A stretch of 64,000 nucleotides of DNA. It comes from Actinopolymorpha cephalotaxi. GTDB lineage: Bacteria > Actinomycetota > Actinomycetes > Propionibacteriales > Actinopolymorphaceae. Each line of letters begins with the position of its first letter. Position 1 is the first letter of the stretch. Of the stretch, positions 1 to 64,000 are shown piece by piece. The position numbers and the translations under genes are program-made. The notes below the pieces were generated by a model that saw only the letters and a list, made by a program, of their open reading frames with translations, made no database searches and was not told the DNA's origin. The stretch lies in the NCBI RefSeq assembly GCF_013408535.1, contig NZ_JACBZA010000001.1, positions 2,998,850 to 3,062,849 on the forward strand, written 5' to 3'.

Positions 1-1015
1 CGCGGAGTTCCAAGGCGTCGATGCCGTAGTTGAGCGCAACAGTCACCCGGGTCGGGCCGACGTGGCGAATCACGTTGGTGATCGATTCCTGCAAGATCCG
101 GTAAGCGGCACTGCCGACCGCGCTCGGCAGTGAAGGGGTTGGCGAAGTCGCCTCGAGCTTGATGTCCAGCCCGGCATCGCGCGCCTTCGCGGTGAGCTCG
201 CTGATCTGCCCCAGGCCCGGGTGCGGCCCTCGCCCGTCGCCCGCGTCCCGGAGCACTCCAAGGATGGCCCGCATTTCCCGCAGCGCCTCGGAGCTGGTCT
301 GCGCAATGGCCACCAACGTTTCCCGCGCGCGTTCCGGCCGCTTGTCGAGCACGTGTGCGGTGACCCCGGCCTGAATGTTGATGATCGCGATGGCGTGAGC
401 GACCGTGTCGTGCACCTCGCGCGCGATCCGCAGCCGCTCGGCGTCAACCCGAGCGCGCGCTTCCTCCTCGCGAGTCTGCTCAGCCCGCTCAGCTCGGGCC
501 TGGGCCTCGGCCGCTATGAACCGCCGGGACCGGACCGACTCGCCGAGAGCCACGCTCATCACCGACGCTCCGATCCGGAAGAACACCCAGCCGATCGCGG
601 CCCTGGGTTCGATGTCGGCCGCGGCGACCAGCCAACTCGTGGCCAGCACGGCGATGCCCCCGCCGGCGATCAGGAGCGACCGGCGCCCGTCACCGTAGGC
701 GGCGAGGGTGTACAAGGCGACGAACAGGCCGAGCCAGCCGGGCGCATCCGGGAAGTCGAAGCCGTAGTAGACCAGGCTGGCCAACGCAGTCGTGACGAAT
801 ACCGCCAGCGGCCACCGGCGCCGGAACGCGATCACCACACCGCTGGCGACCAAAAGCACGTATCCGAGGTAGCCCAGATCGGTAAGCGGCCGGGCCGAGA
901 CCTTGTCCGCACCGAGGGCGACGGCGCCCTGAACCTGCATGACCGTGACGAAAAGTGCAAGCAACGCATCTTGTACCCGGACCGGCACACGGAACGACTC
1001 GACTTGGCGTTGCAT
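1..1015 (-). CDS. Two-component sensor histidine kinase (NarL/DesK type), 3' end outside window
   Basis: Membrane sensor kinase that would phosphorylate a NarL/LuxR-type response regulator, probably encoded just beyond the left edge. About 338 codons are visible from ATG at 1015. The N-terminus (MQRQVESFRVPV) is followed by four to five hydrophobic segments over roughly residues 18-165, then a charged coiled-coil linker rich in Ala, Glu and Arg. The HisKA_3 dimerisation box reads RLRIAREVHDTVAHA, with the phospho-acceptor His in EVHD. The start of the HATPase domain (ILQESITNVIRH, the N-box) is present, but the G-boxes lie outside the window. There is no PAS or other cytoplasmic sensor domain, so the stimulus is probably felt in the membrane. 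The family call is firm; the signal is unknown. Confidence 0.9.
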   Translation of the reverse strand, partial: MQRQVESFRVPVRVQDALLALFVTVMQVQGAVALGADKVSARPLTDLGYLGYVLLVASGVVIAFRRRWPLAVFVTTALASLVYYGFDFPDAPGWLGLFVALYTLAAYGDGRRSLLIAGGGIAVLATSWLVAAADIEPRAAIGWVFFRIGASVMSVALGESVRSRRFIAAEAQARAERAEQTREEEARARVDAERLRIAREVHDTVAHAIAIINIQAGVTAHVLDKRPERARETLVAIAQTSSEALREMRAILGVLRDAGDGRGPHPGLGQISELTAKARDAGLDIKLEATSPTPSLPSAVGSAAYRILQESITNVIRHVGPTRVTVALNYGIDALELR

Positions 1016-1101
1016 ACCGAGATCCTAGGGCTCCCGCACCGTTCCCCAGCTCCTACCAGCTGCGCAACCAGCTACGACGGCAAGCGCGATCAGGCACCGG
1101 T

Positions 1102-1125
1102 CGCCTACGCAGATCTGCGTAGGCG
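1102..1125. promoter_or_regulatory. Perfect 24-bp palindrome upstream of the sensor kinase, candidate operator
   Basis: The half-site CGCCTACGCAGA is followed directly by its exact reverse complement, with no spacer. It lies 87 bp upstream of the kinase start in a 280-bp gap that otherwise shows nothing. A spacerless palindrome with a TACGCA/TGCGTA core suits dimeric NarL/LuxR-type response regulators, which often autoregulate. Assignment to the cognate regulator is inference. Confidence 0.55.
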
Positions 1126-1296
1126 AGGAATCCACGGTCGGAGGAGGCGCCCGCGACCTCGGCACTTCGCGCCCCTGGCCCCGACCCCCCGCTATATCCA
1201 GGCCGCCCGACTTGGCGGACGAGTTCGAGCGGCAGTTCGCCGGCAGCCAGTCAGCGACACGGCGTGGACCGGAGCGGCGCGCCTCCGCGCTGCGGA

Positions 1297-2103
1297 TCAG
1301 GTGAGGGTCCGCTGTGGCGGAACCAGGGAGCCGAGTTCGGAAGAGATCGCACTCGCTGTCTGCCGAACGGCGGCAGCCACCGTATGGAGCTTGGCTCCGG
1401 AGAACTCGCTTGAGAAGCCGGTCACACCGACGGCGTACGCTACCCGATCGCCGGCGTCGAACACCGGAGCGGCGACACAGCTGATCTCGGCTTGTTCCTC
1501 CTCGTCCTCGAACGCGTAACCGCGCTCGCGCGTCTCGGCAAGCTCCCGCCGGAAAGCCCGAACACTTGGTCGTCGCGCTCGAGGACCGGCGCCGGGAGCC
1601 AGGTGGTCAAGTAGCGACACAAGCTCCGACTCCGGCAGGTAGGCGGCGATCGCTCGGCCCAGGGCTGTCAGGTTGAAGGGCGCGACCTTCCCGACAAAGG
1701 TGTCGAACTGGACGAAGCCCGGTGTCGCGGCCTTGGCGACGTAGACGATCGTCGCACCGTCCAGTGCCCCCAGGTGGGCCGGCATGCCGACCTTGTCGCT
1801 CAGCGAACGAAGATGCTGGCGGGAGACGTTGGTCGGGTCGATCTTGCGCACGAGGCGAGTTGCCATGGCGTACAGCCGAAGCGTCGGTTGCCAGAAGTGG
1901 CTTCGGCCGACGACCTGCCGGTTTGCGTAGCCTCGCTCCTCGAAGGTCTGCACGATCGACGCGCAGGTTGCGAGCGGTACGCCGGCTTCCTGCGCGAGCA
2001 TCGTCAACGTCAGTGAGCTCTCGGCCTGGACCAGAGTCTCCAGGACCCGCAGCGCGCGATCCGTCGAAGGGGACGCCGCCCGGGGGTTTGGTTCCGCGCC
2101 CAC
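1297..2103 (-). CDS. IclR-family transcriptional regulator
   Basis: A 268-residue DNA-binding regulator of the usual IclR length. A winged helix-turn-helix occupies about residues 12-65 (RALRVLETLVQAES, then TLTMLAQEAGVPLATCASIV as the recognition part). The IclR effector domain follows over about 85-255, with typical LGALDGATIVYVAKA, FNLTALGRAIAAYLP and GVTGFSSEF segments. It sits directly downstream of, and on the same strand as, the opp-type transporter operon beginning at 8492. IclR proteins commonly control catabolic loci by binding an aromatic, sugar-acid or lactone-type effector. It is the natural candidate controller of the catabolic genes from 2160 to 18756, but the effector is unknown. 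Confidence 0.92.
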   Translation of the reverse strand: MGAEPNPRAASPSTDRALRVLETLVQAESSLTLTMLAQEAGVPLATCASIVQTFEERGYANRQVVGRSHFWQPTLRLYAMATRLVRKIDPTNVSRQHLRSLSDKVGMPAHLGALDGATIVYVAKAATPGFVQFDTFVGKVAPFNLTALGRAIAAYLPESELVSLLDHLAPGAGPRARRPSVRAFRRELAETRERGYAFEDEEEQAEISCVAAPVFDAGDRVAYAVGVTGFSSEFSGAKLHTVAAAVRQTASAISSELGSLVPPQRTLT

Positions 2104-2130
2104 GCGGCCCTCCTCGTTGCTATTTTCAGT

Positions 2131-2145
2131 ATCTCGGAAATGTTA
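2131..2145. promoter_or_regulatory. Candidate IclR operator in front of the IclR gene
   Basis: The segment ATCTCGGAAATGTTA lies 28 bp upstream of the IclR start. Its first 11 bases form an imperfect palindrome. The last nine bases (GAAATGTTA) recur as GAGATGTTA at 8644-8652 in the divergent transporter promoter. This is only a sequence resemblance and is offered as a candidate autoregulatory site. Confidence 0.3.
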
Positions 2146-2159
2146 GTGGCGGCCGTCGC

Positions 2160-3242
2160 CTAGGCGGTGACGCCCATGAGGTCCAGGGTGGCGGAGTAGT
2201 GGCACCGCGACGTGCGGTCGCCACCCACCGGCGCGAGTTCCGGTTCCTCGGAATCGCACCTGTCCGCGGCGTACGGGCAGCGCGGGTGGAAGGTGCATCC
2301 TGAAGGTGGTTGCGCTGGGTCCGGTACCTCACCCCGGAGCGGGATGCGTTTCTTGGCGCCGCGAAGCCGCGGATCCGGTAGTGGCAGGGCGCGCAACAGC
2401 GTCTCGGTGTAAGGGTGACGTGGGTGGGAGAACAGGTCGTCGGTGACGGCTTCCTCGACGATGCGGCCCAGATACATGACTGCCACGCGGTCGCACAGGT
2501 GCTGGATTACCGACAGGTCATGCGAGACGAAGACGTACGTGAGTCCGAACTGCTCCTGCAGGTCCTCGAGCAGATTGAGGATTTGACTGCGAATCGACAC
2601 GTCGAGAGCCGAGACTGCCTCGTCGGCCACCACCAGCCGTGGCTGGGTTATGAGCGCCCGCGCGATGCCGATGCGCTGACGCTCACCGCCTGAGAACGCG
2701 TGCGGGTACCGGCGCATGAACTCCGGGCGCAGGCCCACGAGCCGCAACGTCTCCGCGACCCAGTCCTTGAGGTCGTCTCCCTTGGCCAGCCCATGGGCCA
2801 GCAAGGGTTCCGCGACGATCTGGAGCACCGTCATGCGCGGGTTGAGCGAGGAGTTCGGATCCTGGAAGATGGTGCGGATCTGCCGGCGGTAGGGATGGAG
2901 TTCGCTTCGGCTCAGCCCGGCAAGATCGACCACGTTCCCGTCCTCGCGCCGATACGCCAGAGTGCCCGATGTCGGCTTGTACGCTCGCAGGACGCAGCGC
3001 CCCAGCGTCGTCTTGCCGCAGCCTGACTCCCCCACCAGACCAAGCGTCTCCCCCCGCCTGATCGTCAGGTCAACGTCGGTGACCGCGTTGACGGTCATCC
3101 GACCACCCATACCGAGGAAGCCACGCGACACGTGGAAGCTCATCGAGAGGTTCCTGACTGCGAGCAGCGCCTCGTCGTCGGTGTCAGGTCTGCTTGAGCC
3201 GGCACCCCGCCCCTTGTCCGAGTGTTCTTCCAGCGCGGTCAT
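2160..3242 (-). CDS. Oligopeptide/oligosaccharide ABC importer ATPase (OppF/DppF type)
   Basis: Second nucleotide-binding subunit of the importer; it powers uptake from the cytoplasmic face. About 360 residues. Walker A GESGCGKTT is at about 71-79, the Q-loop is in IFQDPNSSLNP, the ABC signature is FSGGERQR, Walker B ends in VADEAVSALD and the H-loop is in VSHDLSVI. The C-terminal oligopeptide-transporter extension carries the Cys-rich segment CTFHPRCPYAADRC. The start at 3242 is preferred over an in-frame ATG at 3308 because it gives an ATGA overlap with the OppD-type gene, indicating translational coupling. It is the last gene of the transporter operon that starts at 8492. Confidence 0.93.
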   Translation of the reverse strand: MTALEEHSDKGRGAGSSRPDTDDEALLAVRNLSMSFHVSRGFLGMGGRMTVNAVTDVDLTIRRGETLGLVGESGCGKTTLGRCVLRAYKPTSGTLAYRREDGNVVDLAGLSRSELHPYRRQIRTIFQDPNSSLNPRMTVLQIVAEPLLAHGLAKGDDLKDWVAETLRLVGLRPEFMRRYPHAFSGGERQRIGIARALITQPRLVVADEAVSALDVSIRSQILNLLEDLQEQFGLTYVFVSHDLSVIQHLCDRVAVMYLGRIVEEAVTDDLFSHPRHPYTETLLRALPLPDPRLRGAKKRIPLRGEVPDPAQPPSGCTFHPRCPYAADRCDSEEPELAPVGGDRTSRCHYSATLDLMGVTA

Positions 3243-4372
3243 CGCCCCGCCTCCCCGGCCCTGATCGGCCCTCTCCGCACCGACTCGGCGGAGTCGTACA
3301 ACAGACATCGGACCGCGCGGTCCACGGTCCCGTCAGCCCTTGTGACCGTCAGCGTGGGCGGTACGACGGCATCGCACACACCCGGCATCGCGGAAACGCA
3401 GCGAGTGTGGAAGGGGCAACCCACCGGTCGGTCGTACGGATGGGGAACCATGCCGCGGATCGCCGCGAGTCTGCGTTTGGCCCTGGGGCCCACCGTCGGT
3501 ATCGAGTCCAAGAGAGCCCTGGTGTACGGATGCCGCGGATCGTGGAAGAGGTCGTCGACACCGCACTGCTCGACGACGAGGCCGAGGTACATGACGGCCA
3601 CCTCGTCGGCAACCTCGGCCACTACTCCCAGATCGTGGGTGATCAGCATCACCGCCATGTCAAGCTGCTCCTGAAGTTCCTGAATGAGTTCGAGGATCTG
3701 AGCCTGAGTGGTGACGTCGAGGGCGGTGGTGGGCTCGTCGGCGATGAGCAGCTTCGGTCGACACGCCAGCGCCATCGCGATCATCGCGCGCTGTCGCATC
3801 CCGCCGGAGAGCTGGAAGGTGTAGGAGTCGAACCTACGCTCCGGTCGCGGGATACCGACCCTTCGGAGTTCGTCGATGGTTCGCTCTCGCGCTTCCTTCT
3901 TGGTCACCTCTTCGTGGGTGCGGATATTCTCCGCGATCTGGTGCCCGATCGTGTGGACGGGACTCAGCGAGACCATCGGCTCCTGGAAGATCATCGCGAT
4001 TTCGCTGCCGCGGATGGCCCGGATCGCGGTTCCCTTCGGATCGAGGCGTGCCAGGTCGAGCGTGCCGTCACTGGCGGCCTGCACCGCTGCGCGATCCTGT
4101 CGAGATGGGTGCGGAGCCTTCAGGAGAGGGTGGTCTTCACCGAGTCGGTAGAGCACTCGACCCTCGATGATTCGGCCTGGGCGTTCCACCAGTTGGAGGA
4201 TCGACCTGGCGGTGATGCTCTTGCCGCATCCCGACTCACCTACGACGCACAACGTGTGGCCGCTTCGCACGGTGAGGTCGACGCCGTCGACCGCCCGTAC
4301 ATGGCCCTCGTCGAGGTCGAAGCCGGTTCTCAGGCCTCGAACACTCAGCAGCGGCGGAAGTTCGCCTGGCAT
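3239..4372 (-). CDS. Oligopeptide/oligosaccharide ABC importer ATPase (OppD/DppD type)
   Basis: First nucleotide-binding subunit of the importer. 377 residues, slightly longer than usual because of a stretch of about 30 residues between Walker A (GESGCGKS, about 45-52) and the Q-loop (MIFQEPMVSLSP). The signature LSGGMRQRAMIAMAL, Walker [13 protein letters not shown] and H-loop [14 protein letters not shown] are intact. The C-terminal Cys motif CPFHTRC is typical of Opp/Dpp ATPases. It lies 9 bp downstream of the OppC-type permease and overlaps the OppF-type gene by 4 bp. The substrate cannot be read from the ATPase; the catabolic neighbours suggest a carbohydrate or glycoside rather than a peptide. 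Confidence 0.94.
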   Translation of the reverse strand: MPGELPPLLSVRGLRTGFDLDEGHVRAVDGVDLTVRSGHTLCVVGESGCGKSITARSILQLVERPGRIIEGRVLYRLGEDHPLLKAPHPSRQDRAAVQAASDGTLDLARLDPKGTAIRAIRGSEIAMIFQEPMVSLSPVHTIGHQIAENIRTHEEVTKKEARERTIDELRRVGIPRPERRFDSYTFQLSGGMRQRAMIAMALACRPKLLIADEPTTALDVTTQAQILELIQELQEQLDMAVMLITHDLGVVAEVADEVAVMYLGLVVEQCGVDDLFHDPRHPYTRALLDSIPTVGPRAKRRLAAIRGMVPHPYDRPVGCPFHTRCVSAMPGVCDAVVPPTLTVTRADGTVDRAVRCLLYDSAESVRRGPIRAGEAGR

Positions 4373-4381
4373 CTACCCTCC

Positions 4382-5506
4382 TCAGCTGTCGTAGGGATCG
4401 GCGGCGTCGCGTAGGCCGTCACCCAGGAAGTTCAGCGCCACGACCGCGACCACGACGGCGGCCCCCGAGAGCAGTAACCACGGTGCTGTCGAGAGGACCC
4501 TGATGTTCTGTGCGTCCTGCAGGAGGACTCCCCAGCTCACCACGGGTGGCTGCAGTCCAAGACCGAGGAACGACAGGGCGGTCTCGCCGAGGATCATGCC
4601 CGGGATGGACAGAGTGAGGGTGGCGATGATGTGGCTGGTGAACGCTGGCAACATGTGGCGGCCGATGATTCGTGACCGCCGCACACCGTCCAACTCCGCG
4701 GCGAGAACGTAGTCCTCGGACCTGATCTGCAGGAAGCGGCTGCGGATCACTCGGGCCAGGCCGGTCCAGCCGATCAGCGAGAGGATCAGGGTGATCGCGA
4801 AGTACGTCTTGATCGGGCCCCACCCGGGTGGCACGGCCGCCGCCAGGCCGAGCCACAGGGGTAGGGTCGGCACCGACATGATGAACTCGATGACCCGCTG
4901 GATCAACGTGTCGGTGATCCCGCCGAAGTAGCCGGACACTCCGCCGAGGGCGGTGCCCAGCACGAGTCCGAGACCGACTCCGATCAGGCCGACCGACATC
5001 GAGATCCGGCTCCCGTAGATCAGCCTGGTCAGTAGGTCACGTCCCTGCTCGTCGGCGCCGAGGGGGTAGAACGGGTGTCCGGCCTGCGCCGGTCCGAAGA
5101 AGTGGACCGTGGTAGGGAAAGCGCCCCACAGCTTGTACTTCTCGCCGTGAGGGAAGAAGCGAAGGGCGACCCGCCGGCTGGGATCGGGTGTGAACTCTCG
5201 CAGCAGGGTCTTCCCGCTTACCTGTGACCTGTAGTCGTCGACGAAGAAGTGCAGACCACCCTGGAACGACACGTGGATCCGCTGAGGGGGCGCGTAGCTG
5301 TAGGTCGCACGATAGGTGTCCGGTGTGGCCGGCGCCCAGAACTCACAGAAGGCGGCCAGGAGGTAGATGAGGCCGAGAGCGACCGCGCCGGCGACAGCCA
5401 ACCGGTTCTTCCGGAAGCGCCACCAGATCAGCTTGCGTTGAGGAGCGACATAGATCTCACTCGACGTCTGTCCGGTCGGCGACGGCCCGTCTGTCACGGC
5501 GGTCAT
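4382..5506 (-). CDS. ABC importer permease (OppC/DppC type)
   Basis: Inner-membrane permease subunit, 374 residues. The start at 5506 is chosen for the strong GGAGGGAGGG ribosome site just upstream; the open frame extends further back to 5932, but that part lies over the preceding permease gene. After one N-terminal membrane helix (about residues 40-62) there is a long extracytoplasmic loop of about 100 residues. The BPD_transp_1 core follows with five helices. The ATPase-contacting EAA-type loop reads VLAAELDGVRRSRIIGRHML, and the PG-containing end IPGMILGETALSFLGLGLQP is characteristic of OppC. It works with the OppB-type permease encoded immediately before it. Confidence 0.93.
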   Translation of the reverse strand: MTAVTDGPSPTGQTSSEIYVAPQRKLIWWRFRKNRLAVAGAVALGLIYLLAAFCEFWAPATPDTYRATYSYAPPQRIHVSFQGGLHFFVDDYRSQVSGKTLLREFTPDPSRRVALRFFPHGEKYKLWGAFPTTVHFFGPAQAGHPFYPLGADEQGRDLLTRLIYGSRISMSVGLIGVGLGLVLGTALGGVSGYFGGITDTLIQRVIEFIMSVPTLPLWLGLAAAVPPGWGPIKTYFAITLILSLIGWTGLARVIRSRFLQIRSEDYVLAAELDGVRRSRIIGRHMLPAFTSHIIATLTLSIPGMILGETALSFLGLGLQPPVVSWGVLLQDAQNIRVLSTAPWLLLSGAAVVVAVVALNFLGDGLRDAADPYDS

Positions 5507-5523
5507 GGCCCTCCCTCCTGTTC

Positions 5524-6516
5524 CTAGTACTGGCCTTCGCGGATCCGCGGGTCGACGAGCGCAAGAAGAATGTCCGAGATCAGGGTTCCGATCACGGTGA
5601 GGACGCATGCGATGAAGATGATGCTTCCGGCGAGGTACATGTCCTGGCTCTGCAGGGCGCCGAGCAGCAACGGTCCCGTCGTCTGCAGCCCGAGTACGGT
5701 CGCCACGAGCACTTCGCCGTCGAAGAGAGCGGGGATGAGCCAGCCGATCGTGGCGATGAAGGGGTTCAGCGCCACCCGGACCGGATAGTTCGCGATCAGT
5801 TTGCGTTCGGACAGGCCGCGGGCCCTGCCGGTGACGACGTAGGGCTTGCGGAGCTCGTCCAGCAGGTTGGCCCGGAGCACGCGGATCGTCCCTCCGATAC
5901 CCCCGAGTGAGAGTACGACGATCGGCAGCCACAGGTGGTCCAGGAGGTCAAGGACCTTGCCGAGGTTCCACCGAGCGTCGACGTAGTCCGGGGACAGGAG
6001 CCCCCCGACGCTCTTGTCGAAGTAACGGAACTGGATGTACGCGACGGTGAGCGCCAGCAGGAAGCCTGGTACGGCGATACCGACGAAGGCGATCGCTGTC
6101 ATGAGGTAGTCGCCGACCGAGTACTTTCGCACCGCTGAGTAGATTCCTGCCGGGAGCGCGACGGCCCACGTGAACAGGAATGTCGCGATGCCCAGTGCCA
6201 GAGTGAGCGGCAGCCGCTCAGCCAGGAGTGAGGCGACCGAGCGGCCGTGCTCGAAGGATTGGCCGAAGTCCCCGTGCAGGACGATGTTGCTGATCCACTT
6301 GGCGTACTGCGCGACCAGGGGCTGGTCGAGTGCGTAACGCTGCTTCAGTGCTGCCAGCTGCGCCGGGTCGACGGTCTGCCCGCTGCGCGACAGGTTGGCC
6401 ACCACAGTGGTCAGGTAGTCACCCGGCGGTAGCTGAATGATCGCGAACGACACCAACGAGATCAGGAACACCGTCGGGATCATGTAGACGAATCGGCGGA
6501 GCAGGTAGCGCCCCAT
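5524..6516 (-). CDS. ABC importer permease (OppB/DppB type)
   Basis: 330-residue inner-membrane permease starting MGRYLLRRFVYMIPTVFLIS, the classic OppB N-terminal helix. Six transmembrane helices are expected. The large periplasmic segment after helix 1 contains the usual TVDPAQLAALKQRYALDQP region, and the cytoplasmic EAA loop is LLDELRKPYVVTGRARGLSE. The ATG at 6516 lies two bases after the stop codon of the solute-binding protein gene, so the two are coupled, without the intercistronic hairpin present in the window's second importer operon. Confidence 0.93.
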   Translation of the reverse strand: MGRYLLRRFVYMIPTVFLISLVSFAIIQLPPGDYLTTVVANLSRSGQTVDPAQLAALKQRYALDQPLVAQYAKWISNIVLHGDFGQSFEHGRSVASLLAERLPLTLALGIATFLFTWAVALPAGIYSAVRKYSVGDYLMTAIAFVGIAVPGFLLALTVAYIQFRYFDKSVGGLLSPDYVDARWNLGKVLDLLDHLWLPIVVLSLGGIGGTIRVLRANLLDELRKPYVVTGRARGLSERKLIANYPVRVALNPFIATIGWLIPALFDGEVLVATVLGLQTTGPLLLGALQSQDMYLAGSIIFIACVLTVIGTLISDILLALVDPRIREGQY

Positions 6517-6518
6517 GC

Positions 6519-8492
6519 TCAGGTGTGCCGTTCGGGGTGCCTGAAGTAGAGCTGGGACAGGTCGGTCGCCGCCTCGTACAGCGTTCGGTAGCTCGCCACC
6601 GCGTCTTCGCGAACGTTGCCCAGGTCGTCGCTCACCACGACTGGGGCGAAGGCCGACTTGACGGTGTTGATGATCCAGACGTTCTTGTCGTGCAGCTTGA
6701 GGATCTCCCGGCCGATCGCGAGGCGCCGATCGTCGTCGGCCTGCTGGACCAGTTCGTCGTACAGCACCTGCAGCTGCCGGATCTCGCCCTCCGGCTTCAT
6801 CGAGAACTTGCCCTTGGGGTCGGAGTACCAGTTTCCGTACTTCGGGGCCCAGTAGGTGAGGCCGTTGGTGGGGATGTACCACAGCGAGTCGATGTCCCAC
6901 AGGTAGCCGGCCGGCACGTAGCAGTTCAGGTCGAAGTCGCCGTGCCAGATGCTGGCGTACCACAGCTCGGACGAGATGTTTTTGATCGCTATGTCGATGC
7001 CGACCTTGGCCCAGTAGCGCTTCACGAACTCGAGGATGCTGACGCTGGGCACACCGACGCCGATGGTGAAAGTCTGGGCGACGAGCTTCATCGGTTTCCC
7101 GTCGGGGCGCAGGCGCATGCCGTCGCCGCCGCGTTTGGTGAGCCCGGCCTTGTCCAGGTAGTCGTTCGCCTTGGCCTCGTCGAACGCCACGAAGCGCTGG
7201 CCCATGCCCTTGACGAAGTACGGGTCCTCCGGTTGTGCGCAGGGCTGCTGGAAGGACCCCTGCCCGGAGAACAGCGAGTCCCGCATCTCCTCGCGGTTGA
7301 TGGCGTGGGAGACACCAGCCCGGAAGTTGATGTCCTGGAACAGCTCACGCAGTACCGGGTCGGGGTGGCTCTGGTTCAGGTTCACCGCGTGGAACAGACC
7401 GTCGGGCTTCCAGCGCAGGAAGCGGTAGCCCTTGTCCTTCTGGTTCTTGATCAGCATCGGTGCCGACTGGTAGCTGAGGTCCCACGCCGCGAGGTCCACC
7501 TGCCCGTTGGCCGCGCGTAGTCCGAAAGCCTCTTGATCGAGGAACGTGTAGACGGCCCGGTCGATGTAAGGCAGCTGCCGGCCCTCGGGGTCGACCTTCC
7601 AGTAGTAGGGGTTCCTCTCCGCGGTGGCGTTGTTGCCCTTCGCCGGCTTGGTGATCCGCCACGGGCCGAGCACCGGAAGGCCGGGGTTCCGCCAGTGGTC
7701 GTGCCTGGAGTGGTAGAAGTCGACCCAGGCCGAGAAGTTCTCCTTCTTAAGGGCGGACTGAACCGCGTCCTTCCCGGCGATGTCGGGATGGAACCTGCTC
7801 ATGTAGTGCTTGGGCTGGAGGAACGGGTTGGCGCCCACGAAGGTGCCTACGAAGGACATGTACTTCAGCAGCAGTCCGTTCGGTGCCGCGAACTCGATCC
7901 GGAAGGTGGTCTTGTCGACCTGGACGAACTTCGCTGGCTTGCCTCCCGGAGACAGCCAGGCAGGGAAGACCGGAGCCAGTTCCTTGTTCGAGTAGACGTG
8001 CTCGTAGACGTACATGATGTCGTCGGTCGTGAAGGGCTTGCCGTCCGACCACCGGACTCCGTCACGTAGGTGAAACACGTACGCGCGTCCGCCGTCCTCG
8101 ATCTCCCATGACTTCGCGAGCCCCGGCCCCGGGGTCGGTGGGGTGGTGGGAGTCCACTCGACGAGTCCGGCCCAACCCATGTACTGCAGGCCGTCGTTGT
8201 TCAGGTCGATCTGTCCACGCTGCATCGTCCCGCCGAACGTGCCGAGTTCGCTCTGCGGCTTCACCACCATGGGATCCTTCGGGAGCCGCTCTGTAAGCTT
8301 CGGCAGCTTCCCAGCCTTGACCTGCGCCGCGAGCATGGGCGCTTCCTTCGCTCCCTTCGCCGCAGCCGTCGGCCCAGGTCCCTTGTCGGGGTTCGTGGAG
8401 AGGAACGAGCAGCCGGTAAGGGTGCAGGCGCCAAGTGTGGCTACGCCGCCGGCACGTAGCAAGTCCCTGCGGGAGATCCTCGATGCCACCAT
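6519..8492 (-). CDS. Extracellular solute-binding lipoprotein (family 5) of the first Opp-type importer
   Basis: 657-residue substrate receptor of the importer encoded downstream. The start at 8492 is preferred because a GAGGAGGGCT ribosome site precedes it and because the N-terminus is then a proper export signal. That signal has a twin-arginine-like SRRDLLRAGG motif followed by a hydrophobic stretch and the lipobox LTGC, so the mature protein would be lipid-anchored outside the membrane. The SBP_bac_5 body has the typical FHLRDGVRWSDGKPFTTDDI segment. At about 650 residues it belongs to the long receptors often found beside glycoside- or oligosaccharide-degrading genes. First gene of the leftward operon. 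Confidence 0.93.
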   Translation of the reverse strand: MVASRISRRDLLRAGGVATLGACTLTGCSFLSTNPDKGPGPTAAAKGAKEAPMLAAQVKAGKLPKLTERLPKDPMVVKPQSELGTFGGTMQRGQIDLNNDGLQYMGWAGLVEWTPTTPPTPGPGLAKSWEIEDGGRAYVFHLRDGVRWSDGKPFTTDDIMYVYEHVYSNKELAPVFPAWLSPGGKPAKFVQVDKTTFRIEFAAPNGLLLKYMSFVGTFVGANPFLQPKHYMSRFHPDIAGKDAVQSALKKENFSAWVDFYHSRHDHWRNPGLPVLGPWRITKPAKGNNATAERNPYYWKVDPEGRQLPYIDRAVYTFLDQEAFGLRAANGQVDLAAWDLSYQSAPMLIKNQKDKGYRFLRWKPDGLFHAVNLNQSHPDPVLRELFQDINFRAGVSHAINREEMRDSLFSGQGSFQQPCAQPEDPYFVKGMGQRFVAFDEAKANDYLDKAGLTKRGGDGMRLRPDGKPMKLVAQTFTIGVGVPSVSILEFVKRYWAKVGIDIAIKNISSELWYASIWHGDFDLNCYVPAGYLWDIDSLWYIPTNGLTYWAPKYGNWYSDPKGKFSMKPEGEIRQLQVLYDELVQQADDDRRLAIGREILKLHDKNVWIINTVKSAFAPVVVSDDLGNVREDAVASYRTLYEAATDLSQLYFRHPERHT

Positions 8493-8843
8493 GAGCCCTC
8501 CTCGTGTTCCGGGCGGAGCGTCGTGTCCAAGCCGGTTCACCTACTCCACGACGCCTGCCAAGGGCCTGCCGGCAGGCAGTGCAGCTCCGAAACGTGAGTG
8601 GCTGGAACGATCATTCGAGATAGCAGATACATCTACGAGATGCGAGATGTTACCTCTGGGACGGACGGCTGCACAGCCTTCGAGTGACCGAACTTTCGAA
8701 GGTGCCGAAACTGGGCTTCCACCAAGGTTTCGATGCAGGAGAGCCCTTGCCTGGCTCACGTACTGTCTCTAGCATCCTTCAAGAATTGAGTTGCATCTAC
8801 GAAATCCCGTTGGATGACGAGCCGCCCGTGCCAGGAGGTCGGC
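8493..8843. promoter_or_regulatory. Divergent promoter region of the importer and glycosidase-like operons
   Basis: 351 bp without a gene, between two operons transcribed away from each other. It contains a 12-base element CATCTACGARAT twice, at 8630-8641 and 8794-8805. The first copy is embedded in a series of CGAGAT words between about 8617 and 8648. The second lies 38 bp before the ATG at 8844. Duplicate copies, one near each gene start, suggest a shared regulator, most simply the IclR protein. No confident -10/-35 pair can be called. Confidence 0.45.
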
Positions 8844-10274
8844 ATGACCGAAGTAGGCAACTCACGACTGTCCGGCCTGATCCCGACCGGCGGCATCAGA
8901 GCCTCCCAGTGCGGGGGCAACACCGTCGGCGCGACGCTGCGGGAGCCGTCTCCACGCACGGACGGCTACCGCCACGTCGACACACCCGCGATGATCCAGA
9001 AGCTGCTGGATCTCGGGGCCAACACCTACATCTACGGGGTGTGGGACTCCCCTACCGACTGGGACGACCTGCGGCTCGAGTTCGCGCCGGCCGCCGCGGA
9101 TGTGGATATCGACGTCTGGGTCTATCTCGTTCCTCCCAGCGAGACCTCCCGCGACGGAGGCCGCGCTTCACGGCCCTACGTGATGGACTACGTGGCCTGG
9201 GCCCGCGCCTGCGCCGAGCTCTCTGTCGCGTATCCGAACGTGAAGGCGTGGGGCATCGACGACTTCGAGTTCAACCAGGAGACCTTCACCACCGAGTACG
9301 TCGCACAGCTGCGCAAGGTGGCTCAGGACATCAACCCTGACCTGGCCTTCTACCTCTGCACCTACTTCCACGCGGCGACCGATCCGGGGTTCCTCGCAAA
9401 GTACGGCCCCTACCTGGACCTCGTGCTCTATCCGTTCCTGGACGGGCGGAACCTCAACACCGTCGTCGCCGACAGCGCCGGACCATGCCTGGACGAGATC
9501 CGCGCCGCCGTGCATCCGTGGGACCTCGACGTCGTCCTGCTCGTGTACACGGGTCGCTTCCTCGACGCATGGAACGAACCCGGACCCGACTACTGTGCCT
9601 CGGCGGTTCGCACCGGGCTCGAGTACGCCCGAGCCGGCAAGATCGCCGGCGTCACGGCGTACGGGCTGCAACTCGACAACGCGCCGACCATCTCCTCCAC
9701 CAACAAGGCGATGTACGGTAACGGGCGCCTCAGTCTGCTGGTCCCCCCTGTCCGCACACAGGAAGGGGCTTACGCCCAGGCTTCACAGGACGTCCGGGTC
9801 GACCCGGACGCGCCACGACACGAACTCTCGTTCTGGCACAACGACGTCTTCAGTGGACTGGTCGGCAGCCCCGGCAAGCACGTCAAGCAGGTGCTGCTCG
9901 ACGGCGAGCTGATCTGGTCCGAGGATGTCCGCCACCACGGCTTCGCTCTGTGGCAGCAGTGTTCCACACTTCACGGCCCCCTCGACGTGACCGAACGGCT
10001 GCGCGGCAGGACCAGCGCAACCTTGACGTTCCGCCTCCTCCAGGGCCGGGGAGGGGACGAGATCTTCCCCGTCGACGTGGGATTCGATCACATCGAGACG
10101 CTGGGGTTCACCGTCGACAACCCGGGATTCGAGACAACAGATGGCTGGACACTCGACTCCAGCCACGGCGTCCCGGTCCCGAGCATCGATATCTTCATCC
10201 CCGACCGTCCGCAGAGCTCCTTCGCCGCGGTAGCCGCCGAGTACCACGCCCACGCAGGCGCGGCCGGCACCTGA
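8844..10274 (+). CDS. Putative TIM-barrel glycoside-hydrolase-like protein of unknown specificity
   Basis: 476-residue protein; the ATG at 8844 follows AGGAGGTC. No signal peptide is visible, so it should be cytoplasmic. The N-terminal 300 residues read like a (beta/alpha)8 barrel: strands ANTYIYGVWD, IDVWVYLVPP, VKAWGIDDFEF, LAFYLCTYFH, LDLVLYPFLDG and VVLLVYTGRF. Acidic residues stand at strand ends, notably WGIDDFEFNQE, in the manner of glycosidase acid/base pairs. The last 150 residues look like a beta-sandwich. I do not recognise a named family. It heads a three-gene operon coupled to a Gfo/Idh/MocA oxidoreductase (TGATG junction). Its position next to an oligosaccharide-type importer suggests intracellular cleavage of an imported glycoside, which is inference. 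Confidence 0.6.
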   Translation: MTEVGNSRLSGLIPTGGIRASQCGGNTVGATLREPSPRTDGYRHVDTPAMIQKLLDLGANTYIYGVWDSPTDWDDLRLEFAPAAADVDIDVWVYLVPPSETSRDGGRASRPYVMDYVAWARACAELSVAYPNVKAWGIDDFEFNQETFTTEYVAQLRKVAQDINPDLAFYLCTYFHAATDPGFLAKYGPYLDLVLYPFLDGRNLNTVVADSAGPCLDEIRAAVHPWDLDVVLLVYTGRFLDAWNEPGPDYCASAVRTGLEYARAGKIAGVTAYGLQLDNAPTISSTNKAMYGNGRLSLLVPPVRTQEGAYAQASQDVRVDPDAPRHELSFWHNDVFSGLVGSPGKHVKQVLLDGELIWSEDVRHHGFALWQQCSTLHGPLDVTERLRGRTSATLTFRLLQGRGGDEIFPVDVGFDHIETLGFTVDNPGFETTDGWTLDSSHGVPVPSIDIFIPDRPQSSFAAVAAEYHAHAGAAGT

Positions 10275-11437
10275 TGGACGAGATCCGCGTCGGCGTCGTC
10301 GGTCTCGGTCCTCGGGCCCTCTTGACGTGGATCCCGCTGCTGGCGCGCATTCCGGGATACCGGATCACGGCCTTGTGCGATCGGATCGAGGCCCTGCACC
10401 AGGCCGCACTGTCCCGCACCGAGGATCCGGCATCCGTGCACACGTACAGCGACTACGACGACGTGCTTCAAGATCCTTCCGTCGATGCGGTGGCGCTCAC
10501 GGTCAGGAGCCGGGACCAGGGTTTGCTCGCCGCACGGGCCCTCGATGCGGGAAAGCACGTCCATGCGGAGGTGCCGGCGGCGCACAGCGTCGAGGACTGC
10601 TGGCGGCTCGTGCTTGCGGTCGAGCGGAGCGGCATGACCTACCAACTGGCCGAGCAGACGCGGTATTGGGGCTTCGTCGACGCCTGGCGCGACCTCGTGT
10701 CCTCCGGCCGACTCGGCCGCGTCACCCTCGGCGAGGGGCAGTACTTCCACCACTACACAGAGGGGATGTTCCAGGACCCTCGATCCGGTGAGCTGATGGG
10801 ACCAGACGGGATCTCCGAGCGCCCGGATGCCCTGCCCACGTGGGCGCAGCAGATGCCGCCGATCCACTACCTGCCACACGAACTGAGCCCGATGCTGAGG
10901 ATCCTCGACGACCGTGTCACCGAGGTGGTGGGGATGAGTACCGAGTCACCGAGCGTGGCGAACCCCCTGATCGCCCAATCCGACATGCAGGTGGCACTGA
11001 TGCGGACCAGGAAGGGGACCATCCTGCGGATGGCGGCGAGCTTCGCCCAGCCACACCCGCCCGGCAACTGGCACTGGTACCAACTCATCGGCACGGGTGG
11101 GCGGGTCGAGTGGACCCGTAGCAACCGCGACCGACCGAAGGTGTGGCTGACGGACGCGCAGATGCACGACCTCGCCGACGTCGACTGGCGGTACGAACGC
11201 ACCGATGCTCCTGCCGAGGCACACGGCAGTGGTCACGGTGACGCGGACTACTACACCCACGTCTCTTTCCGAGACGCCGTTTTCGCAGGCCGCCAGCCGT
11301 CGTTCGACGTGTACCAGGCGGTGGACACAGCAGCTCCGGCCGTGCTGGCAGCCCGGTCGATGGCCGCCGGCAGCGTTCTGCTCGAGGTTCCGGACTTCCG
11401 ACCAGGGCCGACTCGAACACCGGGACAAGCGCCGTGA
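10274..11437 (+). CDS. Gfo/Idh/MocA-family NAD(P)-dependent oxidoreductase
   Basis: 387 residues. The start is taken at 10274, where TGATG couples it to the preceding stop, rather than in the longer upstream open frame. An N-terminal Rossmann fold begins VGVVGLGPRALLTWIPLLAR (GxGxRA-type variant), followed by AVALTVRSRDQG and GKHVHAEVPAAHSVEDC, the position of the usual catalytic EKP motif. EKP is replaced by EVPAA, so the canonical lysine is missing. The C-terminal domain contains the HYLPHELSPMLRIL segment, which is likely to line the substrate site. Substrates in this family are sugars, inositols and sugar acids. The missing Lys suggests altered chemistry. Confidence 0.85.
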   Translation: MDEIRVGVVGLGPRALLTWIPLLARIPGYRITALCDRIEALHQAALSRTEDPASVHTYSDYDDVLQDPSVDAVALTVRSRDQGLLAARALDAGKHVHAEVPAAHSVEDCWRLVLAVERSGMTYQLAEQTRYWGFVDAWRDLVSSGRLGRVTLGEGQYFHHYTEGMFQDPRSGELMGPDGISERPDALPTWAQQMPPIHYLPHELSPMLRILDDRVTEVVGMSTESPSVANPLIAQSDMQVALMRTRKGTILRMAASFAQPHPPGNWHWYQLIGTGGRVEWTRSNRDRPKVWLTDAQMHDLADVDWRYERTDAPAEAHGSGHGDADYYTHVSFRDAVFAGRQPSFDVYQAVDTAAPAVLAARSMAAGSVLLEVPDFRPGPTRTPGQAP

Positions 11438-13182
11438 CTGTCGCCGTGATCGTCGCCGACGAACAGGACGTCGGGAAGTTCGGCCGCTACCTGGCGGAGA
11501 TCCTCCGTGCGGAGGGCCTCGCGGACCTCGAGATCATCGGTTTGCGCAGCCCGCGACTCCACGACCTTACGGAGTTCGCAGCCGTAGTGGTCGCGCGGTC
11601 GCGTCCTTCCAAGGTGCAGACCGCCCGGCTGCGCGCTTTCGCCGAGGGTGGTGGACGGCTGGTACTCGTACGGCCCTCCTACTACCTGGCCCGTGCCCTC
11701 GGGCTGAGGTCAGCTTCGACCATGGTGGCGCCGGCATACGTCCGCCCGAGCGACACCAGCCCGATCGCGAGCGGGTTGCCCCAGGAGCCGATCGAGACCC
11801 ACCTACCCGCGGACGCCTACGCACCCGAAGCCCTGCCGGCAGATGCCCTGACGGTCGCACGACTGTACGCCGACATCGGCACGGCGACGTCATTTCCCGC
11901 GATCGTCGAGTTGCCGTTCGGAGACGGCCATGTTGTCGTGTTCACCTACGACCTGGCCCAGGCCGTTTCGTTGATTCGGCAGGGCGACCCGGACCGAGTG
12001 GGTGGACGGGGCCTCGGCGCAGGCGAGCCGTACCGCATCCAGGACCTGCTGACCGGCTACGCGGACTCCGGATGCTGGCATCTGCCGCAGGCCGATCTTC
12101 ACGCCGCGATGCTGGTCAACGCGGTCAACCAGATGGCGACGTTCCCACAAGCTCGGATGTGGTACTACCCGGAGCCCGTCCACAGGAGCGTTCTCGTTCT
12201 CGACTCCGATGACGACTGGTCGGCATCGGAACACTTCGACACACTGCTCGGTGCGGTCGATGCCCACGGCGGGAAGATCACCGTCTACCTCATGTCGGGC
12301 ACGTCCAGGGGCACCGTCGCCTCTCCGGAAAAGGTCGCGGAGTGGCGTGCCCGCGGGCACTCGTTCGGCGTCCACCACGACCCGTCCGACCCCTCCTTCG
12401 GTGGCGAGGACCCTGAAGAGGTGATCCTCGACCTGGTGCGTAAGGACCTCGCAGACTTCGATCGCCACTACGGCGGCGGTGTCCCGACCACCAACCGCAA
12501 CCACTGCCTTGCCTGGAAGGGCTACGTCGACCTGCCGAAGCTCTACGCCGAACTCGGTGTCCGTATGGACCTGAACTCCGTCGGTGCCGGGCCTTCCTGG
12601 TTGCAGTACCTCACCGGCTCCGCGCGTCCGGTGAGGTTCGTCGACGCCGACGGCACCGTCGTGAACTGCTTCCAGCAGTCCACCCAGGCCTACGACGACC
12701 TCGCCGTCAAGGGTCTGCTCTCAGCGGATCCACGGGGACAGGCACACCTCACCCGGAAGCTGATGGAGGACAAGGTCACTCGCTACTTCAGCCCGCTGTC
12801 CATGCTCTCCCACCCGGTGTCGTTCTTCACCTACTCCCGGGCCTACATGGAGCTGTGCTGGCAGGCTGCAAGTGAGCTCAGGATGCCGATCTGGAGCGCC
12901 TTCGAGTGGGCCGACTTCGTGGTGGCACGGGACCAGGCCCGCATCAGCGCCGCCACGTGCACAGACGGCGTTCTTCGTTACCGAGTGACCGGCAAGTCCC
13001 CCACCGGCTCGTTGACGATCCTGTTGCCGGTTGCATCCGACCGGGTGTCCAGAGCCACCGTCGACACCGAGGTCGTCCCGGTGACCGGCATTGATGTCTT
13101 CGGTTGGTCGTGCAGCCTGATCCCGATCAGCGTCGAGCACGACCGGGCGTCCCCCCACGAGATCACTGTCGAAACGTGCTGA
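11434..13182 (+). CDS. Protein with amidotransferase-like N-terminus and polysaccharide-deacetylase-like domain
   Basis: 582 residues starting at a GTG that overlaps the previous stop (GTGA). Residues 1-225 resemble a class I glutamine-amidotransferase/ThuA-like fold (VIVADEQDVGKFGRYL, AVVVARSRPSK, GGGRLVLVRPSYY, FGDGHVVVFTYDLAQA). Residues 245-500 resemble a NodB-type deacetylase barrel: strand SVLVLDSDDDW with an acidic cluster, then YLMSGTSRG and GHSFGVHHDPSD with the paired histidines. A small beta-domain closes the protein. No signal sequence is seen. The combination recalls bacterial proteins that act on carbohydrates, but the exact activity is unknown. It is third in the rightward operon. 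Confidence 0.6.
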   Translation: MTVAVIVADEQDVGKFGRYLAEILRAEGLADLEIIGLRSPRLHDLTEFAAVVVARSRPSKVQTARLRAFAEGGGRLVLVRPSYYLARALGLRSASTMVAPAYVRPSDTSPIASGLPQEPIETHLPADAYAPEALPADALTVARLYADIGTATSFPAIVELPFGDGHVVVFTYDLAQAVSLIRQGDPDRVGGRGLGAGEPYRIQDLLTGYADSGCWHLPQADLHAAMLVNAVNQMATFPQARMWYYPEPVHRSVLVLDSDDDWSASEHFDTLLGAVDAHGGKITVYLMSGTSRGTVASPEKVAEWRARGHSFGVHHDPSDPSFGGEDPEEVILDLVRKDLADFDRHYGGGVPTTNRNHCLAWKGYVDLPKLYAELGVRMDLNSVGAGPSWLQYLTGSARPVRFVDADGTVVNCFQQSTQAYDDLAVKGLLSADPRGQAHLTRKLMEDKVTRYFSPLSMLSHPVSFFTYSRAYMELCWQAASELRMPIWSAFEWADFVVARDQARISAATCTDGVLRYRVTGKSPTGSLTILLPVASDRVSRATVDTEVVPVTGIDVFGWSCSLIPISVEHDRASPHEITVETC

Positions 13183-13191
13183 GCTTCCCCG

Positions 13192-14190
13192 TCAGTTGCC
13201 CAGCGGCGGGAGCAGGTCGGCGAACTCCTCCAGCAGCCGGTCGATCATCGCGATCTCCTCGGCGTCCAGTCGGTGGGCTGGGGCTCGGCAGTGGGCACTT
13301 TCGAACAGGCCACGCCGGACGGAGACCAGCTTCTCCGCAGCGATGATCAACTCGGTGTCGAGCATCCAGTAGGAGATGTACGGCAACAGACGCCGATGGA
13401 GGTCCAGCGCCTCGACACGGTCGCCCCGCTCGAACAGACGCCAGATCTCGACGTAGATCTCGGTCACCGAGCAGCCCGGCTGCAGGCCGACGGCTCCGCG
13501 TCGAAGGGCGTCCGGAAGCTGCACGCCCGCGTAGCCCACCACCGCCGGAAGCGCCGGATCCTGCGCACCCAAGGCTGCGATGAACGCACCAGGTGGTGTC
13601 GACTCCACCTTGACCAATGCCAGGTTCGAATGCTCGCGGGCGAGCCCGGAGATCGTGGCCGCGTCAAGGCTGGTGCCGGTCTGATGAGGCGCGTACTGGA
13701 GTACGACCGGGGTCGGCGCCACCGCCTCCAGCACGGCACGGACGTGCGTGCGGACGGCTTCCGGGGTCGGTGTGAGGAAGTACGGCGGAAGCAGATTGAT
13801 CAGGTCCGTGCCGGCCTCGACGAGCCTGCGTGCATGGGCGACCGCGAGCCGGGTGGCGTGATCCTGGACGGCGAGCACTGCAGCGACGTCCGCTCGGTCC
13901 CGCGTGTGCTGCAGCAGAATGTCGACCAGTCGCGCGCGTTCGGCATCGGAGAGTTTGTGGAACTCCGAGGCAAAGCCCGGGAACATCACGCTCGTGACAC
14001 CGGTGGACAGGACGTACCTCACCACCCGCTCGAAACCCGTGTAGTCGACCTCACCCGCGTCGGTAAAGGGAACCTCCAGCACTGGCGAGACCCCGCGCAC
14101 CAGCAGAGCCGTATCGCCGGGCGGCACCCTGGGCGCGGTGGTGGTCGCCGCCTGTTCCGCGGGCGTCATCGTCCACCTCGCATTTGTCAC
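13192..14190 (-). CDS. DapA/NanA-family Schiff-base aldolase or dehydratase
   Basis: 332 residues with a GTG start that overlaps the upstream amidohydrolase stop by 4 bp; an alternative ATG lies seven codons further in. The (beta/alpha)8 class I aldolase landmarks are present: FTDAGEVDYTGFERVVRYVL near the start, VMFPGFASEFHKLS replacing the usual GTTGE loop, VVLQYAPHQTG with the catalytic Tyr, and LALVKVES with the Schiff-base Lys. Family members cleave or dehydrate 2-keto-3-deoxy acids, dihydrodipicolinate or sialic acid. Placed last in a catabolic operon, it most likely cleaves the final keto-acid intermediate. Confidence 0.85.
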   Translation of the reverse strand: MTNARWTMTPAEQAATTTAPRVPPGDTALLVRGVSPVLEVPFTDAGEVDYTGFERVVRYVLSTGVTSVMFPGFASEFHKLSDAERARLVDILLQHTRDRADVAAVLAVQDHATRLAVAHARRLVEAGTDLINLLPPYFLTPTPEAVRTHVRAVLEAVAPTPVVLQYAPHQTGTSLDAATISGLAREHSNLALVKVESTPPGAFIAALGAQDPALPAVVGYAGVQLPDALRRGAVGLQPGCSVTEIYVEIWRLFERGDRVEALDLHRRLLPYISYWMLDTELIIAAEKLVSVRRGLFESAHCRAPAHRLDAEEIAMIDRLLEEFADLLPPLGN

Positions 14191-14945
14191 TTCCAGCCTG
14201 CTGGGAGGTTCGCGCCGAGCAGCCGCGTCGCGGATCCGGCGAGGACGTCCGCACGCTGTGCGTCATCGATGGTCGCCCACTCGAGGATCCGGGCCAGTTC
14301 GGCCTGTGGCACCGTGTAGGGCGCATCCGTGGTGAAAACACACCTCCCCGATCCGATCTGATCGTCGCGGGCGAACTCGCTGAGAACGGTGTCCCACGGC
14401 GCGTACGCCGTGTCGGCGTGGAGATTCGGCGCGTGGCGCAGGGCCGGTGCCGCGTCGATCCAGAAGTCGGTCGCGCCGCTCTTGCCCATTAGGAAGCGCA
14501 GCTCCGGGTAACGGCGCGCGAGAGAGGCCGCCGGGAGCGGGAGCGCGGTCGGGGGAGTTCCGGTACGGATGTAGACGAACCAGTCCTGCTCCGCCGCGAA
14601 CGCGAGCAACGGGTCGAGCAGACCGTCGAGCACGTCGAACCCCTGAAGCACCGGATCCACCGCCAGGGCAACCGCGCCGGCGTCCTTCGCTCGGGTGAGC
14701 TCGTCCAGTGCGTAGCGGCCGCGCCAGGGATTCGCGACTGCGTAGGCAGCAAGTCGCCCATCTGACGCCGCGGCGACACTGCACACCGTCTCGTTGCCTT
14801 CGCGGTTGTCGTAGGCCGTACAGCGTTCGCCAGGGGCGACGAGCGCGCGATCGATGCCCAGCGTGTCCATCGTCGCCAGGAGTTGCTCGACGGTCAGGTC
14901 GACCTCACGCCCGCTGCCAACCCGTACATGCGCGTCGATGATCAC
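14187..14945 (-). CDS. Amidohydrolase-superfamily protein with a degraded metal site
   Basis: 252 residues of the amidohydrolase-2 fold, beginning MIIDAHVRVG. The usual HxH on strand 1 is DAHVRV, so the second His is an Arg. The strand-5 and strand-6 histidines appear replaced (VYIRTGTPP, RFLMGKSGATD), while the strand-8 Asp survives in VFTTDAPY. Metal-dependent hydrolysis therefore looks unlikely. A lactone isomerase-like, binding or regulatory role is possible. It is coupled by ATGA overlaps to the complete amidohydrolase before it and by GTGA to the aldolase after it. Confidence 0.75.
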   Translation of the reverse strand: MIIDAHVRVGSGREVDLTVEQLLATMDTLGIDRALVAPGERCTAYDNREGNETVCSVAAASDGRLAAYAVANPWRGRYALDELTRAKDAGAVALAVDPVLQGFDVLDGLLDPLLAFAAEQDWFVYIRTGTPPTALPLPAASLARRYPELRFLMGKSGATDFWIDAAPALRHAPNLHADTAYAPWDTVLSEFARDDQIGSGRCVFTTDAPYTVPQAELARILEWATIDDAQRADVLAGSATRLLGANLPAGWK

Positions 14946-15814
14946 TGCTTCTCCAATCCGAGCGCCGACAGGGCGTCCGCGTGGATGATCCGCTCGATCG
15001 AGTCGTCCGGCACCCGCGGAAGCTTCGTGCCCTCGACAATGTCGTTGACCCGTCGCAGCGCCGCCATCGCCTCACCTGAGGTGGAGATCGGGTAGTCGGA
15101 ACCGAACAGGAGCTTGTGCGGCACGCCCCATTCACTGGCGAAGGTCAGTGCCTCCCAGGCCAGCCACGGCCGCAGGTACACCGACGACACGTCGGCGTAC
15201 ACGTGTGGATGCTTACGGATCACGGCGACGGTCTCCCGCACGAAGGGGTGACCCATGTGCGCCATCACCACCCTCAGTTCGGGGAATGCCAGCGCGATTT
15301 CGTCCATCACGAGCGGGTGGGTGTACCGCAACGGTGCCTCTTGGATGGGCGAGGTCCCCTGGTGGAACAGGATGGGCAGGCCCTCGCGCTCGCAGTAGGC
15401 GTAGAGGCGACGCGCCTCGTCACAGAGCGGGTCGAAGTTCTGGTAGTTGGGCCCGAGCTTCACACCTACCAGGTTCAGGTCGCGGCAGCGCTCCACCTCG
15501 TCGAACACCCGTGGTGCGAGCGGGTTGACAGACATGAAACCGATCCGCCGCTCCGGCGCCGCGGCAACGAACTCCGCGGTAGCGTCGTTTGTCCGCTCAG
15601 GTAAGTACGGCAGGCCCGTCGCACGCAACGGATCGTCCACCGCGATGTTGAAGACGATCGTGACGTCGGCGTCGGCCTGTTCCCGGTCGAAGTCGTCCCA
15701 GCTGTTCGTGGTCACGACCGAGCGGTCAGAACGCCAGCTGTCGAAGGACAGGTGTTCGCCGTCAGGTACCGCGTCACGGTGGGTCGGAGTGTGGTTGTGA
15801 ACGTCGACGATCAT
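14942..15814 (-). CDS. Amidohydrolase-2 family metal-dependent hydrolase
   Basis: 290 residues. The start at 15814 (MIVDVHNHTPTH) is chosen so that the HxH strand-1 motif lies at the N-terminus; an upstream in-frame ATG at 15892 would add 26 residues overlapping the enolase-like gene. All superfamily metal and catalytic positions are recognisable: DVHNH, GVKLGP, ILFHQGTS, VMAHMGHP and LLFGSDYP. Known relatives include ACMSD-type decarboxylases and lactonases. With the enolase-like enzyme before and the aldolase two genes after, lactone hydrolysis or a decarboxylation is the most likely role. Confidence 0.88.
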   Translation of the reverse strand: MIVDVHNHTPTHRDAVPDGEHLSFDSWRSDRSVVTTNSWDDFDREQADADVTIVFNIAVDDPLRATGLPYLPERTNDATAEFVAAAPERRIGFMSVNPLAPRVFDEVERCRDLNLVGVKLGPNYQNFDPLCDEARRLYAYCEREGLPILFHQGTSPIQEAPLRYTHPLVMDEIALAFPELRVVMAHMGHPFVRETVAVIRKHPHVYADVSSVYLRPWLAWEALTFASEWGVPHKLLFGSDYPISTSGEAMAALRRVNDIVEGTKLPRVPDDSIERIIHADALSALGLEKQ

Positions 15815-15851
15815 CGCAGCTGCGTCCCCTCTTCTGGGCCCGTCACCGAGG

Positions 15852-16958
15852 TCAGCGGAACCGGGTGAGCACGTCCTCACGAAGCTGTACACCGAGCCCA
15901 GGACCAGGCGGCAGACGTACGCGCTGTCCGTCGCTCGGCAGCGGTTCGGCGAGGATGTCCTCGGCGTAGTAGTGCGCGCCGATGATGTCGGACGGAAAGG
16001 CCGTGGTCAGGCCCGGAAGCGCCGCAGCGACGTGAATCTGGGCGGCGGCAGCAAGGCCGAGCTCGCCATTGGAACCCAGCAGCGAAGCCAACCCGAATGC
16101 GTGCGCGACCGTACCCAGCTCCACCGCCCGGCCGGGCCCTCCGGCCTTCCCGACATACACGCTCACCACGTCCGCGGCGTCCTGCCGGATCACCCGGCGA
16201 AGGTCGGCCAGGTCGAAGACCGACTCGTCGGCCACCACGGGGAGACCTTCGGCCCGAAGTGCAGCCATCCCCTCCAGGTCGCCGGCCTCCACCGGCTGCT
16301 CGAGGAAGGCGACGTCCTGGTCATGCAGCCGGCGAAGTGCGATGCGCGCCTCTCCCCGGGACCAGCCGCCATTGGCATCCATCCCGAGGAACGCGCCCTG
16401 GCCGACCAACCGTCTCGCATGCGCGACCCTGGCGACGTCCCCTTCGACGCCGAGACCGACCTTGACCTTGAACGCCGTGAAACCCGCCTGCACAGCCGCG
16501 GCGTGCACCTGCTCGAGGCGCTCCCCATCGCCGGACAGCGAGAGCTTGATGGGCACCTCGGTACGAAGAGGGCCGCCCAGTGCGACGGCGAGCGGTAAGT
16601 CGAGCGTGCGCGCGTACGCGTCCCACAGCGCAGTCGACACACCCGCCTTGGTGAACGGGTTGCGCGCAAGAACCCGGTCCATCGCCTGGTCCAACGCGGC
16701 CACCGGCACCAGGGGACGACCGAGGAGGGCCGGCGCCAGCACGGTCCGTACGAAGTGCTGGGCAGTCGGCCCGTCCTCACCGCTCCACAGCGGCGTACAG
16801 CTCACTTCGCCGTATCCCTCGACCCCAGCAGCGGTGACGGCCCTCACCAGGCAGAAGTCGGACCGCTCGTGCGAGCCCTTCGCGCCGCGGACGACAAGGT
16901 CAGGATGTGCCGGGATGCTCACCAACGCGGTGTGAACGGCGGCGATCGTGTCGGTCAT
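15852..16958 (-). CDS. Enolase-superfamily enzyme, muconate-lactonizing (MLE) subgroup
   Basis: 368 residues from ATG 16958, which overlaps the preceding amidohydrolase stop (ATGA). The C-terminal barrel shows the catalytic set in order: FKVKVG (KxK on strand 2), GMDANGGW (metal Asp), FLEQPV (metal Glu), VADESVF (metal Asp) and VSVYVGKAGG (second-face Lys on strand 6). A KxK plus strand-6 Lys arrangement is that of the MLE subgroup (cycloisomerases, o-succinylbenzoate synthase-like enzymes, epimerases). It is not the His-Asp dyad of mandelate-racemase-type sugar-acid dehydratases. It probably forms or opens a lactone or racemises an alpha-carbon; the substrate is unknown. Confidence 0.88.
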   Translation of the reverse strand: MTDTIAAVHTALVSIPAHPDLVVRGAKGSHERSDFCLVRAVTAAGVEGYGEVSCTPLWSGEDGPTAQHFVRTVLAPALLGRPLVPVAALDQAMDRVLARNPFTKAGVSTALWDAYARTLDLPLAVALGGPLRTEVPIKLSLSGDGERLEQVHAAAVQAGFTAFKVKVGLGVEGDVARVAHARRLVGQGAFLGMDANGGWSRGEARIALRRLHDQDVAFLEQPVEAGDLEGMAALRAEGLPVVADESVFDLADLRRVIRQDAADVVSVYVGKAGGPGRAVELGTVAHAFGLASLLGSNGELGLAAAAQIHVAAALPGLTTAFPSDIIGAHYYAEDILAEPLPSDGQRVRLPPGPGLGVQLREDVLTRFR

Positions 16959-17734
16959 GCCCTCCCCCGAGCCGGCCCTCGGTCGCCCAGCAGAGTGCGC
17001 GGAGCTTCCTCCAGCATCGATCGCCGCTGAGCCGGCGTGATCCCCCAGCCGTCGATCTCGCGGACCCGCGCCACCGCGTAGTCCTGGCTCGCCTTGTCGG
17101 ACAGGCCGGCGTCGGTGCCGAAGAGGACTTTTCCGGGCGGGGCCTCGGCCAGGATCCTGCGAGCCGCGTACGGCGGTGTCCCACAGATGCACAGGTAGAG
17201 GTTCGGCGTCTCCACCGTGGCGGCGAGAGCCTCCCGCCAGCAGTCGTGCAGACCACCGTGTCCCAGCACCACGGGGAGGTTCGGGTGCCTTCGAGCCAGG
17301 GCCGCGATCTGCAGCGGCGTGGAGTACGGCGGTGTGCCGTCGTGGCTCAGCAGAATTCCTCCTGCCTCGGCGACCACCTCGCAGATCGGGTCGAGTGCAG
17401 GCTCGTGCATCGAGAACCCCTGCAGCCACGGGTGCAGCTTGAGCCCTCGCATGTGCAGCTGGGCGAAGCAGCGCTCGACCTCCGACACCGCGCCGCTCTG
17501 ACGGGGGCTGACGGTGCCGAACGCCGCCATCCGGTCCGGATACTCCGCCACGAACGCGGCCACCTCGTCGTTGGCCTCTGGAGTTGGATTGAAGAGTCCG
17601 TCGTGGCTCAGAACCACGGCGGCGTCGATCCCCGTGGAGTCCATGAACTCCACGAACTCCCGGGCACCGAACGACGCGCCTGCCAACCAGGTCGCGGTCT
17701 TCCATGCCGGCGTGTGGGTGTGAAAGTCGATCAC
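16955..17734 (-). CDS. Amidohydrolase-2 family metal-dependent hydrolase
   Basis: 259 residues beginning MIDFHTHTPAW. The metal site is complete: FHTHTP (HxH), GLKLHPW with the possible carboxy-Lys, ILLSHDGTP, VVLGHGGLHD and VLFGTDAG. It overlaps both neighbours by 4 bp, so it is co-translated with the Gfo/Idh/MocA gene before it and the MLE-type enzyme after it. It is distinct in sequence from the other two amidohydrolases of the operon. Three paralogous folds in one operon point to successive hydrolytic or lactone steps on related intermediates. Confidence 0.88.
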   Translation of the reverse strand: MIDFHTHTPAWKTATWLAGASFGAREFVEFMDSTGIDAAVVLSHDGLFNPTPEANDEVAAFVAEYPDRMAAFGTVSPRQSGAVSEVERCFAQLHMRGLKLHPWLQGFSMHEPALDPICEVVAEAGGILLSHDGTPPYSTPLQIAALARRHPNLPVVLGHGGLHDCWREALAATVETPNLYLCICGTPPYAARRILAEAPPGKVLFGTDAGLSDKASQDYAVARVREIDGWGITPAQRRSMLEEAPRTLLGDRGPARGRA

Positions 17735-18756
17735 GTGCGCTCCCTCCCGGGAATCGTGAACATCGACGCCGTGGCTGCGATCCGCTCGCTCAGGTCCAGC
17801 GCAGCAAGCCCCTCGGGTAGCCCCGGTACCGCCCGATCGCTCCGTCCCCTCACCAGGTCCACGAACGCGCCGAGCTGGCGGTCGAAGCAGCGCTCGGTCC
17901 GGTCGACCGGATCGTCGTACACCTTCGTCTCGCCGTCGGCGGTAAGCGTCAGGCGGAAGGTGAAGCCGTCGAGGACGGCATAGCCATGCTGTCCGAGGAT
18001 GGAGAGCTCACAGCGTGGAAGCTCGGACGTCAGCCAGCCGAACTCCACAAGCACATTCGTTCCGCACCGGTAGGTCAGCCTTGCCCCGTTGAGGTTGGGC
18101 GAGGCAAGACCCGGATCTGAGCGCACTGACCAAGCATCGGATACGCGTGGGCTCGCACCGTCCAGCAGGAAGGCCAGCCAGTCAAACACGTGCGCACCTT
18201 CGTGGAGCACCGGAGGACCGTGGCGCAGCGTCTGGCGGATGCGTGCCGAGTGGTCGGGGTCCTTCGCGTTCAGGCGTTCGTCGTAGATGTGCGCGCGGAT
18301 CAGCAGCGGACCGTGGAGCGGGCCATCACGGATCCACTCCCGCAGCCGCGCGAGAGCCGGATCGTGTCGATACGTCAACCCGACCTGCAGCCGTCGCTGC
18401 CTCTCGTCCGGCAAGGTGGCCAATTTCCGAGCATCCGCCGTCGACACTGCGATCGGCTTCTCCGCGAGCACGAACTGCCCGGCCCGCAGAAACTGCTCCG
18501 CCAGTCCGGTGGTCACCCATGGCGGCGTCGCCAGGACCACGCCGTCGACCCCGGCCGCCCCGCACACCTCCGCCGCGTCCGCGTACACCGCTGCACCTGG
18601 TGCACGGGGAGCTGCGGCCGCCCGCCGCTCCGGCGATGGATCGGCTAAGCCAACCACCTGAACAGCCTCCGACCTCAGCATCGCCGGGAGATGAGCAGCC
18701 AAGCCGATCGCGCCAAGGCCGACGAGCGCGAGACGTACCGGTACCTCGACTGCCAT
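17731..18756 (-). CDS. Gfo/Idh/MocA-family NAD(P)-dependent oxidoreductase
   Basis: 341 residues; first gene of the six-gene leftward operon. The Rossmann part begins RLALVGLGAIGLAAHLPAML with a full GxGxxG-type motif. The catalytic segment is VLAEKPIAVST, so the canonical EKP lysine is present, unlike the paralogue at 10274. The second catalytic region HEGAHVFDWLAFLLDG resembles the usual DxxxH helix. It probably performs the first oxidation or an epimerising redox step on a sugar or sugar-like substrate. The long upstream region presumably holds the operon promoter. Confidence 0.9.
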   Translation of the reverse strand: MAVEVPVRLALVGLGAIGLAAHLPAMLRSEAVQVVGLADPSPERRAAAAPRAPGAAVYADAAEVCGAAGVDGVVLATPPWVTTGLAEQFLRAGQFVLAEKPIAVSTADARKLATLPDERQRRLQVGLTYRHDPALARLREWIRDGPLHGPLLIRAHIYDERLNAKDPDHSARIRQTLRHGPPVLHEGAHVFDWLAFLLDGASPRVSDAWSVRSDPGLASPNLNGARLTYRCGTNVLVEFGWLTSELPRCELSILGQHGYAVLDGFTFRLTLTADGETKVYDDPVDRTERCFDRQLGAFVDLVRGRSDRAVPGLPEGLAALDLSERIAATASMFTIPGRERT

Positions 18757-19146
18757 GGCTCACCGACCTCAACGTGAGAGGGGGAAGGCAACGACCGTAC
18801 GAAATAACAGAGACAGCTCCGATATTCGGAAGATCGTATCGAGGCGGTACGGGGTCATCAAGGTCTTGGGAACCTCCGTCACTGACCTTCTTCGGCAGCT
18901 CCACCGCAGGCCCGCGGCGTCGGCGTAGTGCGGGCCGCGGTCCCAGGAAGGTCCGGCGGACCACCGTCTCGACGCTCGACGTGGTGTCCGACCGGCGGGC
19001 GCGTCCAGACGGAATGCCCAAGTTTCCGGACTTCGTCACCGCCGATTCGCTCGATCAAGCTGTCGGGGCGAGGAGCATCTCTCCGAATCGCCGGCGACGA
19101 GCGAGCGCGCCGCCTGCCGGCCCCACGACCCGATGAGAGGAACCCT
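18757..19146. promoter_or_regulatory. 390-bp divergent intergenic region upstream of the catabolic operon
   Basis: No credible gene is seen. The 110 bp next to the leftward operon contain TACGAAATAACAG at 18799-18811. Its TACGAAAT core matches the 12-base elements of the importer promoter at 8630 and 8794. The part nearer 19146 is very GC-rich and may include a decayed coding remnant, but no family could be recognised. Confidence 0.35.
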
Positions 19147-19695
19147 GTGAGGAACATCAGCAGCTCGACGTTCGTCAGTCTCGACGGAGTTGTGAACCAC
19201 ATGGACAAATGGCACTTCGACTACATCGACGATCAATCGGACGCCCTGGCGCTGGAACAACTCCGGGCCGCCGACGCCATGCTGATGGGCCGCAAGACCT
19301 ATGAGGTCTACGCCGGCGCCTGGCCGGGAAGAGACAGCGAGTACGCCGAGGCGATCAACGCCATCCCCAAGTACGTCGCCTCCAAGACCCTCACCGAGCC
19401 CTCCTGGCACAACACCACAGTTCTCGACGGCGATCTCGTCGAGGAGGTGCGCAAACTGGGTGCTCAGAACGGCGCGTCGATACTGATGCACGGCTACGGG
19501 CCGGTGGCCAAGACGCTCCTGCGCGCAGACCTTCTCACCGAGCTGCACTTGTGGGTCCATCCCCACCTGGCCGGCGTCGGCGACGAGGGTGACCTCCTCA
19601 TCGAGCAAGGGCTCAACAAGAAGTTCAGGCTGACGGCCAACCGGACCCTCGACTCCGGAGTCGTCGTACTCACGCTCCGCAACCCCGACGCGTGA
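19147..19695 (+). CDS. RibD C-terminal/dihydrofolate reductase-like protein
   Basis: 182 residues from a GTG at 19147 preceded by GAGAGGA; the open frame upstream of it is not used. The fold is recognised from the N-terminal strand STFVSLDGVVN and from AMLMGRKTYEVYAG, where the GRKTYE motif forms the NADPH-binding region. Near the end come GASILMHGYGPVAKTLLRA and LHLWVHPHLAGVGDEGDLL. Proteins of this type are widespread in actinobacteria as small NADPH-dependent reductases of unknown substrate. They are often next to SRPBCC proteins, as here. Confidence 0.85.
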   Translation: MRNISSSTFVSLDGVVNHMDKWHFDYIDDQSDALALEQLRAADAMLMGRKTYEVYAGAWPGRDSEYAEAINAIPKYVASKTLTEPSWHNTTVLDGDLVEEVRKLGAQNGASILMHGYGPVAKTLLRADLLTELHLWVHPHLAGVGDEGDLLIEQGLNKKFRLTANRTLDSGVVVLTLRNPDA

Positions 19696-19742
19696 ATCAC
19701 GGGTGCTGGTCGATGGACCGGCCCGGTCGGAAGGAAGGCATC

Positions 19743-20198
19743 ATGTCCGAGCAATCCCACCAGGAGACGAGCGGCGGGTTTACCGTGCGTCGACATCTCC
19801 CCGCGACCGCCGAACGAGTGCATGCCGCATTCGTGGAGCCCAGCAAGCTCGAGCAGTGGTTCGTCGTGCCCGGCTATGAGACTCCTGCCGAACGGATGCG
19901 AGTCGATCCTCGACCGGGCGGCCGAATGGAAGCGGTCATGATCTCCGACGCGGACGGCTCGGAGATCTCCTTCGGGTTCGAGTACGCCGAGCTCGACCCT
20001 CCGCACCGAGTCGCCCTTCGTTTCGACGAACCGCGGGAGCTGGTCACCGTGACGATGGCCGAGACCTCGGACGGATCCGTCGACCTCACCTACGTGTTCC
20101 TCAGCTGGCCGGCCCCGGCCGACGAGGAGGCCCCCCGCCGCGGGGTCGAGGGCATGCTCGACCTGATCGACGCGGCGATCAGGCGCGGCACCATCTGA
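19743..20198 (+). CDS. SRPBCC (AHSA1/START-like) domain protein
   Basis: 151 residues. The ATG at 19743 follows a GGAAGG site and lies 47 bp after the reductase-like gene. The helix-grip fold is shown by FTVRRHLPATAERVHAAFVE, the EQWFVVPGYETP segment, DPRPGGRMEAVMI and ALRFDEPRELVTVTM, ending in a long amphipathic helix (GVEGMLDLIDAAIR). Such domains bind hydrophobic ligands or act as polyketide-type aromatases or unknown ligand carriers. No substrate can be assigned. Confidence 0.85.
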   Translation: MSEQSHQETSGGFTVRRHLPATAERVHAAFVEPSKLEQWFVVPGYETPAERMRVDPRPGGRMEAVMISDADGSEISFGFEYAELDPPHRVALRFDEPRELVTVTMAETSDGSVDLTYVFLSWPAPADEEAPRRGVEGMLDLIDAAIRRGTI

Positions 20199-20259
20199 CG
20201 ACCCAACCGACGCGCGGAGCATGCACCGCACTTTCGAGGACCAACGAACCGGAGACGAC

Positions 20260-20760
20260 ATGGACCTCACCGGGCTGACCAAGAAGCTGGCCATCGCCCC
20301 CGGAGCCGTGGTGCCACGGAACCTCAAGCATGGGCGGGTCCAGGCTCACGCCATCTCCCGCGACGACCTCGAAGCCGACGTGGCCGGCATCAACGCCAGT
20401 CTGGACCTGATCCGGCGCACACGCGGCGGGTCCTGGCCCACCGGGCCTGTCACCCTCGAGGGCAACTACGTGGACCTGGTCTGGCATGAAGCCGAGTTCC
20501 GCGACGACAAGTCCTACACCTACGTGCTCACCAACCCCGACCACGGATACATCGGATGCCTGTACCTGTATCCCCTGGGTGTGCGTCGCCCACTGACGGA
20601 GGAGACGCTGCACCACGACGTGGACGTGAGCTGGTGGGTCACTCCCCCGGCGTACGAGGCGGGCCTGTACGCCGCCACGTTCGAAGCCCTTCGAGGCTGG
20701 ATCGGCGACGAAATCCCCTTCACGGCGCCGTTCTACTCCAACCGGGAGATCCCATGCTGA
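20260..20760 (+). CDS. GNAT-like acetyltransferase-fold protein
   Basis: 166 residues; start at 20260 after CGGAGA, avoiding a weaker upstream ATG at 20221. The central region SYTYVLTNPDHGYIGCLYLY followed by DVDVSWWVTP resembles the beta4-beta5 core of GNAT N-acetyltransferases. The helix EAGLYAATFEALRGWI follows the expected acetyl-CoA loop position, although the Q/RxxGxG/A motif is not convincing. Loosely clustered with the two preceding small genes. Function unknown. Confidence 0.6.
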   Translation: MDLTGLTKKLAIAPGAVVPRNLKHGRVQAHAISRDDLEADVAGINASLDLIRRTRGGSWPTGPVTLEGNYVDLVWHEAEFRDDKSYTYVLTNPDHGYIGCLYLYPLGVRRPLTEETLHHDVDVSWWVTPPAYEAGLYAATFEALRGWIGDEIPFTAPFYSNREIPC

Positions 20761-20807
20761 TCGAGCCACGCAATTCCACGGGCACGGCGCCCCGACGGCG
20801 GGCTACG

Positions 20808-21353
20808 TCAGGAATCCGCACGTCGGGTCGAGCGACGTAGTCGCCCCCAGGGCTTGTAGATCGCCAGCGCAGTGGCGAAGGTGAGTGTGGACAAGGAGAC
20901 GGCGGGCGGAAAGAACAGCGTCCTGACGCGGCTGGATGATGGGGTCCCCGTAAGAAGGTGTTCACCGTAGGTGCCCACGGCGTCCATGCCCGGCTGCAGC
21001 ACCACGACGATGAGTGTGCACAGCACCAGGTTGAGCACCAGCTTCACCGCTACCCACCGATACCGCACGAGACCCCACTTGGTGCCCACGCCGAGCAGCA
21101 CCCCCGTGGCGAGACACACCAACCCCGATGCCAGCATCGGCCAGACCACGAACTCGGCCAGGGCCCGGTAGGCCAGGCTGCGGACGTCCACGTCGGCCGC
21201 GAACCAGCCGGTGAGGACCAGCACCGCGACGACCACGTCGATTCCGATCCAGGCACCCGCCGAGATCACGTGCAGGAGCAGGGTCATGCGGCGCCGCCGC
21301 TGGGAGAGACGCCACAGCCGGGTACGGGTCACACCGGCACTCATCGTCCACAT
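20808..21353 (-). CDS. Small four-helix integral membrane protein (DUF2269-like)
   Basis: 181 residues; the ATG at 21353 follows GGGAGG. Four hydrophobic segments are visible: LLLHVISAGAWIGIDVVVAVLV, VWPMLASGLVCLATGVLLGV, WVAVKLVLNLVLCTLIVVVL and LFFPPAVSLSTLTFATALAI. The first carries a His in the middle of the helix, as in many uncharacterised predicted integral membrane proteins. No enzymatic motif. It is convergent with the GNAT-like gene and divergent from the next membrane protein. Confidence 0.75.
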   Translation of the reverse strand: MWTMSAGVTRTRLWRLSQRRRRMTLLLHVISAGAWIGIDVVVAVLVLTGWFAADVDVRSLAYRALAEFVVWPMLASGLVCLATGVLLGVGTKWGLVRYRWVAVKLVLNLVLCTLIVVVLQPGMDAVGTYGEHLLTGTPSSSRVRTLFFPPAVSLSTLTFATALAIYKPWGRLRRSTRRADS

Positions 21354-21539
21354 GCAGGCCTCCCTGTGGGTACTTTCGTCGACCAGCGGCCCTCAACTAT
21401 GCGGAGGATCCGGGTGCGACCGAATCGGCCAGATGGCCAGACGAGCCCCTGGCCGCCCGGACGACCGTGAACTTTGCCGGCGCGTGCAATGGCCACCTGG
21501 CTGATGTTCACGTCGCGACCGGATCGGAGGATCCGAGGC

Positions 21540-22100
21540 ATGAATCAGCGTGACGACACCATAGACAGCCGTTCAGGCTCGCCGGCGCAGGAAGAACCGA
21601 CTTACCAGCGCAGCAGACCACTCCGTGGCCGGTTCCCGGCCTCGGACATGCCGAGTTGGCTGCTGCTCCTGCTTGCGGCGTTGGGCCTGCCGCGCACCGT
21701 CCTGGCGGATCTGGGCATCGTTCGCCCCGAGAGCGGTCCGCTCTACTACGTGCTGGCGCTCACGCCGTTCGCGGCGTGGCTGGCAGTGGCGATCATCCGC
21801 GAGAACCGCCGGCCCGTCCTGGACTTCCTCGTCCTCGGAACCCTCTATGGACTCTCCTTGGTGCTGGTCCACCAACTGCTGTGGGGCGCGGGGGCGTCAC
21901 TGGGCCACCAGCCACCCGACAGCGCCGTCGGATTCGCCGACCTGTTCAGTCCCGGCCGGCGCGAGTTCGTCCTGCGGATCTACACGAGTGGAATTGCCAT
22001 GCTCATCGGGCTTGGCACCGGAGTCGTGGCTGCCGGCGTCGCCGCGGCGGCTCGTGCCTGGCGGACAAGTCGTGCCCGGCGAGCCAATCGTCGATCTTGA
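21540..22100 (+). CDS. Hypothetical integral membrane protein
   Basis: 186 residues from an ATG at 21540 with GGAGG upstream. A polar N-terminus of about 30 residues is followed by four hydrophobic segments (MPSWLLLLLAALGLP, YYVLALTPFAAWLAVAII, FLVLGTLYGLSLVLVHQLLW and IAMLIGLGTGVVAAGVAAA) and a short Arg-rich cytoplasmic tail. The family was not recognised. It lies divergent from the four-helix protein at 20808-21353, with which it shares a promoter gap of about 186 bp. Confidence 0.65.
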   Translation: MNQRDDTIDSRSGSPAQEEPTYQRSRPLRGRFPASDMPSWLLLLLAALGLPRTVLADLGIVRPESGPLYYVLALTPFAAWLAVAIIRENRRPVLDFLVLGTLYGLSLVLVHQLLWGAGASLGHQPPDSAVGFADLFSPGRREFVLRIYTSGIAMLIGLGTGVVAAGVAAAARAWRTSRARRANRRS

Positions 22101-22239
22101 GGCGGTGATGGTGGTGGTGGTGCAGGCTGCAAGGCGCCGAGAGCTTGTTCCTGAACTGCGTCTACGCGCCGCGCTTCGATCACTCAGGCCCAGCTCGCCA
22201 CGGCTTGCTGAGCGCCGGCAAGTGGGGGCGGCGGTACCG

Positions 22240-24972
22240 TCAGTTCCGCGTTCGGTGGACCAACGCGGCGAGTGCCGCCCGGTTTGGGACGCCCAGCTTG
22301 GGATAGACATGTGCAAGGTGGGCCTTGACGGTTCCGCGGCTCATGAACAGCCGAGCGGCAATCTCGGGATTGTTGAGTCCCTGCGACACGAGGGTCGCAA
22401 CCTCCAGCTCGCTTGGAGTGAGTGCGGCGAGGGGACCGGACCGATGGACGCGTGGCCCCCGCCCGCGGAGCAGCGCCGTCACCATCGATCGAGGATCTGT
22501 CGTCGCCGCCTCGCGACAGATTTCCCCGAACCGGGGACCCAGTGCCCCCTGAAGGCGTGCCTCCATCCGCCGGTGACGAGTCTGGTCGTTTGCGGCCCGG
22601 GGATGACCCATGAGCGTCCTTGTCCGATCCGCAGCTGCACTGAGACGCGCAGCCTCGCACAGGTCCCCGCCGGCCTCGGCCAATGACGCGAGGCCCTCCA
22701 AGCTTGCGGCGTTACCCAGCGGCACGCCGTTCCTGTGACGGATGTAGAGCGCGCGTAGGTGCAACTCGCGGGCCCGAGGTGCACAGTCCCCAACGAGACG
22801 AGCATGCTCGTCGAGGAGGTCAGCCAGTTCGAAGGGAGCCCCGAACTTCTCGAGGAGACGGGACCCGCGAGTAGCCCATTCCTCGGCCGCATCGGTCTGC
22901 CCGGTGCAGCGCAACGCCGCGACCAGACCGGGGAGGCTGCGGGCCGCCGACCAGTCGAGTTCGTGTCGCTCAAGTCTCGCGACGCCCCGCTGGAACCACG
23001 TCAACGCGCGCTCTGGCTCACCGCGCCAGAGGTGGACAAGCCCCATGGGAACCATGAACCCCACCGCGTCGGCCTCCACAGTCGTGTCAAGAGACCGGGC
23101 GATCGGGTGCAGCAGCCTCATCGCGGCGTCCAGGTCACCGTGGACCGCCAAAGCATGTGCGGTGTTGCCCGTCAACGTTCCGGTCGCGAAGTGGTCACCC
23201 AGCGGTGCCACCAGGGCGAGTGCCTCATGGCCGACGCGTACGGCTACCGAAAGCTGGCCACGCGTCATCGAGGTGTATATGCCCACGCCGACCGCGAAGG
23301 CGCCGCAGAAGCGGTCGCGGCGTAGCCGCGCGCGATCGGCAACGGTACGCGCAAGCGCATCAGCCTGATCGTTCCTGCCGCGCGTAAGCAGTGCATAGGA
23401 CTCCAGGACGCCGGCCCAGTCGGCCGCGAACGCGTCGCCGGCGGTGTCGGCGAGGTCGCGTGCGCGAGTTGCGGTTGTGGCGCAGGCGTCGAAGTCGGCG
23501 AAGAACTGCGGGAAGGCGGCCAAGGCTTCGGAACGCGCCTGGGTCGCCAAGTCCCCTGATCTGCGAGCGAGGTCCGCGGCCTTCTGGGCGGCCTCGGTGA
23601 CGGCATCCAGGTGCCCGGAGGCCATAGCGAGCAGCGCGCGCGTCGCGTACAGCCGGGCCTGGAGCGCGGGGTCGTCGGGGCACGAGTCGAGTGCCACGTC
23701 GGTGAGTCCCAGGCCTTCGCCGATCTGCCCGTCGAGCAGCCAGTAGTGACCGAGGTTCGCGACGAGTTCAGCGGCACGTTTGTTGTCTGCGCCGGCGTCG
23801 CTCGCGAGGCCCCAGGTCACAGCGGCTGCAAGGTCCCCTTGACGGCTGATCAGTTCGCCACGCCACCGTTCCTGGTTCTCGTTGCGGCCGCGATCCGCCT
23901 CGACCGCAAGCGCCGCTTGCAGGGCCAGGTGCCGCCGTCTGACGGCGTCGAGTTCGCCGGACTCGACCAGTCGCTCGCTGGCAAACTGCCGTACCGTGTC
24001 GAGCATGGTGTAGCGCAACTCGCCTTGGATTTCGGTCACGGTGAGGAGCGATGCATCGATCAGCCTGGCCACCCCGGCAGGCCCCCCGGCAGCGGCGCCA
24101 GCGTCCTCGGCGTCGGAGGGCTTCGAGTCGCCCCCATCGAGATCCGAGCGGGCGGCATCGTCCAACGTGAACGCTTCAGCGAAGATCGACAGCCTGCGGA
24201 ACAACCGCTTCTCCGCCTCGGTAAGCAGATCGTGGCTCCAGGACATGGACGCCTGCAGGCTCTGATGTCGCGGGGCGGCGTCGGACGGACCGCCGACGAG
24301 TAGGTCGTAGGAGCGATTGAGACCGCTGGCAATCTGTTCCAGCGACAGTGCCCGGATCCACGGCGCAGCCAGTTCGATCGCCAACGGCAAGTGGTCCACA
24401 CGCTCACAGATGACCCGAACAAGCGCCTCGTCGTGCGTGAGCGCGAACCGTGGCGCGACGAGCCCTGCCCGGTCGGCAAACAGTCGGCAGGCGTCCGCGG
24501 GTAGGAGTGCAGGCACTTGCCACACCGTCTCGCCCAGGATCCGGAGCGGCACCCGGCTGGTTGTCACGACGGTCACCACCGGGCACTCGCGCAGAACCGC
24601 GGTGACCAGATCCGCCACCGCCTCGAGCAGGTGTTCGCAGTTGTCCAGCCACAGCATGCGAATGTCGGCCAGGCGGCGGGCAAGCCGCAGTACTTCACTT
24701 CGGCCGGGCTCGACCATGACGCCTGCCGCCCTTGCGACCGCCGCCGGTATCTGCGAAGCGTCCGTCAGTGCTCCGAGGTCGGCGGTCACCATGGAGTCCG
24801 CCCACACCGCACCTGGCCGGCTGAGAAGCCGGCGGGCGAGGCGGGTCTTTCCGCAGCCACCGACTCCGGTGAGCGTGATGAGACGGCGGCCATCTACGAG
24901 GTCCGCCAACTCGGCCAGTTCGGCGTCCCGCCCGACGAAGCTGGTCAGATCCCCGTGGTCGCTGCTCGTCAC
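22240..24972 (-). CDS. Large LuxR-family regulator with NB-ARC-type ATPase and TPR region
   Basis: 910 residues, GTG start at 24972. The N-terminal P-loop domain has Walker A GVGGCGKTR at about 36-44 and Walker B MLWLDNCEH at about 104-112, in the AfsR/STAND class. From about residue 350 to 830 the sequence is helical and repetitive, as in tetratricopeptide arrays. The C-terminus is a LuxR/GerE helix-turn-helix (LTPSELEVATLVSQGLNNPEIAARLF then SRGTVKAHLAHVYPKLGV) at about 848-905. Such proteins integrate a ligand or partner signal with ATP binding to activate transcription. Its target is unknown; it is divergent from a GlxA-type regulator 184 bp away. Confidence 0.92.
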   Translation of the reverse strand: MTSSDHGDLTSFVGRDAELAELADLVDGRRLITLTGVGGCGKTRLARRLLSRPGAVWADSMVTADLGALTDASQIPAAVARAAGVMVEPGRSEVLRLARRLADIRMLWLDNCEHLLEAVADLVTAVLRECPVVTVVTTSRVPLRILGETVWQVPALLPADACRLFADRAGLVAPRFALTHDEALVRVICERVDHLPLAIELAAPWIRALSLEQIASGLNRSYDLLVGGPSDAAPRHQSLQASMSWSHDLLTEAEKRLFRRLSIFAEAFTLDDAARSDLDGGDSKPSDAEDAGAAAGGPAGVARLIDASLLTVTEIQGELRYTMLDTVRQFASERLVESGELDAVRRRHLALQAALAVEADRGRNENQERWRGELISRQGDLAAAVTWGLASDAGADNKRAAELVANLGHYWLLDGQIGEGLGLTDVALDSCPDDPALQARLYATRALLAMASGHLDAVTEAAQKAADLARRSGDLATQARSEALAAFPQFFADFDACATTATRARDLADTAGDAFAADWAGVLESYALLTRGRNDQADALARTVADRARLRRDRFCGAFAVGVGIYTSMTRGQLSVAVRVGHEALALVAPLGDHFATGTLTGNTAHALAVHGDLDAAMRLLHPIARSLDTTVEADAVGFMVPMGLVHLWRGEPERALTWFQRGVARLERHELDWSAARSLPGLVAALRCTGQTDAAEEWATRGSRLLEKFGAPFELADLLDEHARLVGDCAPRARELHLRALYIRHRNGVPLGNAASLEGLASLAEAGGDLCEAARLSAAADRTRTLMGHPRAANDQTRHRRMEARLQGALGPRFGEICREAATTDPRSMVTALLRGRGPRVHRSGPLAALTPSELEVATLVSQGLNNPEIAARLFMSRGTVKAHLAHVYPKLGVPNRAALAALVHRTRN

Positions 24973-25156
24973 CGGTCGGTTGTCACCTTTTCTGTTCCCA
25001 GCGTGTCTGTTCCCGCGTGCTCCACCCGGATGCGAGTGTCAGCGTGCTCCCGCGGCACTGCGGTGCGCAGCGACGCCACCGGGTTTGGCTGAAATCTTGG
25101 GGTTCCGGTCTGTACGCCCTCGAACGAGAGGCCCCGGGCCCCGTAGCTTAGGTAGG

Positions 25157-26128
25157 GTGTCCAGCGCGCGAAGGATCCTGGTGGTGGGCTATCCGGCGGC
25201 GGAGGCCCTGGACATCGCCTGCGTGGTCTCGACCCTGCAGATAGCGAACTATGTGCGCGGTCGGCACGAGTACCGAGTGGAGTTGGCCGCGCTGTCGGGC
25301 GGGATGATCCGCACCGCGACCGGCCTGACGCTGCAGGCCGATGCGCCGTTGGAGCGGGTGAAGGGCCCGCTGGACACCCTGGTCGTCTCGGGCGGGATCG
25401 GTTACATGTCCGCGATGGAGGACCAGCAACTGGTCGCTCACGTACGCCGCCTCGCACGCGAAAGCCGCCGGGTCGCGTCGGTGTGCACCGGCGCCGGAGT
25501 CCTCGCGGCGGCAGGACTGCTCGACGGGCGTCGCGCGGCGACGCACTGGGACCACGCCGAATTCCTGTCCACCCGGTTCCCGGCGGTGCGGTTCGACCCG
25601 GCGCCGATCTACCTGGTGGAGGACTCGCTGTGCACGTCGGCGGGGGTGACAGCGGCACTCGACCTGTGCCTGTCGTTCATAGAATCCGACACCGGGCCCG
25701 ACGTCGCCCGGGCCGTGGCCCGGCAGTTGGTGACGTACATGCAGCGTCCGGGAAACCAGGCCCAGATGAGCGTGTTCACAGCCACGACCCCGCGCAATTC
25801 GGTCGTACGCCAGGCAGTCGAGTTCATCGAGACCCACCTCGGCGAGAACCTGACTCCGGCGCTGGTCGCTCAGCGGGTCGGAGTCAGCGAGCGGCACCTG
25901 TCCCGGCTGTTCACCCGCGAGTTGACCGTAAGCGCGGCCCGGTTCATCCGTCGGCGCCGCACCAGCGCCGCGGCGCAACTGCTGGCCGATACGGACCTGA
26001 CCCAGGACGCCGTCGCGGCGCGGGTGGGCTTCCGGACGGTCGAGACCATGCGACAGGCGTTCCAACATCTCTACGGCGTCTCACCGTCGCACTTCCAGGC
26101 CACCCAGCGCAGCACGCGGCACGCCTGA
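25157..26128 (+). CDS. GlxA-type transcriptional regulator (DJ-1/PfpI fused to AraC HTH)
   Basis: 323 residues from a GTG at 25157; the much longer open frame upstream is antisense to the LuxR-type gene. Residues 1-175 form a DJ-1/PfpI amidotransferase-like domain with the nucleophile-position Cys in VASVCTGAGVLAAAG and HWDH after it. Residues 210-315 are an AraC double helix-turn-helix (LTPALVAQRVGVSERHLSRLF and DAVAARVGFRTVETMRQAF). Members of this family respond to small amine or osmolyte-type ligands, but the ligand cannot be read here. Only a weak ribosome site precedes the GTG. Confidence 0.88.
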   Translation: MSSARRILVVGYPAAEALDIACVVSTLQIANYVRGRHEYRVELAALSGGMIRTATGLTLQADAPLERVKGPLDTLVVSGGIGYMSAMEDQQLVAHVRRLARESRRVASVCTGAGVLAAAGLLDGRRAATHWDHAEFLSTRFPAVRFDPAPIYLVEDSLCTSAGVTAALDLCLSFIESDTGPDVARAVARQLVTYMQRPGNQAQMSVFTATTPRNSVVRQAVEFIETHLGENLTPALVAQRVGVSERHLSRLFTRELTVSAARFIRRRRTSAAAQLLADTDLTQDAVAARVGFRTVETMRQAFQHLYGVSPSHFQATQRSTRHA

Positions 26129-26171
26129 CCCGCCGTCGGGACGAGCCTCCGACAACTCACAGGCCATTGCG

Positions 26172-26633
26172 TCAGTGGCCGTGGCCGGCGTACTCCTGCC
26201 GGCGAACGACCATCGCCGCCGCCATCCCCACGAACATCACCGTGTGCCCGACCATCATCAGCGCCATCTCGCTGATCGCACCGGCCCAGTACGGCACCAG
26301 TACGAGCAGGAACGGGACGTCCATACCGGCGCACATCTCCGCGGTCAGCCGCCACCGGTGCCCGCGGACCCGCATCCACGCCGCCATCGGCACCGTCATG
26401 TTCACAGCCATCAGCAGCATGCTCACCGTCGAGCCATCCAGCGCGTCCGGCCGGCCGACAGCCCTGGCCAGGAATGACTCCAACGGACCCAGCGCGACCA
26501 TGCCGACCACCATCGCCACCACCATCTCCAGGTAGTGCACGGTGAACCGGAGCACGGCACGACCACGACTGAGGGGCAGGTGGAGCTCGGCCGCCGATGC
26601 CGGTGTGGGGTGGTCGGACGGACTTGTCATCAT
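26172..26633 (-). CDS. Small integral membrane protein, unknown function
   Basis: 153 residues with four hydrophobic segments starting near residue 30 (FTVHYLEMVVAMVVGMVALG, STVSMLLMAVNMTVPMAAWM, MDVPFLLVLVPYWAGAISEM and ALMMVGHTVMFVGMAAAMVV). It is strikingly Met-rich within the helices and ends with a His/Gly-rich tail. Some actinobacterial relatives carry a flagellar-type name in databases, but nothing here suggests secretion machinery. Convergent with the GlxA-type gene. Met- and His-rich helices could bind a metal such as copper, which is speculation. Confidence 0.7.
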   Translation of the reverse strand: MMTSPSDHPTPASAAELHLPLSRGRAVLRFTVHYLEMVVAMVVGMVALGPLESFLARAVGRPDALDGSTVSMLLMAVNMTVPMAAWMRVRGHRWRLTAEMCAGMDVPFLLVLVPYWAGAISEMALMMVGHTVMFVGMAAAMVVRRQEYAGHGH

Positions 26634-26920
26634 CGTTCTCCGATCAGCACGCTGAAGCCAGGCAGCGACGACTCCGCGGCACGAGGATCTCCGTGGCCGA
26701 AGCGCCCTGCCAAGACCGTCCGCGACGCCCGTCCGATTTCCTGGGAATCCCGTCCGCCAGACAGACGGGCCGCTGTCGCTTGCGACATGGAGCCGGGGCG
26801 GGCACCGGCGTGCTCCTGCGAAGAACTGGCGCCCAGCCGTTTCGAGCGGCCATCGCCGCTACACGTCGCCGCCAACGATCGCATTGTCACAGCACGGGAC
26901 CGCGGGCTCGACGCCCTCAC

Positions 26921-27139
26921 TTACCAACTCACCAACCGCTTCACGCACTGGTGCCGCCTTGGAGCGCTCCAGCGCCCCTGGACCCAGCAGTGACTCTCTA
27001 CCGATGACTGCAGCCAGGCATTCTTGATGTTCTTGGCGTTCGAGACCGCCGTGTGCAGGACGACGCCCCACGGTCGGATGCGGGGTTGGCTGGTCGCCTC
27101 CGGGTGCGGATCCCAGTCGGCGTGCGGATAACGGGCCAT
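26921..27139 (-). pseudogene. Truncated phage endolysin (N-acetylmuramoyl-L-alanine amidase-like)
   Basis: A 72-codon open frame from ATG 27139. MARYPHADWDPHPEA and RPWGVVLHTAVSNAKNIKNAW match the start of amidase_2-type phage and actinobacterial lysins, where the His in VVLH is the first zinc ligand. Similarity fades after SSVESHCWVQG, where a frame change and an early stop follow. It is far shorter than a functional amidase domain of about 150 residues or more. The catalytic core is lost, so no lytic activity is expected. Confidence 0.55.
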
Positions 27140-27200
27140 GGCGCGGACTCCTGAGATGAACGAGCTTACGGTGAAGGTGGTCCGGAAGAGGAAGCATCGG

Positions 27201-27437
27201 TCAGGACACCGGCAGGGGAAGGTCGGTGTCGTCGCCAACGAACGACCCGTGGCCTTCCTGGAGGCTTCCGTCGGCACCGAGCGCCAGATCGCTCCAGTGG
27301 TCCCAGGCGGTCCCGACGTCGGCGAAACCGGCTGGATAGCTCACACGAAGCGCGGCGACGATCTTCGTCTGCTCCGCGTCACCCCAGGTCGTGGTGTCCA
27401 TGCTGGCGAGGTTCGCGCCCGCGATGGTGTCTGCGTC
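27201..27437 (-). pseudogene. 3' fragment of a late phage gene
   Basis: In the frame ending at 27201, about 78 codons starting DADTIAGANLASMDTTTWGD and running through ALGADGSLQEGHGSF. They look like the C-terminus of a phage tail- or lysis-associated protein that normally precedes the endolysin. It has no start of its own. At its left boundary the reading switches from the integrase frame to this one over only a few bases. The identification is by resemblance and is tentative. Confidence 0.4.
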
Positions 27438-28315
27438 AAGACTGCGTTCTCCAGATCCACGGTCGACCACGTCAACGCGCACAGTTCACCGCGGCGAGCC
27501 CCCACCGTCATCGCGACCCAGACGAAGGCACCCCACTCGGGGTCCCGCGACCACGCCTCCTCCACCAGGCGAGCCGCCTCGGCCGCTGCCGGCGGCCGCG
27601 GGTCGGGATGTGGCAACGCAGGCGGTTCTGCCTGTGTAGCTGGGTTGACCGCGATCCAACGCCACCGGACCGCACGGGTGCGGGCTCCGCTGAGGATCCA
27701 GTGGATCTGGCGGATGCTGGAGTCGGAAAGACCACGGCAGACGTGCCTCTTGCACATGCGCTAGCAGTCGCGACACGTCGCAGGCTTCGCTGGCCGGCAT
27801 GCGGCGGATGGGTGTTCATCGCATTCATGCGGCAGCCGGGTTCGATGCTCGACATAGAGACGCCCGCCACAGTGCTCACGACACCGGCGAAGGTCGGCGT
27901 AGAACGACTCGAGGGTCTCGGGGTCGAGGCGACCGACCTTCACTTTTCCCAGAATCGGACGGATGTGCTTGGAGATCTTGCGCTCGTAGCCCTGGCGGGT
28001 GCTGGGCTCGACATCGATCACGTTCAGCCAGCGATCCAGCAACTGGCTGACGGTGGCACTGGTCCGCGGGTTCAGCCGCTCGTCCACCTGGTGGAGAAGC
28101 CGGGTGAGTGCCTTCTCGGCCTCGGCCTGCGTCGCGACGACCTCGGTCAGGTCGACACGGCGCTTCGAGACGGGATCCACGCCGACGTAGACCTTGACCC
28201 TGTACTTCTTCGACGGCAGGAGCTCGATGGTTCCGCGTCTCCGCTGGCGACGCGCTTCGCGGCCGGCATGGATCGGATCATAGTGAGATTCGATCCATGA
28301 CCCGATCCATGACAC
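27435..28315 (-). pseudogene. Tyrosine recombinase (phage integrase) pseudogene
   Basis: The first part (28315-27761) encodes the arm-binding and SAM-like core-binding domains (KKYRVKVYVGVDPVSKRR, QLLDRWLNVIDVEPSTRQGY, ISKHIRPILGKVKVGRLDPE). It ends at a stop within a Cys-rich insertion. The frame then resumes at 27757 with SSIRQIHWILSGA and the catalytic-domain opening WVAMTVGARRGELCALTW, which holds the first catalytic Arg. It breaks off after VDLENAVLT at about 27435. The remaining active-site residues (H-x-x-R and Tyr) are absent. The gene is broken twice: an internal stop with frame shift, and a 3' deletion. Confidence 0.8.
28267..28311. repeat. Three copies of the 9-base word CGATCCATG at the integrase start
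   Basis: The word occurs inverted at 28267-28275 and twice directly at 28291-28299 and 28303-28311. All copies fall within 45 bp at the integrase 5' end, about 50-95 bp from the tRNA gene. They overlap the first 17 codons of the longest integrase frame, which suggests the true start may be further in. Integrase-arm or excisionase sites, or an operator for int, are the likeliest roles. Confidence 0.5.
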
Positions 28316-28361
28316 TCCGAAAGGTCTGGACGGATCTTGCGTCTCCGCAGGTCAACCGGGG

Positions 28362-28435
28362 TAGGGCGGGCGGGACTCGAACCCGCGACCCAGGGATTAT
28401 GAGTCCCCTGCTCTAACCGGCTGAGCTACCGCCCC
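28362..28435 (-). tRNA. tRNA with CAU anticodon (probably tRNA-Ile2, possibly elongator tRNA-Met)
   Basis: A 74-nt cloverleaf on the minus strand. The acceptor stem begins GGGGCGG, the D-arm is GCTC..GAGC, the anticodon loop is CTCATAA closed by GGGGA/TCCCT, and the T-arm is GCGGG TTCGAGT CCCGC. CCA is not encoded. The anticodon arm and following bases (GACTCATAATC, GGTCGC) resemble bacterial tRNA-Ile2, whose C34 is modified to lysidine. Elongator tRNA-Met shares the anticodon, so the isotype is not settled. The first pair is a G-U wobble. Confidence 0.9.
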
Positions 28436-28492
28436 GTGCCGCTCGCGTGCGCGACCGCCCGCTGAGCCTAGCGCCTGGCCGTGACACCTCGG

Positions 28493-29827
28493 CTACTTGG
28501 TCTGCCTACGTTCGCCATGGTCGGCGTGGTCGCCTCGATCCGCACGCTCGCCGTGGTCGGCCAGCTCGAACTCGCGGCCTAGCCGGGCCCAGAAACCGTC
28601 CCGCAGCCAGACCCGCGCCTCGGGATAGGGCCGCAGCGAGTGGCCGAGTTCCTTCTCCGCCTCGACCAGCAGCTCGCTGTCGATGACGGTCGGCAGGATC
28701 GGACCGGGCAGCAAGTCGCGTACGCAGTCCCGGCCGCGGGTCAGGATCCACTTCTGCGCGACGTGCTCGCCGACCTCCTCGACCGCGTTCCGCTCCGGAC
28801 CGAGCCGGGGACCTGCGCTCTGCGCACCGATCGTGGGCGCGGCGTCGGCTGTCGTGGCCGGCGCCGGAGCGGGACCCGCGGCGGGACCGGACGCGGGGCC
28901 GTGGGCTGGTGCGGCGTTCGGTGAGTCGGTGCGCGGCGGGCGGACCGAACCCGCCGCCGCGACGGCGGTGGTCGTTCCGGCCCGCCTGGCGAACACCTGC
29001 GCGGGCGTCGGTGTGCCCGCCTGTCCGTCCGGCGGCACTCGCTGGGGCGTGCCCGCTGCCGACGTACCCGCTGCCTGCGCGCCCGATGCCGACGTGCCCG
29101 ATGCTGACGTCCCCGATACCGGCGGCGTTGCGGCCGCCGCGGCCGCTGCGGAGGAGGTGGTGTCGGGCTCCGGCGTCGTCACCGGCCCAGCCACAGAAGC
29201 AGGTGCCGAGGCGGTCGTCGACGAGGGAGCGGACACCGATCCGGGGGTGGGCGCCGGGTGCGCCTGTCGTACGTACGGACGAAGCAGGTCGGCCGCCAAC
29301 ACCTCGACGAAGTCCGACTCCCACACCAGTCGCTCGGCCTGGTTGCTGCCGAAGGACGGCTCGACGCCCCACAGATGAATCCGTACGCCATAAGCCTGGG
29401 CGGCCTCGACGGCAGGGACCAGGTCCTCGTCGCCGGCGAGCAGCACGACGTCGGTCACCGCGCCGTGGCGTGCCAGCGCGTCCAGGTCGGCGCGGATCTG
29501 CGCGTCGACGCCCTTCTGCTGCCCCTGTTTGTTGAGGTTCCCCAACCTGAGCTTGACCATCGGCAGGGCCGCGATCACCCGCTGGTCGACAGTGGGTACG
29601 CGATCGTGCGCGGCGTCGTACCAGTAGACGCGGAGGAGTTCGCCCGGCAGCCGTTCGACAGCGTGTTTCTGCAGGGCCTGAATGAGCTCGTCGGCGGAGA
29701 CGCGGTACTCGCGGCGCTCACGGGCGCCGAACAGGACGTCCGCGGAAGCGGCATAGAGGTACCCGACGTCGATCAGGATGGCGTACTTCGTCGAGAAGAC
29801 CGCCGAACGGAGGTCGGGAACCGCCAT
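28493..29827 (-). CDS. NYN/LabA-type (DUF88) nuclease-like protein with long low-complexity linker
   Basis: 444 residues; ATG at 29827 follows GGGAGGTC. The NYN domain (about 1-180) belongs to the PIN-like nuclease fold. Its acidic sites are recognisable in YAILIDVGYLY, GQQKGVDAQIRADL and VVLLAGDEDLVPAV, consistent with metal-dependent RNA cleavage. Residues of about 190-345 are an Ala/Thr/Ser/Gly/Pro-rich linker with short repeats such as SGTSASGTSASG. A structured C-terminal part of about 80 residues (VAQKWILTRGRDCVRDLL onward) may be a nucleic-acid-binding module. It lies between two tRNA genes on the same strand. Confidence 0.85.
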   Translation of the reverse strand: MAVPDLRSAVFSTKYAILIDVGYLYAASADVLFGARERREYRVSADELIQALQKHAVERLPGELLRVYWYDAAHDRVPTVDQRVIAALPMVKLRLGNLNKQGQQKGVDAQIRADLDALARHGAVTDVVLLAGDEDLVPAVEAAQAYGVRIHLWGVEPSFGSNQAERLVWESDFVEVLAADLLRPYVRQAHPAPTPGSVSAPSSTTASAPASVAGPVTTPEPDTTSSAAAAAAATPPVSGTSASGTSASGAQAAGTSAAGTPQRVPPDGQAGTPTPAQVFARRAGTTTAVAAAGSVRPPRTDSPNAAPAHGPASGPAAGPAPAPATTADAAPTIGAQSAGPRLGPERNAVEEVGEHVAQKWILTRGRDCVRDLLPGPILPTVIDSELLVEAEKELGHSLRPYPEARVWLRDGFWARLGREFELADHGERADRGDHADHGERRQTK

Positions 29828-30053
29828 GAATGACCTCCCTGGACCGCTGCGACAAGCCACGCGTCGGTGGACGGCTGGGCGTGGACGGCTGACACGGCTG
29901 GTGACCGGGCCGGGCGCTGTCCAGCGAGCGTACACGGACAAGGCGGGGGCGACCGGCAGATGTAGAGAACCGCATCCACGGGCAGAACGACAGGGAAACG
30001 AAGGACGGTGTGGCCCCGGAAACCCCGGGTGAGGTCGCTCCGGGAAAAGCAGA

Positions 30054-30087
30054 ATCCCCCGACCGGTACGACCACCGGTCGGGGGAT
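30054..30087 (-). terminator. Hairpin terminator downstream of tRNA-Asn
   Basis: Two 14-base arms (ATCCCCCGACCGGT and its exact reverse complement) enclose a 6-base loop. The structure begins 11 bp beyond the tRNA-Asn 3' end on the minus strand. The following bases TTCTGCTTTTCC are only moderately T-rich, as is common for actinobacterial terminators. Confidence 0.8.
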
Positions 30088-30097
30088 CCTCGTGACG

Positions 30098-30170
30098 CTC
30101 CCGCGGCTGGACTCGAACCAGCAACCTGCCGGTTAACAGCCGGACGCTCTGCCAATTGAGCTACGCGGGA
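30098..30170 (-). tRNA. tRNA-Asn (GTT anticodon)
   Basis: A 73-nt cloverleaf. Acceptor arms TCCCGCG and CGCGGGA pair perfectly, followed by discriminator G. The anticodon loop CTGTTAA is closed by CCGG pairs, and the T-loop is TTCGAGT. CCA is not encoded. A perfect hairpin lies just downstream. Confidence 0.96.
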
Positions 30171-30306
30171 TCGCGCGCCGGGCGAGCCCGGCCACGCATA
30201 CGTTAGCAGCCCCCCAGATCACGTCGCACGACCCGGGGCGGGTCGCGGGCGGGGTCCCGGCGGGGTCGCGGGCAGGCTCACGCACGGGGTCGGCGAGGAC
30301 CGTGGA

Positions 30307-31971
30307 TCACCGCGGGATCGCGCCGTACTCGCGCAGGATCGCGATCACCTTCGGCCGGCTCGCGAACGCCCGGGCGAAGTCACGCGGGGTGGCGATCCGG
30401 TGCGCGTTGGCGTTCAGGTAGCCGCGCAGAAGCCGGTCAAACGTCGCAGGTCCGGCGGCCTGCCGCGCCCGGTGCAGCATCGCCCCACCCTGGCGGTAGA
30501 CCCCGGCGGCATACAGGTCGGGGTTGCGCAGCGCGGCGTACCAGGCCATCGAGCGCCCCACCCGGTCGCGCACCCGGGACGGCGCCTGGAACCGCACCGA
30601 CCGGGCCCCGGTCCCGTCGACCAGCGTCTCGGCGTACTCCGCGAGCGCCTCGTCCAGCCACGGGTCCCGGGCCTGGTCGTTGCCCACCAGCCCGTAGAAC
30701 CACATGTGCGCCACCTCGTGCGGCACGAGTTGGGGGTAGCGCGTCGGCGAGACGTTGCCGAACTGGATGGAGCCGGGGAACTCGATGCCGGTGCCCACGC
30801 TGTCGGCGACCGTGACCCACAGGTCGCGGTACGGGAACGGCCCGAGGTAGGTCGACAGTGACCGCATCGCGGCGGCGGTCGCGTCGGCCCACTCTCCCGC
30901 GGAGGCGACCGAACTGCTGGGCACCCCGACGTGCAGGCGTACGCCGTCCACCTCGCGGCTCTCCGTACGCAACCGCCCCACCGTGAGGCTGACGTCGCGC
31001 ACGGAGTCGGCCCGGAACCGGTGCACCACACTCCCCCGCACCTTCGTCGACGGCATGCTGCCGACCGCCTGGCCGGTGCCGAGCACCTGGTCGCCGTCGG
31101 GCGCCACCACGTCGAGCCGCCGCAGCCGGAACTCCTCGCTGGTCACGGTCTCGCCGAACAGGTCGACGGCCGGGTCGGTCACCCACCCCTTGCCGCGCTG
31201 CCAGGCCAGCAGGGGGTACGCCGTGCCCAGCCAGACGGCGCCGTCGCGGGAGGAGTAGCCGACCCGCTCGGGCGTGTCCGCCCCAACCGTCAACGTGAAC
31301 GTGAGGTCGACCTGGACGGTGCGGCCCGCGGGAACGCAGCGGCTGACCGGCACCCTGACCAGGGTGCCCGGCGAACCCGGCGGCGCCCCGGCCGCCGCCA
31401 CCTTCGGGATCTCCTTGCGGCCGTCCACGGTGGCGGAGGTGACCTCGAGCCGGTTGCCGGCCCGCGCGGTCTCCGGCTTGTTCGGCCAGGCACGGAAGAC
31501 GACCGCGCAGGTACGCCGGTCGGGGGTGAAGGTCACCTGCTCCGAGCCGCGCACCACCCGCGGATCGGACCGTACGTCGAAGCACAACGAGACGGTGGGC
31601 CGGTCCTTCCACGGCGCCGCCTGCCCGGCGGGCGCGGACGCGCTGTTCGCGACGAAAGACCGCTCGGCGGAGAGGAGTTGTCCGGCGGAGAGGGGTTGTT
31701 CGTACGACACCTTCGAGCCGGCGTCGTCGCCACCGCCGGGGCCGCCGGTGACCGCGCACCCGGACGGCCCTCGCGGCTGGGGCGGCGGGCTTCGTGGCGG
31801 TACGGGCTCCCCGCCGGCGGGAGGCGAGCCGGTGGGACGGGCGGTCGGGGCGGTCAGGTCGCCCGCGCTGGGCGTACAGGCGCCGAGCGCCGTCATCGCG
31901 ACGAGGACGACGGCGAGCACGACGGTGGACACGGCGGTGGGCGCGACGGGCCTGACCGCCCGCCGGGTCAC
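30307..31971 (-). CDS. Secreted M1-family metallopeptidase lipoprotein
   Basis: 554 residues. The N-terminus has a long hydrophobic segment ending in the lipobox LGAC, then a Pro/Gly-rich tether of about 60 residues, so the enzyme is probably anchored outside the membrane. The gluzincin site is HEVAH within LVPHEVAHMWFYGLVG, with the third zinc ligand in the downstream WLDEALAEYAE. The exopeptidase motif is GTGIEFPGSI instead of GxMEN, so aminopeptidase specificity may be altered. An N-terminal beta-saddle domain precedes the catalytic part. The next gene on the same strand, upstream, overlaps by 4 bp. Confidence 0.9.
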   Translation of the reverse strand: MTRRAVRPVAPTAVSTVVLAVVLVAMTALGACTPSAGDLTAPTARPTGSPPAGGEPVPPRSPPPQPRGPSGCAVTGGPGGGDDAGSKVSYEQPLSAGQLLSAERSFVANSASAPAGQAAPWKDRPTVSLCFDVRSDPRVVRGSEQVTFTPDRRTCAVVFRAWPNKPETARAGNRLEVTSATVDGRKEIPKVAAAGAPPGSPGTLVRVPVSRCVPAGRTVQVDLTFTLTVGADTPERVGYSSRDGAVWLGTAYPLLAWQRGKGWVTDPAVDLFGETVTSEEFRLRRLDVVAPDGDQVLGTGQAVGSMPSTKVRGSVVHRFRADSVRDVSLTVGRLRTESREVDGVRLHVGVPSSSVASAGEWADATAAAMRSLSTYLGPFPYRDLWVTVADSVGTGIEFPGSIQFGNVSPTRYPQLVPHEVAHMWFYGLVGNDQARDPWLDEALAEYAETLVDGTGARSVRFQAPSRVRDRVGRSMAWYAALRNPDLYAAGVYRQGGAMLHRARQAAGPATFDRLLRGYLNANAHRIATPRDFARAFASRPKVIAILREYGAIPR

Positions 31972-32549
31972 GGCTCGATCTCCGCCCGAACGGTCGCGAG
32001 GGCTCGGTGGGCGGCGTCGAGAACGTCCGGGTCGTTCGGGTCCAGCCCCTCGTCGAAGGCGAGCGCCCAGACGATCCCGCCCTCGGCCGCGTCGGGGTCA
32101 CCGGCCGGTGGCCGGCGGGCGATCACGCGTACGCCGACGCGGCCTCGCAGCGGCACGTGGCGTTCGGTGACCACGCTCGCGGTGATGCGTTCGCGGATCA
32201 GCGCCAGCAGCCGCTGGTCGGGCGGGTCGAACCGCAGCCGCCACGTCGGCATCGGCTGCCCGAGCGGCGCGGCGGCGGTGACCCGCAGGACCTCCTCGTC
32301 GCGGTCCCATTCGGCGTGCTCGAGCTGTTCCCACGGGATGCCCGCAAAGGTGTCGGCTCCGCCGGGTTCGGGCAGGTGCAGCCGCCGGTCGGTGGCCACC
32401 ACCCACTCCTCGGTCGCGGTCCGCGCGGCGGCGAGGATCCGCTCGTGAGGACGCAGGGCGAGGGAGTTCTTCACCTCGCGCGGAGGAGTCTGCCGACGGC
32501 GCACGGGTTCACGGTAGCGGGCGCACGCAGGCGCCGGGCCGTCCGGCAT
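31968..32549 (-). CDS. Conserved hypothetical actinobacterial protein
   Basis: 193 residues. The ATG at 32549 has GGGAGG at suitable spacing; a GTG at 32504 is the alternative and would start VRRRQTPP. The central part (ILAAARTATEEWVVATDRRL, then IPWEQLEHAEWDRDEEVLRV) reads like a PH-like or short beta-barrel domain also seen in other actinobacterial proteins of unknown role. The C-terminus is helical. No signal or membrane segment. Its stop overlaps the peptidase start, so the two are probably co-expressed. Confidence 0.75.
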   Translation of the reverse strand: MPDGPAPACARYREPVRRRQTPPREVKNSLALRPHERILAAARTATEEWVVATDRRLHLPEPGGADTFAGIPWEQLEHAEWDRDEEVLRVTAAAPLGQPMPTWRLRFDPPDQRLLALIRERITASVVTERHVPLRGRVGVRVIARRPPAGDPDAAEGGIVWALAFDEGLDPNDPDVLDAAHRALATVRAEIEP

Positions 32550-32614
32550 CGACCGGACCTCCCGGCGCCCGCGTGATCCGGAGCCTGCGTCGGAGCCCGA
32601 GCAACCGCTCGACC

Positions 32615-33880
32615 TCAGGCGAGGTACTCCCGCAGCCCCGGCGCCCAGCTTCCGCCCCGCAGCTTCGCCAGCGTCTTGGCCTCGATCTGGCGGACGCGTT
32701 CGCGGGTCACGCCGAACCTGCGGCCGACCTCCTCCAGCGTGTGGATCTGCCCGTCGGTCAGGCCGTACCGCATCTGTACGACGTACCGCTCCCGCTCGCC
32801 CAGCTGGGCCAGCGCCGACTCGATGTGCTCGCGCATCAGCGAGGCGGCCGCGGCGTCCATCGGCGCCACCGCGTCCATGTCCTCGATCAGGTCACCGAGT
32901 TCGGACGCCTCCATCTCACCGATCGGGGTGTGCAGGGACACCGGCTCCCGCGCCAGCCGCAGCAGCTCGCTGGCCCGGTCGGGGTGCAGCCCCACGATCT
33001 CGGCGACCTCCTCGATCAGCGGGTCGCGGCCCAGCTGCTGGAAAAGCTGCCGCTGCGCGCGGAGCACACGGTTGATCGCGTCCACCACGTGCACCGGCAC
33101 CCGGATGGCCCGGGACTGGTCGGCGATCGCGCGGGAGATCGCCTGCCGGATCCACCAGGTGGCGTACGTCGAGAACTTGTAGCCCCGGGTGTAGTCGAAC
33201 TTCTCCACCGCCCGGATCAGGCCGAGGTTGCCCTCCTGGATGAGGTCCAGCAGCGGCAGGCCACGTCCCGTGCAGCGCTTGGCCACCGAGACGACCAGCC
33301 GGAGGTTGGCCTCGATCAGGTGCCGCTTGGCGGCCCGGCCCAGCAGGACCAGCATCTCCAGCTCCGCCTGCGTGGCCTGGACGGGGCCACCCTCGGCGAG
33401 GTGGCGTTCGGCGAACAGGCCGGCCTCGATCGACCGGGCCAGGTCGACCTCCTCCTGCGCGGTCAGCAGCGGGACGCGGCCGATCTCCCGGAGGTACTGG
33501 CGGACCAGATCGGGTGCCCGGTCGCTGAGTTCGTCCAGGGAGGGCAGCTCCTCCTCCGTGGACTCGGTCGCGTCCGTCGCCGCGGCGGCGGACCCCGCCG
33601 TGGCAGCCGCCACGGGCTCGGCCGACTGCTCGGCGGGATCGGCCCCGGCGGGGCCCGACCCGGTCGATGCGGTCGACGCGGTCGATGCGGCAGCGGACCC
33701 GGCGGCGAGCTGCCCGGTGTCCCGGGCGGCCTCGGCGTCGAGCGGACCGCGCTGTCCGGCGGTGTCGCCGGGGCGATCGGACCCGTCGGTGTTCCCCTGC
33801 GAGTGCCCACCCGGACCCGGGCTTTCAGGCGGTGATGCGTCGGCTCGAAGAGCCGCGGACAAGAGCACGAAGACCGGCAT
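32615..33880 (-). CDS. RNA polymerase sigma-70 factor, primary-like (SigA/HrdB group)
   Basis: 421 residues. Residues 1-118 are a low-complexity Ala/Ser/Thr/Gly-rich leader with an STASTAST repeat and no obvious region 1.1. Region 1.2 starts at [16 protein letters not shown]. Region 2 contains [19 protein letters not shown] and [18 protein letters not shown] for -10 recognition and melting. Region 3 is [16 protein letters not shown], and region 4 carries [20 protein letters not shown] for the -35 element. All housekeeping-type motifs are intact. Whether it is the principal factor or a group-2 paralogue cannot be told. ATG at 33880 follows GGAGGAG. Confidence 0.93.
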
Positions 33881-34104
33881 GGCACATCTCCTCCCCTGGG
33901 GAAGATCGGCGTGATCCAGTGTGCCTGTCCAGGGGAAGTTACGTTAGGCATTTGGAGATACTCATGGAGCAATGACCGACGTCGGCACAGTTCGCGCCGA
34001 CGGCTCCCACATCGGGCCCGCTTCTGGTAGCGCCGGTCTGCCGCTCCGGTCGCCAACCGGTCGCCTCGGGGTCGCTCCCGGGTCGCCTCCGGGTCGGCAG
34101 GGGC

Positions 34105-35733
34105 TCAGGTCACCTTCGTCAGCTGGGGCTGCGCGACCCAGTATCCCCGGAGCTTCCCGCTGCCGATGCGCAGGTGGGGTACGCCACCGATCCAGGCGAC
34201 GGCGTCGTAGCTGACGCCGGCGGTGGTACGGGCGGTGACCCGCACGATCGCGGTCCGGTTGCCCACGCTGTCGTACTTGAGTCCGGTGTAGGTGTGGCCG
34301 GCCGCCAGCACGGCACGCCGGTCGGTACGGAAGACGAGCCGGCTCACCACGCCGCGGATCATGCTCAGCCCCGCCTGCTCCGGGACCCACATCCCGGCAA
34401 GCGGGCTGCCCGTGGCCATGCGGTAGTAGATCCCCCGGCCCTGCAACCGCATCCGCCGGACCGTCGTCCCGACGGTGGCCTGCTTCAGCGTCACGGTGCG
34501 GGTGCCGGTGACCTTCCCGGTGGTGACGTCGTACGTGAGACCCACGTGCCGCCCGGCGGCCAGGCCGACCCGGCGCGGCGCGGCGAGGACCGGGTACGGG
34601 CTGTCGCCGACCAGCGCCTCGGCCAGATGGGCGAACTCGCTGCGGCCGGTCAGCAGCGAGAGCTGGACGAGCTGGAGCGAGTGCATCCGGTGGTAGCTGC
34701 TGGTCGCGACCGCGTGGTGGGTGAGGCAGTAGATCGAGGGCCCGCCCCGGACCCGCAGCGAGGCGCGGTAGCGGTGGACCGTGGTGACCGCGCCGTCGTA
34801 CATCGCGAGCGCGCGCCGGTCGCGGGTGAGCCGGTAGTAGTCCCACAGGCCGAAGATCGCGGACAGGTGGCCGTTGAACACCTGGTCGGCCTGCTGGGGT
34901 GAGCCGAACGGATACTCCACCAGCCAGAGCAGGTGGTTGCGGTCGGTCATGCTCACCCACGGCGCATGGGCGTCGGGTGGGAGCAGGAAGCTGTCGAACG
35001 TGCAGTCGGCGGCCCTCCGCCAACTCGGGTCACCGGTGACCCGTGCGAGCTCTGTGAAGAACGCGAGCACCTTGCCCTGGGCCAGTCCGCTGTACCACGG
35101 CCGGCGCATCGTCTCGGTCGAGTTGCGGTGTAGCTGGAAGTCGAAGTCGTACGGATGGAACCACGCGCCACCCGAGACCACCCGGCGGTCGCGAAGCCGC
35201 CGTGCCTGCGCCAGCGCGCGGCCGAGGTAGAAGCGGTCGCCGGTGAGCTCGTACGACTCGAGGTTCGCCAGGCCGTAGTTGGCCTGGAAGTTGGGGTGGT
35301 CGTACTGCCGGCCCGAGATCACCACCATCCGGACGCCGTGCGCGTCGTGGCTGCCCTGGTCGATCCGCGGGAGGACCCTGCCGGTACGGAACGGACGCTG
35401 GGTGCCGCTCAGGCTCCGGGCGCCGTAGCCGTCCCTGGCGAACCGGAACGGCAGCCCGCGCCACGCGACCGCACCCGACTCGGTGGCCAGGAGCGAACCC
35501 GACACGGAACCCGAGCCGGAGTCCGAGCTGGGGACCGGCACCGAGCGGGCCGGCGGAACCGCCGCCAGCGCCTTCGCCTCCAGGCCGGCTCCGGGCAGGA
35601 CACATCCCGCGGCGGCCAGGCTCACCGGCACGACCAGGCCGGTCAGCACGGCACGAGCGACCCGGGCGGCCCGCGGCCCGGCCGGGACGAACGACGCGAA
35701 CCGCTGCGATCCGGCCGGTCCGTGATGGTTCAT
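34105..35733 (-). CDS. Secreted D-glucuronyl C5-epimerase-like lipoprotein
   Basis: 542 residues. The N-terminus has an Arg-rich start, a hydrophobic core and the lipobox AAGC (SLAAAGCVLPG), indicating a lipid-anchored extracellular protein. Residues of about 120-330 resemble the helical (alpha/alpha) barrel of glucuronyl C5-epimerase C-terminal domains: NYGLANLESYELTGDRFYL, PWYSGLAQGKVLAFFTELAR, LLWLVEYPFG and VFNGHLSAIFGLWDYYRLT. A beta-rich C-terminal part of about 150 residues follows. Such domains act on uronic-acid-containing polysaccharides. The substrate here is unknown and could be the cell's own wall polymer or an external glycan. Confidence 0.75.
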   Translation of the reverse strand: MNHHGPAGSQRFASFVPAGPRAARVARAVLTGLVVPVSLAAAGCVLPGAGLEAKALAAVPPARSVPVPSSDSGSGSVSGSLLATESGAVAWRGLPFRFARDGYGARSLSGTQRPFRTGRVLPRIDQGSHDAHGVRMVVISGRQYDHPNFQANYGLANLESYELTGDRFYLGRALAQARRLRDRRVVSGGAWFHPYDFDFQLHRNSTETMRRPWYSGLAQGKVLAFFTELARVTGDPSWRRAADCTFDSFLLPPDAHAPWVSMTDRNHLLWLVEYPFGSPQQADQVFNGHLSAIFGLWDYYRLTRDRRALAMYDGAVTTVHRYRASLRVRGGPSIYCLTHHAVATSSYHRMHSLQLVQLSLLTGRSEFAHLAEALVGDSPYPVLAAPRRVGLAAGRHVGLTYDVTTGKVTGTRTVTLKQATVGTTVRRMRLQGRGIYYRMATGSPLAGMWVPEQAGLSMIRGVVSRLVFRTDRRAVLAAGHTYTGLKYDSVGNRTAIVRVTARTTAGVSYDAVAWIGGVPHLRIGSGKLRGYWVAQPQLTKVT

Positions 35734-35915
35734 GGCTCCCCCACGATGAACGGGGCAAAGGGCGTGTGCCCCGCGATCTGTGACCGAAGGAGGAGCTACC
35801 CCGCATATCGATCTGTCACACCGCGCCGGACGTTGGATGAGAAAAGCCGGGAGACAGGGCGCAGGGCGACGATCAGGAGGGGCGGCCAGGAGGAGACGGA
35901 CGGGGCAGACGACGA

Positions 35916-35951
35916 AGGCCGGGACCGCGCTCGTTCGCGCGGCCCCGGCCT
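35916..35951 (-). terminator. Hairpin downstream of the xylose operon
   Basis: Two 15-base arms (AGGCCGGGACCGCGC and a near-perfect complement with one mismatch) surround the loop TCGTTC. It lies 52 bp past the stop of the last xyl-operon gene on the minus strand. No T-tract follows. It is the only strong hairpin in this 270-bp gap and is probably the operon terminator. Confidence 0.65.
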
Positions 35952-36003
35952 CTCGTCGTACGTCCGGGACGGACCCGGTGCGCCCGGGTGGCCCGGGGGT
36001 GGA

Positions 36004-37014
36004 TCAGCCCTCGGAGCTGAACGCGGCGTCGAACGACGACGCGGACGGCTCGATCTCACACAGCGCCCGCACGGTGGCGAGGGCCTCGGGAGCACCCATC
36101 AGCCGGTCCATGCCGGCGTCCTCCCACTCCACCGAGATCGGGCCGTCGTACCCGATCGAGTTCAGCGCCCGGAAGCAGTCCTCCCACGGGACGTCGCCGC
36201 GGCCGGTCGAGACGAAGTCCCAGCCGCGCCGCAGGTCACCCCACGGCAGGTGCGAGGACAGCCGGCCGTTGCGGCCGTTGCCGACCCGGCGCTTGGCGTC
36301 CTTGCAGTCCACGTGGTAGATCCGGTCCTTGAACTCCAGGATGAAGCCCACCGGGTCGAGGTCCTGCCACACGAAGTGGCTGGGGTCCCAGTTGAGCCCG
36401 AACGCCGGACGGTGGCCGATTGCCTCGAGAGTACGGACCGTGGTCCAGTAGTCGTAGGCGATCTCGCTCGGGTGCACCTCGTGCGCGAACTTCACGCCCA
36501 CCTCGTCGAACACGTCGAGGATGGGGTTCCACCGGTCGGCGAAGTCCTGGTAGCCCGCGTCGACGAGGGCCTCCGACGCCGGCGGGAACATCGCGACGTA
36601 CTTCCAGATCGAGGAGCCGGTGAAGCCGACGACCGTGTCGACGCCGAGCCGGGCGGCGGCCCGGGCGGTCATCTTCATCTCCTCCGCGGCCCGCTGGCGG
36701 ACCCCTTCGGGGTCGCCGTCGCCCCAGATCTTCGCCGGCAGGATGTCCTTGTGCCGGGCGTCGATCGGGTCGTCGCAGACGGCCTGGCCCTTCAGGTGGT
36801 TGGAGATCGCCCACAGCTTGAGGTTGTGCTTCTCCAGCGTGTCCAGCTTCGCCTTGACGTACTTGTCGTCCTCGGCGGCCTTCCAGACGTCGAGGTGGTC
36901 GCCCCAGCAGGCGATCTCCAGGCCGTCGTAGCCCCACTCGGAGGCGAGCCGGCACATCTCCTCGAAGGGCAGGTCGGCCCACTGGCCGGTGAACAAAGTG
37001 ACGGGACGGGGCAT
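36004..37014 (-). CDS. Sugar phosphate isomerase/epimerase-family TIM-barrel protein
   Basis: 336 residues; ATG preceded by AGGAGGAGAG. The AP-endonuclease/xylose-isomerase-like barrel carries the four metal-ligand segments in order: [32 protein letters not shown] and [11 protein letters not shown]. Such enzymes isomerise or epimerise keto-sugars and inositol derivatives with Mn or Co. It is the last gene of an operon with a ROK repressor, xylose isomerase and a Gfo/Idh/MocA oxidoreductase. Oxidoreductase plus isomerase pairs often process rarer sugars that feed the same pathway. Confidence 0.88.
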
Positions 37015-37029
37015 GCTCTCCTCCTGCGC

Positions 37030-38211
37030 TCAGCTGTTGTCGGTGGTCGGGATCCAGCCGGAGCCGGACTCGGCGCTGCGCTCGACGGCGTCCAGCACCA
37101 ACTGCACCTGCAGTCCGTCGGCGAACGTCGGAGCCGGGTCGGTGCCCGCGGCGATCGCGGTCACCAGGTCGTACGCCTCGTGGGTGAAGCTGTGCTCCCA
37201 GCCGATGATGTGCCCGGCCGGCCACCACGCGGACATGTAGGGGTGCTCGGGCTCGGTGACGAGGATGCGCCGGAAGCCCTGCGTTCCGGCGTCGTCGTCG
37301 GAGAGGTACAGCTCGAGCTCGTTCAGGCGCTCGAGGTCGAAGACGAGCGAGCCCTTCTCGCCGTTCAGTTCGATCCGCAGGCCGTTCCTGCGGCCGGTCG
37401 CGAACCGGGTCGCCTCGTACGTCGCGACCGCGCCGCCGGACAGCCGGGCGATGAACAACGCGGCGTCGTCGACGGTCACCTCGCCGCGCTCGGACGAACC
37501 CGTGCCGCGCAGCCCCTCGGTGGAGGCCACCAGCGGGCGTTCCTTGACGAACGTCTCGGTCAGCCCGCTGACGCCAGTGACTGTCTGGCCGGTGACGAAC
37601 TGCGTGAGGTCGACGATGTGGGACGCGATGTCGCCGAGCGCTCCGGAGCCCGCCTCCTCCTTCTTCAGCCGCCACACCAGCGGGAACTCCGGGTCGGTGA
37701 TCCAGTCCTGCAGGTAGACCGCACGGACGTGCCGGATCGCGCCCAGCTTGCCGTCAAGAACGAGTTGACGGGCGAACGCCGCCGCCGGCACTCGTCGGTA
37801 GTTGAAGCCGACCATCGAGCGGATGCCGTTCTGCGCGGCGGCCTCGGCGGCCTTCACCATCTCCCGGGCTTCCTCGACGGTGTTCGCCAACGGCTTCTCG
37901 CACAGCACGTGCTTGCCCGCGGCGAGGGCGGCGATCGCCACCTCGGCGTGGTTGCCGCCGGGGCTGCACACGTCGACCAGGCCGATGTCGTCGCGTTCGA
38001 CCAGCGCGCGCCAGTCGGTCTCGTAGGAGCGCCAGCCGAACTTCTCGGCGGCGGCCTTCACCTTGTCCTCGCTGCGGCCGGCGATCGCCGCCATGTCCAC
38101 GGCGTACGGCAGGTCGAAGGCCGCGTTCACGGTCCGCCAGGCCTGTGAGTGGGCCTGGCCCATGAACGCGTAGCCCACCATGCCCACGCCGAGCGTTGGC
38201 TTACTTGTCAT
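37030..38211 (-). CDS. Gfo/Idh/MocA-family oxidoreductase in the xylose operon
   Basis: 393 residues; the start at 38211 (MTSKPTLGVGMVGYAFMG) puts the Rossmann motif near the N-terminus, and a longer in-frame start at 38247 is less likely. The nucleotide-binding loop is GMVGYAFMGQAHSQAW. The catalytic EKP lies in HVLCEKPLANT, and GSGALGDIASHIVDL provides the usual DxxxH site. It lies 15 bp upstream of the isomerase/epimerase gene and 54 bp after xylA. It probably oxidises or epimerises a sugar or inositol related to the operon's substrate. Confidence 0.9.
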   Translation of the reverse strand: MTSKPTLGVGMVGYAFMGQAHSQAWRTVNAAFDLPYAVDMAAIAGRSEDKVKAAAEKFGWRSYETDWRALVERDDIGLVDVCSPGGNHAEVAIAALAAGKHVLCEKPLANTVEEAREMVKAAEAAAQNGIRSMVGFNYRRVPAAAFARQLVLDGKLGAIRHVRAVYLQDWITDPEFPLVWRLKKEEAGSGALGDIASHIVDLTQFVTGQTVTGVSGLTETFVKERPLVASTEGLRGTGSSERGEVTVDDAALFIARLSGGAVATYEATRFATGRRNGLRIELNGEKGSLVFDLERLNELELYLSDDDAGTQGFRRILVTEPEHPYMSAWWPAGHIIGWEHSFTHEAYDLVTAIAAGTDPAPTFADGLQVQLVLDAVERSAESGSGWIPTTDNS

Positions 38212-38265
38212 GCGTACGTACTCCCTCGTCCGATCGGTCGAACCCACTCACCACGCCACCAACCC

Positions 38266-39435
38266 TCATTCGGCCACGCCCAGCAGGTGGTCCATGGCCA
38301 GCTGGTCCAGCCGCTCGAAGCCCATCCCCCGCTCGGCCAGGGCCTCGATCCGCGCGTCGTCCCACTTCTCCTCGCGCAGGGAGGCGAGGGTCTCCCCCTC
38401 GGCCAGGGTCGGCCGGGCCAGCTCGTCCAGCCTCGAGTCCGCCAGCGCCGCCTGCACCTGCGGGTCGGCGCGGAACGCCCGCGACTTTTCCCGCAGGATC
38501 AGATAGTTGCGCATGCAGCCGCGCGCGGACTCCCAGACGCCTTCCATGTCCTCGGTCCGTGGCGGCTTGAAGTCGAAGTGTCGCGGACCGTCGTAGCCGC
38601 CGTTCTCCAGCGTGTCGACCGCCCAGAACGCACCGCGCAGGTTGCCGGCGCCGAAGCGCAGGTCCTGGTCGAAACGCGGGCCGTGCTGGCCGTTCAGGTC
38701 CACGTGGAAGAGCTTGCCGTGCCACAGCGCCTGGGCGATGCCGTGGGCGAAGTTGACGCCGGCCATCTCCTCGTGCCCGACCTCGGGGTTGAGGCCGACC
38801 ATCTCGGGGTGCTCGAGCTCGTTGATGAACGCCAGCGCGTGCCCGATCGTGGGCAGCAGGATGTCGCCGCGCGGCTCGTTCGGCTTCGGCTCCACCGCGA
38901 ACCTCAGGTCGTACCCCTGGTCCAGGACGTACTGGCCGAGGATGTCGTACGCCTCCTTCATCCGGTCCAGCGCGACCCGGACGTCCTTGGCGCCACCGGA
39001 CTCCGCACCCTCCCGACCGCCCCAGCACACGTAGACCTTCGCGCCCAGCTCGACGGCCAGGTCGATGTTCTCGGCCACCTTGCGGATCGCGAACCTGCGT
39101 ACGTCGCGGTGGTTGGCGGTGAACCCGCCGTCCTTGAAGATCGGGTGGCCGAACAGGTTGGTGGTGGCCATCGGGACGGTCAGCCCGGTCTCGTCCAGCG
39201 CCTTGCGGAACGCCGCCACGTGGTCGGAGCGCTGGGCCGCGGTCGCGTCGAACGGGAAGACGTCGTTGTCGTGGAACGTCACGCCGTAGGCGCCGAGCTC
39301 GGCCAGCTTGTGGACCGCGTCGGCCGGCGCCAGCGGTGCGCGGACCGCCGAGCCGAACACGTCGACGCCCTCCCAGCCCACGGTCCACAGGCCGAAGGAG
39401 AACTTGTCCTCACGGGTCGGGGTGTAGTCGGTCAT
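38266..39435 (-). CDS. xylA: Xylose isomerase
   Basis: 389 residues, the length of class I actinobacterial xylose isomerases; it interconverts D-xylose and D-xylulose in the cytoplasm. Catalytic and metal features are intact: [12 protein letters not shown] with the catalytic His, [14 protein letters not shown] with the bridging Glu and nearby Lys, [31 protein letters not shown] and FDFKPPR. The start at 39435 is after GAGGAGA and overlaps the ROK regulator stop by ATGA, so both are translated from one message. The kinase partner xylB lies 3 kb upstream. Confidence 0.96.
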
Positions 39436-40841
39436 CCGATCTCCTCTACGAGAGTTGGTGATGCGTGTACGGCTGACGTCGGGGACTGGGTGGTCGCCGG
39501 GGACTGGGCGGCCAGGGTCGGCACCAGCGTCGGGTCGTCGAGTACGGGCGCGAGCACCGCGTGGGCGGCACCGGTCGCGGCCGCCGCCAGCCCGAGCCGG
39601 GACAACGTGACCCGGACGCCGCCGGCGTCCGGAGCGACGACCCGGGCCGCGAGCTCGGCCTGGGCCACCGGGCGGAGGAACTCCCCCAGCCGGGCGAAGT
39701 AGCCGCCGAGCACCAGCACCCGCGGATTGGTGAGGTTGACCAGCATCGAGGCGCCGTGCCCGAGCGCCCGGCCCACCCGGTCGAACGCCGCCAGGGTGCG
39801 CTCGTCGCCGTCGCGGGCGCGTTCGAGCAGCAGGTCCAGGCGTACGTCCAGGTCCTCGTCGTGCCGGTGCACCGGGTCGTCCGGCGGGGCGGCCAGGTCG
39901 AGCAGGGCGCCGAGCCCGCACAGCGTCTCCCAGCAGCCGCGGCGGCCGCAGCCGCACCGGGCGCCGTCCGGCGCCACCGCGAGGTGACCCACCTCACCGG
40001 CGAACCCGCCGCTGCCGCGTACCAGCCGGCCGTCGACGACCAGACCGCCGCCCACGCCGACCCCGCCGGTGACCAGCACCAGGTCGCGGTCGTCGGGTCC
40101 GGCGTCGCCGGCGAACTCGGCGAGGGTGGCCAGCGTGGCCTCGTTGTCCACCAGCAGCCGCTCGTCCCAGGGCCGGGACCCGCCGGGCAGCCAGGGCAGA
40201 GCAGAACCGGCCAGCCGGTCGGCGAGCAGGTCGTGCAGTGGTACGTCGCGCCAGCGCAGGTTGGGCGCCACTCGTACGGTCCCGCGGGTGCCGTCGACCA
40301 GGCCCGGCGCGGCCACCCCGACTCCGGCCAGGACGGCCGGGTCGTCCGCGGTGGCGAACGCCGTGCCGGCCAGCGTCCGGTCGGCCAGCTCGGTCACCAG
40401 GCGGACCACCTCGTCGGCGGTGGCGTCCACCCCGGCCGGCACGTCGAAGGCGGTCCGGGTCAGCACCCGCTCCCGGCCACCGAGGTCGAGGACGACGCCG
40501 CACAGGTAGTCGACGTTCAGCTCCACCCCGATCGCGAGCACCCGCCCGGTGGCCAGCTCGACCGGCTGACCCGGTCGGCCGACCGCGCCGGACCGTGCGG
40601 TGTCGCCGTTGGAGGCGGCGTCGGCGGCGGTGGTGCCGGGCCTGGCGGTGTGCACCAGGCCGCGACCTGCAAGCTCGGTGACCAGGCTGGAGACGGTGGC
40701 CTTGGTGAGGCTGGTGTCGGCGGCGAGCTGGGCCCGGCTTCGCCCGCCCGCCCGCAACGCCCGGACCGCCACGGCCAGGTTGGCCCGGCGGACGGCGGCA
40801 TGATCGGCCCGGCCCGGCAGCTGCCTGGTCGCGCCGTTCAC
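39432..40841 (-). CDS. ROK-family transcriptional repressor (XylR type)
   Basis: 469 residues from a GTG at 40841 with GGAGG six bases upstream; the open frame continues further back but without a ribosome site. Residues 10-75 form a winged helix-turn-helix ([20 protein letters not shown]). The ROK sugar-kinase-like domain includes the ATP-type loop [10 protein letters not shown], the HExGH-like EVGHLAVA and the zinc-binding [13 protein letters not shown] repressors release DNA on binding a sugar. First gene of the operon with xylA; a matching inverted repeat lies 72 bp upstream, so autoregulation is likely. Confidence 0.92.
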
Positions 40842-40912
40842 GGAACCTCCAGTACGGACCCGTCGTGGGCGAGGACCGCGCCCGGCACTCCGGCCGGATT
40901 TCGGTCGCCCAT

Positions 40913-40933
40913 TTTGTTCAGGGTCCGAACAAA
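40913..40933. promoter_or_regulatory. Candidate XylR/ROK operator upstream of the xylose operon
   Basis: Perfect 7-base arms TTTGTTC and GAACAAA flank a 7-base centre. The site lies 72 bp upstream of the repressor GTG. AT-rich TTTGTT/AACAAA half-sites are unusual in this GC background and match the general form of ROK/XylR operators. No second copy was found in front of xylB. Confidence 0.75.
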
Positions 40934-41127
40934 CTAGGACCGCGGCGCACCGGGGGTCAAGGCGCGGCATCCGCCTGCCGGGAAGTCGCCCCCCGACCGC
41001 GTCCGGAACCAGCCACCCGGGTCGCAGCCACGCCCCGGCTGTGAGGTCACGCGTTCCCGCCGTGGCGATCATCGCCCGGACGTACGCTGACCGGGAAACG
41101 GCTCGTCGGCGACGCGGGGAGCGCGCT

Positions 41128-41694
41128 GTGGTCCATCCGCCTGACCACCCAGAACGAACTGGCCCTGGACGAACCGGCCGTGAACGAACCGGCCCTGAAA
41201 GAACGGGCCCTGAAAGAACGGGCCGTGGCAGCGGCAAGCGGGTCCTCGTCGCCGGAGTCGGCAACGTCTTCTGCGCCGACGACGGCTTCGGCGTCGCGGT
41301 GATCCACCGGCTTACCCGCGACCCGCTGCCCGCGCTGGTGGACCTGCGCGACTACGGCATTCGCGGCCGGCACCTCGCCGCGCAGCACCTCGACGGGTAC
41401 GAGCTGGTGGTCCTCGTCGACTCGCTGCACCGCGACGGCCCGCCGGGCACGTTGTACGTCGTGGAGGCTGCCGACGACGCGGCGGGGGCGGGACCGTACC
41501 CACCACCCGACGGAGTGCTGGCGCTCGTGCCCGCGATCCACCGCCAGGTCGCCCGGGTCGTGGTCGTGGGGTGCGAACCCGGCGACATCGGCACCGGCAT
41601 CGGCCTGTCACCCGCGGTGGAGAACGCCGTGGGACCCGCGGCGAAGCTGGTCCTGGACATTGTCACCCGCGCCCACCGCTCCTGGTCTGGCTGA
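41128..41694 (+). CDS. Hydrogenase-maturation-type protease (HycI/HyaD family), orphan
   Basis: 188 residues if started at the GTG at 41128, which has GGGGAG upstream; the frame is open back to 41041. After an N-terminal Arg/Thr/Gly/Pro-rich extension of about 37 residues, the protease fold begins KRVLVAGVGNVFCADDGFG, the GN...DDGFG motif that binds nickel in HybD-type enzymes. It continues with VVLVDSLHRDGPPGTLYVV and GCEPGDIGTGIGLSP. These enzymes clip the C-terminus of [NiFe]-hydrogenase large subunits. No hydrogenase gene lies within this window. Confidence 0.85.
   Translation: MVHPPDHPERTGPGRTGRERTGPERTGPERTGRGSGKRVLVAGVGNVFCADDGFGVAVIHRLTRDPLPALVDLRDYGIRGRHLAAQHLDGYELVVLVDSLHRDGPPGTLYVVEAADDAAGAGPYPPPDGVLALVPAIHRQVARVVVVGCEPGDIGTGIGLSPAVENAVGPAAKLVLDIVTRAHRSWSG
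41156..41230 (+). repeat. Five tandem 15-bp units within the hydrogenase-protease 5' region
   Basis: Units begin at 41156, 41171, 41186, 41201 and 41216. Typical sequence is GAACCGGCCCTGAAA, with one to four differences between units. In the protease frame they encode repeated RTGPE-like residues. A second frame is also open and reads as EPAVN/ERALK repeats. The array expands the region between the start codon and the catalytic fold. Confidence 0.8.
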
Positions 41695-41746
41695 TCCCCA
41701 GGAGAGAAGTCCGCGCGGTCCGGGTGTCCCCGGACCGCGCGCTCCG

Positions 41747-42217
41747 TCAGGCGGACGGTGGTGGGTTACGGGTGGGCGGATGTGCGTTGACCAGGCCCGG
41801 AGCGGCCGCCGGGCGGCGCGCCAGGTCAGGTCGCCGGGCCCAGTCGGGCCGGACCCCGGCAGGCACCGCGCCCGGCACCCTCGGCCGGTTCGCGGCCACC
41901 GCGGCCTGGTCCCGAGAACCCTGCTGCTGGCTGGCCGGCGTGGTGTCCGGTGCCCAGCTTCGCGGGTCCGAGGTCATGCCCAGGAGATACGTCACCGTGC
42001 ATTCCAGCGCGTGGGCAAGCTCGGGTAGCTTCGCCACGTCCAGTCCGGCACCGTGCTCCAGGCTGCTGAGGGCCTTGTTGGTCGTGAGGACGCCGAGCCG
42101 GCCCAATCGGCTGACCACCTGCTTCTGGGTCAGTCCGAGGCGGCGACGCCGCTCACGCAGACGTTGCATCACGATCAGCCGTCGACGGGCGCCGACGTCG
42201 GCAGAGTTCATCACCAT
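41747..42217 (-). CDS. XRE-family helix-turn-helix regulator
   Basis: 156 residues; ATG at 42217 with GGGGAGG upstream is preferred over an upstream in-frame ATG at 42271. The N-terminal HTH_3 domain spans about residues 14-80 (RLRERRRRLGLTQKQVVSRLG, then KALSSLEHGAGLDVAKLPEL), ending YLLGM. The remaining 70 residues are Ala/Pro/Arg-rich and probably unstructured. Its target is unknown. It is convergent with the protease gene and lies upstream, on the same strand, of the ROK/xylA operon. Confidence 0.85.
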   Translation of the reverse strand: MVMNSADVGARRRLIVMQRLRERRRRLGLTQKQVVSRLGRLGVLTTNKALSSLEHGAGLDVAKLPELAHALECTVTYLLGMTSDPRSWAPDTTPASQQQGSRDQAAVAANRPRVPGAVPAGVRPDWARRPDLARRPAAAPGLVNAHPPTRNPPPSA

Positions 42218-42401
42218 TGTGCCTCCCCGAAACAGGCACCTTCCCCACCGAGTGCGACGCCAACCGCACACGTTGTGACCAACCGAATGTGTCCGGCGAG
42301 TCGCGCCGACTTCCCCGCATGTCGCGAGCGACGTGCCCCACGTCGGGCCGCCCAGGTCAGGCCCAGGTCAGTCCCAGGTCAGCCGCGGGATCGCCTGACG
42401 G

Positions 42402-43820
42402 TCAGTCGCCCGGATGCAGGGCGGTGCGCGCCTGCGCGTACGCCGACCGGATGCGCTCGCCGGCGGCCTCGTCCACGTCGTCGCGTACCACCGACTCGCC
42501 GAGACTCCACGACGGCGGCGCCTCCGAGCCCGCCAGCGCCCACGCGGCCTGCCGGGCCGCGCCGAGCGCGACGTACTCCGCCGGCGGCGGCACGGTGACG
42601 GGTACGCCGAACACCGTCGGGGCAGCCGAGCGCACCGCCTCCGACCGGGCGGCACCGCCGATCAGGAGCACCCGGCGCACGGTCACGCCCTGCGCCCGCA
42701 CCGCGTCCAGCCCGTCGGCGAGACCGCACAGCATGCCCTCGACCGCGGCCCGGGCCAGGTTGGCCGGCGTCATCGTGTCCCGCCGGAGGTTGTGCAGCGA
42801 ACCCGCCGCGTCCGGGAGGTTGGGGGTGCGCTCGCCGTCGAGGTAGGGCAGCAGCACCAGCCCACCCGCTCCGGGCGCGGCCTCGCGGGCCAGCCGCTCC
42901 AGGCCGGCCAGGTCGACGCCGAGCATGTCCGCGGTGGCGGTGAGCACCCGGGCGGCGTTCAGCGTGCAGACCAGCGGCAGGAACCGCCCGGTCGCGTCGG
43001 CGAAGCCGGCCACGATGCCGGCCGGGTCGGTGGACGGCTTGTCGTGGACGGCGAAGACGGTGCCGCTGGTGCCGAGGGAGACCACCACGTCACCGGGCTC
43101 GATGCCCAGGCCGAGCGCGGCCCCCATGTTGTCGCCGGTGCCGGCCGAGACCAGCGTGCCGGGACGAAGGATGCCGTTCAGTCCGGCCGTGCCCGTCTCC
43201 CCCGCGGGTTCGGCCGGGCCGAGCACGGTGGGGAGTTCGGGCGTACGGCCGAGCGCGAGCTGGAGCAGGTCGGTGCGGTAGTCGCCGGTCACCGGGGACC
43301 AGTACGCCGTGCCGGACGCGTCGCCGCGGTCGGTCACCGGCCGGTCCGGTCGCCCGCACAGCTCCCAGGTCAGATAGTCGTGCGGCAGCAGTACCCGGGC
43401 CACCCGCTCGGCGTTGGCCGGCTCGTGCTCGGCCAGCCAGGCGAGCTTGCTCACGGTCATGCTGGCCAGCGGCACCGATCCGACCGCCTCCGCCCAGCCG
43501 CCCGGGCCGAGCAGCCGCACCAGCCGGCGGGCCGCTTCCGCGGACCGGGTGTCGTTCCACAGCAGCGCCGGGCGGACGACCTCGCCGGCCTCGTCCAGGG
43601 TGACCATGCCGTGCTGCTGGCCGGCGACGCCGACCGCGGCCACGTCGTCCAGCAGCCCCTCGGCCGCCTCCTTCAGCGCCGACCACCACGCGTCCGGCGG
43701 GCACTCGGTGCCGTCCGGGTGTGCGGCGACGCGCTCGTCGAGCACCTCGCCGGTGTCGGCGTCGGCCACGACGATCTTGCAGGACTGGGTGGAGGAGTCG
43801 ACTCCGGCGACCTTCGGCAT
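42402..43820 (-). CDS. xylB: Xylulokinase (FGGY family)
   Basis: 472 residues. Phosphorylates D-xylulose with ATP to xylulose 5-phosphate for the pentose phosphate pathway. The N-terminal FGGY domain begins [19 protein letters not shown]. The catalytic region shows [16 protein letters not shown] and LLWNDTRS, with DYLTWELCG further on. The C-terminal ATPase fold has [27 protein letters not shown] and [17 protein letters not shown]. It is separated from the ROK-xylA operon by the regulator and protease genes and has no copy of that operon's operator, so it may be controlled separately. Confidence 0.93.
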
Positions 43821-43889
43821 GCTCTAGAAACTAACCGCTGCCGCCAACCGGCCGGTGCGGCAGGTGGCGGCCGGGCGCCGAGCCGGTCC

Positions 43890-43954
43890 GGTCCCGGCCA
43901 CCGGGACCTCGGTCAACGGGCGCCGCCGGGTGCGGTGCGGTGCGGCGCGGCGCC
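43890..43954 (-). terminator. Two GC hairpins between xylB and dnaG, candidate dnaG terminators
   Basis: On the minus strand, past the dnaG stop, the first structure has arms GGCGCCGC/GCGGCGCC (43919-43926 and 43947-43954). The second, tighter one has GGTCCCGG/CCGGGACC around a 3-base loop (43890-43908). No T-run is present. The region is very GC-rich, so chance pairing is possible. Confidence 0.4.
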
Positions 43955-43967
43955 GACCGGTCCGGAG

Positions 43968-45911
43968 TCAGCCGAGGCCGCCGGCCGCCTGTTCGCGCAG
44001 CCCGTAGCGGTGCTGCTCGAGCGCGACCAGCTCACCGAAGAGCTTGTTGTACGCCTCGGTGTGCTCGGTGGGGTTCATCCGCTGCAACTTGGACTTGACG
44101 TCGGCGATCCGGCGGGCGACCGCGCGCTCCTGCACCCGGACGAGCAGGTCGGCGGCGTAACGCCGCTCCGGGGCACCGGACGCCGGCAGCGGCTCCACGG
44201 CGAGCACGGTGACCAGCCGGCGTACGGCGTCGTCGGGTGCGTGCTCGGCGAGTGCGGACACCCAGGCGTCGCCGCCGGCGGAGGTGCCGACGCCGCCGAC
44301 GTCCGCGACCAGTTGCCGCACGGCGACGTACGCGGGATGGGTGAAGACGTTCTCCTCCAGCGCGTCGAACGCCGGGCCCACCACGGTCGGCGCCTGGACC
44401 ACCAACCGGAGCAGCGAGCGTTCGGTGCTGAGCGGCTGGTCGCGCGGGTCGGGCAGCGGTGTCTGCGGCGCCGCCGGCGCGGCCTCGGGCTCCGGCGCCG
44501 TCCCGCGCCCACGTCCGGCCCGGTCCGCTCGGTCCGCGCGCGCACCACCGGACCCGGGGCCACCGGCCGCGCGTCCGGTGGCGGCGGCTGCCCGGGCCAC
44601 CTCCGCCCGGACCTCCTCGACGTCCATGCCGAGCATGCCGGCGAGCTCGCGGGAGTAGCCGACCAGCTTGGCCCGGTCGCGGACGGAACGGAAGTACGGC
44701 GCGGTGGCCCGCAGCGCGTCCACCCGGCCGTCGGCGCGGTCCAGGTCGAACCGGTCCAGCGCCCGCTCCAGGACGAAGCGGTACAGCGGGATGCGGCGGG
44801 CGATCAGGTCGCGGACCGCCGCGTCGCCGTGCTTGAGCCGCAGGTCGCAGGGGTCGAGCCCGTCCGGCTCGACCGCGACGTAGGTCTGTGACGCGAACTG
44901 CTGGTCGCCCTCGAACGCCTTCACCGCCGCCCGCTGGCCGGCCTCGTCGCCGTCGAAGGTGTAGATCACCTCACCGCGGGACTCCTCGTGGTCCAGCAGC
45001 AGCCGGCGTAGCACCCGGGCGTGGTCCTCTCCGAACGCCGTGCCGCAGGTGGCGACGGCGGTGGTTACGCCGGCGAGGTGACAGGCCATCACGTCGGTGT
45101 AGCCCTCCACCACGACCGCCTGGAACTGGCGGGCGATCTCGCGGCGGGCCAGGTTGACGCCGTACAGCACCTGGCTCTTGTGGTAGATCGGCGTCTCCGG
45201 GGTGTTGAGGTACTTCGCGTCGATCCGGTCGTCGTCGAAGAGCCGGCGCGCGCCGAACCCCACCACGTCGCCGGACAGCTCGCGGATCGGCCACACCAGC
45301 CGCCCCCGGAACCGGTCGTACCGGCCGCGGGCACCGCTGGCGGCCAGGCCGGCGGTGGCGAGCTCGTCGTCGGAGAAACCGCGGCCGCGCAGGTGGCTCA
45401 GCAGCACGCTGCCGCCGCGCGGGGCGAAGCCGACGCCGAAGTGTTCCGCCGCCGCGCGGTCGAAGCCGCGCTCGGCGAGGAAGGTGCGCCCGGCCGCCGC
45501 GTCGCGCGAGGAGTTCAGCTGCTCCTTGTAGAACTCCTCCGCGGCCTTGTGGGCCTCGATCAGCCGGGCGCGGGTGCCTGGCTGGCGCCGCTCGGGCTGA
45601 CCGCCGTCGACGTAGCGCAACTGAACGCCGGCCATGGTGGCGAGGCGTTCGACCGACTCGACGAAACCGAGGCCCGCGATCTTCTGCAGGAACGAGATGG
45701 AGTCGCCGCCCTCGCCGCAGCCGAAGCAGTGGTAGGCGCCGACCTGGGGGCGGACGTTGAACGACGGCGACTTCTCGTCGTGGAAGGGACACAGCCCCTT
45801 CAGCGAACCGGTCCCCGCCGGGCGCAACGTGACGTACTGGGAGACGACCTCGTCGATCCGGGTGCGTTCCCGGACCAGCGCGATGTCGTCGTCGCGGATC
45901 CGGCCGGCCAT
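43968..45911 (-). CDS. dnaG: DNA primase
   Basis: 647 residues; synthesises RNA primers at the replication fork. Start at 45911 (MAGRIRDDDIALVRERTRID), the standard DnaG N-terminus. The CHC2 zinc finger is CPFHDEKSPSF with YHCFGCGEGGD. The primase core includes GFGARRLFDDDRIDAKYLNT. The TOPRIM domain has VVEGYTDVMACH and YTFDGDEAGQ. The C-terminal helicase-binding domain is preceded by an acidic Pro/Ala-rich linker of about 50 residues, as in other actinobacteria. An extended frame to 45980 exists but is not needed. Confidence 0.97.
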   Translation of the reverse strand: MAGRIRDDDIALVRERTRIDEVVSQYVTLRPAGTGSLKGLCPFHDEKSPSFNVRPQVGAYHCFGCGEGGDSISFLQKIAGLGFVESVERLATMAGVQLRYVDGGQPERRQPGTRARLIEAHKAAEEFYKEQLNSSRDAAAGRTFLAERGFDRAAAEHFGVGFAPRGGSVLLSHLRGRGFSDDELATAGLAASGARGRYDRFRGRLVWPIRELSGDVVGFGARRLFDDDRIDAKYLNTPETPIYHKSQVLYGVNLARREIARQFQAVVVEGYTDVMACHLAGVTTAVATCGTAFGEDHARVLRRLLLDHEESRGEVIYTFDGDEAGQRAAVKAFEGDQQFASQTYVAVEPDGLDPCDLRLKHGDAAVRDLIARRIPLYRFVLERALDRFDLDRADGRVDALRATAPYFRSVRDRAKLVGYSRELAGMLGMDVEEVRAEVARAAAATGRAAGGPGSGGARADRADRAGRGRGTAPEPEAAPAAPQTPLPDPRDQPLSTERSLLRLVVQAPTVVGPAFDALEENVFTHPAYVAVRQLVADVGGVGTSAGGDAWVSALAEHAPDDAVRRLVTVLAVEPLPASGAPERRYAADLLVRVQERAVARRIADVKSKLQRMNPTEHTEAYNKLFGELVALEQHRYGLREQAAGGLG

Positions 45912-46087
45912 GGGTCGGAGTCTACGGCCGGGCGCCGAAGAGCCGGACGGCGCCGGGTCGACAACCCCGATAAACAGCACGTCTCAGCTCGATAACACTC
46001 CGGCACGGCCCTTGCGGCCCGTACGACAAGAATGATCATCTTTGGCATTCCCGCCCGTGACGGAGCATTTCCAGCTAGGAGCCGCCG

Positions 46088-47845
46088 GTGAGCACGCAAC
46101 GCAGGAAGACCTGGTACGTCGGACTCGTCGCCAGTGCCGCGCTGGTGCTCGGCGGCTGCGGCGGCGGAGGTGGCGGCAACAAGGAGGGCACCGACACCGG
46201 AGCCCAGGGCGGCAAGACGTCGGCGCCGATCACCATCACGCACACCTTCGAGCAGGAGATCGACGCCTACAACGGCAACACCGCGGAGAACAACGCGAGC
46301 AAGAACAACATCGTTCTCCAGCGGGTGCTGAGCGGGTTCTGGTACTTCGGCGCGGATGGTTCGGTCAAGCCCGACACCACGTTCGGCACGTACAAGAAGA
46401 CCTCCGACGACCCGCTCACCGTCGACTACACGATCAACCCCAAGGCGGTCTGGTCCGACGGCAACCCGATCGACTGCGACGACATCCTGCTGTTCTGGGC
46501 CGCCAACTCCGGCAAGGTCGGCAAGGATCTGTTCTCCACCGCGGGCACCACGGGCAAGGAGCTCGTCGAGACCCCCAACTGCGCGGCCGGGGACAAGAAG
46601 TTCACCTTCAAGTTCTCCGAGCCGTTCGCCGACTGGGAGTCGGTGGCGCCGGGCGCGACCGGCCTGCTGCCCGCCCACGTGGTGGAGAAGCAGTCGGGCA
46701 TGAGCGAGGACCAGTTCATCACCGCGGTCAAGAAGAAGGACGCGGCGGCGCTGGCCAAGGCGGCGAAGTTCTACAACTCCGGCTGGGTGATGCAGCCGGG
46801 CAAGCTGCCCGACGCGTCGGTGATCCCGTCCTCGGGCCCGTACAAGCTGAGCAAATGGGACGCCGGTCAGTCGATCACGCTGACCGCCAACGACAAGTAC
46901 TGGGGCGACCCGCCGGCGGCGAAGAACGTCGTCATCCGCTTCATCGCGCAGGACGAGCAGGTGCAGGCGCTGCAGAACGGTGAGGTCAACATCATCGAGC
47001 CGCAGTCCAACCCCGACCTGCTCAACCAGCTCAAGGAGACCCAGGGCGTGAAGGTCGTCACCGGCGACCAGTACCTCTACGACCACCTGGACTTCAACTT
47101 CCGCTCCGGACCCTTCAAGGACAAGAAGGTGCGGCAGGCGTTCGCGATGTGCGTTCCGCGCAAGCTGATCGTGGACAACCTGATCAAGCCGCAGAAGCCG
47201 GACGCCGCGCCGATGGACGTCCGTACCATCGCGCCGTTCGACAAGGCCTACGCCGGCGTGGCGAAGGAGGTCGGCGCCGAGAAGTACGCCAAGGCCGACG
47301 TCGCGGGCTCCAAGGCGATGCTGGCCTCGACCGGCAACTCCGGCCTGAAGGTGCGGATCGGCTACAACACGCCCAACCCACGGCGCACCCAGGTCGTCCA
47401 GTTGATCGCGGACTCCTGCGGCAAGGCCGGCTTCAAGATCGTCGACCAGGGCGCCGCCAACTTCTTCGAGGCCGACGGCGCGCTGGCGAACGGCGGCTTC
47501 GACGTGGCGTTGTTCGGCTGGTCGGGTTCGTCGCTGGTGAGCGGCTGGTCCTCGACGTTCCGTACGCCGACCGCCTGCACGCCGTCGGGCAAGGGCAACA
47601 ACAACGGCTGCTACTCCAACAAGAAGGTCGACTCGCTGATCGGCGAGCTCAACCGCAGCACCGACCCCGACACCCGCACCAAGCTGAACGCGCAGATCGA
47701 GAAGCTGCTGTGGGACGACCTGGCCACCATCCCGCTGTACAGCCAGCCCGGTCTGTCGGCCTGGAGCGACACCCTGAAGAACATCAAGCCGAACCCGTCC
47801 CAGGCGTCGATCACCTGGAACATGGACAAGTGGTCCGCGTCCTAG
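46088..47845 (+). CDS. Extracellular solute-binding lipoprotein (family 5) of the second Opp-type importer
   Basis: 585 residues from a GTG at 46088 with AGGAG upstream. The signal peptide WYVGLVASAALVLGGC ends in the lipobox LGGC, followed by a Gly-rich tether. The SBP_bac_5 body includes NPKAVWSDGNPIDCDDILLF and PSSGPYKLSKWDAGQSIT. Divergent from dnaG with a 176-bp gap. First gene of a five-gene operon encoding a complete importer. Family members bind peptides, nickel or oligosaccharides; the ligand cannot be told. Confidence 0.92.
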   Translation: MSTQRRKTWYVGLVASAALVLGGCGGGGGGNKEGTDTGAQGGKTSAPITITHTFEQEIDAYNGNTAENNASKNNIVLQRVLSGFWYFGADGSVKPDTTFGTYKKTSDDPLTVDYTINPKAVWSDGNPIDCDDILLFWAANSGKVGKDLFSTAGTTGKELVETPNCAAGDKKFTFKFSEPFADWESVAPGATGLLPAHVVEKQSGMSEDQFITAVKKKDAAALAKAAKFYNSGWVMQPGKLPDASVIPSSGPYKLSKWDAGQSITLTANDKYWGDPPAAKNVVIRFIAQDEQVQALQNGEVNIIEPQSNPDLLNQLKETQGVKVVTGDQYLYDHLDFNFRSGPFKDKKVRQAFAMCVPRKLIVDNLIKPQKPDAAPMDVRTIAPFDKAYAGVAKEVGAEKYAKADVAGSKAMLASTGNSGLKVRIGYNTPNPRRTQVVQLIADSCGKAGFKIVDQGAANFFEADGALANGGFDVALFGWSGSSLVSGWSSTFRTPTACTPSGKGNNNGCYSNKKVDSLIGELNRSTDPDTRTKLNAQIEKLLWDDLATIPLYSQPGLSAWSDTLKNIKPNPSQASITWNMDKWSAS

Positions 47846-47894
47846 GACGCCACCCGGCCTGATTCGGCAAGGCCGTAGGACAGCCCTGGCGAAA

Positions 47895-47926
47895 CGCCGT
47901 GGCGGGCCGGCCGGCCCGCCACGGCG
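47895..47926. promoter_or_regulatory. Perfect 32-bp palindrome between binding-protein and permease genes
   Basis: The 16-base half CGCCGTGGCGGGCCGG is followed without a spacer by its exact reverse complement. In RNA it can fold into a very stable stem. It lies 49 bp after the binding-protein stop and 49 bp before the permease start. Such intercistronic stems protect the abundant receptor mRNA and reduce read-through into permease genes. It could also act as an attenuating terminator. Confidence 0.75.
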
Positions 47927-47975
47927 AACCACCGGACGAGAAGGCCTGCGTACGACGTTCAGTGAGGAGTTCGGG

Positions 47976-49484
47976 GTGGTCGTCTTCATCGTGCGCAGGC
48001 TCGTCATCTCGGCCTGTGTGCTGCTCGTGGCGACGTTCGTCGTCTACACGCTGACCGCGTTGTCGGGTGACCCGCTGGCCGACCTGCGGCAGGACCAGAC
48101 AGCGCAACGGGCGCAGAAGATCGCCGAGCGCACGAAACTCATGCACCTCGACCAGCCGGTGCCGCTGCGCTACGTCACCTGGCTCGCGGGGGTCGCCCAC
48201 GGTGACCTGGGCTCCACCCGAACCGGCCAGGACGTCGGCGGCCTGCTCAGCCAGGCGGTGACGGCCACCCTGCAACTCGTCCTGGCCGCCTCGGTGCTGG
48301 CCCTGGTCGTCGGGATCATGGTCGGGATCGTGTCGGCACTGCGGCAGTACACCGGGTTCGACTACGCGGTCACCCTCGGGTCGTTCCTGTTCTTCTCGCT
48401 GCCGTCGTTCTGGGTGGCGGTGATGCTCAAGCAGTTCGCCGCGATCGAGTTCAACAACTGGCTGCGCGATCCGGAGATACCCGTCCAGGTGATCGTGCTC
48501 GTCGCCGCCGTGGCCGGACTCGCCTGGAGCGCGATCATGGGCGGCAACCTGCGCCGCCGGGCCCTCGCGTTCACGGTGGCGGCGCTGTCGGCCGGTGGCA
48601 TCCTCACCTATCTGTCGCTCACCCGGTGGTTCGCCGATCCGGGTCTCGGCTTCGCGGTGATCCTGGTCGTCTCGCTGGCGTCCGCCGTCGGGATCGCCAC
48701 CCTGGTCGCGGGTCTGCGCAACCGCGATCCGCTGTACGCCGCGCTGGCGGCGGCCGGGGTCGGCGCCCTGTCCTCGCTGGCGCTCAACTCCGTCCTCGCC
48801 GACCCGACCTGGGCGGTGATCGCGGGCCTCGCCCTGGTCAGCGTCGTGGTCAGCGCCGGCATCGGCCTGGCGCTGGGCGGGGTGCAACGCCGGCGCGCGG
48901 TCACCGCGGCCGTACTCACCGGGCTGTTCACCGGCGGGCTGATCTTCTTCGACAGGTTCTTCCAGGCGTTCTCCGGCTACAGCCAGCGCACGTTCGGCCG
49001 GCCGGTCTCCACCATCGGCGCCCGCACCCCCAACTTCACCGGCGGGTTCTGGGACCTCACCTGGGACGCGGTGAGCCACATCGCCCTGCCCAGCATGGCG
49101 TTGCTGCTGATCTCGTTCGCGCTGTACACCCGCTACACCCGGGCGAGCATGCTCGAGGTGCTCAACCAGGACTACGTACGCACCGCCCGGTCCAAGGGAC
49201 TGACCGAGCGCAGCGTCATCACCCGGCACGCCCTGCGCAACGCGCTGGTGCCGCTGACCACGCTGATGGCGTTCGACTTCGCCGGCATGTTCGGCGGGGC
49301 GATCATCACCGAGAACGTCTTCGGCTGGCGAGGCCTCGGCGTGATGTTCCGGGACGGCGTGATGAACGTCGACCCCAACCCCGTGATGGCGTTCTTCATC
49401 GTCTCCGGCACCGCCGTCGTGGTGTTCAACATGCTGGCCGACATCGCCTACGCCTACCTCGACCCGCGAATCCGGCTGACGTGA
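47976..49484 (+). CDS. ABC importer permease (OppB type) with a large internal insertion
   Basis: 502 residues, about 170 more than a usual OppB; GTG start after GAGGAG. The N-terminal helix (FIVRRLVISACVLLVATFVVYTL), the next three helices and the C-terminal part with the EAA loop VLNQDYVRTARSKGLTERSV are standard. Between them, about residues 170-325, lie five or six additional hydrophobic segments such as VQVIVLVAAVAGLAWSAIM, LAFTVAALSAGGILTYLSL and VIAGLALVSVVVSAGIGLA. The reading frame is intact, so this is a real extension rather than a sequencing break. Confidence 0.9.
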   Translation: MVVFIVRRLVISACVLLVATFVVYTLTALSGDPLADLRQDQTAQRAQKIAERTKLMHLDQPVPLRYVTWLAGVAHGDLGSTRTGQDVGGLLSQAVTATLQLVLAASVLALVVGIMVGIVSALRQYTGFDYAVTLGSFLFFSLPSFWVAVMLKQFAAIEFNNWLRDPEIPVQVIVLVAAVAGLAWSAIMGGNLRRRALAFTVAALSAGGILTYLSLTRWFADPGLGFAVILVVSLASAVGIATLVAGLRNRDPLYAALAAAGVGALSSLALNSVLADPTWAVIAGLALVSVVVSAGIGLALGGVQRRRAVTAAVLTGLFTGGLIFFDRFFQAFSGYSQRTFGRPVSTIGARTPNFTGGFWDLTWDAVSHIALPSMALLLISFALYTRYTRASMLEVLNQDYVRTARSKGLTERSVITRHALRNALVPLTTLMAFDFAGMFGGAIITENVFGWRGLGVMFRDGVMNVDPNPVMAFFIVSGTAVVVFNMLADIAYAYLDPRIRLT

Positions 49485-49495
49485 AGGGAGGACGC

Positions 49496-50506
49496 GTGAC
49501 CACTCAAGCCACCGACCGGCAGGTCCCGGGTGAGCCCGGGCCCGCGCGCGGGCCGGACGACACGGCGCCGGGCGGGACGACCGTCGTCGCCCGTACCCAG
49601 GGCCAGCTGATCCGCAGCAGGTTCTTCCGGCACCGGGCCGCGCTGGCCGGCATGGTGCTGCTGGCCGGCGTACTCCTCCTCGCGTTCAGCTCGATCGGCA
49701 TCGGGCCGCTGCCCGGCTGGTGGCACCTGAGCTACAAGGCGACCGCCGAGGTGGTCGACGGCGGCCGCCCGACCCTCAGCGTGGTGCCCTCCTTCCTCGG
49801 CGGCGGTGGCCTGCGGTGGGGCGCGCACCCGTTCGGCCAGGACAACATCGGCAAGGACTACTTCGCGCTCACCATGCGCGGTGCGCAGCAGTCGCTGATG
49901 GTCGCGTTCATCGTCGGCATCGTGGCCACCATTGTCGGCACGGTCGTCGGCGCGGTCGCGGGCTACTTCCGCGGCTGGGTGGAGGCCGCGCTGATGCGCT
50001 TCACCGACGTGATGATCACCATCCCGACGATCGTCATCTGCGCGGTCGTCGGCCGGATGGCACTCGGCAGCGGCATCGTCATGCTCGGCATCGTGCTGGG
50101 ACTGGTGGTCTGGACCCAGCTCGCCCGGCTGGTGCGCGGTGAGTTCCTCTCCCTGCGGGAGAAGGAGTTCGTGGAGGCGGCCCGCGCCGTCGGCACGCCG
50201 TCGATGCGGACGATCTTCCGGCACATCATGCCGAACGCCATCGGCGTGATCGTGGTGAGCGCCACCCTGACGATCGCCGGCGCGGTGCTGCTGGAGACGG
50301 CGCTGTCGTTCCTCGGGTTCGGCGTCCAGCCGCCGGACACCTCCCTCGGCCTGCTCATCACGCAGTACCGCTCGGCGATGATCACCCGGCCCTGGCTGTT
50401 CTGGTGGCCCGGGTTGTTCATCATCGCCATCGCCCTCGCGGTCAACTTCATCGGCGACGGGCTGCGGGACGCGTTCGACCCGCGACAGACAAGGGTGCGC
50501 GCCTGA
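49496..50506 (+). CDS. ABC importer permease (OppC type)
   Basis: 336 residues from a GTG at 49496 after GGGAGGA; an open frame further upstream is antisense or overlapping and not used. It starts with about 40 disordered residues. The first helix (AALAGMVLLAGVLLLAFSSI), an extracytoplasmic loop and the five-helix permease core follow. The EAA loop is LREKEFVEAARAVGTPSMRT, and the PG-like end GAVLLETALSFLGFGVQPPD is typical of OppC/DppC. Its stop overlaps the next ATG (TGATG). Confidence 0.93.
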   Translation: MTTQATDRQVPGEPGPARGPDDTAPGGTTVVARTQGQLIRSRFFRHRAALAGMVLLAGVLLLAFSSIGIGPLPGWWHLSYKATAEVVDGGRPTLSVVPSFLGGGGLRWGAHPFGQDNIGKDYFALTMRGAQQSLMVAFIVGIVATIVGTVVGAVAGYFRGWVEAALMRFTDVMITIPTIVICAVVGRMALGSGIVMLGIVLGLVVWTQLARLVRGEFLSLREKEFVEAARAVGTPSMRTIFRHIMPNAIGVIVVSATLTIAGAVLLETALSFLGFGVQPPDTSLGLLITQYRSAMITRPWLFWWPGLFIIAIALAVNFIGDGLRDAFDPRQTRVRA

Positions 50507-51753
50507 TGACTCCTTCCCTGTGGCCCCGCCGGGGCAGCCGTTCCGGATCCGGCCCCGACTCCCCCGGTCAGCTCGGCGCCGACGGCACCGGCGACCGCGA
50601 CGGCACCGGTCCCGAGGTGCTGGACTTCGGCCCGCCCGGACGTGGACGTGACGACGCGTTCGGACCCGACCGTGCGGCCGGCCGCGGCACCGGTGGCGCC
50701 GGGCCGGGCGCGCCGCCGGCGGAGGTGCTCCGGGTGGAGAACCTCGCGGTGAGCTTCCCCACCGAGGACGGAACGGTCCGCGCCGTCCGCGGAGCCTCCT
50801 ACGTCGTGCACGAACGCGAGGTCCTCGGCATCGTCGGCGAGTCCGGCTCGGGCAAGTCGGTGTCCTCGATGGCGGTGATGGGCCTGCTCCCCCGGACGGC
50901 GCGGATCAGCGGGCGGATCCTCTTCCGCGGCGAGGACATCCTCACCATGTCGCGCCGCCGCCAGCGCGGCCTGCGCGGACTGCGGATCGGCATGGTCTTC
51001 CAAGACCCGATGACCGCGCTGAACCCCGTCCACACGATCGGCGACCAGCTCGCCGAGGCGGTGCTGTCCCACCAGCTCGTCGACCGCAAGGTCGCGCTCA
51101 CCAGGGCCGAGGAGATGCTCGACCTGGTGGGCATCCCGCAGGCCCGGGCGCGGCTGCGCAGCTACCCGCACGAGTTCTCCGGCGGAATGCGCCAGCGGGT
51201 GATGATCGCGATGGCGGTGATCAACGGCCCGGACGTCATCATCGCCGACGAACCGACGACGGCGCTGGACGTCACCGTGCAGGCGCAGATCCTGGAGAAG
51301 TTGCTGGAGGTGAAGGACGCGGTCAACGCCGCCATCGTGCTCATCACCCACGACCTCGGCGTGATCGCCGGGATCGCGCACCGGGTGCTGGTGATGTACG
51401 CCGGCCGCCCGGTGGAGATCGGGGGCACCGATGCGGTCTTCTACCGCACCCGGATGCCTTACACGGCAGGGTTGCTGGGGTCCATTCCCGCGCTGGAGAG
51501 CGCCGGCACGGACCGGCTGCGCCCGATCGGCGGCTTTCCCCCGTCGCTGATCGACATGCCCGCCGGCTGCCCGTTCCGGCCGCGGTGCCCGCTGGCCGAC
51601 GACGCCTGCCGGCAGGCCGAGCCCGACCTGCTGAGCACCGGCGACGAGGACGATCCCGACCACGTGGCCGCCTGCCACCACTGGGACGCGCTCGCCGCGG
51701 TGCCCGACCCGACGGAGTTCTTCCGGACCGAGAGCGAGGGGAAGCGGCCATGA
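50506..51753 (+). CDS. ABC importer ATPase (OppD type)
   Basis: 415 residues. An N-terminal extension of about 70 Gly/Arg/Pro-rich residues precedes the ABC domain. Walker A is VGESGSGKS, the Q-loop [12 protein letters not shown], the signature [15 protein letters not shown], Walker [14 protein letters not shown] and the H-loop [13 protein letters not shown]. The C-terminal Opp motif [14 protein letters not shown] is present. Coupled by TGATG to the permease and by ATGA to the second ATPase. Confidence 0.94.
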
Positions 51754-52802
51754 CACCCCCAGCGAGCGGCACCGCGACCGCCGGGAACACCTCACCCGCC
51801 CCGGCGGCACCGGCAACCCACCTGCTCGAGGTCACCGACCTGGTGAAGACGTTCCCCGTTCGCGGCAAGGGCCTGATGCGCCGGGTCGTAGGCCAGGTCC
51901 AGGCGGTCAGCGGAGTGTCCCTGCACGTGGACCCGGGCGAGACCCTCGGCGTGGTCGGTGAGTCCGGCTGCGGCAAGTCGACCACCGGCCGGGCGATCCT
52001 GCAGCTGCACACCCCGACCAGCGGGTCGGTGCGGTTCTCCGGCAAGGAGCTGACGACGCTGGGCCGGCGGGCGATGCAGGGAGTACGCCGGGACCTGCAG
52101 ATCGTCTTCCAGGACCCCTACGCCTCGCTCAACCCCAAGATGCCGGTCAACGACATCATCGCCGAGCCCCTGAAGGTGCACGGGCGCTGGGGATCGACCG
52201 GCAAGGCGCGGGTGGCCGAGCTGCTCCGGCTGGTGGGCCTGAACGCCGAGCACGGCAACCGCTACCCGCACGAGTTCTCCGGCGGACAGCGCCAGCGGGT
52301 CGGGATCGCCCGGGCGCTGGCGCTGGAGCCGCGGCTGCTCGTCCTGGACGAACCCGTCTCCGCCCTCGACGTGTCCGTGCAGGCCGGCGTGGTCAACCTG
52401 CTGGAGGACCTGCAGGACACCCTCGGGGTCGCGTACATCTTCATCGCCCACGACCTGTCGGTGATCCGGCACATCTCCGACCGGGTGGCGGTGATGTACC
52501 TCGGCAAGGTCGTCGAGACCGGCAGCCGCGACGACGTGTACGAACACCCGGCGCACCCCTACACCCAGGCGCTGCTGTCGGCCGCGCCGATGGCCAACCC
52601 GAAGCGGGAACGCGAACGCCGGCGGATCATCCTCACCGGCGACGTGCCGAGCCCGGTCGACCCGCCGAGCGGGTGCAGGTTCCGCACCCGCTGCTGGAAG
52701 GCGCAGGACATCTGCGCGCGGGAGGAGCCGCAGCTCGTCGACCGCGGGCAGGGACACCCGTCGGCCTGCCACTTCGCCGACGTCGACCGCCGCGTGGTGT
52801 GA
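51750..52802 (+). CDS. ABC importer ATPase (OppF type)
   Basis: 350 residues. ABC landmarks: Walker [15 protein letters not shown]-loop [16 protein letters not shown], signature [15 protein letters not shown], Walker [14 protein letters not shown] and H-loop [12 protein letters not shown]. The C-terminal extension has the [14 protein letters not shown] Cys motif. Last gene of the second importer operon. Twenty bases after its stop the first of several palindromes begins. Confidence 0.94.
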
Positions 52803-52821
52803 CGCCTGGCGGGCGCTCGGA

Positions 52822-52869
52822 TTCTTCCGCGGAAGAAAATGCCAACCGGATTCTTCCGCGGAAGAATCC
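52822..52869. repeat. Pair of spacerless palindromes (TTCTTCCG/CGGAAGAA)
   Basis: A 16-base perfect palindrome occupies 52822-52837. The same 16 bases recur at 52851-52866, exactly 29 bp further on, and there extend to a 22-base perfect palindrome (52848-52869). With no loop and no T-tract they look more like protein-binding sites than like terminators. They lie between the convergent importer and FAD-oxidoreductase genes. Confidence 0.75.
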
Positions 52870-52899
52870 CCCGCGTCAGGTCGTACGTCGGAGCGCGCC

Positions 52900-53028
52900 G
52901 TGAAGCGTGAAGACCTGAGGTGGGCCTGGCATCCGGCCGTCTTCACACTTCACCAAGCAGCGCCGCGCCAAACCCGCAGCGTGAAAACTCCGGGGGGTCC
53001 TGGCCACCTGGAGCTTTCACACTCCACC
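52900..53028. repeat. Duplicated 50-bp hairpin element in a convergent intergenic region
   Basis: Copy A (52905-52954) and copy B (52979-53028) are both 50 bp and match at 35 positions by direct comparison. Both begin GCGTGAA and end TTCACACTTCACC or TTCACACTCCACC. Each folds on itself: arms 52900-52914 with 52939-52953 (14 of 15 paired), and 52981-52991 with 53010-53020 (10 of 11). They may be bidirectional terminators or members of a small dispersed repeat family. Confidence 0.65.
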
Positions 53029-53058
53029 GGGCGCTCCGGCGTCGGCCTCGCCTGCCCG

Positions 53059-54300
53059 TTACGCGTAGACCGCGTCCAGGTCCACGTCCCCGTCGGCGAG
53101 CTTGCCCGGATCGACCTCACGCCCGGACCGGATCAGCGCCTGGATGGCGTCCTGAACGTCCCAGACGTTGACGTTCATGCCCGCGACGACCCGGCCCTTG
53201 CGCAGCCAGAACGCCACGAACTCCCGTCCGTCCAGGTCACCGCGCACCACCACGTCGTCGTACCCGTCCGGCCCGACGTCCCCGGAGTACTCCATGCCCA
53301 GGTCGTACTGGTCGCTGAAGAAGAACGGCACCGCGTCGTACGCCGCGTCGGCGCCCAGCATCGCCCGGCCCGCGGCGGCACCGCCGTCCTGGGCGTTGGC
53401 CCAGTGCTCCACGTGCAGCCGGCGGCCGAACGTCGGTGAGTGCCACCGCGCGACGTCGCCCGCGGCGTAGACGTCCGGGTCGGAGGTACGCAGCCGCTCG
53501 TCGGTGAGCACTCCCTTGTCGACGTCCAGCCCGGCGGCCTCGGCCAGCTCGACGTCCGGGGCCACGCCGACGCCGACGATCACCGCGTCCGCGGCCAGCT
53601 CCTCGCCGGCTCCGGTGACCACGCCGGTCACCTTCCCGCCGTCGCCGCTGATCTGCTCGACGGAGGCGCCGAACCGGAACTCCACCCCGTGGTCGCGGTG
53701 CAGCCGCGCGAACACCTCGCTCATCTGCGATCCCAGCACGGTGTAGAGCGGCCCCGGCTGCGGCTCGACCACCACCACCTCCGCGCCGTGGTGGCGCGCC
53801 GCGGCCGCGGTCTCCAGGCCGATCCAGCCGGCGCCGACGACCACGACCCGGTCCGCGGCGGCCAGGGTCGCCTTCAGCGTGAGGCAGTCGGTGAGGGTCC
53901 GCAGGTAGTGCACGCCGGCCAGGTCGGCACCGGGAACGTTCAGCCGGCGCACCACCGAGCCGGTCGCCAGCAGCGCCTTGTCGTAGTGGAGCGTCTCACC
54001 GTCGGCCAGCACCACCTCGTGCGCGGACGGGTCCAGCCGCCGCACGGCGACACCGAGGCGGAGCTCGATCCGCTGCTCGTCGTACCACGCCTGGTCGTGG
54101 GTGATCACCGTCACCGGATCGTCGGCGTCGAGGAGGACGCCCTTGGACAGCGGCGGGCGTTCGTACGGAAGCTCGGACTCGCGGGCGACGAGCACGACCC
54201 GGCCGGAGAAACCTTCCGACCGCAACGCCTCCACCGCCTTCGCCGCGGCCAGTCCCCCGCCGATCACGACGTAGGTCTGCTGTCCGGTCTGCTCAGCCAT
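53059..54300 (-). CDS. FAD/NAD(P)H-dependent oxidoreductase (ferredoxin/rubredoxin reductase type)
   Basis: 413 residues with the two-dinucleotide-binding-domain flavoprotein fold. The FAD-binding strand is YVVIGGGLAAAKAVEALR, the NAD(P)H-binding loop is VVVVGAGWIGLETAAAA, and the second FAD contact is DVYAAGDVARW. LPYERPPLSKGVLL is typical of ferredoxin reductases of oxygenase systems. A reductase C-terminal domain closes the protein. It would pass electrons to a small iron-sulfur protein, but no ferredoxin gene is adjacent. Single gene, convergent with the second importer operon. Confidence 0.9.
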   Translation of the reverse strand: MAEQTGQQTYVVIGGGLAAAKAVEALRSEGFSGRVVLVARESELPYERPPLSKGVLLDADDPVTVITHDQAWYDEQRIELRLGVAVRRLDPSAHEVVLADGETLHYDKALLATGSVVRRLNVPGADLAGVHYLRTLTDCLTLKATLAAADRVVVVGAGWIGLETAAAARHHGAEVVVVEPQPGPLYTVLGSQMSEVFARLHRDHGVEFRFGASVEQISGDGGKVTGVVTGAGEELAADAVIVGVGVAPDVELAEAAGLDVDKGVLTDERLRTSDPDVYAAGDVARWHSPTFGRRLHVEHWANAQDGGAAAGRAMLGADAAYDAVPFFFSDQYDLGMEYSGDVGPDGYDDVVVRGDLDGREFVAFWLRKGRVVAGMNVNVWDVQDAIQALIRSGREVDPGKLADGDVDLDAVYA

Positions 54301-54411
54301 GCGGGGAACTCCTTCGAAAGCTCACGTACGGGATTCCCACCGTGCCACAGGCGGGCCCGGCGGAGCAGGATCTCGGCGGGAACCGGCCGCGTGGCCGTAA
54401 TGTCGTGAGGA

Positions 54412-55683
54412 TCAGCGCTGCAGCGAACGCGCCATCGCCACCGCGGACGCATCGGTCAGCGATGCCGTCTGGTCGATGATCACCCGCAGCCGGGCGGCGT
54501 CGTCGGGGGCGGCGGCGAAGTCGGCCCGGAACGCCGGCGCCAGCCCCTCCGGCGCGTGCCGCCGCAGCGCCGACACCAGCCCGTGCACGACCTCCCGCTG
54601 CCGCGACAGCAGGGCGACACGTTCGGCCGACCGCATGACGTACGTCGCGGCGATCCCCTTCAGGACGGCGATCTCCACCCGGGTCTCGTGGGGTACGACG
54701 AGGGAGGCGCGGTAGCGGACCAGCCGGCCCCGGCCGTACTCCGTGTGCGTCGCCTGCTCGGCGGCCAGGCAGAAGCGCCCGATCAGCTGGCTGGTGAGGT
54801 CCTTCAGCGCGGCCAGCGAGCGCCGGTCGCCGTCGTAGTCGGTCGGCGGCCAGTAGCCGAAACCGCGCAGCCGGTCGTACGCCTCGTCGAGTTCGGCGTC
54901 CGCGACGCCGGGGAGGTACCAGTCGCGGACGACCTCCCACACGGTGGCGCGTTCGGCCCGGTCGGCCAGCGCGGACAGCAGGATCCGGCCGAACACCACG
55001 CCGTCCTCCACGTCGTGCACGGAGTACGCCACGTCGTCGGCGAAGTCCATCACCTGGGCCTCCAGGCAGCGGCGCCGGTCGACGCCGGCCCGCAGCCAGC
55101 CGAAGACCTCCAGGTCGTCGTCGTACACGCCGAACTTCGCCCCGGCGTCCGGCGGCCCGTCACCGCGCCGCCAGGGGTACTTCGTCGCGGCGTCGAGGGA
55201 GGCCCGGGTGAGGTTCAGCCCGGCGCTGCGGCCCGTACCATCCCCGGCGAACGTCTTCGCCTCCAGCCGGGTCAGCAGCCGCAGCGTCTGCGCGTTGCCC
55301 TCGAACCCGCCCGCCTCCGCGCACACCTCGTCCAGCGCGGTCTCGCCGTTGTGCCCGAACGGCGGGTGGCCGAGGTCGTGGGCCAGGCAGGCGGTGTCCA
55401 CCACGTCGGGGTCGCAGCCGAGGGACTGGCCGAGCTCGCGGCCCACCTGCGCGACCTCGAGGGTGTGCGTGAGGCGGGTACGGACGAAGTCGTGGATCCC
55501 CGGACCGAGCACCTGCGTCTTGGCGGCGAGCCGGCGCAGTGCCGCCGAGTGCAGGACGCGGGCCCGGTCGCGGGCGAACGGCGTGCGGCCGGCGCTCTTC
55601 GGCGGCTCGCCCACCCAGCGTTCGACATCGGAGGGTTGGTAGCTCGAGTCCTCGTGCCGCTCGCCCGGCGTGGTTCGGTTCAT
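54412..55683 (-). CDS. dgt: dGTP triphosphohydrolase (dNTPase, Dgt)
   Basis: 423 residues; removes triphosphate from dGTP or other dNTPs and so limits nucleotide pools. The HD-domain metal site is clear: [14 protein letters not shown] with the first His, and [16 protein letters not shown] with the HD pair and neighbouring His. The third Asp lies in [14 protein letters not shown]. The N-terminal segment [22 protein letters not shown] is standard. In many actinobacteria dgt is next to dnaG; here about 8.5 kb separate them. Confidence 0.94.
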
Positions 55684-55786
55684 CGCAGCACAGACCCTAT
55701 GGCATCGGCGGACCCCGGCCCGGGCGGAGCCGGTGCCTGGTGCGCGCCTTCCGTAACGACCACGCCGGACGTGCTACAACCACCCC

Positions 55787-56482
55787 ATGAAACGCTACGC
55801 AGTCATGCTGTCACTATTCGTGGCCGCGGTCGCGGTGGCCGCCACCACGACTGCCGTCCCCTCCGCCGCCGCGGCGGCCGGGGAGGCGACCCGAAAGCCC
55901 GCGCAGCCCTCGGTCACGGCGCTCGCGCGGTCTGCCGCCGCGCCCACCCAGGCCACCCAGGCCACCACTCAGGTCGGCCGGGCCGGCCAGGACCGTCCGG
56001 TCATCGCCATCGGCCGGTTCGGGCCCGTCGACGACGGCGGCAACGCGTTGACGTACGACCCGGCGCTGGTGCCGGCCGGAGCGCAGGCGGCGGTGGCCGC
56101 CTACACCTGGCCGTTCGGCACCACCACCGTGCTCGCGGTGACCGGCCTGGTCCCCCGGCGCACCTACGGCGCCCACGTCCACGTGAACGCCTGCGGTGCC
56201 GCGCCGACGGACGCCGGTCCGCACGTGCAGTTCGTCGAGGACCCGGTGCAGCCGTCGGTGGACCCGAGGTACGCCAACCCGCGCAACGAGATCTGGCTGG
56301 ACTTCCGCGCCGACGCCAACGGGGTCGGGTACGCGGTCAGCACCGTCTACTGGCCGATCACCGCCAAGGACGCCGGTTCTGTGGTGATCCACGAGCACCG
56401 CACGAGCAGAGGGCACGGACACGCGGGCATGGCCGGTGCGCGGCTGGCCTGCCTGACCGTCCCCTTCGACCAGGCGCGGTAG
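55787..56482 (+). CDS. Secreted superoxide-dismutase-like protein, apparently lacking the zinc site
   Basis: 231 residues with a signal peptide (MLSLFVAAVAVAATTTA, cleavage probably after AAAAA) and an Ala/Thr/Gln-rich tether. The Cu/Zn-SOD beta-barrel is recognisable. YGAHVHVNACG holds two copper-ligand histidines and a disulfide Cys. GPHVQ holds the bridging His, VVIHEHRT the fourth copper His, and GMAGARLACL the second Cys. The segment after GPHVQ has no histidines where the zinc ligands normally stand, so it resembles copper-only SODs. It would detoxify superoxide outside the membrane. Confidence 0.75.
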   Translation: MKRYAVMLSLFVAAVAVAATTTAVPSAAAAAGEATRKPAQPSVTALARSAAAPTQATQATTQVGRAGQDRPVIAIGRFGPVDDGGNALTYDPALVPAGAQAAVAAYTWPFGTTTVLAVTGLVPRRTYGAHVHVNACGAAPTDAGPHVQFVEDPVQPSVDPRYANPRNEIWLDFRADANGVGYAVSTVYWPITAKDAGSVVIHEHRTSRGHGHAGMAGARLACLTVPFDQAR

Positions 56483-56736
56483 GGGCAGTCCTTCGGGGCA
56501 GTCCTTCGGGCAGTCCTTTGGGCTGGTCCGCGGCGAGGTGGGCTGGTCCGTTGGGAGGACCTGCGTTCAGCCTCGTGACCGATGAGCCCTGTCGGTGCCC
56601 ACCCCTAGGCTGACCCGCACGACGAGGGAAGCGATGGCCGACGCGGCGGTGGCCCTGCCAGGGTCACCGGCCGCGCCGGTCGGTGACGGTCGGTGACGGC
56701 CGACCCCGCGCCTGGCCGATCGTCACCTGGCGACTA

Positions 56737-57807
56737 TCACCACGTCGACGCGCCCACCTTCGGCGACGTGGGGCAGACCGGCTTCGGGGTTGCCGACGTC
56801 GGGGTGACCGGCTTGGGGGTGACCGGCTTGGGGGTGGCCGGGTTCGGGGTGACCCGGGGCGCCGGCGTACGCCCGCCCCGCCACTGCCGGCGAAACTCCC
56901 GCGGCGTACGCCCGGTGCGGGCACGGAACGCGGTCGCGAAGTGCTGGGCGGAGGAGAAGCCCAGCTCCACCGCGACCTGGGTGACGCTCGCGTCGGTCTC
57001 GGCCAGCAGCATCTCCGCCCGGCGCAGCCGCAGCGACCGGTGATAGTTCGCCGGGCTGGCGCCCAACTGCTCGGTGAACAGCTCGCCGAGGTACGCCGGC
57101 GACAGCCCCACCGCCCGGGCCAGCTCGGCCAGCGGCAGCCGCTCACCCGGCGCGGCGTCCAGCAGCCGGCGGGCGTGCGCCACCGCGGGGTGGAGGCCGA
57201 CCTGGCCGGCAACCTCACCCGTGGTCAGCAGCCTGGTCACCTCCACCAGCAGGTGCCGCGCGGTCAGCGTCAGCCCGGTGGCCCGCAGCGACTGGGTGGT
57301 GGTGACCTCGCGCAGGAACGCCTCGAACGGCGCGACCGCCGAGCCCGCGTCGGGCACGTACGCCGGCGCCGACCGCTGCCAGACCGGCAACGCCTCGGGC
57401 AGGTCCGCCAGCAGGGCGGCGGCGTCGAACGCGGCGAACACGTAGTGCCAGGTGGTGCTCGCCGGGCAGACCATGTGGTGGACCGCACCCGGCGGCACGA
57501 CCAGCAGGCCGTTGCGGCCCACGGTGTAGTCGCGGTCACGGACCCGCCAGCGGGTGGCCGGGCCGTCGGTCTGGAGGTACAGCTCCCACACGTCGTGGTG
57601 GTGGGCGCCGATCAGCCAGGACGTCGGCGCGCGCTGGTCGCCGGCGTGCTCGAGCCCGGGTACGCCCGCCCGGCCGAGGTAGGCGTGGAAGCCGGCCGAG
57701 ATCCCGTCCGGCCGTACCACCTCGTCGGTTCCGCCCGCCCCGCCGGCCCCACCAGTCCCGCCCGCCCCACCGGCTCTGCCGGCCCCGCCACCACTGTCCG
57801 CACGCAT
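56737..57807 (-). CDS. AraC-family regulator with cupin sensor and Pro-rich repeat tail
   Basis: 356 residues from ATG 57807. A Gly/Ala-rich N-terminus of about 25 residues precedes an AraC ligand-binding cupin (HHHDVWELYLQTDG, LLVVPPGAVHHMV). The DNA-binding part spans about 210-310 (PLAELARAVGLSPAYLGELF and VTQVAVELGFSSAQHFATAF). The last 35 residues are a repeat of TPKPVTPKP type, encoded by imperfect 15-bp DNA repeats around 56795-56855. It is divergent from the phytanoyl-CoA dioxygenase-like gene 73 bp away and probably controls it. Confidence 0.9.
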   Translation of the reverse strand: MRADSGGGAGRAGGAGGTGGAGGAGGTDEVVRPDGISAGFHAYLGRAGVPGLEHAGDQRAPTSWLIGAHHHDVWELYLQTDGPATRWRVRDRDYTVGRNGLLVVPPGAVHHMVCPASTTWHYVFAAFDAAALLADLPEALPVWQRSAPAYVPDAGSAVAPFEAFLREVTTTQSLRATGLTLTARHLLVEVTRLLTTGEVAGQVGLHPAVAHARRLLDAAPGERLPLAELARAVGLSPAYLGELFTEQLGASPANYHRSLRLRRAEMLLAETDASVTQVAVELGFSSAQHFATAFRARTGRTPREFRRQWRGGRTPAPRVTPNPATPKPVTPKPVTPTSATPKPVCPTSPKVGASTW

Positions 57808-57879
57808 CCGGCGATTGTGTACGTTTCCCGGCCCGCGCGTGAACGCCTGCGACCGCACCCGGCCGTAGCGTCGCGAGAC

Positions 57880-58764
57880 ATGACGACCACGACCGAAGAC
57901 CTGCTCGAACGCTACGCCGACCTGCTGCCGACGCCCGAGGACGTGGCGTTCTACCAGGAGAACGGCTACTGGATCTCCGGGCGCATCCTGCCGCCGGAGG
58001 TGCTCGACTCCGCCGAACGCGGCATGGCGAGCTTCTACGCCGGGCACGCCGACCGCCCGATGCCCGACGGCAGCGACCGGGTGGGCTGGCGGGCCGAGCA
58101 CGGCGACGTACTCCGCAAGAACGACTACACGTCGCTGATCGTCGACGACCTGGCCACCCTGGTGCGGCATCCGCTGATCGGCGCCTGCGCGGCCCGCCTC
58201 AACGGCGAGCCGGAGATCCGGCTCTGGCACGACCAGCTGCTGTACAAGCCGTCCGAGGACGGCCTCACGGAGTCCGGGAAGGTGAACGTCGGCTGGCACA
58301 CCGACCGGCAGTACTGGCGCAGCGCGGCGTCCGCCGACATGCTCACCGCCTGGGTGCCCTTCCACGACGTCGGCGAACGCGAGGGCGCGGTGTCCTTCGT
58401 GGCCGGCAGCCACCGCTGGGAGGACGACGTGGTGCTGGACTTCTTCAACCCCGACCTGTCCACCCTGGACGCGGTGCGAAAGCAGCACGACGTCGAGGTG
58501 GTGGTGGCGGAGATCCCGCGCGGGGCGATGAGCATCCACCACTGCCGTACGGTCCACGGCAGCGGGCCGAACCGCAGCGGCGCGCCGCGGCGGTCGATGG
58601 CGATCCACATGCAGCCGGGGTCGAACCGCTTCGTGGAGCACACCCGGCCCGACGGCACCCTCGCCTTCCACCCCAACGACCAGTACGTACGCCGCGACGC
58701 CGCCGGCCACCCCGACTACACCGACCCGGCCGCCTGCCCGCGGCTGTGGCCGCCCGCCGCCTGA
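57880..58764 (+). CDS. Phytanoyl-CoA dioxygenase (PhyH) family Fe(II)/2-oxoglutarate oxygenase
   Basis: 294 residues. The double-stranded beta-helix has the facial triad HTD in VGWHTDRQYWRS and the distal His in IHHCRTVHGSG, with an Arg for 2-oxoglutarate in APRRSMAIHMQ. LWHDQLLYKPSE and FHDVGEREGAVSFVAGSHRW are typical PhyH segments. Substrates in bacteria range from alkyl chains to amino acids and natural products; none can be assigned. The ATG at 57880 is 73 bp from the divergent AraC regulator, a common regulator-oxygenase arrangement. No strong ribosome site is visible. Confidence 0.88.
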   Translation: MTTTTEDLLERYADLLPTPEDVAFYQENGYWISGRILPPEVLDSAERGMASFYAGHADRPMPDGSDRVGWRAEHGDVLRKNDYTSLIVDDLATLVRHPLIGACAARLNGEPEIRLWHDQLLYKPSEDGLTESGKVNVGWHTDRQYWRSAASADMLTAWVPFHDVGEREGAVSFVAGSHRWEDDVVLDFFNPDLSTLDAVRKQHDVEVVVAEIPRGAMSIHHCRTVHGSGPNRSGAPRRSMAIHMQPGSNRFVEHTRPDGTLAFHPNDQYVRRDAAGHPDYTDPAACPRLWPPAA

Positions 58765-58800
58765 TCGACGGCGACCGGCACCGACCAGTCGGCCGACCAG

Positions 58801-60225
58801 TCAGCCGACCAGGGTGCCGATCCGGCGGCGGAGGTCGGCCACGTCGGGGACGTTCGCGTGCTGCCCGGCGTACCTCCGGAGCTCACGCAGGTCCTCCGCG
58901 GTACGCCGGGACCGCAGCCGGCCCGCGCCCTCCAGCGCGGGCGTTCCCACCGCCACTCCCTCCCGCGGGTCGTCGGTCGCCATCAGCAGCGACGCGAGCT
59001 TGATCCGGGAGATGGTGCGGGACCGGGCGTAGACCGGGGTGTGCCCGGCCACCGCGGCGGCCAGCCGCCGGCCGGCCTCGGTCGGATATCCGCGTACCTC
59101 CAGGTCGAACAACGCGTGCCCGGTGTCGCCGGCGTGCTGGGCCGCGTCGTAATACGCCATCCACGGCGGGTCCTCGGCCGGGTTGGAACGGGCGAACGCG
59201 TCGTCGGCCGCGCCGACCACCCGCAGGGTCTCCCGGGTGCGGCCCAGCCGGGCCAGTCCGCGCGCCCGCGCGGTGAGCAGCATCGCCTGCTCGGTGGGGG
59301 TGATCCGGTCCGAGCGGACCAGGGCCAGGTCGGTCAGCCCGAGCGCCGTGGCGGCCTGGCCCCGCCAGACCGCCAGCCGGGCCATCGAGGAGAGCACCTT
59401 CGCCCGCAGGTGCCAGGTGCCCGCCGCCTCCGCGCAGGCGAGCGCGAACCGGAACAGCCGTTCCGCGTCGGTGAAGGCGTACGCGTCGAAGGCCATGAAC
59501 CCGGCCACGTGCGCGAGATGCCCGACCGCCTCGTGCAGTTCCAGGCGTTCGCGGTGCCCGGCGCCGGCCTGCAGCAGCCGGGCCGACCAGCGCAGCTGTG
59601 CGACCACGGCGTCCCGTACGAAACCGCCGCCGTAGCTGTGGTCCCAGCGGCTGAACAGCACCGCGGCCGCCCGCACGTGCCCGATCTCGTCCCGGCCGAT
59701 CCGCGACGGTATCGGGGTCGCCTCCAGCGGGCCGAGCAGCGCGAACGCGGCGGCCGGCACCAGTCCAGCACCGCCGGCACCGCCGGCACCGGAACCGGCC
59801 GCGGGCGCACCACTCGCGCCTATACGCACCGACAACGCTGCGGTCCCGCCGGAATCTCCCGCGGTCCCGGAGTGACCGTTGCTCCCGGAACCGGTGGTCC
59901 CGGTACCGGCACCACCGACACCTCCGGCACCACCGTTGCCGGCCAGGGCCGGCGCCCGCCGCGGGTTGAAGAAGCCCAGCTCCCGGTCGGTACTCGCCCC
60001 GAGAACGGCCCGGAACGCGTCCCGGTAGAGCTTCTGCGGCCAGCGAATGACTCCGCGCTCGAGCTTCCCCACGTAGTTGGCGTCGATTCCGAACTCGCGA
60101 CCGGTGACCCGGAACAGGTACGTGTTCAGCTGGTCTGCCATCTCCTGCCGGGACATCGCGTGACCGGGAGACTCCCGGGACCCCGTTCTCTCGCGCGCGG
60201 AACGTAACCTCTCGTTGGGCTCCAC
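58801..60225 (-). CDS. XRE-type helix-turn-helix regulator with TPR-like C-terminus
   Basis: 474 residues; GTG at 60225 with GAGGGGG upstream. The N-terminus (about 22-80) is an HTH of the type found in actinobacterial signalling regulators (SRQEMADQLNTYLF, FGIDANYVGKLERGVIRWP). A Gly/Ala/Ser-rich flexible linker follows at about 95-160. Residues 165-470 are helical with TPR-like periodicity (ERLFRFALACAEAAGTWHLR, ALGLTDLALVRSDRIT), probably binding a peptide or other ligand. It may regulate nearby genes, but no target is evident. Confidence 0.85.
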   Translation of the reverse strand: MEPNERLRSARERTGSRESPGHAMSRQEMADQLNTYLFRVTGREFGIDANYVGKLERGVIRWPQKLYRDAFRAVLGASTDRELGFFNPRRAPALAGNGGAGGVGGAGTGTTGSGSNGHSGTAGDSGGTAALSVRIGASGAPAAGSGAGGAGGAGLVPAAAFALLGPLEATPIPSRIGRDEIGHVRAAAVLFSRWDHSYGGGFVRDAVVAQLRWSARLLQAGAGHRERLELHEAVGHLAHVAGFMAFDAYAFTDAERLFRFALACAEAAGTWHLRAKVLSSMARLAVWRGQAATALGLTDLALVRSDRITPTEQAMLLTARARGLARLGRTRETLRVVGAADDAFARSNPAEDPPWMAYYDAAQHAGDTGHALFDLEVRGYPTEAGRRLAAAVAGHTPVYARSRTISRIKLASLLMATDDPREGVAVGTPALEGAGRLRSRRTAEDLRELRRYAGQHANVPDVADLRRRIGTLVG

Positions 60226-60314
60226 GAGGACACCCCCTCAAGGTGGCGGCTCCATGGTTCCACTAGGCACGCGCGAGATCGTCGTGTCAACGAGTGACCG
60301 ACATTGGCACTAAG

Positions 60315-60362
60315 GGCAACCGTCCGGGCAACGCTCAGGGCAACACTCAGGGCGACCTCTCA
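60315..60362. repeat. Four imperfect 12-bp tandem units between the HTH/TPR gene and ppdK
   Basis: Units start at 60315, 60327, 60339 and 60351, with consensus GGCAACNCTCAG and increasing divergence. They lie between the divergent HTH regulator start and the ppdK stop. They could be operator iterons or slippage products. A short rightward open frame reads through them but runs into ppdK antisense. Confidence 0.5.
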
Positions 60363-60379
60363 GGAGACGCCCGCGTCGC

Positions 60380-63079
60380 TCACCTGCTGGCGCTGCCCGC
60401 GTCGGTGTCGGCGAGCACCGCCGCCCGGCCGGCCTCCAGCCTGGCCACCGGGACCCGGAACGCCGAGCACGAGACGTAGTCCAGGCCGGCGTCGTGGAAG
60501 AAGTGCACCGAGTCCGGGTCGCCGCCGTGCTCGCCGCACACCCCGAGCTTGAGGTCCGGGCGGGCCGCCCGGCCCTCCCGTACGGCGAGCTCGACGAGAC
60601 GGCCGACCCCGGCGACGTCGAGGGACTCGAACGGCGAGACCCCGAAGACGCCGCGTTCGAGGTAGGCCGCGAAGAACGCCGCCTCCACGTCGTCGCGGGA
60701 GAACCCCCAGGTCGTCTGGGTGAGGTCGTTGGTACCGAAGGAGAAGAAGTCCGCCGTCCGGGCGATCGCACCGGCGGTCAGCGCAGCCCGGGGCAGCTCG
60801 ACCATCGTCCCGACGGGGATCGGCCGGGTGAACCCGGTGCGGTCGCGGACGCCGGCGATGGTCCGCTCGGCCTCCTCGCGGCTGAGCTCCAACTCCTGGA
60901 CGGTGCTCACCAGCGGGATCATCACCTCGACCCGCGGGTCGCCGCCGGCGCGCTCCCGGGCCGCGGCCGCCTCGGCGACGGCCCGCACCTGCAGGGCGTA
61001 CAGGCCGGGTACGACCAGCCCGAGCCGGACGCCGCGCAGCCCCATCATCGGGTTCTGCTCGTGCAGCCGCCGGACCGCGCGCAGCAGCTTCTCGTCGCGC
61101 GGGGCCTGCTCGCCCCGTTCCTTCGCCAGCGCCACCCGTACGGACAGGTCGGTGAGGTCGGGCAGGAACTCGTGCAGCGGCGGGTCGAGCAGCCGCACCG
61201 TGACCGGCAGCCCGTCCATCGCCGCCAGCAGTCCCTCGAAGTCGGCGCGCTGCAACGGCAGCAGCTCCGCCAGCGCGGCGGTCCGCTCCGCGTCGTTCTC
61301 GGCGAGGATCAGCGCCTCGACGTAGTGCCGGCGGTCGCCGAGGAACATGTGCTCGGTACGGCACAACCCGATGCCGGCCGCACCCATCGCCCGGGCGCGC
61401 GCGGCGTCCTCGGGCAGGTCGGCGTTCGCGCGTACGCCGAGCCGGCGGCGGGAGTCGGCGACCGCCATCAGCCGGTGCACCGAACGCACCAGCTCGTCGG
61501 CCTGCGCCGCACCGGGGTCCAGTTCCCCTTCGAAATAACGCACGACGGGTGAGTCGACGACCGGAACCTCGCCCAGGAAGACGTCTCCGGTCGTACCGTC
61601 GATGGAGATCACGTCGCCCTCGGCGACCTCCACCCCGCCTGGCGCGGTGAAGCGGCCGCGGGCCACGTCGATGTCCAGCGTCTCCACTCCGCACACGCAC
61701 GTCTTGCCCATGCCGCGCGCGACCACGGCGGCGTGGGAGGTCTTGCCGCCCCGGCTGGTGAGGATGCCGCGGGCGGCGATCATCCCGTCCAGGTCGTCGG
61801 GGTTGGTCTCCCGGCGGACGAGGATCACCTGCTCGCCGGTGGCGTTCCACTCCACCGCGGTGGCGGTGTCGAACACCGCCCGCCCCACGGCCGCGCCCGG
61901 TGAGGCGTTCATGCCGTGCGCCACCGCCCGTCTGGCGGCGCGGTCGTCGAACCGCGGGAACATCAGCTGGGCGAGCTGGTGACCGTCGACCCGGGCCAGC
62001 GCCTCGTCCTCGGTGATCAGGCCCTCGTCGACGAGCTGGGTGGCGATCCGGAACGCCGCGGCCGCGGTCCGCTTGCCCACCCGGGTCTGCAGCATCCACA
62101 GCCGGCCGCGTTCGATGGTGAACTCGATGTCGCACAGGTCGCGGTAGTGGCCCTCGAGGGTGGCCATGATGTCCAGCAGTTCGTCGTAGGACACCTTGTC
62201 CAGTTGGGCGAGCTCGGTCAGCGGGACGGTGTTGCGGATACCGGCGACCACGTCCTCGCCCTGCGCGTTGGCGAGGTAGTCGCCGTAGACGCCGCGCGCA
62301 CCCGAGGCGGGGTCGCGGGTGAACGCCACACCGGTGCCGGAGTCGGAGCCGAGGTTGCCGAACACCATCGCCACCACGTTGACCGCGGTGCCGAGGTCGG
62401 CGCTGATGCGTTCCTGGCGGCGGTAGGTGATCGCCCGCGGTGCGTTCCAGCTGTCGAACACCGCCCGGATCGCGGCGTCCAGCTGCTCGCGTGGATCCTG
62501 CGGGAAGTCCCGGCCGCTCTCCGCGCGCACGATTCCCTTGTACGTAAGGACGAGTTCGCGCAGCGCCCCCGCGTCCAGGTCCACGTCGTGCGCCGCGCCG
62601 CGGTCCCGCTTCAGCGCGTCCAGCGCGTCGTCGAAGTGCGGGCCGTCGATGCCGAGCACCGTCCTGCCGTACATCTGCAGCAGCCGGCGGTAGGAGTCCC
62701 AGGCGAACCGCTCGTCACCGGCCTGCTCGGCGAGGCCACGCACGGAGCGGTCGGTCAGCCCGATGTTGAGCACCGTGTCCATCATGCCCGGCATGGAGAA
62801 CTTCGCCCCCGAACGCACCGAGACCAGCAGCGGGTCGGCGGGATCACCCAGCCGCCTGCCGCGTACCGCCTCGACGTTCGCCAGGTGCCTGCCGACCTCC
62901 TCGTGCAGCCCGGCCGGTTCCCGCCCGGTCTCGAGGTAGGTACGACACGCCTCGGTGGTGATGGTGAACCCGGGCGGGACCGGCAGGCCGAGGTTGGTCA
63001 TCTCGGCGAGGTTCGCGCCCTTCCCGCCGAGCAGGTCCCGCATGTCCTTGTTTCCCTGGGCAAATCCGTACACGAACAT
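60380..63079 (-). CDS. ppdK: Pyruvate, phosphate dikinase
   Basis: 899 residues; interconverts pyruvate, ATP and phosphate with PEP, AMP and PPi. The ATP-grasp N-terminal domain includes KDMRDLLGGKGANLAEM and KFSMPGMMDTVLNIGL. The swivelling phosphohistidine domain carries GGKTSHAAVVARGMGK, with the catalytic His. The C-terminal PEP/pyruvate barrel has GLCRTEHMF, GTNDLTQTTWGFSRDD and GVCGEHGGDP, with the catalytic Cys. ATG at 63079 is used; a GTG two codons upstream with a closer GGGGGT site is an alternative. Confidence 0.96.
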   Translation of the reverse strand: MFVYGFAQGNKDMRDLLGGKGANLAEMTNLGLPVPPGFTITTEACRTYLETGREPAGLHEEVGRHLANVEAVRGRRLGDPADPLLVSVRSGAKFSMPGMMDTVLNIGLTDRSVRGLAEQAGDERFAWDSYRRLLQMYGRTVLGIDGPHFDDALDALKRDRGAAHDVDLDAGALRELVLTYKGIVRAESGRDFPQDPREQLDAAIRAVFDSWNAPRAITYRRQERISADLGTAVNVVAMVFGNLGSDSGTGVAFTRDPASGARGVYGDYLANAQGEDVVAGIRNTVPLTELAQLDKVSYDELLDIMATLEGHYRDLCDIEFTIERGRLWMLQTRVGKRTAAAAFRIATQLVDEGLITEDEALARVDGHQLAQLMFPRFDDRAARRAVAHGMNASPGAAVGRAVFDTATAVEWNATGEQVILVRRETNPDDLDGMIAARGILTSRGGKTSHAAVVARGMGKTCVCGVETLDIDVARGRFTAPGGVEVAEGDVISIDGTTGDVFLGEVPVVDSPVVRYFEGELDPGAAQADELVRSVHRLMAVADSRRRLGVRANADLPEDAARARAMGAAGIGLCRTEHMFLGDRRHYVEALILAENDAERTAALAELLPLQRADFEGLLAAMDGLPVTVRLLDPPLHEFLPDLTDLSVRVALAKERGEQAPRDEKLLRAVRRLHEQNPMMGLRGVRLGLVVPGLYALQVRAVAEAAAARERAGGDPRVEVMIPLVSTVQELELSREEAERTIAGVRDRTGFTRPIPVGTMVELPRAALTAGAIARTADFFSFGTNDLTQTTWGFSRDDVEAAFFAAYLERGVFGVSPFESLDVAGVGRLVELAVREGRAARPDLKLGVCGEHGGDPDSVHFFHDAGLDYVSCSAFRVPVARLEAGRAAVLADTDAGSASR

Positions 63080-63208
63080 CCGCACATCACCCCCTGGCGA
63101 CGGCCGCTCCCCGTGCGGCGCCGCGCTTTCGAGCGTAGGGCGTGTCCTGTGAATCAGGCGGGTCAACAGCACCGCGGCTTCCGCCGGTGTGACCTCCGGC
63201 CCGCGGCT

Positions 63209-64000
63209 CTACGCCGCGCCGGCCACGGCCACGGGAAGCGGCGGGGGCGGCAGCAGCGAGGTGGCCTGGTGGACGGCCCGCAGACTGAGCGTGACGGACA
63301 GTTCGGTGGTCGGCAGCGTGGGTACGCCGAAGATGCGGCGGGCCCAGCGCGGCAGCGCCATGAAGGCGAGCGTGTTGAGCGAGGGCACCACCAGCCGCAG
63401 CGGCGCCAGCCGGAACGGAAACGGCGGGTTGAAGGAGTTCAGCATGCCCTGGCGGGCTTCGTCGCAGAGGTACAGCTTCGGCCGCATCATGGCGAAGTAG
63501 TCGGCGAGGTCGGCCCGGGAGGCGGGCGCGTCGGCGCGCTTGATGCCGACCACCTCGGCGGCCCGCCTGCTCTCCGAGACGTAGGCGTCGGCCTCCTCGT
63601 CGCTGCCCAGGATGCCTGCCCTGCGGGCGATGTCGACGTAGGAGTCGATCTCACCGCAGTGCACCCACAGCAGGCCCTCCGGCTCGTCCAGCCGGAACGT
63701 CTCGTCGGTGTCGGGGTCGTAGCCGGTGAGGTTCGCGTGGATGGCCCGCACCCGCCGGCCGGCCTCCTTCACCTGCGCCGTGCTGCCGTAGGTGCGCATC
63801 GCCACGAAGTCGGTCGTACGCAGGAACCGCGCCCAGGCCTTCTTCCGGTCGAACAGCGCGGAGTTCTGGAAGGTGCCGCGCATGACCCGCGGGTACAGCG
63901 CCTGGAGGTACAGCGCGCGGACGCCCGCCACCCACATGACGTGCTCACCGTGCACCTGCCAGGTGACCGAGCCGGGGCCGAACAGTCCGTGGTCCTTGCG
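63209..64000 (-). CDS. Oxygenase-like MpaB/DUF2236 family protein, 5' end outside window
   Basis: About 264 codons up to the right edge; the frame is open through the boundary, where KDHGLFGPGSVTWQVHGEHV matches the early part of DUF2236 proteins. ALYPRVMRGTFQNSALF, LWVHCGEIDSYVDIARRAG and DYFAMMRPKLYLCDEARQGM are recognisable segments. The conserved His in WVHCG is one of the residues proposed to bind haem in fungal MpaB and bacterial latex-clearing relatives. The real substrate is unknown. Transcribed toward ppdK on the same strand with a gap of about 130 bp. Confidence 0.85.
   Translation of the reverse strand, partial: RKDHGLFGPGSVTWQVHGEHVMWVAGVRALYLQALYPRVMRGTFQNSALFDRKKAWARFLRTTDFVAMRTYGSTAQVKEAGRRVRAIHANLTGYDPDTDETFRLDEPEGLLWVHCGEIDSYVDIARRAGILGSDEEADAYVSESRRAAEVVGIKRADAPASRADLADYFAMMRPKLYLCDEARQGMLNSFNPPFPFRLAPLRLVVPSLNTLAFMALPRWARRIFGVPTLPTTELSVTLSLRAVHQATSLLPPPPLPVAVAGAA

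Follow-up and report, generated by a model that had tools for sequence, protein, structure and literature searches.

Two copies of a 16-letter palindrome, TTCTTCCGCGGAAGAA (hereafter P), stand between convergent genes in an Actinopolymorpha genome, where they belong to a family that recurs letter for letter, is confined to one genus among the 57 genomes searched and lies preferentially at gene ends. P is spacerless and fully symmetric. With not quite even confidence, we favour the view that P is a REP-like, sequence-constrained gene-end palindrome recognised by a putative factor, DNA being the preferred level of recognition.

A palindrome family within one genus

The window (the whole 64,000-nucleotide stretch analysed) belongs to a genome that forms a single 6.86-Mb contig (G000) and was compared with relatives of the same genus (G001 to G005); the genus relatives include Actinopolymorpha rutila DSM 18448. 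The initial annotation had described two identical palindromes 29 bp apart between convergent genes, the second within a 22-bp perfect palindrome, and both descriptions hold (Table 1). The repeat is slightly longer than was stated, a 20-bp direct repeat, CGGATTCTTCCGCGGAAGAA, at 52818-52837 and 52847-52866. At up to two mismatches, two matches to P were observed in the window against a chance expectation of 0.01, and none of 100 shuffles gave two. An A-A pair at 52903-53024, formed by a second element described below, was missing from the annotation, so that the order of elements in the gap (52,803-53,058) is P, P, A, A. Folded as RNA, none of 200 shuffles did as well as this gap on either strand (z of -7.1 and -6.5). 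A search of the window with Rfam 15 at gathering thresholds returned two tRNAs only and no RNA-family match for P or A.

Table 1. Coordinates of P, A and associated features. Positions are those of the window unless a locus (L) is named.
Feature	Position	Strand	Remark
P core copy 1 (TTCTTCCGCGGAAGAA)	52822..52837	.	Starts 20 nt past the last base of the + strand gene
P core copy 2 (TTCTTCCGCGGAAGAA)	52851..52866	.	Exact match; 29 bp start to start from copy 1
22-bp perfect palindrome GGATTCTTCCGCGGAAGAATCC	52848..52869	.	Encloses P copy 2; equals the family consensus
P doublet	52819..52869	.	19-nt arms fully complementary, 13-nt gap; single long hairpin, -33.7 kcal/mol as RNA
A element copy 1	52903..52950	.	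Window gap
A element copy 2	52977..53024	.	Window gap; 74 bp after copy 1
Oligopeptide/dipeptide ABC transporter ATPase gene (ABC_tran, oligo_HPY)	51750..52802	+	Upstream neighbour; ends at 52802
Pyridine nucleotide-disulphide oxidoreductase gene, reductase C-terminal domain	53059..54300	-	Convergent neighbour; ends at 53059
P-bearing DUF222-HNH gene	L073:2801-4885	+	P encodes DSSAEES
P-bearing DUF222-HNH gene	L178 about 8483-6270	-	P encodes DSSAEES; within the 160-kb block
Third palindrome sites	L010:1123-1170, L077:2730-2777, L080:2513-2560, L172:12284-12333		

The window's genome holds 62 exact copies of P, rising only to 68 at up to one mismatch and 70 at up to two (six copies with one and two with two), whereas a reversed-pattern control gave 0, 0 and 1. 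In G001 to G005, exact copies number 22, 7, 2, 21 and 4, and copies at up to two mismatches 39, 21, 10, 33 and 11; P thus comes close to all-or-none in the window's genome, with partial decay in the other five. None of 51 further genomes of the family and order contained an exact copy. The count across the genome and its relatives that the annotation had proposed therefore shows P to be neither unique nor unconserved, but a genus-wide family with a nearly invariant core. The few exact copies in G003 and G005 lack the GGA...TCC flanks.

Matches beyond the genus were considered individually. The metagenome-assembled genome (MAG) YP3.bin99 (G057; GC 0.47) was set aside as a second home of P because most of its copies belong to tandem arrays: on L030, L040, L050, L051, L063 and L066 it carries 6 exact copies and 26 with one mismatch, 23 of the latter reading TTCTTCCGCGGGAGAA, many in arrays of 47-48 bp period with TTCTTCCGCGGGAGAA. 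These repeats are a separate family that contains a nearly identical palindrome. Exact matches on Geodermatophilaceae MAG contigs (L060:7174, L043:3214 and L048:772) lie inside ORFs, one of them sarcosine-oxidase-like, and are possibly due to chance. A viral origin was rejected after a 20-mer gave no matches in IMG/VR, and a literature search with the P 16-mer found no paper containing it.

Placement at gene ends and association with A

With a simple codon-usage gene caller, 50 P sites fell into 27 convergent, 14 tandem and 8 divergent gaps, with 1 inside a weak ORF; slightly different gene calls for 61 sites gave 29 convergent, 22 tandem and 10 divergent. Duplicate rows were left out of these counts (L004, with the sites of L003; L009, with those of L008; and L015 or L092, which share theirs), and L186:15, at a stretch edge, was left out of the 61-site flank analysis. 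Background frequencies were taken from a 743-kb sample comprising a 519-kb contig end, chosen to recover 12 P sites otherwise missing, a 160-kb block picked for its many P copies, and the window. Of its 24 sites, one lies inside a called gene (the copy at 6614306). Convergent gaps make up 15% of intergenic bases but hold 10 of the 23 intergenic sites (p = 0.001). Within 60 nt of a gene 3' end we found 11 of the 23, vs 16% for random placement. Since the caller overlooked DUF222 genes, three of the 8 divergent sites in the 50-site count (L073) and all three in the 743-kb count really lie in or beside such genes.

This placement bears on the reading of P as an ordinary intrinsic terminator, as palindromes between convergent genes commonly are, or as a chance repeat. 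Intrinsic terminators consist of a hairpin followed by a T-tract, which P lacks: a scan for stem plus T-run sites found none in 52600-53200, and 51 oriented P sites showed no T enrichment downstream beyond the first base, as the annotation had maintained for the window's two copies. Together with 62 identical cores against none for the reversed control, this already contradicts both versions, and we regard them as hardly tenable. The annotation's wording 'rather than termination' would be too firm, because the copies prefer convergent gaps and the stretch that follows stop codons.

The annotation had also proposed a fixed spacing of about three helical turns and cooperative binding. Neither proposal found support, as the 18 spacings below 500 bp between neighbouring exact copies range from 29 to 325 bp, take 17 distinct values and, by inspection, spread in helical phase over the turn. 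Ten of them measure 228 to 325 bp, and in eight of these (hand count) an A element stands between both P copies. At L003:1517-1766, a P pair 266 bp apart without A encloses two near-copies of another unit, gccccgggacatgatc...accggggctcttcg.

The symmetry of P is such that a dimeric protein, as the annotation had suggested, could bind. Sites of Noc, ParB, MatP and SlmA are palindromes of 14-20 bp present in tens of copies, similar to P in length class, symmetry and copy number. P could accordingly be read as an operator, bound either by an ordinary transcription regulator or by one of these chromosome-organising types of protein, and a mild excess of P loci near parB would fit: taking parB, at around 6.04 Mb, as the origin, 19 of 44 loci lie in the nearest chromosome quarter (p = 0.006). 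The overall positional bias is weak, however, the nearer half containing 27 of the 44 (p = 0.09), and P differs from such sites in its variable paired stems and in favouring gene 3' ends over promoters. A Noc-like ParB paralogue for a non-parS site was rejected as the binder because the window's genome gave a single ParB_N match (A. rutila has three). No nucleoid-associated or silencing protein of the kind that the annotation had considered was identified. We consider an operator function very improbable.

A is a 48-bp interrupted palindrome, largely limited to the genus and found mostly as a tandem pair with a 73-74 bp period. A covariance model trained on copies near P matched in five of six Actinopolymorpha genomes and in none of 91 others from the order at E <= 1e-5 under stricter filters; at E <= 0.01, it gave seven strand matches in the genome of another genus of the family. 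In 762 kb of the window's genome we counted 16 A loci, 14 of them pairs with the 73-74 bp period (periods of 75 and 77 bp occur elsewhere), leaving uncounted three weak matches (L170:3154, L193:4682 and L172:12284). Among gaps of at least 100 bp, 12 held both elements, 2 P alone, 2 A alone and 173 neither (p = 2.7e-15), a test that is partly circular because the model was trained near P and A itself lengthens gaps. Of the A loci listed for the window's genome, 23 of 31 (hand count) have an exact P within 400 bp, whereas among the matches listed for G002 and G005, A and P copies do not lie close together. Four A loci of the 762 kb without exact P had no P-like site at up to three mismatches within 450 bp. 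Covariation within the A palindrome did not exceed shuffles, so that A is conserved as sequence and not shown as structure. A third palindrome, AGCTGGGAAGACTT...AAGTCTTCCCAGCT, A-like in form, recurs in similar gaps and in relatives (Table 1).

Core and stem through the genus

To follow P between species we compared 22 orthologous pairs from 18 loci, picked for showing a P-like site in each of the two species and not all independent (L089 enters three times, L008 and L013 twice, with one copy taken per doublet). The core was exact in 16 pairs and carried one or two mismatches in 6, whereas bases 3-20 on either side were 41% and 43% identical in an anchored, ungapped comparison, which understates flank similarity since gaps would raise the figure. 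Around these loci, DNA matches longer than 200 bp mostly show 83-95% identity. In the window's gap, A. rutila keeps a single P, within an imperfect longer palindrome, despite the apparent decay of the ABC ATPase gene alongside it, whose counterpart is only partly present (L106:1353-2000). This seemingly decayed orthologue adjoins a DnaG primase gene and not a transporter operon.

Seventeen loci lack an exact P in A. rutila. At 11 of them, one or more of three relatives show a P-like site (up to two mismatches) at the same locus, and at the remaining 6 none of the three does; L002 was left out because it matched in one relative only, whose L130 has no P-like site. Copy structure also varies: L089 carries P-x-P with A-A between in the window's genome and a single P in three relatives, L090 is a doublet in the window's genome and A. 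rutila and a single P in G001, and L001 is a doublet in G002 and single in the window's genome.

Such differences are expected if P is a selfish, non-autonomous mobile repeat that lands, with or without A-A, in gene-end gaps or hairpins, its exact copies reflecting recent or continuing copying by an unnamed enzyme, perhaps with a DUF222-HNH link. The exact copy numbers across the genus, the doublets and singles at L089, L090 and L001, and the 6 loci without a P-like site all point this way, as do two DUF222-HNH (13E12-type) genes of the window's genome that each contain one exact P inside the ORF and two upstream. On three contigs from other actinobacteria (L041, L065 and L071), P likewise falls within DUF222 ORFs, and known REPs, in the part of PMC3733652 available, commonly occur in pairs, may be intragenic and may be embedded in longer palindromes. 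However, for cores to be exact at one boundary in several species whose flanks differ, either repeated insertion at that place or constraint would be required. RAYT-type mobilisation was rejected, as Y1_Tnp (PF01797) had no match in the window's genome at E <= 0.001, with a profile that was positive in 5 of 14 controls. A MITE-type comparison found P-x-P against single P across species in gaps too diverged for the junctions of gains and losses to be read; diverging this fast, they offer the selfish reading neither a clean empty site nor a target duplication. Copy-number differences and the extra copies in the DUF222-HNH genes keep this reading alive, and we judge it unlikely. DUF222-HNH proteins as general partners of P were rejected, the two P-bearing loci being absent among the DUF222 matches listed for the window's genome.

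Pairing extends beyond the core. At 61 sites, the flanks add a mean of 3.8 bp vs 2.3 bp when shuffled (maximum 2.7 in 2,000 shuffles), and 13 of the 61 extend by at least 6 bp (shuffled mean 1.6, maximum 7 in 2,000 shuffles). Between orthologues of the 22 pairs, 19 compensatory double changes were counted vs 8.3 in shuffles, only one of 2,000 of which reached as high. At L008, the perfect extension in G001 is 18 bp long and has little in common with the stem of the window's genome. Very long perfect palindromes surround P at L210:4636 (G005:C77:46636; 13 bp per side) and L131:2166 (G001; 18 bp per side); the former P lies 37 nt past a Cpn60 chaperonin gene.

These stems are what would be expected if P acted as an RNA-level hairpin with an invariant tip, transcribed from either side, that ends or protects mRNA without a U-tract through an RNA-binding protein or RNase. 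The gene-end preference agrees with this reading, as do the paired changes and the single 19-bp hairpin that the window's doublet forms, and stem-loops in general favour convergent gaps and the first 50 bp after stops, according to the accessible portion of PMC1590033. By contrast, mispairs in transcript sense showed no clear excess of G.U over A.C (35 and 31 at 51 sites; 16 and 14 at the 22 tandem sites), no T enrichment followed the motif past its first base, shuffling the right flanks cost P sites a mean of only 1.7 kcal/mol in folding energy, and a hairpin that matters for its structure alone could do without an invariant core. Overall, a hairpin-forming palindrome is supported, as judged from sequence, but a constraint at the RNA level is not, and the balance of mispairs would count toward DNA over RNA as the level at which P acts. 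We hold the RNA hairpin to be a doubtful but serious alternative. Template switching in replication can create compensatory stems without selection, as described in the part of PMC8794818 available.

Known repeat classes and a possible boundary function

REPs, as described in the accessible text of PMC3733652, are short palindromes that stand mainly between genes, close to 3' ends where gaps are tandem or convergent, and often in pairs, some of them intragenic and some within longer palindromes; its CGTC class is said there to have no dedicated transposase. P comes closest to the GTAG/CGTC REPs, being a short interspersed palindromic repeat that is mainly intergenic and shares their pairing, occasional intragenic copies and preference for 3' ends in convergent and tandem gaps (the 10 and 11 of 23 sites given above). 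It differs in being fully symmetric without a spacer, in varying very little within the window's genome and in its restriction to one genus among the genomes searched. An alignment of 50 of the 62 sites showed no unpaired GTAG or CGTC end tag, and the RAYT (Y1 transposase) expected for GTAG REPs has no match in the genome. P therefore works like a REP but is not classed as one, failing the two marks of tag and Y1 transposase. A literature search found no paper joining REP, Actinobacteria and RAYT, and, among the papers listed on Actinopolymorpha, none on repeats by title.

In the BIME mosaics of Escherichia coli, palindromic units share a gap with another palindromic motif. P with A-A in one gap resembles that arrangement, differing in the sequences of P and A and in the period that A-A mostly keeps; P and A are not known to bind gyrase, IHF or Pol I. 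Neisseria DNA uptake sequences (DUS) occur in many hundreds of copies. When inverted, they share with P an exact short core, genus specificity and stem-loop formation, whereas P has only 62 copies and is palindromic in itself. DUS stem-loops are mentioned in the part of PMC1590033 available.

Interspersed gene-end palindromes usually vary between copies, and the best-known kind is attributed to RAYT transposases; P is unlike these in its letter-perfect core, in keeping its place in related species and in a genome without a Y1 transposase match. An exact core at the same gene boundary while the surroundings differ calls for recognition of that sequence, and the gene-end preference in both orientations, combined with a symmetric site, suggests a bidirectional boundary function. 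We propose that a trans-acting factor recognises the P core just downstream of stop codons, which would place the 16 bp under sequence constraint. As P reads the same from both sides, it could act for either of two converging genes, on its own where the gap is short and, in longer gaps, usually joined by an A-A pair. Its most likely job would be to mark or insulate the ends of transcription units, by blocking or ending read-through or by handling torsional stress between convergent genes, the palindrome working as duplex DNA or as an extruded hairpin.

Several findings count against P as a boundary signal, among them the 6 loci at which three relatives show no P-like site. Exact copies vary from 62 to 2 between genomes, as expected of a spreading repeat, which a housekeeping signal need not do; 175 of the 189 convergent or tandem gaps measuring 100 bp or more contain no P; and some copies are remote from gene ends or fall within genes (the two DUF222 genes and 6614306). 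In a more specific version, a boundary system that is genus-specific and factor-dependent would use P as its site: a dedicated protein on the invariant palindrome, duplex or extruded, directly after stop codons would stop or insulate transcription bidirectionally, and the fixed-period A-A pair would form a second module in longer gaps. This is in our view a speculative possibility. If true, it would give bacteria an equivalent of road-block terminators. Strongly T-tailed terminators are often missing from high-GC actinomycetes, so that a marked gene-end element bears on how convergent genes stay apart. Within the genus, exact copies range from 62 of 70 to 7 of 21, a natural series in which one can ask what keeps a repeat exact, be it a binding factor, continuing copying or template switching.

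An autoregulated binder gene beside P was sought by reading the genes at six loci with 'divergent' sites and rejected, none of these genes being taken up as the binder. The genes that stand out beside these sites are a response regulator (L074) and the DUF222-HNH gene of L073.
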